Shown here: positions 1 to 43,063 of the stretch, piece by piece
How the letters are laid out: the number at the start of each line of letters is the position of its first letter
Numbering within the stretch: the stretch's first letter is position 1
Assembly (NCBI GenBank): GCA_002067795.1
Contig: MVQI01000072.1
Span: 1 to 43,063, forward strand
DNA length: 43,063 nucleotides
Direction: 5' to 3'
Source of the DNA: Methanosaeta sp. PtaB.Bin039
Lineage (GTDB): Archaea; Halobacteriota; Methanosarcinia; Methanotrichales; Methanotrichaceae
The notes under the pieces: model-generated
What the model saw: only the letters and a program-made list of their open reading frames with translations
What the model was told of the DNA's origin: nothing
Database searches by the model: none
Program-made: the position numbers and the translations under genes

Positions 1-10
1 GACATAAAAG

Positions 11-208
11 ATGTGCGAGTTCACGGTCTATCTCGTTGAGGAAGGCCAGGAGAAGAAGGTTGTGGCCAAAAATATAGTAATCGCCCGCAGGCGGGATGGA
101 AAGATGCTGCTGATCGACGTCATGGGTGCTGTTACGCCTGTTGAGAATGTCAACATAGAGGAGACAAACACCCTCTCCCAGGAGATGGTGCTGAAGCGGG
201 ACAAGTAG
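11..208 (+). CDS. cooT: CooT-family small nickel-binding protein
   Basis: A 65-residue protein beginning Met-Cys-Glu, the N-terminal signature of the CooT family, whose members bind nickel through the second-residue cysteine as a dimer and are linked to CO dehydrogenase maturation. The short beta-rich body with the usual central ILID-type strand fits the family's length of 60-70 residues. It has no signal peptide or TM segment, so it should be cytoplasmic. The next genes downstream are two NikA/DppA-like binding proteins, which fits a nickel acquisition context. Some databases call related proteins predicted RNA-binding proteins; the Ni role is taken from family knowledge and is not visible here. 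The promoter lies before the window start. Confidence 0.75.
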   Translation: MCEFTVYLVEEGQEKKVVAKNIVIARRRDGKMLLIDVMGAVTPVENVNIEETNTLSQEMVLKRDK

Positions 209-364
209 CAAAAATAAAAATATATTTTAAAATTTGATATGAGTTATGAATAATATCGATCGGAATGCTTGGCACACAAGTTCTCCGAAAAAATGGGGAA
301 GGCCTTTCTTTGCCAGCCAGCAGGCCTTTGCAGGACCTCGGCTGGCCTGGATCAAACGAGCCAT

Positions 365-2083
365 ATGAATCCCATTATATCAGTCAGGGCAGCAGGCATC
401 GCGGCGCTGCTGTTGCTTGCAGCCACCCTCTTAGGCGCTGGAACCGGGGCCGATATGGGAGAGGATAACACTCTGAACATCGGCATAGGGACTGTTAAAT
501 CACTGAGCATGGAATATGGACGAGATCCTACACTCTCCGATAGCCGGTTTCCAGATTCAGGAGGCCAGTGCAGATATCATAGATATACAAATTTGGCCCA
601 GCTTATTACTCTGGATGGCGATGGAAAGGTGATACCCTGGTTGGCAGAATCGTACGAGGTTTCTGACGACTGCAGAACGATAACATTTCACTTGAGAGAT
701 GGGATCAAGTTCGCGGATGGAAAGGAGTTCAACGCCTCCGTAGCTAAGTATAATCTGGATCGCATAATAACCTACGGATGGAAGGACGCCCTCGGAAGCA
801 ATGGGACTAGGGGAGCAAATCCCCTCTTTGTGAACTATGACTCGACAGAAGCGCTCGATGATAGAACAATAAGAATCCGGTTCTCTCAAGGCTGGCCTAC
901 AATGCTGCAGGAGTTTGCTAGCTTGTGGACTATAGGATACGTCATTAGCCCTGAAGATGTTGATCCTGTTTGGGATATCAGGGGGACCTGGAATCCAAGG
1001 GAGAAGTACAATGGACTTGGGCCCTATTATGTCGATGAAGACGAGTCTGTTCCAAATCAGAAGATAGTCCTGAAGAAGAGAGGCTCCTGGTACGATGATC
1101 TGGACTTTCATAAGCCTGAGATGGATAGGATTACCTTCACTGTGATCGCCGATCCGCAGACCAGAGTCCAGGCTCTGAACAAAGGGGATATCGACTACAT
1201 CTATCGTTACTGGAATCCGCCTTTTGAATCCCTGAAAGATCTCGAGAAGAACTCAAATGTCTTTGTAGATTCGCGGCCAGATACAATGATGTACATCCTT
1301 GCTACTTCCTGGTGGAAGGAGCCGTTCAAAGGCACTGATGGGATCAAGCTCCGAAAGGGCATAAGCTATGCTCTGGGCAGAGATGAAATCGTCAGAGGGG
1401 CGTTTTATGGCTATGCAGTTCCTGCCACAGATTCCATGTTCCTCTCTCCGCTCTTGCCGGGATTCCCCGATTGCTGCCTCAGAGGATACGATCAGGATCT
1501 GGATAAGGCAAGGCAGCTCTTCGAGGATGCAGGATGGAACGACACGGATGGAGATGGAATTCTTGACAAAGACGGTCGCCCCCTGCGGCTCAGATTGTTG
1601 ATAACATCCTCGGATTCTCTGGACTTCTCCTGGCAAAGGGATACTGCATTAGTAATCCAGACACAACTCAAGAAACTGGGAGTAGATATCCAGATCCAAG
1701 ATCTTGAGTTGGGTGCATACAAAGATGAAAAGAAGAAAGAAAACTACGACCTTATCTTCGCCTGGAGCTTCCCCAGAGTTAATTCTCTGGTCACGCAGCT
1801 GGCAAACGACTTCAGTTTGCAGAGCTCATTTTCTATTAAGAACTACTATGAAAGCCAGAGTGTGAGCCTGAAGTCCATTGTAGATAGAGCCAGATCCACA
1901 ACAAACGCGGAGGATCAAAGGGGATATGTCTGTCAAGCTTGCGAGATTCTCCACGATGATGCAGGAGTCGTTCCACTGGTTTACCAGAAGGAGTTCGCAG
2001 TGATGAACAAGAAAGTTAAGGGATTCCAGTTCGGGGCAACAGAATTCCTGGATCGGTTGGAAGAGTGCTGGATAGAACGATAG
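365..2083 (+). CDS. Family-5 ABC transporter substrate-binding protein (NikA/DppA-like), copy 1
   Basis: A secreted solute-binding protein of 572 residues, the usual size for SBP_bac_5. I chose ATG 365 because it gives a clean signal peptide (MNPIISVRAAG, a Leu/Ala core, then AGTGAD). The frame is open further upstream but only from a TTG and without a hydrophobic core. Family features are a beta-rich N-terminal lobe (DGIKFADG type), the WYDD-LDFHKPEMDRI strand, and an acidic DTDGDGILDKDG loop common in this family. The ligand is inferred to be nickel or a nickel chelate from CooT upstream and the NikB/NikC-like permeases at 10.6-12.6 kb; a peptide ligand is the alternative. An AT-rich stretch at 214-240 is a plausible promoter. 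Confidence 0.85.
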   Translation: MNPIISVRAAGIAALLLLAATLLGAGTGADMGEDNTLNIGIGTVKSLSMEYGRDPTLSDSRFPDSGGQCRYHRYTNLAQLITLDGDGKVIPWLAESYEVSDDCRTITFHLRDGIKFADGKEFNASVAKYNLDRIITYGWKDALGSNGTRGANPLFVNYDSTEALDDRTIRIRFSQGWPTMLQEFASLWTIGYVISPEDVDPVWDIRGTWNPREKYNGLGPYYVDEDESVPNQKIVLKKRGSWYDDLDFHKPEMDRITFTVIADPQTRVQALNKGDIDYIYRYWNPPFESLKDLEKNSNVFVDSRPDTMMYILATSWWKEPFKGTDGIKLRKGISYALGRDEIVRGAFYGYAVPATDSMFLSPLLPGFPDCCLRGYDQDLDKARQLFEDAGWNDTDGDGILDKDGRPLRLRLLITSSDSLDFSWQRDTALVIQTQLKKLGVDIQIQDLELGAYKDEKKKENYDLIFAWSFPRVNSLVTQLANDFSLQSSFSIKNYYESQSVSLKSIVDRARSTTNAEDQRGYVCQACEILHDDAGVVPLVYQKEFAVMNKKVKGFQFGATEFLDRLEECWIER

Positions 2084-2299
2084 GGTGTAAGAGGAGAACC
2101 TCGTGAGCGCAATAAAAACATACCATATTTTTTCAAAAATGACTCCACAAAGCACAATCTGACATGCAGACAGCTAATCGCATGAAATGATTTAATATTT
2201 TGGGGTATTATCCGAAGAGGGTATCAAAGATGTTGGATTGTGTAAATTAATGAATAACGGAATATTAGTTAATAATATATATAAATAAATTAAGTAAAT

Positions 2300-4009
2300 A
2301 TGATGCTTGAGGCTGTAATGATGCTGACAAAAAGAGAGTTGGCAAACATAGCCACCATATGGCTGATAGCTGCACTTCTTTGTGCAGGACCGAATGTCGC
2401 CTCCGCATCCTTTGAATCGGAGAGCGTAATGACCGTGGGAATCCAGACATTGAAGGACTTTCCAGGTGAAAGATTCGGAACAGATCCTACAAAGTCAAAT
2501 ACTCGATTTGAGGATGGAGGAATTTGTGTCGGACAGCACAGGTATACGCATTTATCACCATTGATAGAATTGGATGGCAAAGGCAATGTAATACCCTGGC
2601 TTGCCAGCTCATATAGCGTTTCAGATACCCACGATACTCTGACATTTAAATTGAGAGATGGAGTTAAATTTCCAGATGGAACAGAATTGAATGCGTCCAT
2701 AGTAAAATTCAATCTGGATCGGATCATCACCAACGGGTGGAGTGTTGAGCTTGGAAGGCAGCCACTATTCGCCAACTACGAGACATCAGCAGCTATCGAC
2801 GAAAGGACCCTGGAAGTGAGATTTAAAAAAGGGTGGTTGGAGTTACCTTTTGATTTTGCAGGACAAAGATATATTGGTTACTTTATAAATCCGCTCGATG
2901 TCGATCCTGCCTGGGATATAAATGGGACACTTAGGCATGAGAAGCGATATAATGGACTGGGACCCTACTATGTCGATGAAGATGAATCGATTCAAAAAGA
3001 AAAAGTAGTTTTGAAGAAGAGATCATCGTGGTATGAAGATTTGGATTTCCACAAACCGAGACTGGACAAGCTCATCTTTAAAGTGATTTCCGATCCTCAG
3101 GCCAGGGTGATAGCACTTGAGTCCGGGGATATCGATCTGATCTATAGGTATTGGAATGCGCCACTGGATTCCCTTCCCAAGCTTGAAAAAAATCGATGGA
3201 TCACCATCAGATCGGCCCAGGACACAATGATGTATATTCTTGCTACGTCCTGGTGGAAGGAACCGTTCAATGGTATAGACGGCATTAAGCTAAGAGAAGG
3301 ATTATGCTATTCCATAGACAGGGAAGCGATCGCAAGAGGAGCGTTTAATGGCTACGCAGTTCCTGCTAAAGATTCCATGTACCTATCGCCGCAGCTGCCA
3401 GGATTTCCCGAATGCTGCCGCAAGGGCTATTACTACGACATCGATAAGGCAAGAAAGTTGTATCAGGAAGCTGGCTGGATCGACACGGACAGCGATGGGG
3501 TATTGGACAAGAATGGCAAGCCGCTTCAGATGGACATCATCATATGCAGCTCCGACCGCATTCACGAAAGGGACTTAGCATTATTATTGAAATCACAACT
3601 AGAAAAGGTAGGTGTGAGCCTGGTCATTCATGACATGGATTTAGGAGCTTGGATTGAGGCGAGGAATAAAGGTGATTTCGATCTATGCCCCACTTGGAGC
3701 TTCTCACCATATCGATCTATGACTCAGTCCCTGGCAGACAGGTTCGGCAGAGATAACGAATATATAAATGCATATGAAAATAAGGAAAGGTCGTTTAGGG
3801 ATCTGATTCGGACCACGCAGTTGGCAGACAATGAGGATGATGTACAGAGTTATTGCTGTCAGATCTGTGAGATTCTGTATGCCGATGCGGGTGTCATCCC
3901 ACTGGTATATAGAAAGAATTATGCCGTAATGAACTCAAACGTAAAGGGATACGAATTCGGATCTGGAGAAGGTTCGGACAGGCTGGAGGAATGCTGGATA
4001 GAGGAATAA
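2300..4009 (+). CDS. Family-5 ABC transporter substrate-binding protein (NikA/DppA-like), copy 2
   Basis: A paralogue of the gene upstream, 569 residues from the first ATG. The two share motifs such as DTMMYILATSWWKEPF and the C-terminal RLEECWIE. A signal peptide (TIWLIAALLCAGPNVASA) is present. The start is uncertain: ATG 2300 and 2303 follow an AT-rich promoter-like tract and could serve a nearly leaderless mRNA, whereas ATG 2318 or 2321 sits 5-8 bases behind a GAGG. The 216-base gap after copy 1 contains no gene and this AT-rich tract, so copy 2 probably has its own promoter. Its coding sequence is more AT-rich than copy 1, so the duplication is old or one copy was acquired separately. 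Ligand inference as for copy 1. Confidence 0.85.
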   Translation: MMLEAVMMLTKRELANIATIWLIAALLCAGPNVASASFESESVMTVGIQTLKDFPGERFGTDPTKSNTRFEDGGICVGQHRYTHLSPLIELDGKGNVIPWLASSYSVSDTHDTLTFKLRDGVKFPDGTELNASIVKFNLDRIITNGWSVELGRQPLFANYETSAAIDERTLEVRFKKGWLELPFDFAGQRYIGYFINPLDVDPAWDINGTLRHEKRYNGLGPYYVDEDESIQKEKVVLKKRSSWYEDLDFHKPRLDKLIFKVISDPQARVIALESGDIDLIYRYWNAPLDSLPKLEKNRWITIRSAQDTMMYILATSWWKEPFNGIDGIKLREGLCYSIDREAIARGAFNGYAVPAKDSMYLSPQLPGFPECCRKGYYYDIDKARKLYQEAGWIDTDSDGVLDKNGKPLQMDIIICSSDRIHERDLALLLKSQLEKVGVSLVIHDMDLGAWIEARNKGDFDLCPTWSFSPYRSMTQSLADRFGRDNEYINAYENKERSFRDLIRTTQLADNEDDVQSYCCQICEILYADAGVIPLVYRKNYAVMNSNVKGYEFGSGEGSDRLEECWIEE

Positions 4010-4241
4010 ATGTTGATCTAGCTGATCAAGAGCCCCACGGTTTGCCGGGTACCTCATAATAGAAGCTCTTGACAAATCTCCTTTTTTATTACGCATAGGA
4101 TTTCAGGCATTCTTCGTGTAATCCGAAGAAGCCCTTAAGCAGCGAGATCCTGATCACCTACTACGGCCTCAGTCGATTAGGACGCTATGGATAGCAGATG
4201 ATTAAATAAATTTAAGTACGAACGACCTAAAAGTGGGAAAT

Positions 4242-5042
4242 ATGCCAATGTACTTATTTGAGAAAATAAAAACAACATATATAAAAGAATTCGGCAAAAT
4301 TACCGGCATATTTATAATTAGCAGTATCACATTATTCTTATTTAGTCCTGCTTTGCTCGAATTCCTAACAGCAGAGGAATCGGCATTGGCGGGTGTCGCC
4401 ATGGTCTTTATCTATATTGGATTGATGGGAGAATATTTGATCAGTATCAGATGGTCTATACCAACTTCATATAATATTTATCCATGTCAGTCTGCAGCGA
4501 ACAAGGATTTGATCGAGTTTATCTTTTTAAATAAGCCGAAGAGCTGCGATATGATCGAATACAGCTCCAAGAATGTCGCAGATATCCTGATTGGTTTAAA
4601 AAAAATTGGCGCGAATATAAGATTGCTCATACACGATCCACGATCGTCGATATCGGAAAGACAAAAAAAGAAGATCTGCGGCCAGATAATCGACCTCATC
4701 CAAGACTTTGAAAATTACCAAAACATAAATATAAAATTCTATAATAACAATGCGTCCCTCAGAGGCAGAAGATTCGACGATCAGCTGATAAATATAGGGT
4801 GGTATACGTATGATAAGAGAAATAAGGATTTCCCATTGCCTCAAATCTCTGGACATACAAATCCACTGATAACAATAAGAAGTGATAGCAAGGGGTACGA
4901 GGAATTCAAGAGGATGTTTGATGATGTATTTAGCGACTATTGGGAAAGCGGGACAGTTTTAAGCGAGGTATGCGGCGATTGTGAGGAGGCAAAAAAATGC
5001 TTTGGAAACGACTATATCGATATGTTAAAAGACTTAAAATAA
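4242..5042 (+). CDS. Two-TM membrane protein with a C-terminal soluble domain, function unknown
   Basis: A 266-residue protein from ATG 4242; an in-frame GTG at 4233 is the alternative. An AT-rich TATA-like tract at 4201-4216 lies about 30 bases upstream. Two hydrophobic segments at about residues 20-42 and 46-66 are followed by a roughly 190-residue soluble domain. That domain has a Rossmann-like or PLD-like look: a segment ending in RLLIHDP, then SLRGRRFDDQLINIGWYTY and GHTNPLITI, but no HKD motif. Two CxxC-like cysteine groups (CGDCEEAKKC) lie near the C terminus. I do not recognise the family. Base composition is more AT-rich than the neighbours, which suggests transfer. A membrane-anchored sensor or effector is one reading, not established. 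Confidence 0.6.
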   Translation: MPMYLFEKIKTTYIKEFGKITGIFIISSITLFLFSPALLEFLTAEESALAGVAMVFIYIGLMGEYLISIRWSIPTSYNIYPCQSAANKDLIEFIFLNKPKSCDMIEYSSKNVADILIGLKKIGANIRLLIHDPRSSISERQKKKICGQIIDLIQDFENYQNINIKFYNNNASLRGRRFDDQLINIGWYTYDKRNKDFPLPQISGHTNPLITIRSDSKGYEEFKRMFDDVFSDYWESGTVLSEVCGDCEEAKKCFGNDYIDMLKDLK

Positions 5043-5057
5043 ATTCAGGTAGGGACC

Positions 5058-5342
5058 TCACTTTCTGGCGTAATCGTCTTCAAGACGAGTTACATCGCTT
5101 TCTTCTCCATTTGAGATTTCTATTAACAATGCAGGCCCATTAATCCTGTGAACAGTCCCAGCCGGGATGTTCAATACGCAATCCGAAAGGTCTCCCGATA
5201 AGTATATGATGATCTCATTTTTGGATGTGTGAAAATGCAGAGAAGTCCTGTGGTTTGGATCTACAATTATTTTATATATTTTATAAGCTCCAATTTCGGA
5301 GATCAATTCCTTCTTTCCCCAGGGCCTCTCGACTGCATTCAT
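5058..5342 (-). CDS. Small cupin (mannose-6-phosphate isomerase type II-like)
   Basis: A 94-residue single-cupin protein. The opening RPWGKKELISE, then TSLHFHTSKNE and IPAGTVHRINGP, match the cupin half of type II phosphomannose isomerases, with metal ligands expected at the two histidines of LHFH, the following Glu, and His of TVHR. It is shorter than that domain usually is: about 15-20 residues are missing between the two cupin motifs. It lacks the nucleotidyltransferase half of fused ManC proteins. Whether it isomerises a sugar or only binds one is open. It converges with the two-TM gene (15-base gap) and has its own TATA box. Confidence 0.7.
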   Translation of the reverse strand: MNAVERPWGKKELISEIGAYKIYKIIVDPNHRTSLHFHTSKNEIIIYLSGDLSDCVLNIPAGTVHRINGPALLIEISNGEESDVTRLEDDYARK

Positions 5343-5368
5343 TTGAGTCGAGCCGTTTCCATCTCAAA

Positions 5369-5381
5369 CAATATATCCTTT
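5369..5381 (-). promoter_or_regulatory. TATA box of the cupin gene
   Basis: On the minus strand the sequence reads AAAGGATATATTG, centred about 30 bases before the ATG at 5342. That spacing predicts a leaderless or nearly leaderless mRNA. Confidence 0.45.
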
Positions 5382-5562
5382 TGCCACCCTTCACTGCGAA
5401 GACTATGCATACCCCGGCCGATTATAGGAGAATTTGTACTTCGGTTCCACATAATGGGACTCTTCTAAGAACTGACCGCCCTATCTGCTGCGAAGACATC
5501 AGGCTAAGATTTTAGAGATTGTTTTAAATGATCAAAATCAACCAGAAAATTCAGATCCTGCA

Positions 5563-6170
5563 ACGCCAAGAGAATATCCACGGCCATGATATGACAGCAC
5601 AATGAACACTCTACAGATCCTTCGTGCCAGGAACCATGGATGCCTCACGTACGTGCTGGGTGGCATGCCCAGATGATGCGAGAGTGAATCTTAAGACGCC
5701 TGGCTATCATGGTCCCCGTACTGCTCTGAGGCTCCATGACACCTTCGGAGCATGCCCTTCCTCTCACCCGGCGACATCGGAGAGATGACGGCAGACGCCG
5801 AGGCCTCGCAATGGAAATGATGGCAACCCAGGAGAGGATGGAGGCCATAGACGAGCACTGCCGCCTCAACGACCCAGTCCGTGTGCAGCACCTCAAATGG
5901 CTGAAAAACGCCCTGCACGGGCGACCTGGGCCGTTCGTTCTCCTCACATGGGCCTGTTCTTCGGGAGTTCACAGACCACCTGATTCCAACACTGGTTCTG
6001 GACCTGGCTGGGATCATGATCGCGCTTTGCATATCCATCCCACTCGGGATCATCTCCGCAGTCAAGAAGAACACGATAATCGATCAATTTCTGCAGGATA
6101 TGCGTATTGCTGGAGATCTCCATGCCCACCTTCTGGCTGGCGCTGATGCTCACGTGGTTCTTTGCCTTTA
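5563..6170 (+). pseudogene. Decayed 5' part of a NikB/DppB-type permease gene
   Basis: This segment aligns with the 5' flank and first half of the intact permease at 10642-11601; similarity begins about 5563 (compare about 10522) and ends abruptly at 6170 (compare about 11131). The ATGATG start is at 5673, but the fifth codon is TGA where the intact gene has TAT. Small indels follow, for example a deletion near 5733 and single-base changes at about 5808 and 5919, so no long frame survives. The 3' half, including the EAA loop region, is absent. It lies just upstream of surface-protein copy 1, whereas the intact permease lies upstream of copy 2, so both pairs probably come from one duplicated block. 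Confidence 0.85.
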
Positions 6171-6336
6171 TGAGATTAATCATGTACGGCGAAGAATCCG
6201 TAGCATTAGAGGCCGCGGCATTTCAGGGCATGCGCGACCGAGAGGCTGAGCCTTCGATGATGGCTAACGAAGTCGATTTTGTCTAGCATCAGACACCAGG
6301 TCCACGAAAATAAGGATTATGGCAATCTTCATGAGA

Positions 6337-6358
6337 ATGCTTTTATCATATTAATTGC
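6337..6358 (+). promoter_or_regulatory. Promoter-like element of surface-protein copy 1
   Basis: The sequence CTTTTATCATATTAAT recurs upstream of copy 2 as CTTTTATCGTATTAAT, at almost the same distance from the shared GGAGGG. Conservation inside otherwise divergent upstream DNA supports a TATA/BRE element for both genes. Confidence 0.5.
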
Positions 6359-6399
6359 TGTAGTATTGCATCTCGAATGAATTTGCAGGAGGGAAATAC

Positions 6400-7218
6400 A
6401 TCCGAGGCAAGCTAATGATAGCCCTTTTGATATTCAGCCTCATAGGTGCAGCCTGCGCTGCAAACTACATGTATGAGAAGGCAAATATAAATGGCGTAGG
6501 ATATAAGAATGTGGAGATGATCATTTCCACACAGCACGGATACTCCGGTGCAAAGCTAGTTGAGAAGGAATCAGGCTCCGGTAACGTGATCATTGAGAAG
6601 ACAGAACTTGAAGCAGAGCGACAACTCCGCGGAGATTACTTGTGGGGAGGAGCTTATTTCGACGCGCAAGGGAATTACTACAATGATTGGAGATGTCAGT
6701 ACCCATCAGGATACAACAGGATGGATTACATCAACTTCACCAAGGAGGCTGAGTTCGAGTATATGCCAGTCTCATACCAGACCGGCACCTACGACCAGAA
6801 GTGGATCGAGAAGCTCTGCGTCCAGAACTACAGAATTGGTGCTGTCCTGACTGAGATGTACACCCACGCAGAGCACCTCCAGAAGAAGACTGAGGTAAAG
6901 ACGAGGTTGTATGGATTTGCATGGGGACCAACTGATGAGATACTGCCGGAAATTGGAACCAATAATCTAATACCTCTGGATAAAGCATGCTGCACGGGTG
7001 TCCTCGAGGCCAACTTAAACGCCCAGGTTATCGGTGTCGCCCACATAGGATGGATGTCCAGAGACCCAATGCCTTCGGCTCTGGTCAAGGGACGCCACAT
7101 CGAGTACGGCCGGTCAGTTGAGGACCTCACTGGTGTCTTCTCAATCGAGAAGTTCATCCAGCTCTGGGGCAACTCCACCTGCGGTGCGATAAGCGTCGAC
7201 TGGCTGCCCTGCATGTAA
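6400..7218 (+). CDS. Secreted surface/sheath-like protein, copy 1 (apparent ATC start)
   Basis: A mature region starting ANYMYEKANI follows a signal peptide. Between the in-frame TAG at 6361 and ATG 6415 there is no ATG, GTG or TTG. A strong GGAGGG (6388-6393) sits 6 bases before ATC 6400, which would give MRGKLMIALLIFSLIGAACA, a textbook signal peptide of a 272-residue protein. ATG 6415 would cut off the basic N-region and lies 21 bases from the GGAGGG. The protein is nearly identical to copy 2 (13920-14681) except in two internal segments. I associate the family with the Methanothrix sheath or surface layer, but this is recall rather than proof. A hairpin terminator follows. Confidence 0.75.
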   Translation: MRGKLMIALLIFSLIGAACAANYMYEKANINGVGYKNVEMIISTQHGYSGAKLVEKESGSGNVIIEKTELEAERQLRGDYLWGGAYFDAQGNYYNDWRCQYPSGYNRMDYINFTKEAEFEYMPVSYQTGTYDQKWIEKLCVQNYRIGAVLTEMYTHAEHLQKKTEVKTRLYGFAWGPTDEILPEIGTNNLIPLDKACCTGVLEANLNAQVIGVAHIGWMSRDPMPSALVKGRHIEYGRSVEDLTGVFSIEKFIQLWGNSTCGAISVDWLPCM

Positions 7219-7597
7219 AGATCGGAGAAAACTCACCCCCCGCCGTTTGGAGACGTGAGCCTTCGGAGACGGTTCTCCTCCGAGGCTTGCGGCTTTCAGT
7301 TTTTTGCGCTACTGAAATCCTATGGCAAAGTGCAGATCTTGCATGGCACGTATCCGGCCGACCTGGATGCTGGAGGCGGTTCTATTCTGCTCAGGACTGT
7401 CGGCCAGGATATCACAGAGGATTATCATGATTCCGGGGAGCACGACTTCCACCTCATTTTCATTCCAGTCAGGAGACAAAGGTTTTTACATCAGTTCCGT
7501 CAATTTTGATGAAAAAGACTGTGAGAGTGATGATCGCTGAGAAGAGCCAATGGCTGAAGATCGCATGGCAAACGTTTGGTGAACTTAAGGCGATAGC
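7219..7597 (+). other. Gene-poor stretch after surface-protein copy 1
   Basis: Apart from the terminator there is no convincing gene. Two short overlapping frames (about 7255-7509 and 7322-7540) contain protein-like runs such as DITEDYHDSGEHDFHLIF, which could be remnants of a gene broken by a frameshift, but I cannot assign a family. Confidence 0.4.
7258..7305 (+). terminator. Hairpin terminator after surface-protein copy 1
   Basis: AGCC-TT-CGGAG pairs with CTCCG-A-GGCT around an 9-base loop, and a run of six T follows at 7300-7305. The same architecture (hairpin, then CGGCT and a T-run) follows copy 2. Confidence 0.65.
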
Positions 7598-7989
7598 ATG
7601 AATTGTAGTAGGGGCACACTTCATCTCTTTGCGCTAATGCTGTCTCCCACCGCCTCCGCTCAGGTTGTAATAAATGAGGTTGAGCAGAATCCGCCATGCG
7701 ATAATCGGGATCCTGACTGCTTAGAGTGGGTGGAGCTTCACAATTAAAGACACGAAACCGCAGATATCGGTGGATGGATCGTATCTTCTTCTCATGGCGG
7801 TATGACACTCGGGTGAATCCGACAATCTCGAGCATAAGGGCGCACACTCAATATGGCGAAAATATCCAGGCTGATTTGGATTCAGAGGGGTATCTCCTCA
7901 GTGAGCAACGCATACACGGCAAGTTCAACATAACCATCAATCCAAGGGAGACGCAAAGTATATTCCTCGGATCACAGGTGGGGTATTGA
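7598..7989 (+). pseudogene. Broken lamin-tail-domain secreted protein gene
   Basis: ATG 7598 opens a signal-peptide-like leader (LHLFALMLSPTASA) followed by QVVINEVEQNPP and LEWVELHN, the hallmark start of a lamin-tail domain (LTD), a small immunoglobulin-like fold common in secreted archaeal proteins. An in-frame TAA at 7745 then interrupts it. The same frame continues with ETADIGGWIVSSSHGGMTLG, the next LTD strand pair, before a TGA. Later sequence runs in another frame (7726-7989). At least two stops and a frameshift make this a pseudogene. The C-terminal limit is uncertain. Confidence 0.65.
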
Positions 7990-8287
7990 GATCCATTGTG
8001 GAGACAGCGAACTCAGCTATTCCTATTGGGGAGAGCATGGATAGCTGGATGATCAATGCTGGATACCAGCGTGTGGATGAAAGCGGGTGGTGAATACATC
8101 CACGATCGCAGGCGAGTACGGCAGGATGGTGGCTTCGCTGGACGTCTGCGGCAGGCGCTGGGCCACGTACTCGACCATATCGCCTGAGTCCTCGTGGAGG
8201 ATGGGATCGTGCCCCTATTATGAGTGCATCTTCGGCTTTGAAGGTTTCTAAAAATATAGAAATGGATTTAAGGCTATATGCTAGCCG
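7990..8287. other. Non-coding or decayed stretch before the 494-aa gene
   Basis: No frame is convincing. Short protein-like runs exist on both strands (for example a minus-strand run containing DMVEYVAQRLPQTSSEAT), but none has a start, a ribosome binding site or a family I recognise. It may be the eroded 3' part of the neighbouring pseudogene. Confidence 0.3.
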
Positions 8288-8330
8288 GAGCTGGGATTTT
8301 GTCTTAATATCCCAGCTCTCTTTTCCCCTT
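8288..8330 (+). terminator. Strong hairpin with downstream T-rich tract
   Basis: GAGCTGGGAT (8288-8297) pairs perfectly with ATCCCAGCTC (8309-8318) around an 11-base loop. TTTT-rich sequence follows on the plus strand, so it best fits termination of rightward transcripts. It also sits directly beyond the stop codon of the leftward 494-aa gene and may protect or end that mRNA. Confidence 0.6.
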
Positions 8331-8335
8331 TTAAC

Positions 8336-9820
8336 TTACTCCTTTGGGCTGAACTTTATGGCCCGATCATATACAATTTCGGTGTAGGCAGGCCCAGTCT
8401 TTGTGGCTTTTTCCAGATATATCCTCCATCCGATGAAAAGCTGCTGATCGAGACCTATGCCATAGCCTCCAGGACCGGTGGGAAGCTCGAAGCAGTGCGG
8501 ATCGCCATTACAATTCCTTGCGATCTTGTAGACATAGAGATACTTCGCATTGGGATTTTCAGGAAGGTAAGCCTCAGCAGTATCATTGAAATCCTGATCG
8601 GTGACGACTCCAACGCCATTCCATCCATCTGCTCCATAGATGGCGAAGTTCGAGTATGTCGCCTTTCCTGTGGCTACATGGTTGACGCCGTAGACGATCA
8701 TGAATTCATTGGTATCATTACCCAAAGTGATTCTCGGATATTGCAGGAACGGATAATACTTCGAGAGATCGGGGAAAGGCGGTGTCGGCATCGAGGCAGT
8801 TTGGTTTGCTCCCCACAGATAGCAGGCATCGCTGTCGGGGCCTATAACATCGATTCCTCTCTGAATGCCATCGCTCCCTTCCGTGACGGTTCTGCTGGTT
8901 TGAAGCTCTATGGCATTCAATCCGCTGTATTTATTGAAAATCGCATTCCTTAGATCTGCGAGATCATCCATAAGGTCGAACTCTGTTCTGCCCGTTCCGC
9001 GGACCCTTATCTCTGGATAACTATATGGATCTAGCTTCGTAGTTTGGTTGGGAGTAATCCGGAGAAGAACCGCAGGCGTATTATTTAGGTATTCATCGCC
9101 AGCCTGCTTATCCTTGTATAGAGCAGGACGAATCACCATTAGGAACGTATCGGAGTTATTCTCTACTCCAATGTTCAATATGGCGGAGGGAAGCACCTGG
9201 GTGTTAAATGCATCGCCTGAATATCCCGCCGATAGGGCAGCAGCGCGGATGCGTTGATCTATGCCCCTGTCGGCTGTAGCGACTATCACAGTGGTCTGAT
9301 TGAACGGATTTCCAGGCAATCCATTAGGCGTTCCTGTTGTATTGATGACCAAGTTGTTTACCGTATCTGCTATATTGGCAAAGATCCATCGAGTTTCATT
9401 TCCATATGTCCTGGACAGCAAATAGTGATCGTAACTGAAGTATCTGCACTCCGGCGGTGTTCTTCCTACGAAAACAACGGCTTCGTCCGGACGAATATTC
9501 CAAAAGGCGGATACGTTCGTGCCTCTTCCAAGCGCTGCAGCTATTCTGGCAAACACTTCAGGCACCTCATAACCAGGTGCTGGTGGAACAAAATACGTTA
9601 AATATTTTGTGCTGGGGTTGTTTCCTAATGCTGAAGGCAACACTCCTGTATCATATAACTTAATCAGATCCAAGAAACCAATAGCGCCTTGTTGTACAGT
9701 AAATCCGTCATTTTCAAGGGCTTGTTTAAAAGCATCAACATCGCCTGTTGTTGCATTCTGAGCAAGGCCAGTTCCTATCAGCGTGGCAAGTAAAACGCCA
9801 AGAAGTATATAACTTTTCAT
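8336..9820 (-). CDS. Secreted protein of unknown function, 494 aa
   Basis: A signal peptide (MKSYILLGVLLATLIGTGLA) precedes a large extracytoplasmic protein with several N-glycosylation-type sequons (NAT, NVS, NET, NTT, NQT, NNS). It has no further TM helix or visible surface anchor. The start at 9820 is well supported by GGAGGG on the minus strand (9830-9835) 9 bases before the ATG. Repeated phrases such as PDEAVVFVGRTPPECRYFSYDHYLL and ITLGNDTNEFMIVYGVNHVATGKA have the look of a folded enzyme-like or binding domain, but I do not recognise the family. It stands alone, flanked by degraded DNA, yet its frame is intact over 1.5 kb, so it is likely expressed. Confidence 0.8.
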   Translation of the reverse strand: MKSYILLGVLLATLIGTGLAQNATTGDVDAFKQALENDGFTVQQGAIGFLDLIKLYDTGVLPSALGNNPSTKYLTYFVPPAPGYEVPEVFARIAAALGRGTNVSAFWNIRPDEAVVFVGRTPPECRYFSYDHYLLSRTYGNETRWIFANIADTVNNLVINTTGTPNGLPGNPFNQTTVIVATADRGIDQRIRAAALSAGYSGDAFNTQVLPSAILNIGVENNSDTFLMVIRPALYKDKQAGDEYLNNTPAVLLRITPNQTTKLDPYSYPEIRVRGTGRTEFDLMDDLADLRNAIFNKYSGLNAIELQTSRTVTEGSDGIQRGIDVIGPDSDACYLWGANQTASMPTPPFPDLSKYYPFLQYPRITLGNDTNEFMIVYGVNHVATGKATYSNFAIYGADGWNGVGVVTDQDFNDTAEAYLPENPNAKYLYVYKIARNCNGDPHCFELPTGPGGYGIGLDQQLFIGWRIYLEKATKTGPAYTEIVYDRAIKFSPKE

Positions 9821-9913
9821 ATGATATATCCCTCCTTATCCTTAATTGATCACTAATAACTAAAATTATTTTCGGTTTCTTGGAGGACATTGTGTAGTCC
9901 CGCAAGTTTTTCG

Positions 9914-10045
9914 CAAGGGGTCTCAGACTGGCAGTTTACGGCGGAGGATGAAGTTGAACAAGAGGCAAGTTCACTGGCCGATAAGCTGAAAGCCGAGGGC
10001 AACCTCGAAAGAGCTTGGCAGCAAATATTAAGCTCTCGCACCTAA
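9914..10045 (+). pseudogene. Possible 3' fragment of a lost gene
   Basis: An open frame ending in TAA at 10043 reads DWQFTAEDEVEQEASS then LADKLKAEGNLERAW and a short tail. The strongly amphipathic helical character looks like real coding sequence. No ATG, GTG or ribosome binding site lies upstream in frame before tandem stops near 9853, so only the C-terminal end of a former gene seems to remain. No family assigned. Confidence 0.35.
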
Positions 10046-10641
10046 TTGCCAAACAGACATAGAGAGGATTTGGATTCGAGACCATCCAGCCCATGCCGCC
10101 CGATCGAATCCTGCCAGCTCGGATCGGTCGAACGGCGACTCCGTGCCCGCTGCTGTGGGGTGCGATATCGGCGGATGCCGTGAGAAGCGGGACCACAGGG
10201 CGATTTGAATTACAGACCGTTCGGAACTCTGCCGATGACGCCGGTTTATTATTAATATTGATATCATTATTATTGTCATTGTTTTGTCATTGTTATTATT
10301 TTATTTTTATTTTTTTATTATTAATAAGTTTATTGTGCACCACACGTACGTTGATATGGTTTGTTGTCAATAGATAATAGCAAAAATTAATACTTGAAGG
10401 CACAGTTTAAATACTATAAGATCACTAACTGTAGTAATTAAGCTACCAAGCAAGGGCATAATAGGCTGATGATAAAGCAGGGTGCATATAACATAAATAC
10501 CCAATGTTTGATAATACAGCCGGATCCTGCAGCGATAAGAGAGCATCAAATGATATAATGTAACAACATGATGAATCCCGACTGCCCCCCAACACTCCGC
10601 ACGCCGGTTGCGTCTCCTGCACAACCTGGTGGTGCATCCGG
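10046..10641. other. Intergenic region with T/A-rich low-complexity tract
   Basis: No gene is visible. Positions about 10240-10335 are a low-complexity tract of TTATTATTG-type runs. From about 10522 onward the sequence is the upstream flank shared with the decayed permease copy near 5563. The permease promoter may lie in the AT-rich 10370-10500 part, but no single TATA box stands out. Confidence 0.5.
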
Positions 10642-11601
10642 ATGATGCGAGGGTATATCCTCAGGCGCCTGGCCATCATGGTCCCCGTACTGCTCTGCGG
10701 CTCCATGATCACATTCGGCCTGGTCTTCCTCTCGCCCGGAGACATCGGAGAGATGATGGCAGACGCCGAGGCCTCGGCAATGGGAATGTATGCAACCCAG
10801 GAGATGATAGATGCCATAAACGAGCACTACGGCCTCAACGACCCCGTCCATGTGCAGTACCTCAAATGGCTGAAAAACGCACTGCACGGCGACCTGGGCC
10901 GTTCGTTCTCCTCACATAGGCCCGTTCTTCGGGAGTTCACAGACCACCTGGTTCCAACACTGGTTCTGAACCTGGCAGGGATCATGATCGCGCTTTGCAT
11001 ATCCATCCCACTCGGGGTCATATCCGCAGTCAAGAAGAACACGATAATCGATCATCTCTGCAGGATATACGTATTGCTGGAGATCTCCATGCCCACCTTC
11101 TGGCTGGCACTGATGCTCATGTGGTTCTTTGCCTTCAAATACGACCTGTTCCCCCTCTACGGCTACGGCTGGGGCTGGAAGGACAACCTGTGGCACCTGG
11201 TGCTGCCCGCCGTCGCCATGGGCACCTCCATGACCGGCAGCCTGATGCGGCTAACCAGGACGAGCATGCTGGAGACACTCGGACAGGAGTACATCGTCAC
11301 CGCACGGGCCAAAGGGCTGGGCGAGTTCATCGTTATATCCAAGCACGCACTGCGAAACGCCTTAAATCCGGTTGTCACCATGGTCGGCCTATTCTTCGGC
11401 CACATACTGACCGGCTCGGTCATAATCGAGACCATATTCTCCTGGCCTGGAAACGGCAGCCTCTTCTTGGCCTCGATCAACGCCCGCGACTACCCCATGA
11501 TCATGGGATTTACCCTGATCTTCATGGCGCTCTTCGTGATTGTGACGCTGATAACGGACATATCCTACACCCTGCTCGACCCGCGAATAGAGTACCGGTA
11601 A
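10642..11601 (+). CDS. ABC transporter permease, NikB/DppB type
   Basis: A 319-residue inner-membrane permease with the family's N-terminal YILRRLAIMVPVLL segment, about six TM helices, and the EAA-type cytoplasmic loop (ARAKGLGEFIVISKHALRNA) that contacts the ATPase. The C terminus (DPRIEYR) is typical of DppB/NikB. ATG 10642 and 10645 are both possible starts. It is followed 23 bases later by the NikC-type partner. Together they would form the channel for the family-5 binding proteins at 0.4-4 kb, although these are 6 kb away. Nickel is inferred from the CooT neighbour; dipeptide or oligopeptide transport is the alternative. Confidence 0.9.
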   Translation: MMRGYILRRLAIMVPVLLCGSMITFGLVFLSPGDIGEMMADAEASAMGMYATQEMIDAINEHYGLNDPVHVQYLKWLKNALHGDLGRSFSSHRPVLREFTDHLVPTLVLNLAGIMIALCISIPLGVISAVKKNTIIDHLCRIYVLLEISMPTFWLALMLMWFFAFKYDLFPLYGYGWGWKDNLWHLVLPAVAMGTSMTGSLMRLTRTSMLETLGQEYIVTARAKGLGEFIVISKHALRNALNPVVTMVGLFFGHILTGSVIIETIFSWPGNGSLFLASINARDYPMIMGFTLIFMALFVIVTLITDISYTLLDPRIEYR

Positions 11602-11624
11602 ACTCGAGATCTGCAGAAAAACGG

Positions 11625-12611
11625 ATGGAGATGACTCCCAATTCCGGTCCGAAAGGCATGCAAATGACGATTCGGCAGATGAAAAGAGATGCGGCATCGA
11701 TCCTGAGGGGCCGCCGCTGCCAGGCCGCCGGCAGACCAGAGGATCTGTCGATGAGCTACTGGAGACAGTCCCTCCATGAGCTTGTGAGGGATCCTCTGGC
11801 CTTGACAGGCCTGGCCATCTTATCAGTGCTCATAACGGTTGCGATCCTCGCTCCCTTCCTTGCGCCCTACGATCCTGACGACATCCAGGTTGAACGGAGG
11901 ATGCTGTGGCCATGCTGGGATCATCCGCTTGGCACCGACAAGTTCGGAAGAGACATCCTCTCCCGCATGATATTCGGGGCCAGGCTCTCCCTGCTCATGC
12001 CGTCCATAATCGTGATAACCACTCTCACCGTCGGCACCACCGTCGGGCTGGTATCCGGCTTCAAGGGCGGCCTGGTTGACAGCCTTCTCATGAGGCTGGT
12101 GGACATCAAGAGCTCCTTTCCCGGACTGCTCCTCACGCTGGCCATCATCGGCATGCTGGGCCCGGGGATCCTCAACGCCGTAATAGCCATGAGCATAACC
12201 GGCTGGACAGGCTACGCCCGCATAATCCGCGGCATGACGCTTCAGCTCAGGGAGATGGAGTTCGTCGATGCGGCCAGATGCCTTGGCGCATCCGACACCT
12301 ATGTGATATTCAGGCACATCCTGCCAAACGTGATCTCTCCGGTGGTGCTGCTGGCCACACTGAACATGGGCGGAGCGATACTCTCGATGGCAGGCCTTGG
12401 ATTTCTTGGGCTGGGAGCCCAGCCGCCTGCTGCTGAATGGGGATCTATGCTAAGCGATAATAGGGGTTTTATGTTCTACGCACCGTACCTTGTGGTCGTC
12501 CCGGGAATGGGCATCATGATCACGGTTCTGGCCTTCAACCTTCTGGGAGACGGACTGAGGGATGCCATGGACCCCAAGTCAGGTAGATTGGCCGAGGAGA
12601 TGAGGGGATGA
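11625..12611 (+). CDS. ABC transporter permease, NikC/DppC type
   Basis: The second permease of the pair, with a TM segment (ALTGLAILSVLITVAILAP), the conserved DHPLGTDKFGRDILSRMIFG motif and an EAA loop (DAARCLGASDTYVIFRHILPN). The frame is open far upstream through the preceding gene, so the start must be chosen by context. ATG 11625 or 11631 gives 328 or 326 residues. ATG 11751, behind AGAGG and followed by SYWRQSLHELVRDPLALTG, gives 286 residues, closer to the family norm, and may be the true start. The stop codon overlaps an ATG (ATGA), the usual arrangement for coupling to an ATPase gene, but that gene is broken. Confidence 0.88.
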   Translation: MEMTPNSGPKGMQMTIRQMKRDAASILRGRRCQAAGRPEDLSMSYWRQSLHELVRDPLALTGLAILSVLITVAILAPFLAPYDPDDIQVERRMLWPCWDHPLGTDKFGRDILSRMIFGARLSLLMPSIIVITTLTVGTTVGLVSGFKGGLVDSLLMRLVDIKSSFPGLLLTLAIIGMLGPGILNAVIAMSITGWTGYARIIRGMTLQLREMEFVDAARCLGASDTYVIFRHILPNVISPVVLLATLNMGGAILSMAGLGFLGLGAQPPAAEWGSMLSDNRGFMFYAPYLVVVPGMGIMITVLAFNLLGDGLRDAMDPKSGRLAEEMRG

Positions 12612-12640
12612 TAGTCCTTGAGAACCGTGCGCCTGGATAA
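12608..12640 (+). pseudogene. Remnant start of an ABC ATPase gene (NikD-type)
   Basis: ATG 12608 overlaps the permease stop as ATGA and encodes MIVLENRAPG before TAA. MIVLEN resembles the opening of transporter ATPases, and the position is where nikD/dppD normally begins. Nothing resembling a Walker A motif follows. I read it as the stub of a deleted or decayed ATPase gene; a chance overlap is the alternative. Confidence 0.4.
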
Positions 12641-12655
12641 AGGATCCCAGCGATA

Positions 12656-12686
12656 TCCCCGGGCTTAGCGAAAGCTCTGCCGGGTG
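12656..12686 (+). terminator. Hairpin with GAAA tetraloop after the permease operon
   Basis: CCCGG and AGC pair with GCT and CCGGG around a GAAA loop. No T-run follows, so it may act as an mRNA end or processing structure rather than a classical terminator. The rest of 12641-12849 shows no gene. Confidence 0.35.
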
Positions 12687-12849
12687 GAGACCGATAAAAG
12701 GCGAAATCGGAGATTATAGAGAAGACCAATCAGGTTACGAAGTGAGACAGATTTGGCAGAGAGCATTTCAAAGCGTTATCGAGACACTGGAGGAGGCAAC
12801 ACGAAAGGAGACGACTCCCCTCAAAGGCGTCGGTAGCAGATGGATATCG

Positions 12850-13593
12850 CTAGCCTTCAGCCTTGCTTTTCCCGTAATGGATAAAGAACTCGTTTCGCCC
12901 TCTTGATACATCAAAACCCACGTAACCGTCGCCCAATAACTTTCTTTGTCCTTCGATATCCGAGCTTCTGATAATCGTTATATCCTGCCAAGTTTGGCCC
13001 TCACCGGGGCGGAGATCTTTGTAAAGTATGCACCTGAGAAGCCCGCCGAACTTTTCCTTTATTTCCTTGATAACGAATCCCGATCTGAGGGTGTTGCTCA
13101 GGCTGTAGTAGTTCTTTGGCGATATCGTGCATAAGAGGTGATAACGGCCGATGTCGTGAATGATATCGAAAAGATTGCCGATTATCTTCGTCTGAAATGA
13201 GTTTCCCCTGTAATCGGGATGTATAACAGAAGATTGGAAATGGACCACATATTGCAGATCTTCGTCAGGCATTCCGATATCCAATCCGAGGTTCTCATTC
13301 TCGTCTTCGGGCAGATAAATGATGCCATAGCCGATAAGACCACCATCGACTGCAACTCCGATCGAATACCCATTGCGGAGGTATCTCAAGAAGTCTTCTT
13401 GCGTCGAAGGGTGGTACAATTCAGGATCCTTAAGATCATAGAGGACGATTTCCTGCAATCTTACGACGCTTTGGAGATCCTCTTCGGTCAGAAACCGCAT
13501 CGTATATCTTGAGCCTTCTTCATCGATAGGCCCTCCGACCCTTAAGTAACCGGCCTCCAAAATAGAATCCTCTCGTCCTGCCTTAATAGCCAT
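12850..13593 (-). CDS. GNAT-family N-acetyltransferase
   Basis: A 247-residue protein. The core (residues about 30-180) has GNAT features: an N-terminal MRFLTEEDLQSVVRLQE strand-helix, a central strand containing GYGIIYL, and an acetyl-CoA loop VIHPDYRGNSFQTKI. That loop departs from the standard R/Q-x-x-G-x-G/A by having Asn-Ser-Phe. ATG 13593 is chosen because a TATA-like tract (13636-13650) lies about 45 bases upstream and a GGCAGGA directly precedes it; the frame upstream contains the promoter and is low-quality protein. The substrate is unknown. It sits between the permease operon and surface-protein copy 2 and is transcribed away from both. Confidence 0.75.
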   Translation of the reverse strand: MAIKAGREDSILEAGYLRVGGPIDEEGSRYTMRFLTEEDLQSVVRLQEIVLYDLKDPELYHPSTQEDFLRYLRNGYSIGVAVDGGLIGYGIIYLPEDENENLGLDIGMPDEDLQYVVHFQSSVIHPDYRGNSFQTKIIGNLFDIIHDIGRYHLLCTISPKNYYSLSNTLRSGFVIKEIKEKFGGLLRCILYKDLRPGEGQTWQDITIIRSSDIEGQRKLLGDGYVGFDVSRGRNEFFIHYGKSKAEG

Positions 13594-13919
13594 GATCCTG
13601 CCAAGAAGCTTTTTTCTTATACCTATGTATCTTTTATAGTATATATAGATAAATTTATCGAATGCGCGATCAACCGGAAAAGTCATCGTCTGGTCGATGG
13701 CGATCGTGCTCGATCCTGGTATCACCGATATCTCAAATGAAGGAGTTCTCCAGCATCGCGAAGCTCTGCATGGGCCGACTATCGCCGGCTGAGCCATAAG
13801 CATCGATGTTAGCGAGGTACTCGACTGTCCTTTCTGCCTGTTGCTCAGAAAGTCTTTTATCGTATTAATCAGTGTAGATTGCTCACTTATAGAGAAGACG
13901 TTTTCAGGAGGGATAGTGC
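13594..13919. other. Divergent intergenic region between acetyltransferase and surface-protein copy 2
   Basis: The left part carries the minus-strand TATA-like tract of the acetyltransferase (13636-13650). The right part carries the promoter-like element and GGAGGG of surface-protein copy 2. Nothing else is recognisable. Confidence 0.5.
13852..13871 (+). promoter_or_regulatory. Promoter-like element of surface-protein copy 2
   Basis: CTTTTATCGTATTAAT matches the element at 6337-6358 upstream of copy 1 and is placed about 50 bases before the shared GGAGGG. Confidence 0.5.
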
Positions 13920-14681
13920 ATTCGAGAGAAGATACTGATAGCCTTATTTATATTCAGCCTTGTCGGGGCGGCTTGCGGTGCCAACTATATGTATGAGAAG
14001 GCGAATATAAAGGGTGTAGGATACAAGAATGTGGAGGTAATCATATCCACCCAGCACGGATTCAACGGTGCAAAGCTGGTGGAGAAGGAATCCGGGTCCG
14101 GTAACGTGATTACCCAGAGGATGGAGCTCGAGGCTGAGAGGCAACTCATGTACCCGATGGACGAGAAAGCTCCCTTATGGACGTGTCCATTCCCAACCGG
14201 CGAGCCGGAGATGGATTACATCAACTTCACAAAGGAAGCTGAGTTTGAGTACATGCCAGTCTCCTACCAGACCGGAACCTACGACCAGAAGTGGATCGAG
14301 AAGCTCTGCGTCCAGAACTACAGGATCGGCGCCGTGCTGACCGAGATGTACACCCATGCAGAGCACCTCCAGAAGAAGACCGAGGTCAAGACCAGGCTGT
14401 ACGGATTCATGTTTGGCAATGACAGATTCCTTGAGAGACAGTATGAAGCCTGCTGTACCGGAGTCCTCGAGGCAAACCTAAACGCCCAGGTCATTGGTGT
14501 CGCTCACATCGGATGGATGTCTCGGGACCCCGAGCCTTCGCCACTCGTCAAGGGACGCCACATCGAGTACGGCAGGTCTGTTGAGGATCTCACTGGTGTC
14601 TTCTCGATCGAGAAGTTCATCCAGCTGTGGGGCAACTCAACCTGCGGTGCCATCAGCGTCGACTGGCTGCCCTGTCTGTGA
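13920..14681 (+). CDS. Secreted surface/sheath-like protein, copy 2 (apparent ATT start)
   Basis: A close paralogue of the gene at 6400. An in-frame TAG at 13914 is followed by TGC ATT CGA GAG AAG, and no ATG, GTG or TTG occurs until 13989, which is already inside the mature protein. GGAGGG (13907-13912) lies 7 bases before ATT 13920, giving MREKILIALFIFSLVGAACG and a 253-residue protein. Both copies have 23 codons between this start and the MYEKANI motif. The blocks KESGSGNVI, DYINFTKEAEFEYMPVSYQT and the whole C-terminal third match copy 1; the segments before DYINF and after TRLYGF do not. It probably forms part of the cell envelope; identity with the Methanothrix sheath protein is suspected only. 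Confidence 0.75.
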   Translation: MREKILIALFIFSLVGAACGANYMYEKANIKGVGYKNVEVIISTQHGFNGAKLVEKESGSGNVITQRMELEAERQLMYPMDEKAPLWTCPFPTGEPEMDYINFTKEAEFEYMPVSYQTGTYDQKWIEKLCVQNYRIGAVLTEMYTHAEHLQKKTEVKTRLYGFMFGNDRFLERQYEACCTGVLEANLNAQVIGVAHIGWMSRDPEPSPLVKGRHIEYGRSVEDLTGVFSIEKFIQLWGNSTCGAISVDWLPCL

Positions 14682-14713
14682 GAATTAAAAAACCACCCAC
14701 GTTTTGGCCCGAA

Positions 14714-14758
14714 AGCTCAGGGAACAGCTCTCCCCTGGGCTTACGGCTCATTTTTATT
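14714..14758 (+). terminator. Hairpin terminator after surface-protein copy 2
   Basis: AGC-T-CAGGG pairs with CCCTG-GG-GCT around a 10-base loop, followed by ACGGCT and a run of T at 14751-14755. Same layout as after copy 1. Confidence 0.65.
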
Positions 14759-15196
14759 TCCGAATTTGGACGATCTGACATGCAAGCGTCATTCTATCGA
14801 TCTGTCGTCAGAAGTCCCGATGCCCTGGATATCACGCTTTGCCAATCGTGATGGAATGCCTGCGGCCGCTGCCAATATGCATATGCTCTGATCCTGAAAA
14901 ATCCGCAAGCTGGAAAGAGAGCGATTTTTTTGGCCATCCATGGCGGCGTTTTCCGGCTTTATCTCCCAAAAGGCCCCGTTACAGGGGAGCTTGGCAGATG
15001 ACGAACAAGCCGGTGCAGGACTGCGGAAATAGATCTCTCCCACAGGCGCCGGACAGAAGTTATGGGCATGCCAAAGAAGAGTAGCTATGCGGAAGATAGC
15101 GATCAAGCCGACATGAATACGAGCATGCCAAAGGGCGGTCTGACAAATAGAGGAGGGGTGGCCGACATGGCCTGCCCCCAGTAAAAGAGCCAGCCT
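14759..15196. other. Intergenic region with no recognised gene
   Basis: Several 80-105-codon frames exist on both strands, but their compositions (rich in Arg, Ser and Pro with no hydrophobic pattern) look like chance. I see no RNA gene, repeat or promoter. It separates the accessory region from the housekeeping block. Confidence 0.5.
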
Positions 15197-16438
15197 TCAG
15201 CTGAACATGCGCAAAGACTCGTCCGTGCGGTCCTCTTCGTCGCCCAGGACTTTGCAGATGGCGTTTTCGAAGTCCTCCTTGGTCACCTGGGCTGCGCCCT
15301 TGCGGATGGCGTTCATGCCAGCTTCAACAGAGATCGCCTTCAGCTCGGCTCCGCTGGCACCGTCGGTGGCCCCGGCCATCTCCTCCAGGCTTACCTCACC
15401 GGCCAGCTTCATGTTCTTGGCATGAATCTGCAGGATCTTGAGCCTGGCCTCCTCATTTGGCATGGGGATCTCGATGATCCGGTCGAACCTGCCCGGACGC
15501 AGTAAAGCTGGGTCCAGTATGTCGATTCGGTTCGTGGCGGCTATGATCTTGATATCTCCGCGCTCCCTAAATCCGTCCATCTCAGCCAACAGCTGCATCA
15601 TGGTCCGGTTGACCTCGGCGCTCCCAGTGGTGCCGTCATGGGTCCGGATGCTGCCGACAGCGTCGATCTCATCTATGAATACGATCGACGGGGCCTTCTC
15701 CCTGGCCATCTGGAATATATCCCGCACCAACTGAGCCCCCTCGCCTATGAACTTGTGGACAAGCTCCGAGCCAGACATGTGGATAAAGGTGGCCATGGAG
15801 TGGTGAGCAACCGCCTTTGCCAGCAGGGTCTTGCCGGTTCCGGGCAGACCGTACAGCAGGACTCCACGGGGCGGCTCGATGCCGATATCTGTGAAGAGCT
15901 CGGGCTTTGTCAAGGGCAGCTCAACCGTCTCCCGGATCTCCTGGACCTGCTCGTCCAATCCACCCACGTCGTCGTAGGTGAGGGATGGGGCCTCGATCAG
16001 CTCCATTGTCTTGGCCCTGACGTCAACCGACCGCTCCAGTATCCTGACGATTGTGAGGGAATTGTTGATTGCCACCCGGGTATTAGGCTCAAGCTTTTGC
16101 ATTATTTCCGGCGGTGCAGAGGTTATGAACTCCTGATTGTTTCCGTGCTGCCGCAACATGACATAATCTTCGCCTATCTCCACCACGGTTGCCAAGAACA
16201 GGGGCATCCTCCGCAAAAGGGCATTCTCCTTCTTGAGCCGCTCCACCTCCCGGAGGTATTTCTTGTTGGAGATCAAAGACTCGAAGAGCTTGGCTCTGGC
16301 CTCCTCGCGTTCTATCTTGAGGGTCTCCGCTTCCTCAGCCAGGGCCCTGTTCTCGTTTTCTAGAGCCGAAATCCTCTTGTTGATGGTCTCTAAGATCGTG
16401 TCCTGATCTGGAGCGATCGTTGACTCACTCATAGTCAT
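15197..16438 (-). CDS. pan: Proteasome-activating nucleotidase (PAN), AAA+ ATPase
   Basis: A 413-residue ATPase that unfolds proteins and feeds the archaeal 20S proteasome. Order: coiled coil about 15-75, OB-like domain about 78-140, AAA+ domain about 155-390. The Walker A reads GLPGTGKT (197-204), with Leu where the family usually has Pro. Walker B is VFIDEID (253-259), the pore loop is KFIGEG (229-234), and the arginine-finger segment is RPGRFDR. The C terminus is Met-Phe-Ser, a variant of the HbYX gate-opening motif with Phe for Tyr. A TATA box about 23 bases upstream predicts a leaderless mRNA starting at ATG 16438 or 16432. Confidence 0.95.
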   Translation of the reverse strand: MTMSESTIAPDQDTILETINKRISALENENRALAEEAETLKIEREEARAKLFESLISNKKYLREVERLKKENALLRRMPLFLATVVEIGEDYVMLRQHGNNQEFITSAPPEIMQKLEPNTRVAINNSLTIVRILERSVDVRAKTMELIEAPSLTYDDVGGLDEQVQEIRETVELPLTKPELFTDIGIEPPRGVLLYGLPGTGKTLLAKAVAHHSMATFIHMSGSELVHKFIGEGAQLVRDIFQMAREKAPSIVFIDEIDAVGSIRTHDGTTGSAEVNRTMMQLLAEMDGFRERGDIKIIAATNRIDILDPALLRPGRFDRIIEIPMPNEEARLKILQIHAKNMKLAGEVSLEEMAGATDGASGAELKAISVEAGMNAIRKGAAQVTKEDFENAICKVLGDEEDRTDESLRMFS

Positions 16439-16453
16439 CCCGAACGGTTTTCA

Positions 16454-16466
16454 CGGATATAAACCC
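16454..16466 (-). promoter_or_regulatory. TATA box of the PAN gene
   Basis: The minus strand reads GGGTTTATATCCG, about 22-25 bases before the start codon, which implies little or no 5' leader. Confidence 0.55.
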
Positions 16467-16592
16467 ATGCCTGTTGAAAGAGGTTGGAGCAAACAAGCCT
16501 CTGCCGGCCTAATCAGGCCACCTCCTCCATCAGGCCGGCCAAGGTTGAGGTATGGCATGAGCCGGGTTTTCGGGACCATAGAGACGACAAAA

Positions 16593-17636
16593 TTATTTTT
16601 GTATAACTATAGTAATTATGTCTCCGTCCATCAGCAGGTGGTCCAGGCCAGCCCTCTGGCCCTCGTGCTTGGCCGAGCTTCCCCAAACCGTAGCATAGCG
16701 GAACCGGCCGCGGAAATCCTTGTGTATCCGATCGCAGAGATCGCCAACCGTTGCGCCTCGCCGAAGGATCATTGGATCCTTGAGATCTGCCTGGCCTCCC
16801 TGAGGCTTCATGAATATCCTCATCAGCTCAAGCTCTGAGAAGATCCGGTCCTTGAGGCCATCAAGACCGGTGCCCTGTGTGCAGGAGATCAAGAGGGCGT
16901 CTTGCAGATACGGATCGCTCTCATCTCCACCCAGCAGGTCCATCTTGTTCACGACTTTTATGGCCCTCAGATAGCGCCGGTTGGACTCCAGCGCATCAAT
17001 GAACCTGTCCTGAGACAAGGTCTCTCTGATCAGGACATCGGCGCTGTGGATGCGGTACTCGTGCAGGATAGCCTCTATGGACCCCCGGTCGATTCTAGGG
17101 TCAACCGTGCTTGAGATCACGATCCCCCCCTTGCTGCTCCGCCGGATTATCACCTCCGGGGGGCGCTGGTTCAGCCTGGCTCCGCTGGCGTACAATCGGT
17201 CGGTGTACGGCTCTAGGCCCTGCAGGAACGGATCGGTTACCAGCAGGATCAGGTCCGCATCCCTGGCGGCCGATACCGAGTCACCGCCAAGCAGAAGATC
17301 CGGAAGGTCCAGCACCTGGATCTTTGCGCCGCGGTGAGACAGTATGCCAGGCACGGTCTCCATGGTGAAAGGATCGTCGCCTGGCCTGGCCCCGGTCAGA
17401 CGGTTCAGAAGGGCGGACTTGCCCGCACCCACGGGGCCTGCAAGCACTACTGTTGCATCCCCGGCCTTTCGCACCCCCGCACCTTTGCGACCCCTGGCAG
17501 CGCTGCGCTTCTCCTGCTCCTCCCGCAGACGGGCTATCTTGGCCTTCAGCCGCCCTATGTGGTGCTCAGTCGATTTGTTCTTCTGGGTATGGAGGATCTC
17601 CTCCTCCAGGGATCGGATCTCCTCTTCTATCGACAT
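16593..17636 (-). CDS. DRG-type (OBG/DRG superfamily) GTP-binding protein with TGS domain
   Basis: A 347-residue protein with the DRG layout: N-terminal helical region (MSIEEEIRSLEEEI, 1-45), G domain and a C-terminal TGS-like domain (about 272-347, starting MRIFMKPQG). The P-loop is GPVGAGKS (67-74) instead of the GFPSVGKS usual in DRGs. The G3 motif is DLPD (110-113) instead of DLPG, so the Gly that senses the gamma phosphate is Asp. G4 is NKMD (230-233) and G5 is SCTQGTG. It is presumably ribosome-associated like other DRGs. The altered G1 and G3 may change nucleotide hydrolysis. It lies 154 bases upstream of PAN on the same strand and diverges from the methionine adenosyltransferase gene. 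Confidence 0.88.
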   Translation of the reverse strand: MSIEEEIRSLEEEILHTQKNKSTEHHIGRLKAKIARLREEQEKRSAARGRKGAGVRKAGDATVVLAGPVGAGKSALLNRLTGARPGDDPFTMETVPGILSHRGAKIQVLDLPDLLLGGDSVSAARDADLILLVTDPFLQGLEPYTDRLYASGARLNQRPPEVIIRRSSKGGIVISSTVDPRIDRGSIEAILHEYRIHSADVLIRETLSQDRFIDALESNRRYLRAIKVVNKMDLLGGDESDPYLQDALLISCTQGTGLDGLKDRIFSELELMRIFMKPQGGQADLKDPMILRRGATVGDLCDRIHKDFRGRFRYATVWGSSAKHEGQRAGLDHLLMDGDIITIVIQK

Positions 17637-17768
17637 GGTCGGGCCACCTCATATCTGCGAATAAGGAGCGCATATTGCCGCATATCAGCCCTGGGTCATG
17701 AGGCTATTGATATAGATCTTTTCGCTTTCGCCAATGCCGAATGCCAGATGGCGAGCCTCCCCCCTGGA

Positions 17769-17782
17769 AGGATATTAATCCT
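17769..17782 (+). promoter_or_regulatory. Promoter element of the methionine adenosyltransferase gene
   Basis: AGGATATTAATCCT combines a TATA-like core with perfect 5-base inverted arms (AGGAT/ATCCT), about 36 bases before ATG 17818. It may be a TATA box overlapped by a regulator site, or simply a symmetric TATA box. Confidence 0.4.
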
Positions 17783-17817
17783 GAGGCGCAGCATGTAATG
17801 ATCGAAGAGTGGGTGCC

Positions 17818-18912
17818 ATGATAACATTTCACAAATACCAGCCAGTGCCCTTTGAAGTGGTGGAGCGAAAAGGATTGGGCCATCCGGATACCCTTGCCGA
17901 TGGGATATCCGAGGCCATATCCAGGCGATTATGCCGGCGATATCAGGAGGACTTCGGCCAGATCATGCACCACAACGTGGACAAGGTGCTGATAATCGGC
18001 GGGCAGTCCGCCCCCCGCTTCGGGGGTGGGGAGATCTTGGAGCCGCCATGCGTCGTTGTGGGTGGACGGGCCACGGGCCTTTCCGGCAGCTCGCTCGAGC
18101 AGGAGATAGTGGAGGCGTCATCGGATCACATCGGGAAGACCGTGGACAAGCTCACCCGCTTCCAGGTGGAGCCCCGTACAAGGCAAGGTGCTCCGGAGCT
18201 GCGCAGCCTGATCGGCAAAGGAGCCAACGATACATCCATCGGAGTTGGCTTTGCGCCGTTCTCCCCTCTCGAAGACCTCGTCCTCCGTATCGAGCCAGCA
18301 ATAGCCCGGATTTCCGGAGTTGGCCAGGACCGCAAGATCATGGCCGTCAGGTCGGGAGAGGGACTTCAGCTGGTGGTGGCTGCAGCCATGGTGGACTGCG
18401 TCCTCGGGTCCCGGGTGGAGTATGAGGAGGCAAGGGAGAAGGTCAGGGATGCGGTGGCAGCTCTGGCCGGAGAGTCTGAGGTTCATGTAAACGCAGCAGA
18501 CCACGGGGACAACCTGTTTCTGACGGTCACCGGCACATCAGCCGAGATGGGAGACGACGGTGCCACAGGCAGGGGCAACCGGGGATCGGGGCTGATCACT
18601 CCGATGAGGCCCATGACCATGGAGGCTATCGCCGGGAAGAATCCGGTCAGCCATGTGGGCAAGATCTACAACGTGATGGCCCATAGAGCTGCACAGGAGA
18701 TAGCGAAGCTTGAAGGGGTATCGGAGGCCTGCATAACCCTGGTATCGAGGATAGGCGCACCGCTTGACCGGCCGCTGGTCAGCTCAGCTTACCTGTCCGG
18801 GGAGGATTCTGCCAGCGTTGCATCGGAGGCCCAGGCCATAATAGATGAGGAGCTGGGAAATGCAGAAAGCCTGCTGGAGCTGTTCGTGGCCGGAAAGCTG
18901 AGCATATACTAA
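17818..18912 (+). CDS. mat: Methionine adenosyltransferase, archaeal type
   Basis: Makes S-adenosylmethionine from methionine and ATP in the cytoplasm. The 364-residue protein matches the archaeal AdoMet synthase family, not bacterial Met[19 protein letters not shown] near the N terminus, [47 protein letters not shown] and [13 protein letters not shown]. It is about 40 residues shorter than the M. jannaschii enzyme, mainly in the region after GGRATG. I prefer ATG 17818; an in-frame GTG at 17809 is the alternative. It diverges from the DRG gene, with about 180 bases between them. SAM supply fits the heavy methylation and radical-SAM needs of methanogens. Confidence 0.95.
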
Positions 18913-19005
18913 GTGAAGCGATTTCGGGTGCCATTCTAAAGACACCAGGGGAGGGAAAGGAGAGAGACGTGGGGCGATCAGAAGATCGGGCTTGTGCCCT
19001 CTGGC

Positions 19006-19317
19006 CTAATCCTGGCCCTGCACCTCTTTCTTGGCCATCTGCAAGCGCTGCTTGGCAGAATATCCTGTGGCCTTCTCAAGGAAATTCCGAAACCTCTTGT
19101 TTGTATCCAGCACAATAGCATCAGAGGCGCCAGGATCGGACTCGGTGACGACGTTGAGCTTCTTGTTCTCCACCCATACCTCGATCCTTCTCAGCGCTCC
19201 GTAGCTGAGGGATAGCCGGTCTTGCTGCCGGGACACCTCCACAGGGAACTCCTCCCTTATCGCGGAGAGTATCCTTTCAGGATCGGCAGAAAAGCCGCGT
19301 TTGAGCTTGTACTCCAT
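19006..19317 (-). CDS. DUF5611-family protein
   Basis: A 103-residue protein from ATG 19317 (MEYKLKRGF); an in-frame TTG at 19365 would add 16 residues with no better ribosome binding site. The pattern YKLKRGF, LSYGALRRIEVWVENKKL, VVTESDP and VLDTNKRFRNFLEKATGYSAKQR matches a family I recall as DUF5611, conserved in Methanosarcinales and related Euryarchaeota, function unknown. It has no signal peptide or TM segment. The basic C-terminal tail suggests contact with nucleic acid or ribosome, but this is only a guess. It converges with the methionine adenosyltransferase gene. Confidence 0.75.
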   Translation of the reverse strand: MEYKLKRGFSADPERILSAIREEFPVEVSRQQDRLSLSYGALRRIEVWVENKKLNVVTESDPGASDAIVLDTNKRFRNFLEKATGYSAKQRLQMAKKEVQGQD

Positions 19318-19413
19318 GAGGGCAACCACTGCCCTTGTCGCTAATAGATCTTTCGAGAGGAACAAAAAAAACGAGGAGACGGGAAAAATCCGCAGCCCCG
19401 CGGCTTATGCTGC

Positions 19414-19845
19414 CTAGCTTTGGACAAGCCGCTGCCAGGCCTCGTCCAGTGACTTCTGGGAACGGATATCTGCCAGACGTGTCGTTTGCTCCTGAAATCC
19501 TTCCAGGGTATTGAAGAAACGATCGAGCGGATCCCCGCCGAAAGTTGGGACCAGGAATATGTGGGTATGGGGTATTCGCCTCCCCCTTGCGTACATCGCC
19601 ACGAAGTCGGGCCGGTAAGCCTGCTTGATCCTCCGGGCCGTCTCCTGTGCCACTTGGAACAGGCTGGCCGCCTCCTCGGCTGACAGGTCGTGCCAGAACT
19701 GGACGTGCCGCCGTGGGATCACCAGGCAATGGCCCGGGGAGAAAGGATTGATATCCAGCAAGGCAACGGAATGGACATCCTCATGCACGATGCGGCCTTT
19801 GGCCCGTCCGGCCAGTATCTCGCAGAATATGCAGGTATCCGCCAT
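19414..19845 (-). CDS. HIT-family protein (histidine triad nucleotide hydrolase-like)
   Basis: A 143-residue protein from ATG 19845, starting MADTCIFCEILAG, the usual HIT opening. Other hallmarks are INPFSPGHCLVIPRRHV and the triad region IPHTHIFLVP. In classical HIT proteins the triad is H-x-H-x-H-x-x; here the third histidine is Phe, while the first two, including the nucleophile position, are kept. The family hydrolyses phosphoramidate or adenylylated substrates such as AMP-lysine. The altered third position could reduce or redirect activity. The frame continues upstream to 19977, but that part is not HIT-like. It lies between DUF5611 and enolase, all on the minus strand. Confidence 0.85.
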   Translation of the reverse strand: MADTCIFCEILAGRAKGRIVHEDVHSVALLDINPFSPGHCLVIPRRHVQFWHDLSAEEAASLFQVAQETARRIKQAYRPDFVAMYARGRRIPHTHIFLVPTFGGDPLDRFFNTLEGFQEQTTRLADIRSQKSLDEAWQRLVQS

Positions 19846-20047
19846 ACGATCCGACCACCTATGCAGAGTCCTTTGATCGGGAAAGGATATGGATCTGCCG
19901 GAAAAAATGGGCGGCCCCATGTCAGCCGGACGAAAGGGCGGACAGCCGATCCGGTGATGAATCGCGGAAGAAATCATGTGCAGACATGGGCAAAAAGTGG
20001 AAAGAAGCCGGGATCTGGATTTTGACCGACCGGCTTGATCCCTGTCC

Positions 20048-21298
20048 TCAGATCTTCTGATAAGATGCTCCGGCGCCCAGCTCCTCCTCGATTCTCATCA
20101 GCTGGTTGTACTTGGCATTGCGCTCGCTTCTGGCCGGAGCGCCGGTCTTGAGCATCTCTGCGCCCAGGGATACGGCCACGTCAGCCAGGGCGGAGTCCTC
20201 GGTCTCTGCCGAGCGGTGTGAGACCATTACCTTGTAGCTGCTTCGGAAGGCCAGAGTGGCGGCGTCGAATGCCTCGGACACCGAGCCGATCTGGTTGAGC
20301 TTTAGCAGCAGCGCGTTTGTCGAGCACATCCTGATGCCCTTCTCAAGCCTCTTGACATTGGTGACGTAGAGGTCGTCGCCAACGATGATGGTGCCTGGAA
20401 GTCTCCTGGTCAGGGCAGCGAAATCCTCGAAGGCCTCCTCCTCGAATGGGTCCTCGATGGAGATTATGGGATATGTGTTGACCAGATGCTCGTAGAAGTC
20501 GATCAGCTCGCCTGGCTGGAGCCGGTTTCCGTCAACCGAGTATCCGCCATCCAGGTAGAAGCTTGAGGCAGCGGCGTCAAGGCCGATTCTTATCTCCTCG
20601 GAGTATCCGGTGATGTCCAGAGCGCTCATTATGGCGTCGAGGGCGTCCTGGGTCTTTTGCAGCGGCGGTGCGTATCCCCCTTCGTAGCCGACGTTGGTGG
20701 CTACGCTGCCGTACTTTCCCTTCAGGATCTTGCCAAGCGCATGATATGTCTCCGCAGCCATTCGCAGACCCTCTGTGAAGTTCTTGGCCCCCCGCGGAAG
20801 GATCATGAACTCCTGAATGGCCAGGTCATTTCCGGCATGCTGGCCTCCGTTGAGCACGTTTAGGGCTGGAACTGGAAGCCTGGTAGCCGACACCCCGCCA
20901 AGGTATCGGTAAAGCGGCATGCCCAGCGAGGAGGCTGCTGCCTTGGCCACACCCAAGGAGACCCCTAAGATGGCATTGGCCCCCAGGTTGGATTTGTTGG
21001 GGGTGCCGTCCATCTCGAGCATGAGAAGGTCGATCTCCCGCTGATCGATCGCGTTTTTGCCCAGCACCTCCGGAGCTATGACCTCGTTTACGTTCTTTAT
21101 GGCGTTTTGCACGCCCTTGCCACCGTAGCGGTCGCCGCCATCTCTCATCTCGAGGGCCTCGTGAGTCCCGGTGGAGGCGCCGGATGGGACAGCAGCCCGA
21201 CCAAACCCGCAGCAAGTATAGACGTCAACCTCCACAGTGGGATTGCCCCGTGAGTCAAGTATCTCTCTGGCAAGAATTTTCTCGATCTGCAACGACAT
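20048..21298 (-). CDS. eno: Enolase (phosphopyruvate hydratase)
   Basis: A 416-residue glycolytic/gluconeogenic enzyme converting 2-phosphoglycerate to phosphoenolpyruvate, with Mg2+ bound by Asp/Glu/Asp of the barrel. Visible motifs are AREILDSRGNPTVEV, PSGASTGTHEALE, NVLNGGQHAGNDLAIQEFMI, GLDAAASSFY, SIEDPFEEEAFEDF, VGDDLYVTN, the enolase signature LLKLNQIGSVSEA with the catalytic Lys, and VSHRSAETED. Length and motif order are standard for archaeal enolase. It likely serves gluconeogenesis in an acetate- or CO2-assimilating methanogen. Its promoter carries a palindrome between TATA box and ATG. Confidence 0.97.
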   Translation of the reverse strand: MSLQIEKILAREILDSRGNPTVEVDVYTCCGFGRAAVPSGASTGTHEALEMRDGGDRYGGKGVQNAIKNVNEVIAPEVLGKNAIDQREIDLLMLEMDGTPNKSNLGANAILGVSLGVAKAAASSLGMPLYRYLGGVSATRLPVPALNVLNGGQHAGNDLAIQEFMILPRGAKNFTEGLRMAAETYHALGKILKGKYGSVATNVGYEGGYAPPLQKTQDALDAIMSALDITGYSEEIRIGLDAAASSFYLDGGYSVDGNRLQPGELIDFYEHLVNTYPIISIEDPFEEEAFEDFAALTRRLPGTIIVGDDLYVTNVKRLEKGIRMCSTNALLLKLNQIGSVSEAFDAATLAFRSSYKVMVSHRSAETEDSALADVAVSLGAEMLKTGAPARSERNAKYNQLMRIEEELGAGASYQKI

Positions 21299-21303
21299 GG
21301 TAT

Positions 21304-21340
21304 ACCACGACGTGGTGTCTTGCAGTGAGTTATATAACTG
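21304..21340 (-). promoter_or_regulatory. Enolase promoter with operator-like palindrome
   Basis: On the minus strand a TATA box (AGTTATATAACT, 21329-21340, itself a perfect palindrome) lies about 35 bases before the ATG. ACCACG-A-CGTGGT, a 13-base inverted repeat at 21304-21316, falls near the expected transcription start, a good place for a repressor. Confidence 0.5.
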
Positions 21341-21453
21341 TGGCGAATGGCTGACCGGTTGCGAAATCCGTCAGCATGATATGGCAATGACAGAGACTTT
21401 GGAAAAAAGCTCTCGCTCGGTGAAGAAGGCCCGCAAAAAGCACTGGCTGCGTC

Positions 21454-21780
21454 CTAGCCTACGCTTTCGTCTATCCATCGAAGGTAGGGGGCGTAGCCGT
21501 CCTGGACCGGCAAAACGATTATCTCTGGGACCTGGTAGGGGTGCAGCTCCTTTATACGGGCGATCAGGGATTCTGCCCGGTCCCGTCTCGTCTTTATGAT
21601 CAGCTGCTCTTCTGCGTCACGGCACAGCTGGCCCTGCCAGATATAGTGCGACACGACCTTCTGGATGCCGACGCAGGCTGCCAGCCGCGCTTCTACCAGG
21701 GAATCTGCCATGGCCCCACCCTGACCGTCTGGCACAGTGCACAGGACAATTACGTGATCATTAGATGCGGACCGGCTCAT
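21454..21780 (-). CDS. cutA: CutA1-family divalent-cation tolerance protein
   Basis: A 108-residue protein with the CutA1 core: VIVLCTVPDGQGGAMADSLV, the ACVGIQKVVSHYIWQG segment, and a C-terminal HPYQVPEIIVLPV. CutA1 trimers have a PII-like ferredoxin fold and bind Cu2+; the physiological role is unclear. ATG 21780 overlaps the moaE stop as ATGA and has GGTGGG upstream. The frame extends to 21867, but that part is the antisense of moaE. It is the last gene of the sulfur/molybdopterin run. Confidence 0.92.
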   Translation of the reverse strand: MSRSASNDHVIVLCTVPDGQGGAMADSLVEARLAACVGIQKVVSHYIWQGQLCRDAEEQLIIKTRRDRAESLIARIKELHPYQVPEIIVLPVQDGYAPYLRWIDESVG

Positions 21781-22211
21781 TTGCCCACCCATCGATCCCC
21801 GAAAGAACCCATCTCCTTCTTCCATAGAGGCGCCCTTCGTTTCAGCTCCTCGATGGTGTACTCGCACGCTAAAAAAGCCTCTCTTCGGTGTGCTGCTGCG
21901 CTGGTTATCAGCACGATGGCCTCGCCTGCTGCAAGCTTGCCGGTTCGGTGGATCACGTCTACACTGGCTCCGAAAAGAAGGGCAGCCTCCTGCACTATTC
22001 GCTCCAGCTCCTCGGCCGCGGCCTCCGGGTATGCCTCAACCAGCAGGGATTGAACACCCTGATCTGCCCGAACAATTCCCGTAAATGTGACCACCGCCCC
22101 GATATCCGCAGATGCCGCGCCGGCCACTGCCGAGTCGTGGCTGATGGGGACCGGACCGATTTGAACCGTGCTATCATCCTCCGGCCACAGGCGGGAATAT
22201 GGCAAACTCAT
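21777..22211 (-). CDS. moaE: Molybdopterin synthase catalytic subunit MoaE
   Basis: The large subunit of molybdopterin synthase, which moves sulfur from thiocarboxylated MoaD onto cyclic pyranopterin monophosphate. Motifs seen are GAVVTFTGIVRADQG, LLVEAYPEAAAEELERIV, VDVIHRTGKLAAGEAIVLI, AAHRREAFLACEYTIEELK and APLWKKE with the conserved active-site Lys. The start is uncertain among ATG 22211, 22220 and 22250, all inside the 3' end of moaD; 22211 gives 144 residues, close to the family norm. Molybdopterin or tungstopterin is needed for formylmethanofuran dehydrogenase and formate dehydrogenase in methanogens. Overlap with moaD and cutA indicates one transcript. Confidence 0.9.
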   Translation of the reverse strand: MSLPYSRLWPEDDSTVQIGPVPISHDSAVAGAASADIGAVVTFTGIVRADQGVQSLLVEAYPEAAAEELERIVQEAALLFGASVDVIHRTGKLAAGEAIVLITSAAAHRREAFLACEYTIEELKRRAPLWKKEMGSFGDRWVGK

Positions 22212-22449
22212 CGCCGTCATGAAGCTGCTGCTCAAGCCCCTGCTGACCATCGAGCCTCTTGCGGTTGAGCATGATTATCACGTAGTCCCGCAGCAACCCT
22301 TCCTGGTCATAGGCCGCCTCTAAAAAGCCCCGCCGGGTCTTGCAGAGGTGCAGGAGAAGGTCTGAGACAGTGGCCCCTTCCCCAAGCTCCAGGACCGATT
22401 CGCGGCCCAGCAGATCCCGGAATGCAGCAAAAGCCCTCAGCTTGACCAT
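22174..22449 (-). CDS. moaD: Molybdopterin synthase sulfur carrier MoaD
   Basis: A 91-residue ubiquitin-fold carrier from ATG 22449 (MVKLRAFAAFRDLLGRESV), ending in Val-Ala-Gly-Gly, the tail that is adenylated and thiocarboxylated. The frame extends upstream to 22551, but that part is antisense-like. moaE overlaps its 3' end, so it is the obvious MoaE partner. The activating enzyme for this tail is most likely the single ThiF/MoeB-like protein at 23324-24064. It is paralogous to the Gly-Gly protein at 24061-24330. Confidence 0.9.
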   Translation of the reverse strand: MVKLRAFAAFRDLLGRESVLELGEGATVSDLLLHLCKTRRGFLEAAYDQEGLLRDYVIIMLNRKRLDGQQGLEQQLHDGDEFAIFPPVAGG

Positions 22450-22480
22450 CAATTGATGCCGGCCCCCGCAACGTCCAGCC

Positions 22481-22792
22481 TCATCGGCGCACCTTCTTGA
22501 TGGACTTGAGAACCTCTTCTTTGCCGAGCTTTCGCACGCGCTCCGCCTCACGCTCGTCCTTGTACCGCAGGACGAACGTGCCGTGGCAGGGCTTGGTATA
22601 GGGGAATACGACGTATCCCTCCTTTATGCCGACGGCCAGTGGCGGAACACCCACCAGGTGCTCCCCGAATAGCTGAAATCCGGGCTGAAAGTAGTAATAC
22701 TCGTCTGAGTTTTTCTCGATGAACTCCCTCGCTTCCTTGAACGATATGCGTTGCAGCAGCGTCTCTGGCTTCAGCTCTTCGATGCAGCCCAT
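22481..22792 (-). CDS. DUF1894-family protein
   Basis: A 103-residue protein (MGCIEELKPETLLQRISF) with YYYFQPGFQLFGEHLVGVPPLA and VVFPYTKPCHGTFVLR, which I recall as the DUF1894 pattern of methanogens. Cys3 and the Cys of KPCHG are the visible conserved cysteines. It overlaps the DUF1890 gene upstream by 22 bases and ends 31 bases before moaD. Its place inside a run of sulfur-carrier genes suggests a link with sulfur or cofactor chemistry, but no activity is known to me. Confidence 0.78.
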   Translation of the reverse strand: MGCIEELKPETLLQRISFKEAREFIEKNSDEYYYFQPGFQLFGEHLVGVPPLAVGIKEGYVVFPYTKPCHGTFVLRYKDEREAERVRKLGKEEVLKSIKKVRR

Positions 22793-23262
22793 CCGAACAC
22801 CTCATCCACCTTCTTTCTCAGGCCCATGGGGTTGTGAACAGCCTTCTCCACGATCCTCGTGCATTCGAACTCGATCTGCCCTGCCAGCTCCTCGGCATTT
22901 CTCCCGAACACTATGACGTATATCCGGGCCTCGGATAGCGCGGCCACAGTGGCGGCATAGGTTATGCCAGCATCGTTGTGGGCGAAGGAGCAGGCTAAAT
23001 CGAAGTCCTGCTTCTTCTCGGCCAGATCGGCGATTATCCTGTCTATATCGGTCAGCTTCTTCAGGTAATGGCGGTCCGGGTCCGATATCCGGGCAAGGTT
23101 CAAGGCCGCACTGGTTCCGGCAACAACAACCCGATAGCCGCTGGCGTTCATCCGGCTGGCCATATAAAGGACCAGGCTCATCTGCACCGGAACCTCGGGG
23201 CATCCCATCATAAGCAGTACCCTCTTGTCTCCGGCCGGGGCGTTCTCGTCCATTTTATCCAA
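22771..23262 (-). CDS. DUF1890-family protein
   Basis: A 163-residue protein whose MMGCPEVPVQMSLVLYMASR, VVVAGTSAALNLARISDPDRHY, FAHNDAGITYAAT and IYVIVFGRNAEELAG match what I recall of DUF1890, a methanogen family with a DsrE-like or Rossmann-like alpha/beta fold. Cys in MGCP is a candidate active residue. Start ATG 23262 lies behind AGAGG; ATG 23253 is also possible. A 61-base gap separates it from the thiF-like gene upstream, the widest within this run. DUF1890 and DUF1894 occur as a pair here. Function unknown. Confidence 0.78.
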   Translation of the reverse strand: MDKMDENAPAGDKRVLLMMGCPEVPVQMSLVLYMASRMNASGYRVVVAGTSAALNLARISDPDRHYLKKLTDIDRIIADLAEKKQDFDLACSFAHNDAGITYAATVAALSEARIYVIVFGRNAEELAGQIEFECTRIVEKAVHNPMGLRKKVDEVFGWAASKS

Positions 23263-23323
23263 TCCTCTTTAAGCCCAAGTGGCGCTCCTCTAAATAGATC
23301 CATCTCAGCGGCCATGCACGTAT

Positions 23324-24064
23324 TTATAACAGAGGCTTGCGGCAATCTGCCGTGGCGCAGTCCGGGCAGACTGGCGACCTGTCGCATGTCACCTCGTCCA
23401 TGCGCCCAAAGAGGCCGTCCCACAGCAAGAGCCTGCCCTCAAGCAGCTCTCCTTTTCCCGTCAGGTATTTGAGCACCTCTCCGGCCTGGATCGAGCCGAT
23501 TACCCCGCAGGTCGCCCCGAGGGCCGGGGGGCGGACTGGCGGCGGCGAGCGCGGAAACAAGCAGCGAAGACATGGGGTGCGGCCGGGTACCAGCGTTGTT
23601 GCCTGGCCGTCGAAGCCGGATATGGCCCCGTGCATCAGGGGTACGCCCGACCTGAGGCTTGCCGAATTCAGCAGGTAGCGGGTCTCGAAGTTGTCAAGAG
23701 CGTCCACGATTGCATCTGCCCCCCGCACGAGACCCGATACCGAGTCGCTGTCGATCGCACTTGGGAAAGCCTCGACCCGCAGTTCTGGATTGAGCGCCTG
23801 CAGCGTATCTCTCGCAGACTCGACCTTCAGACTGCCCACCTGGCGGTGCAGAATCTGCCTGTTGAGGTTGCTCACTTCGACTGTATCGGAATCTGCTATC
23901 CTCAGACATCCCACCCCGGCTGCGGCCAGGTAGAAGGAGGAGGCTGAACCCAGGCCACCCGCTCCGGCCACCAGGACCGTGGCACGAGAGAGCCTCTCCT
24001 GGCCCTCGATCCCCCACAGGGGAAGCTGCCTTGAGTAGCGACCGGGACTGTCATGATGGCTCAT
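23324..24064 (-). CDS. ThiF/MoeB/HesA-family E1-like adenylyltransferase
   Basis: A 246-residue E1-like enzyme that adenylates the C-terminal glycine of a MoaD/ThiS-type carrier. Seen are RYSRQLPLWGIEGQERL, the nucleotide loop GAGGLGS (34-40), ADSDTVEVSNLNRQILH, DALDNFETRY, the structural zinc pairs CxxC at 165/168 and 233/236, and Cys186 in GATCGVIGS at the usual catalytic-Cys region. No rhodanese domain is attached, so sulfur must come from another protein. Its ATG overlaps the stop of the carrier gene (24061-24330) as ATGA, so that carrier is the likely partner. It may also serve MoaD at 22174, since no second E1 gene is present here. Confidence 0.92.
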   Translation of the reverse strand: MSHHDSPGRYSRQLPLWGIEGQERLSRATVLVAGAGGLGSASSFYLAAAGVGCLRIADSDTVEVSNLNRQILHRQVGSLKVESARDTLQALNPELRVEAFPSAIDSDSVSGLVRGADAIVDALDNFETRYLLNSASLRSGVPLMHGAISGFDGQATTLVPGRTPCLRCLFPRSPPPVRPPALGATCGVIGSIQAGEVLKYLTGKGELLEGRLLLWDGLFGRMDEVTCDRSPVCPDCATADCRKPLL

Positions 24065-24330
24065 CCGCCCACCGCCGCAGAGAGAATGGACAGATCGTCT
24101 CCATCCTGAAGCATCAGGCCAAGACCGCCCAGAAGCTCCACGTTTTGGCCGCCTTTTAGAAGGTTGACATCCTCGCGGATCGAGCCAAAGTCGTCCAGGG
24201 CCAGGCGGCGGGCCTCTTCTGGGAGCTCACGCAGCAGGTCTTCGACGCTTGAGCCCTCGGCTATCTCCACAACCATCTCCCTGCCCAGATATCGGCGAAA
24301 GCTGCCAAACGCCCTGATCCTGATCCTCAA
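24061..24330 (-). CDS. MoaD/ThiS-like sulfur carrier in the ycaO-tfuA operon
   Basis: A ubiquitin-fold carrier ending SAAVGG. TTG 24330 is preferred because GGTGG lies directly upstream and the protein then begins RIRIRAFGSFRRYLG, the usual opening; ATG 24357 is the alternative. The length from TTG is 89 residues. The segment VELLGGLGLMLQDGDDLSI is typical of MoaD. It sits between tfuA and the E1-like gene and overlaps the latter, while a separate MoaD is paired with MoaE downstream. This makes it a strong candidate for a dedicated carrier that brings sulfur to TfuA/YcaO. Function by context, not proven. Confidence 0.85.
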   Translation of the reverse strand: MRIRIRAFGSFRRYLGREMVVEIAEGSSVEDLLRELPEEARRLALDDFGSIREDVNLLKGGQNVELLGGLGLMLQDGDDLSILSAAVGG

Positions 24331-24379
24331 TGCCACCACCCCCGCTTTGTAAACCATCTATCCGGACTTGCCTCATGAT

Positions 24380-25036
24380 TCAGGGCTGGCAAGAGGACTG
24401 CCCCGCCAGCTCACTCAGTCGCTTCAATGCCAAGAGCGCATCCTCTGCCTTCAGGTCTGCCGGCTCTCTTTCCAGGAAATCCCGAAATTTCTCCCATCCC
24501 GGGACCTGGCTCTCGGCCATGGCCAGCAGGCCCTGGTAGGTACGCCTGGGAAAGTACAGGGAGCGGGCGATTTGCAGCAGTGCATCTGCAGCCTCGGGAT
24601 CTATGTAGCCCGACGACTGGGCCAGCCTCAGGTTGTGCCTGATGTTGACCAGAGGCTCTGAGAGGGGGACAAAGGTCACCGGATCGAAGGTGAGTGCCAC
24701 CTCGTCGTCAGATACCAGCCTGCCTGTTCGAAACGCCTGGTAGATCTCGCCTATGCCTTCCATCCCGTAGCGGTCCATCTCGGCAGCCCGCAGCGCACCC
24801 ATGCTTGAGGCCCCAACCACCTTGACCCCCATTCCAAGAGCATCGAGGATCTCCTTGTGGGCGACTGAGCAGTCCTGGAAGAATACGCCGTCGATCAGGC
24901 CTATGAGATCCGCGCCCCGCCGAGCCGCTGCAAGCAGATCCCCCCGCCTGGCCGGCGGGCGGAACTCCGCTTCAAGGACCTCTTGGGCCTGCTCAAGCGG
25001 CAGGCTTGGGCCTAGGAATACCACCACTCTTGGCAT
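24380..25036 (-). CDS. tfuA: TfuA-like protein, partner of YcaO in McrA thioamidation
   Basis: A 218-residue protein starting MPRVVVFLGPSLP, with PPARRGDLL, GLIDGVFFQDCSVAHKEIL and GASSMGALRAAEMDRYGM (75-92), all TfuA hallmarks. In methanogens TfuA with YcaO is required for thioglycine in the alpha subunit of methyl-coenzyme M reductase, and TfuA is thought to help deliver sulfide. The start at 25036 overlaps the ycaO 3' end by 44 bases, so translation is coupled. A longer frame to 25108 is antisense to ycaO. The adjacent Gly-Gly carrier and E1 genes suggest the sulfur donor is a thiocarboxylate. Confidence 0.93.
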   Translation of the reverse strand: MPRVVVFLGPSLPLEQAQEVLEAEFRPPARRGDLLAAARRGADLIGLIDGVFFQDCSVAHKEILDALGMGVKVVGASSMGALRAAEMDRYGMEGIGEIYQAFRTGRLVSDDEVALTFDPVTFVPLSEPLVNIRHNLRLAQSSGYIDPEAADALLQIARSLYFPRRTYQGLLAMAESQVPGWEKFRDFLEREPADLKAEDALLALKRLSELAGQSSCQP

Positions 25037-26216
25037 TGCGGCACCGCCTGCCGACCCGCTCGGAGTCCACTGCCGATATCTCAAGTCCCGGAACCAGAAC
25101 CCGCACAACGGGAACTCCTATCTCTGGAGAGGTCAGGTCCACCACGACAACGCGCTCAAGCCCGGCCTCCTGCACCTGGGAGATCATATGCCTGATATCC
25201 ACGGAGAAGTCGGGGCTGTCGAGAGATCCCAGCTGATCGAAGTCCTCCTGGGAGCTCGCCAAAAACCAGTGCCGATTGAACCTCTTCATGCGGTCGTAGC
25301 CGATTCGCCGGCGGAAGTCGGCGGTGGCGGTATCCTCCCTTGCACCGTGAATCTGGGTGAGTCGGCTCTGAGCCACCTCCGTCAGTGCCCGCAGAAGGGC
25401 TATCTTGGCGCTTGTGTGAGTGCCCATGCCGGTCGTGAGCAGCGTGGGGTCCTTGAGCTGCACATCGTCTGCTATTGCCGCAAGGGTGGGCACACGGATG
25501 TCGCTGGTGATGTCTCGCAGGTAGATGTCCACCCCAGCCTGGGCGAATCTGTCCAGGAGCTGCCTTGCCAGGCCGTCGCCGGAGTAGGTGACCATTGGGC
25601 CCATCTGCTTCGAGAACTCGGCCACCGACCATGCATCCCGCTCTATGACCTCGGCCAGGCCGTGAAATACAGCCTCTTCCATCTTGTTTCCAGAGGCGAG
25701 GCCGGTCGTATTGGTCCGAAAAAGCCGTGTGTACGGCGAGGGAAGAGGATGATATACGGCATTGGCCGGGACGAGGATCTCCTGGGCGCTGGCGAGGTCG
25801 GTTCCCCTAACCCAGGGTATCGGAGTATCCGGATCTGCCCCAACGGGCAGTATCAGGTCTCGGGGGTCAAGCGCTTCCTCGGAGAGCTCGGAGAAGCGCG
25901 AGACGAACAGGTCACGTCCCTGCACCTCGGCAGAGTAGCGCTCGATTCCCTCCATGATTGCCGAGACCCTGGCTTCTGCAGGGGTGGCCCCCTTGCCGTT
26001 GTAGACGGAGACCGCGCCCCTATCGGCTGTCGGGCGGATTGAGGAAAATACCGGGATGCCGATTCTGTCCAGGCCGGTGATGTCAGCCACCCTGGTAATG
26101 CCTGCTGCAGGCATCCTCTCCTCCACAACTGCCAGGGTCTCCTCTGGAGACACGACCCGGTGTGTGTCCTCTTTATAGCGCTTTTGGCACGGTTGAAGTA
26201 CGATCAGTCCTATCAT
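24993..26216 (-). CDS. ycaO: YcaO-family ATP-dependent thioamide-forming enzyme (McrA-glycine)
   Basis: A 407-residue enzyme that phosphorylates a backbone amide with ATP so sulfide can replace oxygen; in methanogens the target is a glycine of McrA. ATP/Mg-binding motifs are AIMEGIERYSAE (87-98), GLAEVIERDAW (187-197) and ALTEVAQSR (277-285). The N-terminal region (RPTADRGAVSVYNGKGAT) is typical of the methanogen subgroup. The C-terminal end is Pro-rich (GIPRPKPAA), resembling the PxPxP tail of some YcaO proteins. ATG 26216 overlaps the upstream Cys-rich gene's stop as ATGA; the longer frame to 26453 is not protein-like. The mcr genes are not in this window. Confidence 0.93.
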   Translation of the reverse strand: MIGLIVLQPCQKRYKEDTHRVVSPEETLAVVEERMPAAGITRVADITGLDRIGIPVFSSIRPTADRGAVSVYNGKGATPAEARVSAIMEGIERYSAEVQGRDLFVSRFSELSEEALDPRDLILPVGADPDTPIPWVRGTDLASAQEILVPANAVYHPLPSPYTRLFRTNTTGLASGNKMEEAVFHGLAEVIERDAWSVAEFSKQMGPMVTYSGDGLARQLLDRFAQAGVDIYLRDITSDIRVPTLAAIADDVQLKDPTLLTTGMGTHTSAKIALLRALTEVAQSRLTQIHGAREDTATADFRRRIGYDRMKRFNRHWFLASSQEDFDQLGSLDSPDFSVDIRHMISQVQEAGLERVVVVDLTSPEIGVPVVRVLVPGLEISAVDSERVGRRCRNAKSGGIPRPKPAA

Positions 26217-27220
26217 CTCCTGGAAGGGGAGGGCTTTAAGATCTCCTGGGCGTCTCCCCGAAGAAGCATATTTGTAAGCGCGCTGAGCGAGCAGAGGGTG
26301 CCTCGACCCTCTACCTCCACCCCAGCCACCCTGGCCACAATGCCGCCATCGGCCGAGACCTCGATCTCGGCGCCTATGTCCGAGAGACGCTGCAAAATCA
26401 CGTTTCCGGTTGCGCCCATTGACTTCTCCATCCAGCAGTGTTTGAATGGGCACAGGTTGCAGTAGAGCTTGAACTGCTCGGCACTGGCCTGAGGCACCAG
26501 GTTTGCGGCGATCTCCGCCTTGACTGTCGCGTAGGCCATGCAGCAGCCCAAAACGTCATGAGCAAGCGTCTCATCGCCCTTCGTCAGGGTCACGCGGACG
26601 TGGCCGTCCTTTACATGGTAGTGGTTCACTATTCCGAGATCGCGTTTCTTGCGCCCGGTATTCGGCCGGTCTCTTAAGGCCGCTCTCATCTTCTCGGCAA
26701 GGGGTGGGTAAAATGCCGCGGCAACGGTGACGGCACATGTGGGACAGTAAGACGGAGGTGAGCTGGCCACGACCCGACCGCAAGAGTCCTGGAACTCTGC
26801 AATCACGCCCATTCCAACCCTGCGGATAAGAGTTCGCCCGCCTGCCTCTTTTACCGAATTGAGGGCTATCACCGCTGATGTGACCACCCGGCCAAAGCCA
26901 GAGAGTTCCGCCACCCTGGTTATGGTCTCCTGGTCGCTTGTCCCGTCCCGGCGGAGCTGTTCCTCCAGGCGGGGCGGTATGAGACCAGCATCCAGCTCTG
27001 CGGCCAGTACGGCCGGCGACCACACTATGCCAAGGCCCTCTCCGACTGGCTGGCCCCGCTCGTCAAGGATCCTGGCAAGGATCCCATCCGGCAGTTCCTG
27101 GGCCTGGATCGACCAGCCGGCCTGGCAGATCTCCTCTGCCACCGCATGACAGGCGCCACAGACCCCTTCTCGGGGATGGATGGCCCTCTCTACACGCTCA
27201 CGCAATTCCTGAATTGACAT
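26213..27220 (-). CDS. Cysteine-rich protein of unknown function, first gene of the ycaO-tfuA operon
   Basis: A 335-residue soluble protein with eleven cysteines: CGAC at 21-24, Cys32, Cys147, CPTC at 159-162, Cys226-Cys227, and Cys254-x2-Cys257-x4-Cys262 (CNLCPFKHC). The spacing suggests metal or iron-sulfur binding or persulfide chemistry. A helical N-terminal part has SDQETITRVAELSGFGRVV, resembling a small helical motif, followed by alpha/beta sequence. I do not recognise the family. It is preceded by GGGAG and a TATA box at 27281, and its stop overlaps the ycaO start (ATGA), so it leads the thioamidation operon. A role in sulfide supply or McrA handling is inferred from position only. 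Confidence 0.85.
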   Translation of the reverse strand: MSIQELRERVERAIHPREGVCGACHAVAEEICQAGWSIQAQELPDGILARILDERGQPVGEGLGIVWSPAVLAAELDAGLIPPRLEEQLRRDGTSDQETITRVAELSGFGRVVTSAVIALNSVKEAGGRTLIRRVGMGVIAEFQDSCGRVVASSPPSYCPTCAVTVAAAFYPPLAEKMRAALRDRPNTGRKKRDLGIVNHYHVKDGHVRVTLTKGDETLAHDVLGCCMAYATVKAEIAANLVPQASAEQFKLYCNLCPFKHCWMEKSMGATGNVILQRLSDIGAEIEVSADGGIVARVAGVEVEGRGTLCSLSALTNMLLRGDAQEILKPSPSRR

Positions 27221-27278
27221 GGCTCTCCCGGCCCAAATAAAGACCTTGATGCCGACTTCACCATCTTCTCCCCATCGA

Positions 27279-27292
27279 AGAGATATAAAACC
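27279..27292 (-). promoter_or_regulatory. TATA box of the thioamidation operon
   Basis: The minus strand reads GGTTTTATATCTCT, about 65 bases before ATG 27220, inside the 107-base gap after the thioesterase gene. It suggests the operon is transcribed independently of the thioesterase, with a leader of about 35-40 bases. Confidence 0.5.
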
Positions 27293-27327
27293 TCTTGATG
27301 AGGAAAGGCCGCATCCGGAAAAATCTT

Positions 27328-27747
27328 CTAATCCAGGAATGGCAGGCGATCGCCCTTGCCGTAGGCCGTGGCCTGGGCGGTGGCGATCAGCTCTCCGGCC
27401 CTGTTCCTTGCTTCAAGTTGGTAAGTTGATACCCTGCGGGACCGGTTGATCTCCCTGGCCTCGGCGTACAGCGGCTCTCCAACCCTCGCAGGCCTCAGAT
27501 AGTTTACGCTTACGTTCAGAGCTACATATACCGTACCATGGGAGTTGGCGGCAGCCCCGAAGGCCTGGTCCAGCAAGGAGAATATCACGCCTCCATGGAC
27601 CGTTCCGAAGATGTTTCCGGTATCCTCTGAGGGCAATAGCTCCACCCTGGCATATCCCCGGTCAAGCTCCAAGAGATGCATTCCCAGCCGCTGGCCGTAA
27701 CTCTGGCCGTTTGTCGCCTCAAAGATCCGCTGCAAATCGTCGTCCAT
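27328..27747 (-). CDS. PaaI-type hotdog-fold thioesterase
   Basis: A 139-residue single hotdog-domain protein with the PaaI pattern: GMHLLELDRGYARVEL, GNIFGTVHGGVIFSLLDQAFGAAANS with the catalytic HGG-x-x-x-x-x-x-D arrangement, and VALNVSVNYLRPARVGE. Such enzymes hydrolyse acyl-CoA thioesters. The real substrate in a methanogen is unknown. It is transcribed away from the 156-aa gene; a TATA-like TTTTATAG lies about 40 bases upstream. It is separated from the thioamidation operon by a promoter. Confidence 0.9.
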   Translation of the reverse strand: MDDDLQRIFEATNGQSYGQRLGMHLLELDRGYARVELLPSEDTGNIFGTVHGGVIFSLLDQAFGAAANSHGTVYVALNVSVNYLRPARVGEPLYAEAREINRSRRVSTYQLEARNRAGELIATAQATAYGKGDRLPFLD

Positions 27748-27843
27748 CTATCCGATTCCCCGTACGGGCTGATAGCCTGATACTATAAAATGGGATTGTC
27801 GGTTCGCCGGAAAAGCAGGAGAGGCCGAAGTATCCCGCGAAAC

Positions 27844-27854
27844 GGTTATATCCG
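27844..27854 (+). promoter_or_regulatory. TATA box of the 156-aa gene
   Basis: GGTTATATCCG lies about 26 bases before ATG 27875, the spacing expected of a leaderless archaeal transcript. Confidence 0.5.
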
Positions 27855-27874
27855 ATATTTTCGGTTATTATCCC

Positions 27875-28345
27875 ATGTCTGCCCTGCCGGCCCGGCCGGG
27901 CCTGATCGCGCTTGAGGTCAGCGGAGCCAGCGCCTCGATCTTCATTACGCACGGGACCGTCAACCTCTGGTTCGGCAGGAGCGCCGACCATAACCTTGTG
28001 GCCATGGTCTTAAAGGTGATAGCCAGGGTGGACTCGGCTGCAGAACACGAAAAGGTGATAACCTGCCTCTTTGAGGAGATAGGCCAGCTCGAAGGAAACG
28101 GCTACATCCTCACCTCTTATTCCCGGCAGGGAGACCGCTACCGGGCCATCTTCGTCGTGCCATTTTCCAAGGAGCGGGCATTGAACCTGTTCGTCGATAA
28201 CGTTGTTGAGGAGCTGGGCCAGGGAGATCTGCACCTCTCATTGCGCTGGCGAGGCGGCAGCGCACGGATGAGGGCGCTATCAAGGGAGCTTGAGAGGGTC
28301 AAGTACTTCACCACCTTCCAGCCTACATACAAAGAGCAGTCCTGA
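27875..28345 (+). CDS. Unknown soluble protein, 156 aa
   Basis: No family recognised. The protein has a compact alpha/beta look, with strands such as GLIALEVSGASASIFI, YILTSYSRQG and YRAIFVVPFSKE, and no signal peptide or TM segment. It has a clear promoter and is probably co-transcribed with the aminotransferase, which starts 31 bases after its stop. The pairing may point to amino-acid metabolism, but nothing in the sequence shows this. Confidence 0.7.
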   Translation: MSALPARPGLIALEVSGASASIFITHGTVNLWFGRSADHNLVAMVLKVIARVDSAAEHEKVITCLFEEIGQLEGNGYILTSYSRQGDRYRAIFVVPFSKERALNLFVDNVVEELGQGDLHLSLRWRGGSARMRALSRELERVKYFTTFQPTYKEQS

Positions 28346-28376
28346 AAAGTTGCATACATGATAGGACGGTCTGATT

Positions 28377-29483
28377 ATGAGGTTCGCCTGCAACATCATG
28401 GAGATGGAGACGTCCGGCATCCGCAAGTGCTTCGATGGTGCCGGCCCCGGCTGCGTTAACCTGAGCATCGGCCAGCCGGACTTCGACACCCCAAAACACA
28501 TTAAGGAAGCGGCAATCGCCGCGATTTTGGCCGGGCAGACCGGATACACCCCAAACCTGGGCACACCTGATCTGCGGGCGGCCATCTGCGAGAAGTTCCG
28601 CAGGGAAAACGGTCTCGAGTTTTGCCCGGATCAGATCATGGTCACCTCTGGTGCCAGCGAGGCCCTGTTCCTGGCGATCAGGGCCCTGGCAGGGCCAGGT
28701 GAGCAGATCCTGTTGCCCGATCCCGGGTTCCTGTCCTATGGCGCCCTGACCAGGGCGGTGGGTGCCGAGCCGGTGGGAGTGCCCCTGGGAGATGAACTGC
28801 GGATGGACCCAGAGGCGGTGGCTGAGAGGATAGGCGACAGGACGAGAGCTGTGATCGTCAACTCCCCCGCCAATCCCACAGGTGCGGTGCAGACAGAAGG
28901 AGAGCTCAAGGCCCTTGCCGAGATCTGTCAGGACAAAGGTATAGCCCTGATCTCAGACGAGGTTTACGAGCATTTCATTTACGAGGGAAAGCATTTCAGC
29001 CCGGCCCGCTTCGGCGACTCGGTGATAACCATCAACGCCGTATCCAAGACCTATGCGATGACAGGTTGGCGTCTGGGCTATCTGGCGGCTCCGTCAGAGG
29101 CGCTTGAAGCGATGCTGAAGGTGCACCAGTATGTGCAGGCCTGCGCCTCATCGATATCCCAGGCTGCGGCACTGGCTGCGCTGAACGGACCCCAGGAATG
29201 CGTCGGAGCCATGAAAGAGGCCTTCCGCCGCAGGCGGGACTTCCTGGTGGGGGAGCTCTCGTCATTGACCGACCTTGTGGTTCCGCAGGGAGCGTTCTAC
29301 CTATTTCCGAGAGTGGGAGACGGCGACGCTGTTGCAGCCAGCCTGGTTAGGGCTGGGGTTATAGCCGTTCCCGGATCGGCCTTCGGGGAGAGGGGCAGGC
29401 CGTATCTGCGTCTGTCGTACGCCGTATCAGACGAGAACCTGAAAGAGGCGCTTCGCAGGATCAGGTCGGTCCTGGCTGGCTAA
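28377..29483 (+). CDS. PLP-dependent aminotransferase, class I/II (aspartate aminotransferase-like)
   Basis: A 368-residue fold-type I enzyme. Visible are NLSIGQPDFDTP, the glycine loop VTSGASEALFLA, NSPANPTGAV with the substrate Asn, LISDEVYEHFIYEG with the PLP-ring Asp/Tyr, SKTYAMTGWRLGY with the PLP-binding Lys, and the C-terminal YLRLSYA with the carboxylate-binding Arg. It belongs to the archaeal aspartate/aromatic aminotransferase group, and the amino donor cannot be told from sequence. It is the second gene of a likely two-gene unit with the 156-aa protein. Confidence 0.93.
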   Translation: MRFACNIMEMETSGIRKCFDGAGPGCVNLSIGQPDFDTPKHIKEAAIAAILAGQTGYTPNLGTPDLRAAICEKFRRENGLEFCPDQIMVTSGASEALFLAIRALAGPGEQILLPDPGFLSYGALTRAVGAEPVGVPLGDELRMDPEAVAERIGDRTRAVIVNSPANPTGAVQTEGELKALAEICQDKGIALISDEVYEHFIYEGKHFSPARFGDSVITINAVSKTYAMTGWRLGYLAAPSEALEAMLKVHQYVQACASSISQAAALAALNGPQECVGAMKEAFRRRRDFLVGELSSLTDLVVPQGAFYLFPRVGDGDAVAASLVRAGVIAVPGSAFGERGRPYLRLSYAVSDENLKEALRRIRSVLAG

Positions 29484-29535
29484 AAAAAAGCCATTGGACT
29501 TCGGCCAACAATCACGCAAAGGCAGCCTCGTGCCT

Positions 29536-29618
29536 GGCCTTTGGTCTCCCACCCAGCCCCTTCTCAGATCAGGGATGCTCGACGGTTGTACTTTTTCGGG
29601 CTGGGAGGGAGATTGGCC
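29536..29618 (+). other. Long imperfect hairpin between aminotransferase and aIF5A genes
   Basis: GGCC, TCTCCC and CCCAGCCC on the left (29536-29559) pair with GGGCTGGG, GGGAGA and GGCC on the right (29598-29618), about 18 pairs with a 38-base loop that contains a T5 run. It may terminate or protect the aminotransferase mRNA. A small RNA is possible, though no promoter for one is obvious. Confidence 0.4.
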
Positions 29619-29726
29619 AGCCAAGGTACAGATATCCTTTAAATAGCACCAGATTTATTCCGTCCAGCGAGTCTGAAAGACTAAACTGACGCTAACCAGT
29701 CACTATGATCGAGTAGGTTGATTCAA

Positions 29727-30110
29727 ATGAAGGAGCAGGTTGAGATAAGGACCCTTAAAGAGGGCCGGTATGTGATTATCGATGACGAGCCGTGCATAAT
29801 AAAGAGCATAGCACATTCCAAACCCGGCAAGCACGGGTCTGCCAAGGCAAGGATCGATGCCATAGGCATATTCGATAACCAGAAGAGGTCCATCGTCTCC
29901 CCGGTCACCACAAAGGTATATGCCCCGATTGTTGAGAGAAAGAGCGGCCAAGTGCTGACCGTCGGCGACAACTCGGTTCAGCTCATGGACCTGAAGGACT
30001 TCAGCACAGTGGATATACCGATAACCGAGGACATGAAGCCCAAGCTTGAGGCAGGAAAGGAAGTGGCCTACCTCTCGTCCATGGGCAAGGTCAAGATGGA
30101 CCTGCGGTAG
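29727..30110 (+). CDS. Translation factor aIF5A
   Basis: A 127-residue factor that rescues stalled ribosomes, notably at polyproline. The N-terminal SH3-like domain carries the hypusine loop SKPGKHGSAKARI, in which Lys35 (PGKHG) is the residue modified to hypusine or deoxyhypusine; the C-terminal OB domain follows. ATG 29727 is preferred over an in-frame TTG at 29718. A TATA-like TTTAAATAG at about 29638 would give a leader near 60 bases. The agmatinase gene begins 3 bases after its stop. Confidence 0.96.
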   Translation: MKEQVEIRTLKEGRYVIIDDEPCIIKSIAHSKPGKHGSAKARIDAIGIFDNQKRSIVSPVTTKVYAPIVERKSGQVLTVGDNSVQLMDLKDFSTVDIPITEDMKPKLEAGKEVAYLSSMGKVKMDLR

Positions 30111-30113
30111 AGG

Positions 30114-30968
30114 ATGTTTACGCGGGGCGTCTTCGCGGATGCGGAGGCCGAAGCCGAACAGGCCGACTTCCTGATCCTGGGGATGCCTTATGATGCTACC
30201 GGCTCATTTCGGACCGGATGCAGGGAGGGCCCTTCAGCGCTGCGGAAGGCCTCCTACAACTTCGAGCCCTACGACTGCCGCCACAGAGTGGACCTCTCCA
30301 CGCTTCGCGTGGCAGATGCCGGGGATCTGGAGCTGGGATCTGATCCATCTGCGGCGTGGCAATCGATAGAGGACGCTTTTGGATTTCTGCCGTCATCGCC
30401 ACTGCCTGTGGTCATGGGCGGAGAGCACTCGATAACCCCGCCCATAGTCGGGTCACTGGCAGGCATTGGAGAGATCGGCGTGCTGGTACTGGATGCCCAC
30501 CTGGACCTGCGGGACGAGTATGGCGGAAGCAGCCTCAGCCACGCCTGCGCCAGCCGACGAATGCTTGAGCAGCCCATTCGGGGATACTCGACAATCGGGA
30601 TTCGCTCGGGATCTGAGGAGGAGTTCGAGTGGGCTATGGAGAATGGGATCGACTATCATACGGCTGAGGAGGTTGAGGAGCGGGGCATAGCTTCTGTTCT
30701 CGAAGACGCCCTCTCCTGCATTGCAGCAGACCGGATCTACCTCTCGATCGACATGGACGTACTGGACCCGGCGTATGCCCCCGCGGTTGGAAATCCGGAG
30801 CCGTTTGGGCTTGACCCCCGCCAGGTCAGGCATGTCGTCGAGCAGGTGGCAGGCAGGGCGGCGGGACTGGATGTGGTTGAGATCGCCCCCGCTTACGACG
30901 GCGGGCAGACTGCAGCGCTTGGGGCAAGGCTGATCAGAGATTTCCTGGCCAGGGCATCACTGGGATAA
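30114..30968 (+). CDS. speB: Agmatinase/arginase-family ureohydrolase
   Basis: A 284-residue Mn-dependent ureohydrolase with GGEHS, DAHLDLRDEYGG and SIDMDVLDPAYAP, the metal-binding signatures. It probably splits agmatine to putrescine and urea. It starts 3 bases after aIF5A behind GAGG, so the two are co-translated. In archaea agmatine can itself be transferred to the aIF5A lysine and later hydrolysed, so the gene pair makes biochemical sense for (deoxy)hypusine formation. Formimidoylglutamase or another ureohydrolase activity remains possible. Confidence 0.92.
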   Translation: MFTRGVFADAEAEAEQADFLILGMPYDATGSFRTGCREGPSALRKASYNFEPYDCRHRVDLSTLRVADAGDLELGSDPSAAWQSIEDAFGFLPSSPLPVVMGGEHSITPPIVGSLAGIGEIGVLVLDAHLDLRDEYGGSSLSHACASRRMLEQPIRGYSTIGIRSGSEEEFEWAMENGIDYHTAEEVEERGIASVLEDALSCIAADRIYLSIDMDVLDPAYAPAVGNPEPFGLDPRQVRHVVEQVAGRAAGLDVVEIAPAYDGGQTAALGARLIRDFLARASLG

Positions 30969-31065
30969 GCCAAATCGTCTCTCCAATCTTCCTGATAGGG
31001 CTGATAACCGGAGGGGCTGCCCAGATCCATCATTGCCATTTCCATCCTATCGTGCGACTTTTCAT

Positions 31066-31995
31066 CTATCCTGTGGAAAGACGGCTGACCCAGACGGAAT
31101 CGCCCACATCTGCTGCGGCCGCTTCGGCGGCTGAGCCCTTGTTTATGGAGATCTGAAGCATATCTTCGGAGCTTGTCATGGCCACCCAGGAGCCGGCCTG
31201 CACGTCGCCGTAGGTGGTCGCAAGGGTCACCAGGTTGGTGCTATCGCCAACGGTTATCGCCAGCACCTCGCCGGCATAAAACCCGGCCTCTTGAAGAAGG
31301 GGCCCTGGTATATTGGTCATGAGGTTTCCGAATGTGTCGATGTGCACAACTGAGCCGTGCAGGCCGGATGAGTCCCTGAATGCAGATGTAAGGTTGAGCC
31401 GCACAGGATCGCTGATCTGGGGGCCCACGAGCTCAGGCGGAACTCCGCCGGCGAGGTGGGCTGCCACCGGTCCGTAGATGTCCCGGCCGTGAAACGTTGA
31501 GGAGACGCCGGTTGACCTCATCAGGCTTCTGTTGCTGATCTGAAAGGCCCGGGACAGCCCCAGGCTGTCCATGATCCCGGTGAATATGCCGTTGTCAGGC
31601 CCGACGAAGAGCTTTTTGTCTTTGCTCTCAAGGACAATGGCCCGCCGCCTCGTGCCCACTCCTGGGTCCACCCCTGCCACAAAGACGGTTCCTGCGGGGT
31701 ACTCCCTGGCAGCGACCGAAAGAAGATACGACCCCTCTGCCACATCGAATGGCCTGACCAGATGGGTGATCGTGGATATGCGAGCGTTTTGGTTTGCGGC
31801 ATAGATGGCACCTTCAAGGGCTCCTGCCTCCGACCCGGCAGTCCCGTAATCGGTGAGTACCGCAATCAGGTTTAGGGAGGCGTCCCCGCCGGAAGGCTGG
31901 CCAGCCTCGTCGCCGGAGAGGCAGCCGGTGCAGATGGCCAGTGGCAGGAGGACCAGGAGGAGCGAGAGAGGGTGGCGGGGAATAGGCGGGATCAT
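31066..31995 (-). CDS. Lipoprotein SAM hydroxide adenosyltransferase-like protein (DUF62 family)
   Basis: A 309-residue member of the family that splits S-adenosylmethionine to adenosine and methionine. Seen are IAVLTDYGTAGSEAGALEGAI, GTVFVAGVDPGVGTRRRAIV, VGPDNGIFTGI, TFHGRDIYGPVAAHLA and IDTFGNLMTNIP. Unusually the N terminus is a signal peptide with a lipobox-like ICTGC (Cys25), so the mature protein should be attached outside the membrane, whereas most relatives are cytoplasmic. A TATA-like CTATATC lies about 20 bases upstream. The gene stands alone between agmatinase (convergent) and the S9 peptidase. Its substrate outside the cell is unclear; binding another halide or nucleoside is possible. 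Confidence 0.88.
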   Translation of the reverse strand: MIPPIPRHPLSLLLVLLPLAICTGCLSGDEAGQPSGGDASLNLIAVLTDYGTAGSEAGALEGAIYAANQNARISTITHLVRPFDVAEGSYLLSVAAREYPAGTVFVAGVDPGVGTRRRAIVLESKDKKLFVGPDNGIFTGIMDSLGLSRAFQISNRSLMRSTGVSSTFHGRDIYGPVAAHLAGGVPPELVGPQISDPVRLNLTSAFRDSSGLHGSVVHIDTFGNLMTNIPGPLLQEAGFYAGEVLAITVGDSTNLVTLATTYGDVQAGSWVAMTSSEDMLQISINKGSAAEAAAADVGDSVWVSRLSTG

Positions 31996-32167
31996 CGCAG
32001 GGGGATTTGGCAGTGATGAGATATAGAGTCAACTGAAAAGCACGCTGCTGCCGTTTGGGCGGAGAAGGGTCCTGAAAATCCAACCTGTATCAACGATATT
32101 GCCAGCCGTGCCGTTTTGTTTCAGAATCCTGCATTCAATTGAGATCTTATGCTGCCTCCAAAGAGCA

Positions 32168-34246
32168 CTAAGTCTTGTCCCGAGCAGCTAGCGCCTCATC
32201 CAGTCCTGGGATCTCATCGGCGCCAACCGGCACAATCATGCTTGAGTTTTTGAGATCCGCGCCGACCGGCTCAAACCGTCCGCCCAGATGACTGGCGAAG
32301 AACGCCTCGACAACGGCATACAATGCAATATTGTTCTTTGGCCTGACAACATCGTGCCCTTCGTCCGGAAACAGCAAGAATGTCACTGGAACTTTCCGAT
32401 TAACCAGTGCCTGGACCATTTGGGCCGATTCGTTCTGATCAATTATTGGATCGTTGGCTCCATGTGAGATAAGCAATGGCCGCTTTATGCAATCCGCATA
32501 ATTGATAGGAGACCTCTCAGCAAGCATCTTCCTCCCCCCTTCGGTTCTTAAATCCCCTACAAAATCTTCCAGGCGCATACGATCCCACTGGCTATAAGGC
32601 AGAGTGGTCTCAACACTATACGTAAGATTGGACCAGCCGGACATATCCACACCACAGGCAAAGACATCCGGCGAAAATGCCAGCCCGGCCAAAGCAGCAT
32701 ATCCACCGTAGCTTCCTCCCATAATTCCGATACGATCTGGATCGGCTATCTTATTCCTCACCGCCCAATCCACTCCATCTAGCAGATCGTATTGCATCTT
32801 TCTTCCGTATTCGAGTTTGGCAGCGTTGGTGAAGTTCTTGCCAAATCCGGTTGAGCCCCGGAAGTTTATGCTGAGAACCGCATAGCCACGATTAGCCAAT
32901 AGCTGATGGATTGGATTGTATCCCCAAAAGTCTCTCCCCTCGGGCCCCCCATGGACAAAGACCACCATTGGCAAGGGCCGATCCGGTACATTGTCCCCAT
33001 CAGAGTCGCTACTAACCGGAAGCGAATAATAGCTTACCAGATCAAGCCCGTCCCTCGATTTGATTATGACCGGAATCATCTTGGCCAACGGGAAGGACTC
33101 GAGACTCTCCCGAAGGGATAGTAGGTATTTTGCCGTTCTTGTCTTTCTGTCGTAGTAATAGTAGGTCAAAGGACCATCGTCTCTCATGTAGGCAACCGTC
33201 CAGGCATTATCGTCGAGCGATCGGCTCTCGACGAAAAAGTCGCCGGAGCTGACCGTTTGCAGATATTTCATATCTTCCTTTATGCTTGGATCGAGAACAC
33301 TCCAGTTGATTCTATCATAATCAACAGCCACTGCCTGTATAGTTTTATTGGTAGGGTGAATGAGTGGCCTGAAAAAACCTCTGCCGCCCAAGTCTGCTCT
33401 GGGGTCTTCCAAGACCAGCTTTCGTTCGCGTGTCTTGGTATCATATGAGTAGATTGCAGCCGTATTGCGATCCCGGCTGTCCTTCATATAAACGGAACTT
33501 CCACTTCTATCAAAGCCGAGGACATCGACTGTGAGCTCATCTTCCCATCCGATCTTAGCAAAGGATCTCCAGTCACCAGTCTTGGTCCGCTCGAAGACCT
33601 CTTCTCCGGCATCGGAATTCAACTCTGAGGCAAACCTAATAATATAGTCATCATCTATATAGAATTTGTGAAATTGGTCGTTTTGCATAAGAAGTATTCT
33701 GTCGCCGGTCTCGATATTCAATCGATATAGATCGTGAAACCCGGGATTTCTATCGTTCATACCGACTATTATCTCCTGTGGGTATTTGAAACTCAAAGCT
33801 TGGACGATGGCTTGACCTGACTGTGATTCCGTTAGATTCTTTATCTTGCCGCTGCTCAGGTTGACGGAGAATATCTGCCAATTCGTATCCCCATTCGCAT
33901 CTTGGAGGTAAAGGAGATGCTGGTTTGTGTAAGCCCAATGGTACTGGAATATATCCAGATTGCTCTCGTTTGTTACAGGTCGGGCTAAGGAAAGATCTTC
34001 TATTGGCCCCACCCAAATGTTAGTTGCACCATTTGCAGGAGCCAGATAGCTTATCCTGGAGCCATCTGGGCTCAGCATGACGCTAAACGCATCTATTTCG
34101 CCAAATAGAATATCCCGCGGAATGAGAGGGACATCTTCTGAAGAATTGTTTTCGAGAAGAGCCGGTTGAGCTGCAACTGAGCCGTTTTGTTGGAGCGCCA
34201 ACGATATACAAAGGCAGATAAAAATAAAATGCGACACGTAACTCAT
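32168..34246 (-). CDS. Secreted S9-family serine peptidase (prolyl oligopeptidase/acylaminoacyl-peptidase type)
   Basis: A 692-residue protein from ATG 34246 (behind AGAGGTG), with a signal peptide (FIFICLCISLALQQNGSVAA). A beta-propeller region (about 45-390) has DGSRISYLAP-type repeats. The alpha/beta-hydrolase domain holds MVVFVHGGPEG, the nucleophile Ser512 in GGSYGG, Asp599 in GANDPIIDQ and His631 in GHDVVRP. It trims peptides outside the cell. Its ATG overlaps the stop of the importer ATPase gene (ATGA), so it is the last gene of the binding-protein/permease/ATPase operon, an unusual pairing that may reflect use of peptide- or chelate-bound ligand. Confidence 0.93.
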   Translation of the reverse strand: MSYVSHFIFICLCISLALQQNGSVAAQPALLENNSSEDVPLIPRDILFGEIDAFSVMLSPDGSRISYLAPANGATNIWVGPIEDLSLARPVTNESNLDIFQYHWAYTNQHLLYLQDANGDTNWQIFSVNLSSGKIKNLTESQSGQAIVQALSFKYPQEIIVGMNDRNPGFHDLYRLNIETGDRILLMQNDQFHKFYIDDDYIIRFASELNSDAGEEVFERTKTGDWRSFAKIGWEDELTVDVLGFDRSGSSVYMKDSRDRNTAAIYSYDTKTRERKLVLEDPRADLGGRGFFRPLIHPTNKTIQAVAVDYDRINWSVLDPSIKEDMKYLQTVSSGDFFVESRSLDDNAWTVAYMRDDGPLTYYYYDRKTRTAKYLLSLRESLESFPLAKMIPVIIKSRDGLDLVSYYSLPVSSDSDGDNVPDRPLPMVVFVHGGPEGRDFWGYNPIHQLLANRGYAVLSINFRGSTGFGKNFTNAAKLEYGRKMQYDLLDGVDWAVRNKIADPDRIGIMGGSYGGYAALAGLAFSPDVFACGVDMSGWSNLTYSVETTLPYSQWDRMRLEDFVGDLRTEGGRKMLAERSPINYADCIKRPLLISHGANDPIIDQNESAQMVQALVNRKVPVTFLLFPDEGHDVVRPKNNIALYAVVEAFFASHLGGRFEPVGADLKNSSMIVPVGADEIPGLDEALAARDKT

Positions 34247-35088
34247 GCTGAACACCTCTGAGAAGCAGCCGGATCTGCAGGACGATTTGATCTTCTTCGA
34301 TCATTTGATCCACCCCGACAGGCTACTACCTCCTTTGGCAGTACCATCCTGGCCTCGTCCAGGCTTCTGACCGCACAGACGTTTCTGTAGATCTCATCCA
34401 GAACCGGTTCAATGATGACATCTTGAGGCGATCCTTCCCGCAGGATGTGATTATGATCCATAACCACCACACGATCACAGTACCAGGAGACGTGATTTGG
34501 ATCGTGACTGCAGGCCAAGATTGTCACCCCGTTCTCAGCAACCTGGCGCATTATCCTCCATATCCTGATCTGATTGCTGAAATCCAGAGCTGACGTCGGC
34601 TCATCTAAGAAGATCAGAGGGGTTTCCTGGGCTATGGCCCTGGCGACGAGAACTAGCTGGCGCTGGCCGCCAGAAAGTTGATTGTAAGGTCTTCCCGCGA
34701 GATCATGCAGTCCAAGTAGCTTCAGGGCTCCGAGAGCCTTTTGCCGATCCTCTCGACTCGTCCCAAAGAAGCTTCTCAGCCTGGGCGTCCGCCCCATCAG
34801 CACCACATCCTTCACCAAATAGGGAAAAGGAGGTTTATGCTCCTGTGGAACATAAGCAACAAGTTTTGCCATCTCCTCAATTTTGAGGTCCCTAATGTCC
34901 TGGCCGTCGACCTTGATCTGACCGCCCTGACTCTTAAGAAATTTAAGACAGCACTTGAATAAAGTCGTCTTTCCGCAGCCATTTGGGCCAAATAGGCCAC
35001 AGAGCTGACCTTCGCTCACATGGAAGGAGATATCCTTCAGTACCGGACGCATGCCGTACTGGAATTGAAGATCTTTGACATGTAGCAT
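34243..35088 (-). CDS. ABC importer ATPase, FecE/BtuD/FepC type
   Basis: A 281-residue ATPase with Walker A GPNGCGKT, the Q-loop (AYVPQEHKPP), the signature LSGGQRQLVLVARAI, Walker B LIFLDEPTSALD and the H-loop (CSHDPNH). It pairs with the FecCD-type permease. ATG 35088 (MLHVKDLQFQYG) is preferred over GTG 35097, which overlaps the permease stop; GGAG is upstream. The C terminus has an extra basic tail (about 20 residues, RGGSNDRRRSNRPAD) that overlaps the peptidase start. It powers uptake of a metal chelate or corrinoid; the ligand is not visible. Confidence 0.93.
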   Translation of the reverse strand: MLHVKDLQFQYGMRPVLKDISFHVSEGQLCGLFGPNGCGKTTLFKCCLKFLKSQGGQIKVDGQDIRDLKIEEMAKLVAYVPQEHKPPFPYLVKDVVLMGRTPRLRSFFGTSREDRQKALGALKLLGLHDLAGRPYNQLSGGQRQLVLVARAIAQETPLIFLDEPTSALDFSNQIRIWRIMRQVAENGVTILACSHDPNHVSWYCDRVVVMDHNHILREGSPQDVIIEPVLDEIYRNVCAVRSLDEARMVLPKEVVACRGGSNDRRRSNRPADPAASQRCSA

Positions 35089-35093
35089 ACGAA

Positions 35094-36176
35094 TCACTCC
35101 AAAATCGCCTTACCACGGGTTCTGAGAAGGTAGATCAGATAAGGCGCTCCGAGCAGGGAGGTGATTATCCCCACTGGGATCTCGGAGCTGGTAAGGGTAC
35201 GGGCCATTGTATCGCATATCAGGAGATATGAGCCGCCAAGCAAGGCAGAGGCGGGGATGACGAAGCGATGATCAGGCCCCAGGATCATCCTTGTAGCGTG
35301 GGGCATCATCAGGCCCACCCAGGCAATGATTCCTGCAGTCGATACGGCGATAGATGTCATAAGGGTGGCCAGAGCGATAAGTATCAGCTTGTACTTCTCA
35401 GGGTTTACTCCGAGGCCTCTGGCCTCGTCGTCTCCCATGGAGAGGATGTTCAGCTTCCAGCCAAGTGACCAGATGGCCAGAAATGATAGCATCACTACCG
35501 GAGTGACCAGGGCAACATCTCTCCAACTGGCAAAGTAAAAACCGCCCATGAGCCAAAAGACGATCTCCCGCAGGGCGCTGTCGTTGGAGATATACTTGAG
35601 GACTGAGACTGCAGCGGAGAAGAGGGAGCCTAATATCACCCCGGCCAGGATGAGGGTGACGGTGGGCGTCTCCTTGTTTACTCGTGCTATTCCGTAGGCC
35701 AAAGCCACCGCCAGAGAGCCGAAGAGGAATGCCGAAACCTGGACGGAGAAGAAGAATTGGTGAAAGACTATACCCATTGCCGCTCCGAAGGCGGCACCTG
35801 AGGATATACCAAGGATGTATGGCTCCACCAGCGGATTTCTAAAGCACCCCTGAAATGCGGCTCCTGCTGCGGAAAGGGCGATGCCTACGGTTATGGCAAG
35901 CAAAACCCTTGGTAGGCGCAGGTCCCAGACGATGATTTCCTTCAGGCTGTCCATCTCCTGAACCTCTGATAAATGCAGGAGATGGGACAGGATGATAGCG
36001 TAGACATCGGCTATCGAGATCTTGTAGGCTCCCAAGACCACGGCAGCCGATGAGGTGAGAAGCAGTAGGGCGAAGAGAGCGAGAAGGATTATTAGCTTGC
36101 TGTGGATTGAGAACTCGTCGCCCTCCTCGCATGCAAGATCATCAAGCAGAGAGGCGTCTCTCAGGTATCCGGCCAT
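35094..36176 (-). CDS. FecCD/BtuC-type importer permease
   Basis: A 360-residue permease with about ten TM helices and the hallmarks WDLRLPRVLLAITVGIALS, AGAAFQGCFRNPLVEPYILG and GIIAWVGLMMPHATRMILGPDHR. A 25-residue cytoplasmic N-terminal extension precedes the first helix. ATG 36176 has GGAG upstream. It lies 63 bases after the first binding-protein gene, and its stop is adjacent to the ATPase start. One permease and one ATPase serve three binding proteins. Iron chelate, cobalamin or another metal complex are possible ligands. Confidence 0.94.
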   Translation of the reverse strand: MAGYLRDASLLDDLACEEGDEFSIHSKLIILLALFALLLLTSSAAVVLGAYKISIADVYAIILSHLLHLSEVQEMDSLKEIIVWDLRLPRVLLAITVGIALSAAGAAFQGCFRNPLVEPYILGISSGAAFGAAMGIVFHQFFFSVQVSAFLFGSLAVALAYGIARVNKETPTVTLILAGVILGSLFSAAVSVLKYISNDSALREIVFWLMGGFYFASWRDVALVTPVVMLSFLAIWSLGWKLNILSMGDDEARGLGVNPEKYKLILIALATLMTSIAVSTAGIIAWVGLMMPHATRMILGPDHRFVIPASALLGGSYLLICDTMARTLTSSEIPVGIITSLLGAPYLIYLLRTRGKAILE

Positions 36177-36239
36177 TTTGACTCCGTTTTTGCATAGATG
36201 GAAAGAGGCATGATCGGCTTTATGGATGAACCTAAAAGA

Positions 36240-37376
36240 TTAGAACCCGTCCTTGTCCATCCAGTCCAAACCCATGACCTCCTTGAGCTCTTTGATCTGC
36301 TCGTCGTTTAAGCCATAGATCGCTTTATAGTGCTTGGTGAGCTGCTCGCCGATATTGACATCTTGGAATCTATCTGGATAGACGGCCTTAGCCTCGATGA
36401 GCATCTCTATGGGGAATTCGAGGCCAGCCATATTTCTGGAAAGTTCTAACTGTCCAGTTGTGTATACTTTTTTAGCCTTGACCGCACGCATCGCATACAA
36501 GGCCTTGTATTCCTCAGAATTGTAAAGCTTCTCCACTTTATAACCGCCCGGGCTGCGCACTAAAATAATTACATCCGGGTCCAATGTGAGGAGCTGCTCT
36601 GAGGACACTAGCTCTCTTTTCGTCCCTGTATGAGCGTTCTTGATGTTGGTGATCTCCGGAAAGATCGTGCCGCAATCGTAATCGGGAAGAATTATCGCCA
36701 GCTTGCCTTTGCCATAGTCCGTCCCAGCCACCATGCCTAAGAAGAGAACCGACTGCCTATATTCTGATCTTATGTCATTTGTCCTCCCAGAAACCATAGA
36801 TACCTCATCTTTGAGCAGCTCAATGATCTCCTCAGCTCGATCCTGTCTGTCGAAGATCTCCCCAAGGATCTCTATCTCAGCATAAATTGAATCTGGAGAA
36901 GGCTTGTCGAAGCATGCGGCGTTATTGATTACCAGAAAAGGAACACTCTTGTTGAAAAGGGAGAACTTTTCGAGGAGCTTTGAATATTCCGCCGAGCTAT
37001 CCCCATGGCCTGCACAGTCCTTCTCCATTATGATAACATCTGGATCGAGGGCCACAGCTGCCTCTAGATTGAATCTGTAACCCCTTCCCAAATCAGGCAA
37101 TGATCTGATGGCAGGGAGGATAACGGAAGGTGTGGTCTCATTGGTGGAAGCTGAGAGTGCGCCTCCCGTGCCCACGATCTTATCACCTACGCCTAAGGCC
37201 GCCATTACACAGGGGGCCATGCTTTGGCCCGCAGTAACGACCCGTTCCAGCGGCTTTGATATGGTAACCGTCCGGCCATCCATATCGGTTATAGTCTTCT
37301 CAGCGCACATCGCTGGCATCAATCCCACGCAAAGAAGCGAGGCCAGCACCAGGAAAGCAAGAATTGACTTATTCAC
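36240..37376 (-). CDS. FecB/BtuF-like substrate-binding protein, paralogue 1
   Basis: A 378-residue extracytoplasmic binding protein. I chose GTG 37376, which follows AAGGTGG by about 8 bases and gives a clean signal peptide MNKSILAFLVLASLLCVGLMPAMCA; a TTG at 37394 is the alternative. The mature part starts EKTITDMDGRTVTIS, then LERVVTAGQSMAPCVMAALG and the long helix linking two lobes, as in class III binding proteins. It ends LDWMDKDGF, like paralogues 2 and 3. The first 30 or so residues and the 5' flank nearly match paralogue 2, while the ligand-facing central part differs. It is the paralogue nearest the permease. Confidence 0.92.
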   Translation of the reverse strand: MNKSILAFLVLASLLCVGLMPAMCAEKTITDMDGRTVTISKPLERVVTAGQSMAPCVMAALGVGDKIVGTGGALSASTNETTPSVILPAIRSLPDLGRGYRFNLEAAVALDPDVIIMEKDCAGHGDSSAEYSKLLEKFSLFNKSVPFLVINNAACFDKPSPDSIYAEIEILGEIFDRQDRAEEIIELLKDEVSMVSGRTNDIRSEYRQSVLFLGMVAGTDYGKGKLAIILPDYDCGTIFPEITNIKNAHTGTKRELVSSEQLLTLDPDVIILVRSPGGYKVEKLYNSEEYKALYAMRAVKAKKVYTTGQLELSRNMAGLEFPIEMLIEAKAVYPDRFQDVNIGEQLTKHYKAIYGLNDEQIKELKEVMGLDWMDKDGF

Positions 37377-37497
37377 AGTATATACCACCTTCAAGGCTTG
37401 AGATTGTTGGGATGAGTTTTAGATATAACATACTAAGTTATAACTCTTTTGATTCAAGTAAGATTAAATCGCAATTACCCACGCTATTTTAAGCGCG

Positions 37498-37592
37498 GAA
37501 AAAAAGACGAGGAGGTGAATTCCCTGCAACACGCAGAGGATTTGAACACACTCTCAGGAGGCTTCACCCATGCAGGCATATCCTGAGTTGAT
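37498..37592 (-). terminator. Attenuator-like structured spacer between binding-protein genes 2 and 1
   Basis: Read on the minus strand: CTCAGGA (37587-37581), GGTGAA (37568-37563), TCCTGAG (37559-37553), TTCACC (37519-37514), then a run of seven U (37505-37499). CTCAGGA/TCCTGAG and GGTGAA/TTCACC are both complementary, but the pairs interleave, so they exclude each other or form a pseudoknot. A second TATA-like tract (GTTATAAC, near 37440) lies between it and gene 1. Almost the same element is at 38857-38950. Confidence 0.5.
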
Positions 37593-37595
37593 AAT

Positions 37596-38735
37596 TCAGA
37601 ATCCGTCCTTGTCCATCCAGTCCAAAGCCATTAATTCTTTGAGCTCTTCGGCTTGCTCGTCGCTCAGGCCGTAGATCGCTTTGTAGTGCTTTGTGAGTTG
37701 ATCACCAACGTTGATGTCCTCGAATCGGTCTGGATATGCGGCCTTGGCCTCTATTAGCATCTCGATGGGAAATTCTAAGCCTGCATTAAATCTAAAAAGC
37801 ACCAAATGGCCTGTTGAGTATATGCGTTTGTTCTTTACAGCCTTCAATCCCTGAATGGCTTTGTATACTTCTCTTTCGTAGAGATCTTCAGGCATCCATT
37901 GTTTTCCCGTGTGCTGAAGTACTATTACATCTGGATCCAAAGCCAAGAGTTGCTCTGCAGATAACTGCAACCTATTCTGGCCAGTATTGGCATTCCGAAT
38001 GTTTGTAATCTCTGGATAGAGCGTTGCACAATCGTAATCTGGTTCGGATCCAATCAAAGCTCCCTTTGAAGTGGTTGACCAGGCAACGAGGGTTGCAAAT
38101 AGAACCGAAGGCTTTTCATCCTCATTTATTCCCTTAGTTCTCTGCTCTACTAGATCAACCTCTTCCTTGAGGAAGTTAATCATCTGCTCTGCCTTGGCTT
38201 GCTGGTCGAAAATTTCTCCAAGGATCTCGATCTCCTGGTAGATATTATCTGGTGAGGGTGGACTTGAGCAGGCCCCATTTTTGATCACCACAAATGGAAC
38301 GTCCTCTCTGAAAAGATCCAATTTTTCTATAAGCTGACCATACTTCAGGGTGGAATCTCCTTGACCGGCACAGTCGACCTCTAGGATGAGTATATCTGGA
38401 TCAAGGGCGATGGCAGCTTCTGCATTCAATGAAGGGCCTCTGCCCAAATCAGACATGTTTTGCAGGGCTGGAATGAGGTAGGCTGGCACTGTTGTAAAAT
38501 TGCCGCCAGGATGGACCGCACCGCCCGCCCCAACGATCTTATCTCCTATTCCAAAAGCCGCCAACACGCATGGAGCTATGCTGTACCCAGCTGTAACCAC
38601 TTTCTCCGGTAGCTCGGATATGGTAACCGTCCGGCCATCCATATCGGTTATAGTCTTCTCAGCGCACATCGCTGGCATCAATACCACGCAAAGAATCGAG
38701 GCCACCACTAGGAAGGAAAGAATTGACTTATTCAC
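37596..38735 (-). CDS. FecB/BtuF-like substrate-binding protein, paralogue 2
   Basis: A 379-residue secreted binding protein, start GTG 38735 behind AAGGTGG, signal peptide MNKSILSFLVVASILCVVLMPAMCA. It shares EKTITDMDGRTVTIS with paralogue 1, then differs most in the ligand-facing half (LFATLVAWSTTSKGALIGSEPDYDC against LFLGMVAGTDYGKGKLAIILPDYDC in 1). Such changes suggest a different ligand or affinity. It has its own TATA-like tract upstream and the attenuator-like spacer downstream. Confidence 0.92.
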   Translation of the reverse strand: MNKSILSFLVVASILCVVLMPAMCAEKTITDMDGRTVTISELPEKVVTAGYSIAPCVLAAFGIGDKIVGAGGAVHPGGNFTTVPAYLIPALQNMSDLGRGPSLNAEAAIALDPDILILEVDCAGQGDSTLKYGQLIEKLDLFREDVPFVVIKNGACSSPPSPDNIYQEIEILGEIFDQQAKAEQMINFLKEEVDLVEQRTKGINEDEKPSVLFATLVAWSTTSKGALIGSEPDYDCATLYPEITNIRNANTGQNRLQLSAEQLLALDPDVIVLQHTGKQWMPEDLYEREVYKAIQGLKAVKNKRIYSTGHLVLFRFNAGLEFPIEMLIEAKAAYPDRFEDINVGDQLTKHYKAIYGLSDEQAEELKELMALDWMDKDGF

Positions 38736-38856
38736 GGTATATACCACCTTAAAGGCTTGAGATTGGTTGGGATGAGTTTTAGATATTACATACTAAGTTA
38801 TAACTCTTTTGATTAAAGTGAGATTAAATTGTATTTACCTAGGCTATTTTAAGCGC

Positions 38857-38950
38857 AAAAAAAACGAGGAGGTGAATTCCCTGCAACACGCTGAGGAATT
38901 CAACACACGTTCAGGAGGCTTCACCCATGCAGGCATACCCTGAGTTGATA
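38857..38950 (-). terminator. Attenuator-like structured spacer between binding-protein genes 3 and 2
   Basis: A near copy of 37498-37592 with the same four segments and a run of eight U (38864-38857). The outer arm reads CTCAGGG here against CTCAGGA in the other copy, with the partner base still U, so an A-U pair became G-U and pairing is kept at that position. The outermost pair is lost. Promoter-like sequence for gene 2 follows. Confidence 0.5.
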
Positions 38951-38952
38951 AT

Positions 38953-40155
38953 TCAGAATCCGTCCTTGTCCATCCAGTCGAGAGCCATAGCTTCCTTCAG
39001 CATCTTCACCTGAGTGTCGTTGAGGCTGTAGAGCGCCTTGTAATGCTTGGTGAGCTGCTCGCCAACTTTGATATCCTGGAATCTTTCTGGATAAACAGCT
39101 TTGGCTTCGATTAGCATCTCTATGGGAAATTCGAGGCCAGCCGTATGTCGGGAGGCCTCAAACCGGCCCGTAGTGAAGACGTTCTTCTCCACTACGGCAC
39201 GCATCTTCTGTAGGGCATCGTAGTCTTCAGAGTTATACAAAATATCTACCTCATAGCCTCCAGGGTAGCACAGCAGAATTATCACATCTGGATCTAGCGT
39301 GAGGAGCTGCTCAGAAGACATGAGTTCCCTTGTTTTTCCTGTATTGATGTTCTTGATGTTGGTAATCTCCGGGAAGATTGTACCACAATCATAATCAGGC
39401 ACGGATACTGCCAGCTTGCCCTTGCCATAGTCGGTCCCAGCGAGCAATCCCATAAAGAGCACCGAAGGCCTATTGTCTGGTTCTATATCCTTCGTCCTGT
39501 CAGCGACCAGAGCCACCTCCTCTTTGAGCAGATCTATGATCTCCCGAGCCCGCACCTGTTTATCGAAGAGCTCTCCCATAATCGTTATCTCTTTATAAAC
39601 TGTGTCTGGAGACGGCTTCTCAAAACAGGCAGGATTATTTAGAACCACAAAGGGAATGCTATTGTTGAAGAGCGAGAACCTCTCTATGAGCTTCACGTAT
39701 GCTGCAGATGCACTACCCTGCCCGGCACAATCCTTCTCCAAGATAATAATGTCGGGATTGAGGGCCACAGCAGCTTCTATATTCAGATCTGCGCCTCGAC
39801 CGAGATCAGGTAATGCCTTAATGACTGGTAGTACAAATGTAGGCGTGTACTCCTTACCAGCTGTAGAGGAAAGGGAGCCTCCCGTTCCTACAATAAGATC
39901 TCCGACGCCAAATGCTGCCATCACGCAAGGGGCCATGCCATATCCAGCAGTCACCACTCTCTTCAAAGGCTCGGATATACTAACCGTCCGGCCATCCATA
40001 TCGGTTATAGTCTTCTCAGGGGCACGCCCTTCCTCTTTTGGCTTACTAGCCTGTGAATTCGCCCCTTGTTCAACTTCATACTCAGCATAAGCCGCCGGTT
40101 TTAGGCACTTAGAAAAACTTTCTGAACTACACAATCCGCCATTTTTATCTTTCAC
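38953..40155 (-). CDS. FecB/BtuF-like substrate-binding protein, paralogue 3, without signal peptide
   Basis: The mature domain (EKTITDMDGRTVSIS to LDWMDKDGF) is intact and closer to paralogue 1 (LFMGLLAGTDYGKGKLAVSVPDYDC). The N terminus is abnormal: from GTG 40155 it reads MKDKNGGLCSSESFSKCLKP with no hydrophobic core, where paralogues 1 and 2 have a signal peptide. The start overlaps the end of an IS630 transposase fragment, and no TATA box or ribosome binding site is evident. Insertion or deletion linked to the IS element probably removed the promoter and leader, so the gene may be silent or its product stuck in the cytoplasm. Read-through from the IS promoter is possible. Confidence 0.75.
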   Translation of the reverse strand: MKDKNGGLCSSESFSKCLKPAAYAEYEVEQGANSQASKPKEEGRAPEKTITDMDGRTVSISEPLKRVVTAGYGMAPCVMAAFGVGDLIVGTGGSLSSTAGKEYTPTFVLPVIKALPDLGRGADLNIEAAVALNPDIIILEKDCAGQGSASAAYVKLIERFSLFNNSIPFVVLNNPACFEKPSPDTVYKEITIMGELFDKQVRAREIIDLLKEEVALVADRTKDIEPDNRPSVLFMGLLAGTDYGKGKLAVSVPDYDCGTIFPEITNIKNINTGKTRELMSSEQLLTLDPDVIILLCYPGGYEVDILYNSEDYDALQKMRAVVEKNVFTTGRFEASRHTAGLEFPIEMLIEAKAVYPERFQDIKVGEQLTKHYKALYSLNDTQVKMLKEAMALDWMDKDGF

Positions 40156-40495
40156 CTACTGTCCACTTTGATCTACCATCTGGCGGCTCAGAACAGCCCA
40201 GAAGTGTTAATTGTGCCTCAATTCTACCATCTAACTTGGGAGGAGCACCACTGCGGCCTCTTTCATGCAGCGAAGGATCCAAACCACTAACGCAATACCT
40301 CTTTCTTATGCGACTCACTGTTGATTTGCTCACCTTTAGGATCTCAGCAATTTCTTGGTCCTCGCGCCCTTCATCGGCCAAGAGAAGTATCCTTTCCCGA
40401 GTAAGGCTTCTTGCAGGAGACTTGCCTTTACTGAGATATCGTTTCAGCTCTTTTCGCTCCTCTTCTTTCAAGTTGATTACGTGTATTTTCTTCCT
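40145..40495 (-). pseudogene. IS630-family transposase, truncated N-terminal part
   Basis: The frame KKIHVINLKEEERKELKRYL, ILLLADEG, EIAEILKVSKSTVSRIRKRY, RGRSGAPPKLDGRIEAQL and SEPPDGRSKWTV is the helix-turn-helix half of IS630 transposases. The DDE catalytic half is missing: sequence stops matching at WTV (about 40160) and a TAA follows at 40145. The expected ATG near 40495 appears to be AGG, with only a TTG at 40471 in frame. So both ends are damaged. Its left boundary coincides with the damaged start of binding-protein paralogue 3. Confidence 0.8.
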
Positions 40496-41889
40496 TCCCA
40501 GGACATACTATAGTGTATGATATAAAATTTAAAACTTTTGTTACAGAGCACTAGGTAGATCTGTGAAGCAGGACAGAGGTAGATAGCGGCAATTTCGGAG
40601 CCCTGACCAGATCGAACCGGGATCTAGCGCGGCATATTTTGAACTACCCGCGGTGGTCATTTCTGAATATTTCCGCGCCAAATACGCAGGAGAGCGATGA
40701 TAATTACGCGAAAGAAGGAAGAATATTAATTAAGTAGAGTCACTAAGAGACTAACAACTGGTGATGAAGGAGCAGGATTTGATCTACCGCCCCCTTGCTA
40801 TAACCCCCTTAACCTGCTCTGGGGCTGGTTGCAATTACTGTGATGTTGGACCTTTTTTAGTGTATAAATGTGTATTTTGGACCTAGATTATCACGACGTG
40901 CACAAAATTGTCTAATCCACCCATTTAGGCGGAAGCTATCGATATTGTTCCAATGTATTGATACGCAGGGCTGCTAGGTGGCAATTCAAATTATATATAA
41001 AATTGTAATATTTTTATTCGTTTTTAAGGCTAAACCCATCCCGCCGATGGTGCAATACATGGCCTTCCCTGGTCGAGACCGCTGGCGGCCGTCTCATAAG
41101 GCCGCTCTTGATAGCGATAATATAAGAGAAGAGAACAGCATAATCGAGTCTCAGGCGGGCTTCAACACCGATCCACAGTGTCCTCCTTTGAGGAGCCGAA
41201 TCACTTTCGTGATGGCTTGCACCCGCCCCAAGCTCGACTCAAAACCAGGGCAAATGCAAGCAAAGCACTGGAATTTCACACAGCGTCCCTCTCACAGGAA
41301 CCCACATCGCGAGATGCTGGGCCTATTGCTTGCTATACCACACGGCTTTGTGCCGCGCCTGTACATGGCGAGAACTTCAGATCTGGCTGAATTAAGGCGT
41401 GCTACGCCCGTTACAGCGTGCATATTTTAGCCTTATCGAGCTATCCAGCTTTCCCTGATGCGTTACCAACCGCTGCCTGATACAGCACCGCTCAGCGTTC
41501 AGACTTCGTAGCGTATACGGAGGACACGCATATCGATATCGTCTGTCCTGAGAGTTTTGCTGGCAATCCTGTTCTCGTTCTTGCTGTGCAGAACGCGGCC
41601 CTCTTCTATAGGCATGATTAATTAATATAGTTTTCGGTTGAAAAAGGCTCTATGACATATTGCAGCCATCACTCAAAAAAGGAAATTGAACTCAGAACCG
41701 ATATCAATCGGGATCGAGTAGTCTATCGAACACAGCATTTTCGTACGCATTCCTCCCTGTGGAGGTATTTGACTATCGTCGCAGCAATCCCCAGCGGTCG
41801 TGCCCCAGATATGTGCAGCTTACATCTAAGCGTATCCTCATGAAAGCCACCGAAATGCTTTTTAATTTGTTTAACTATTTTTAACTGCG
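40496..41889. other. Gene-poor region
   Basis: About 1.4 kb without a convincing gene, more AT-rich to the left and around 40980-41035. CCCGCC (41039-41044) and GGCGGG (41154-41159) could close a structured RNA or be chance. Frames around 41040-41430 and 41178-41390 are long but not protein-like. A 40-codon frame at 40764 is listed separately. The stretch sits between two transposase remnants and looks like scrap from past insertions. Confidence 0.5.
40764..40886 (+). CDS. Possible 40-residue Cys-containing small protein or gene fragment
   Basis: ATG 40764 opens a 40-codon frame with LIYRPLAITPLTCSGAGCNY and a third Cys directly after, i.e. C-x4-C-x2-C, which recalls radical-SAM or metal sites but is one residue off the radical-SAM spacing. 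An AT-rich ATTAATTAAG lies about 35 bases upstream. No ribosome binding site. It could be a fragment of a former gene. Confidence 0.25.
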   Translation: MKEQDLIYRPLAITPLTCSGAGCNYCDVGPFLVYKCVFWT

Positions 41890-42222
41890 ATGCTTGAAAT
41901 TGTTAAGTCAGAGGGGCATGTGGTGGGCTCAAAAGTCTCTGCTGTGGAATTGGAGCAAATAAAGCGATTGGTTGCCTCAGGCGTTTATCTGAACACCTCC
42001 GACTTTGTGAGGGATGCTATCCGGGATAAGTTGGCGGCTATTAAGACCATTAAATATCGTGATGTTGATTATGATACCGCCAAGAAGGAGGTCATGGGGT
42101 ACTTCCAGGAGAGGGGTGAAGCGTATCCCTCTGATATCGAAGAGGATTTGGAGCTTGATTATAAATTGATCTGCCAGATCGTGGACGAGCTTAAGAGAGA
42201 AGGACGCCTTGAGGTGCTATAA
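41890..42222 (+). CDS. Ribbon-helix-helix regulator with C-terminal winged-helix-like part
   Basis: A 110-residue protein. Residues about 12-50 (VGSKVSAVELEQIKRLVASG, then NTSDFVRDAIRDKL) fit the ribbon-helix-helix DNA-binding fold seen in CopG/ParD proteins. The C-terminal third (YKLICQIVDELKREGRLEVL) resembles the recognition-helix and wing of a small winged helix. Its stop overlaps the ATG of a 59-residue gene (TAATG), an arrangement common in toxin-antitoxin pairs, so it may be the DNA-binding and antitoxin-like member and regulate the pair itself. No toxin fold is recognisable. Confidence 0.75.
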   Translation: MLEIVKSEGHVVGSKVSAVELEQIKRLVASGVYLNTSDFVRDAIRDKLAAIKTIKYRDVDYDTAKKEVMGYFQERGEAYPSDIEEDLELDYKLICQIVDELKREGRLEVL

Positions 42223-42401
42223 TGGAATGCTATGATGAGGGCGACTCCCTACATGGTTACCGAATCCGGGCTGAAGCCAGGAAGGTCAGCGATCCACGGG
42301 TTATAGCGAAGAGCGGACGGCATAAGGCACAGCGCATTATTCTAACCGAGAACGCAGAGGCAACCATAGAAAGAAAGCTTGGATGGATTCTAAAACAGTG
42401 A
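42222..42401 (+). CDS. Small basic protein of 59 aa, coupled to the ribbon-helix-helix gene
   Basis: ATG 42222 shares its A with the preceding TAA. The protein begins MECYDEGDSLHGYRIRAEAR and ends GWILKQ, with a very basic middle (KSGRHKAQR). No signal peptide, no TM segment, no family recognised. Overlapping translation with a ribbon-helix-helix protein suggests a functional pair; it may be a toxin-like partner, a nucleic-acid binder or an accessory factor. Confidence 0.55.
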   Translation: MECYDEGDSLHGYRIRAEARKVSDPRVIAKSGRHKAQRIILTENAEATIERKLGWILKQ

Positions 42402-42429
42402 CGTTCTCTCTCAGCCCCTAAAGAAACCA

Positions 42430-43063
42430 TCACTTAGGTTTGAGTAATCTATCAAATCCTGCATTTTCATACGCATTACGATGAAAGCATTCCGAAAAGG
42501 AGGATATAGCGATCTTTCCTCCCCCTTTATCTTTCTGGATTATGTATCCGGCTTTTGCGAGTATCTGCATAGCATCTTCGATTGTTATTTCGGCTGGTGA
42601 GGAAGTACCAACTCTCTTAGTTCTCTTGTGTTTTGTTGATTCCGAATCCTCGAACTTCTCCATGCAGATGATCAGATGGTGCAATATGCAGACGATTTTT
42701 CTTGCCAGAGCTACAATAGCGATCTTTGCTCCCCGTCTAGCTCTGATTCGAGTGTAGAATCTCTTCAGCTTGGAATTACCTTTTGTCCTGGAGACAGCAT
42801 GAGCAACCTCGATCAGCATCCTTCTGACATGAGGAGATCCACGTTTGGTGATATGCCCATTGATCTGCTTTCCAGCAGATTGGTATACAGAAAGTCACTA
42901 AGCCGCAATAAGCAGCCAGTTGCTCTCCTGTCTTGAAGTCCGCGAAGTTTCCAATCTCAGCCAGAATAGTTGATGCAGAAACGGCACACATTCCAGGAAT
43001 CGACATGGCAATATCCAGATCTTCCTGCTTTCTTGAAATAATATGCTGGATCTGCCTATCGAT
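42430..43063 (-). pseudogene. IS110-family transposase, 3' part, frameshifted and cut by the window end
   Basis: Minus-strand sequence entering from the right reads IPGMCAVSASTILAEIGNF and EQLAAYCGLV, the C-terminal Transposase_20 domain of IS110 elements. A frameshift near 42890 follows, after which another frame continues with YQSAGKQINGHITKRGSPHV, MLIEVAHAVSRTKGNSKLKR and GAKIAIVALARKIVCILHH down to TGA 42430. The N-terminal DEDD domain is outside the window. The last 65 residues are less IS110-like. The element appears inactive. Confidence 0.82.

Follow-up and report, generated by a model that had tools for sequence, protein, structure and literature searches.

Probable near-cognate start codons in SH-type sheath protein genes of the Methanotrichaceae

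The start site of two paralogous surface-protein genes

The window analysed here, 43,063 nucleotides of contig MVQI01000072.1 (positions 1 to 43,063) of Methanosaeta sp. PtaB.Bin039, contains two paralogous surface-protein genes (copies 1 and 2), and the question raised by copy 2 is which codon starts its translation. The first-pass annotation had pointed to an ATT at 13920, 7 bases after GGAGGG, with an in-frame TAG at 13914, and this matches the DNA base for base: AGGAGG occupies positions 13906-13911, GGAGGG positions 13907-13912, and a 7-base gap leads to the ATT (Table 1). It is also correct that no canonical start occurs before 13989 and that the whole signal peptide would be bypassed from there, as ATG 13989 is the first in-frame ATG, GTG or TTG and is located within the NYMYEK motif of the mature protein, past the 21-residue signal peptide. 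A GTG at 13916 was considered as the start of copy 2 and rejected, being out of frame and missing from the other copies. In copy 1, gene finders would select ATG 6415, within the signal peptide.

Table 1. Positions of the features of copies 1 and 2 in the window
Feature	Position	Strand	Basis or remark
SH-type sheath gene, copy 2	13920..14681	+	ATT to TGA stop, 253 codons; open frame, homology to other copies, dN/dS ~0.1
Near-cognate start codon ATT, copy 2	13920..13922	+	Shine-Dalgarno-spaced; homologues have ATC/ATT/ATA/ACG/CTG (33) or ATG/TTG in this column
Shine-Dalgarno AGGAGGG, copy 2	13906..13912	+	Kept 5' of the start across the family
In-frame TAG, rules out an upstream start of copy 2	13914..13916	+	Sequence
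Signal peptide IREKILIALFIFSLVGAACGA, copy 2	13920..13982	+	Translation; charged n-region retained only with the ATT start
TATA-like box CTTTTATCGTATTAAT, putative promoter	13854..13869	+	Upstream block conserved among own-genome odd-start copies
Hypervariable loop 1, mature copy 2 protein	14151..14207	+	Alignment and low-confidence loop in structure model
Hypervariable loop 2, mature copy 2 protein	14409..14450	+	Alignment and low-confidence loop in structure model
SH-type sheath gene, copy 1 (ATC start)	6400..7218	+	Homology to copy 2
Near-cognate start codon ATC, copy 1	6400..6402	+	Column shared with ATT 13920
Shine-Dalgarno AGGAGGG, copy 1	6387..6393	+	Sequence
TATA-like box CTTTTATCATATTAAT, copy 1, putative promoter	6340..6355	+	Conserved upstream block

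About a dozen copies of the family are present in the Methanosaeta sp. PtaB.Bin039 genome, and alignment reveals that they consist of almost invariant blocks interrupted by two hypervariable loops. Ten of them have a readable 5' end, and their start codons comprise five ATC, two ATT, one ACG and two ATG; in copies starting with ATC or ATT, the last base of the codon is variable but never G. Values of dN/dS between copies range from 0.06 to 0.19 at dS ~0.5-2, and since dN/dS is ~0.1 with dS near 1, the copies are both old and protein-coding. The two genes in the window had initially been regarded as independent; they are paralogues of one lineage, though old (dS ~0.93 between them). Copies are also found at or near the ends of contigs C39, C52, C63, C68 and C74 of the same genome. 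The repeats interrupt the assembly, which makes the copy number approximate, and the true figure may be higher.

Membership of the archaeal sheath protein family

Homologues were found in all 50 of the Methanotrichaceae genomes searched, with 1 to 21 matches per genome, and the named records of the family come from Methanothrix/Methanosaeta and relatives; viral relatives are encoded at 16 IMG/VR loci. By inspection, the N-terminus has a charged n-region, a hydrophobic stretch and an AxA-like end, and the mature proteins are ~190-320 aa in length. The predicted structure is almost entirely beta (pLDDT 75, pTM 0.75), with the two variable loops poorly predicted. Pfam returned no family above cut-off for the sheath-type protein, and sequence and fold searches of the PDB gave nothing usable, the libraries holding no SH structure for comparison with the model. 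In a 1,879,471-base genome, a close homologue that starts with ATG adjoins another secreted gene at 704 kb; by gene count, the strongly transcribed sheath genes Mthe_0667/0668 would be expected at roughly this position.

The SH proteins are multicopy in Methanotrichales and possess a signal peptide, a length of 150-350 aa, viral homologues and a beta core with variable additions, the core comprising two beta-sheets of six antiparallel strands each (PMC11576556). Because copy number, signal-like N-terminus, size, the all-beta model and viral homologues match this description, copies 1 and 2, and with them their Methanotrichaceae-wide, multicopy family of secreted all-beta proteins, are likely to be SH proteins, which belong to the tube-like sheath enclosing Methanothrix-like archaea. 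In M. thermoacetophila, transcripts are dominated by three SH genes, the remaining SH genes being low (PMC11576556). The difference from that survey concerns initiation: the term 'start codon' is absent from it, and near-cognate starts are seemingly unreported for the family. The accessible parts of the Methanothrix transcriptome papers do not name sheath-type genes of the family.

Start codons across 123 homologues and their recurrence

To survey the start column, we located the mature N-terminus in 123 distinct homologues and then scanned for a Shine-Dalgarno sequence and in-frame codons. Canonical starts were called as ATG in 53, TTG in 26 and GTG in 7 (three of the GTG calls being better read as TTG), whereas 33 of the 123 have no ATG, GTG or TTG at the Shine-Dalgarno-spaced start. 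Inspection of the other four showed one degraded 5' end and three canonical starts that the Shine-Dalgarno scan had overlooked. All 33 odd starts are near-cognate codons 6-10 nt after GGAGG, namely ACG (21), ATC (5), ATT (3), ATA (2) and CTG (2). Absent from this set are AAG and AGG, which are the poorest near-cognate codons. As a control, adjacent out-of-frame triplets in the same 33 homologues fall in the five-codon set in only 2 of 132 cases. The expectation that every member would have ATH in this column is not borne out, as the odd codon found most often is ACG, both CTG and ATA are present too, and the majority of members have ATG or TTG.

The coding context of these codons is consistent with initiation. 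A lysine or arginine occurs within five residues after the odd start in 32 of the 33, any internal canonical start would lose every K/R before the mature protein, and reading upstream from the odd start meets an in-frame stop sooner than any canonical start in 28 of the 33. The weakest member of the set is L120, a doubtful case with ACG at a gap of 10 and no charged residue near. On these sequence grounds we regard ATT 13920 and its counterparts in the family as very probably genuine start codons. Median protein length is 243.5 aa for odd-start genes vs 227.5 aa for ATG and 219 aa for TTG genes, these being raw medians that ignore relatedness. In one homologue (L141, mature N-terminus at 1561), an ATGTAA start-stop pair is placed between the Shine-Dalgarno sequence and the ACG start (GGAGGGATGTAAACG); this minimal pair might act as a decoy or a re-initiation site.

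One ACG gene is common to three relatives, with nearly identical leaders and dS of 0.33-0.36, and the remaining ACG copies diverge at dS ~0.8 or more. Parsimony, applied to a weakly supported tree built from the mature region, requires at least 24 switches of start class, canonical to odd or the reverse, a number that gene conversion may inflate. Because odd starts are present in chromosome-sized contigs of other species, ACG on a 2,559,043-base contig (G010:C2) and CTG on a 3,008,626-base contig (G015:C1), draft-assembly error is excluded. The first-pass annotation had argued against a sequencing error and for a conserved weak or regulated start; that odd starts recur in numerous paralogues, in more than one genus and on contigs of chromosome size makes such an error unlikely and strongly supports a conserved non-standard start. 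Taken at the level of sequence, this suggests that a subset of Methanotrichaceae sheath paralogues repeatedly swapped ATG/TTG for a near-cognate start whilst retaining a strong, well-spaced Shine-Dalgarno sequence. In the genome designated G015, near-identical ATG-start SH genes with common leaders (CGATCCTCATGTAAAGGAGGTGGGAAAGAAATG) form a tandem cluster (G015:C1:974020-980528), and the CTG-start SH gene at 870364 is solitary.

Possible roles for near-cognate starts

In archaea, the 30S subunit is placed on the message by Shine-Dalgarno pairing, and aIF1 destabilises complexes formed on non-AUG codons (PMC6237735). In the mechanism that we propose, Shine-Dalgarno pairing would bring the initiator tRNA into position on the near-cognate codon and, given the codon-anticodon mismatch, just a fraction of complexes would pass start-codon proofreading by aIF1. 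Variant subunits, mostly those with larger loops, would thereby be held low, with the ATG and TTG copies supplying the bulk subunit. The sequence comparisons support well where the start lies, its reading frame, its conservation and recurrence, and selection on the protein; initiation with methionine, low output and use in setting subunit ratios are steps that we infer. Given known initiation biochemistry, such starts can be expected to be weak, and a near-cognate codon preceded at 7-8 nt by a strong Shine-Dalgarno sequence would therefore give low but real initiation. The longer odd-start proteins, the tandem ATG genes and single CTG gene of G015 and the three dominant SH transcripts of M. 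thermoacetophila together suggest that weak starts keep the variants scarce within a largely uniform polymer. We thus favour, as the probable reading overall, genuine near-cognate starts that are rescued by the Shine-Dalgarno sequence and keep variant sheath subunits at low dose; the dosage role taken by itself has in our estimate an even chance of being right.

Alternatively, the starts could be conditional, such that lower stringency (less aIF1, stress) would cause the odd-start subunits to be translated together and the sheath surface to be altered. The anatomy expected is identical to that of the dosage model, a single functional family accounts for nearly all of the odd starts, and the non-canonical start of Streptomyces sigR is under initiation-factor control (PMC5472188); against this, aIF1 is a candidate taken solely from the literature (PMC6237735), and we consider conditional use rather unlikely. 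An extension of this idea, in which the odd-start sheath genes constitute a translational regulon and aIF1/initiator-tRNA stringency switches the composition of the amyloid-like sheath without new transcription, is slightly less likely still. It is more doubtful that the odd-start genes are untranslated and act as a reservoir of variable loops that gene conversion copies into an ATG expression locus. Many copies with near-identical core blocks and two hypervariable loops would fit such silent donors, but these genes retain the Shine-Dalgarno sequence and promoter-like box, their start column is limited to near-cognate codons with no free drift, purifying selection acts on the copies, signal peptide included, and dS near 1 between copies speaks against frequent recent conversion.

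Initiation at a downstream canonical codon (ATG 13989 in copy 2, ATG 6415 in copy 1), giving a protein that is unsecreted or secreted without its n-region, is what ORF calling limited to ATG, GTG and TTG yields; this is very improbable, as these codons have no Shine-Dalgarno sequence at the proper distance, differ between the copies and forfeit the charged n-region, and the stretch from the near-cognate codon to the mature protein is under protein-level selection. Least credible of all are pseudogenes, in conflict with strong purifying selection, assembly errors, which the draft status of the window's assembly and the copies at contig ends might invite but which odd starts in chromosome-sized contigs and many independent assemblies contradict, and mRNA editing restoring AUG, since C-to-U conversion could turn ACG into AUG but ATC, ATT, ATA and CTG are beyond such repair.

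The bacterial genes infC and pcnB have AUU starts that are weak and follow a Shine-Dalgarno sequence. They resemble the sheath genes in using AUU as a deliberate weak start in this position, and differ in being single housekeeping genes, of which infC is autoregulated, whereas no autoregulation is evident for the sheath protein. In Streptomyces, sigR has a GTC start that is repressed by IF3 (PMC5472188); this conserved non-canonical start cuts translation and sets the ratio of two interacting proteins. The feature typical of infC and sigR, a conserved non-canonical start at the proper Shine-Dalgarno distance, is present in the sheath family, although sigR is a single bacterial regulator with GTC and IF3, and the present case is an archaeal multigene surface family with ATH, ACG and CTG, and with aIF1 rather than IF3. 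Chloroplast genes have non-AUG starts that are likewise evolutionarily conserved and proposed as an additional layer of translational regulation (PMC9845219, which also mentions infC); those genes are organellar with ACG editable to AUG, unlike the five codon types of the sheath family, mostly beyond editing.

That a weak non-AUG start can fix how much of a protein is made is already known, and it is the occurrence of such starts in the SH family that appears unreported: the literature searched, mostly without subscription papers, yielded no description of an archaeal gene family with near-cognate starts across its members. In a published reconstruction of how start codons have switched, 61,358 ancestral AUG starts yielded just 2 switches to CUG and 1 to AUU (PMC5622118), in contrast to 33 odd starts amongst 123 sampled members of one archaeal surface family, for which the parsimony result points to many separate changes. 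Should the near-cognate starts be confirmed, these genes would offer a natural archaeal model of near-cognate initiation and of proofreading by aIF1, and would suggest that start-codon strength tunes the subunit ratios of a polymeric coat. Standard gene finders truncate or misplace sheath genes with near-cognate starts, and confirmation would mean that, for many sheath genes of Methanothrix, finders limited to ATG, GTG and TTG get both the gene model and the predicted secretion wrong.

The viral SH homologues (L238-L253, IMG/VR) differ from the host genes in having ATG wherever the start is readable, and never a near-cognate codon. A dedicated initiator tRNA was considered and rejected; the tRNA loci scanned (30 of 44 matches) have ordinary anticodons only, and because the five odd codons mismatch at different positions, one extra tRNA would not suit them all. 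We also rejected a genome-wide loose start rule. In 400 kb stretches from three genomes (1.2 Mb, 995 ORFs), Shine-Dalgarno-spaced near-cognate codons ahead of the first canonical start were no more frequent than background, with the exception of cbiG. This gene (Pfam CbiG_N, CbiG_C) has ATA at the Shine-Dalgarno-spaced start both in Methanosaeta sp. PtaB.Bin039 (L166:18007, contig C82) and at ~225,967 of G010:C2, and is a candidate for a second, separate near-cognate start. It overlaps the last part of the gene before it and has no ATG, GTG or TTG for >40 codons, an arrangement found in two genera.
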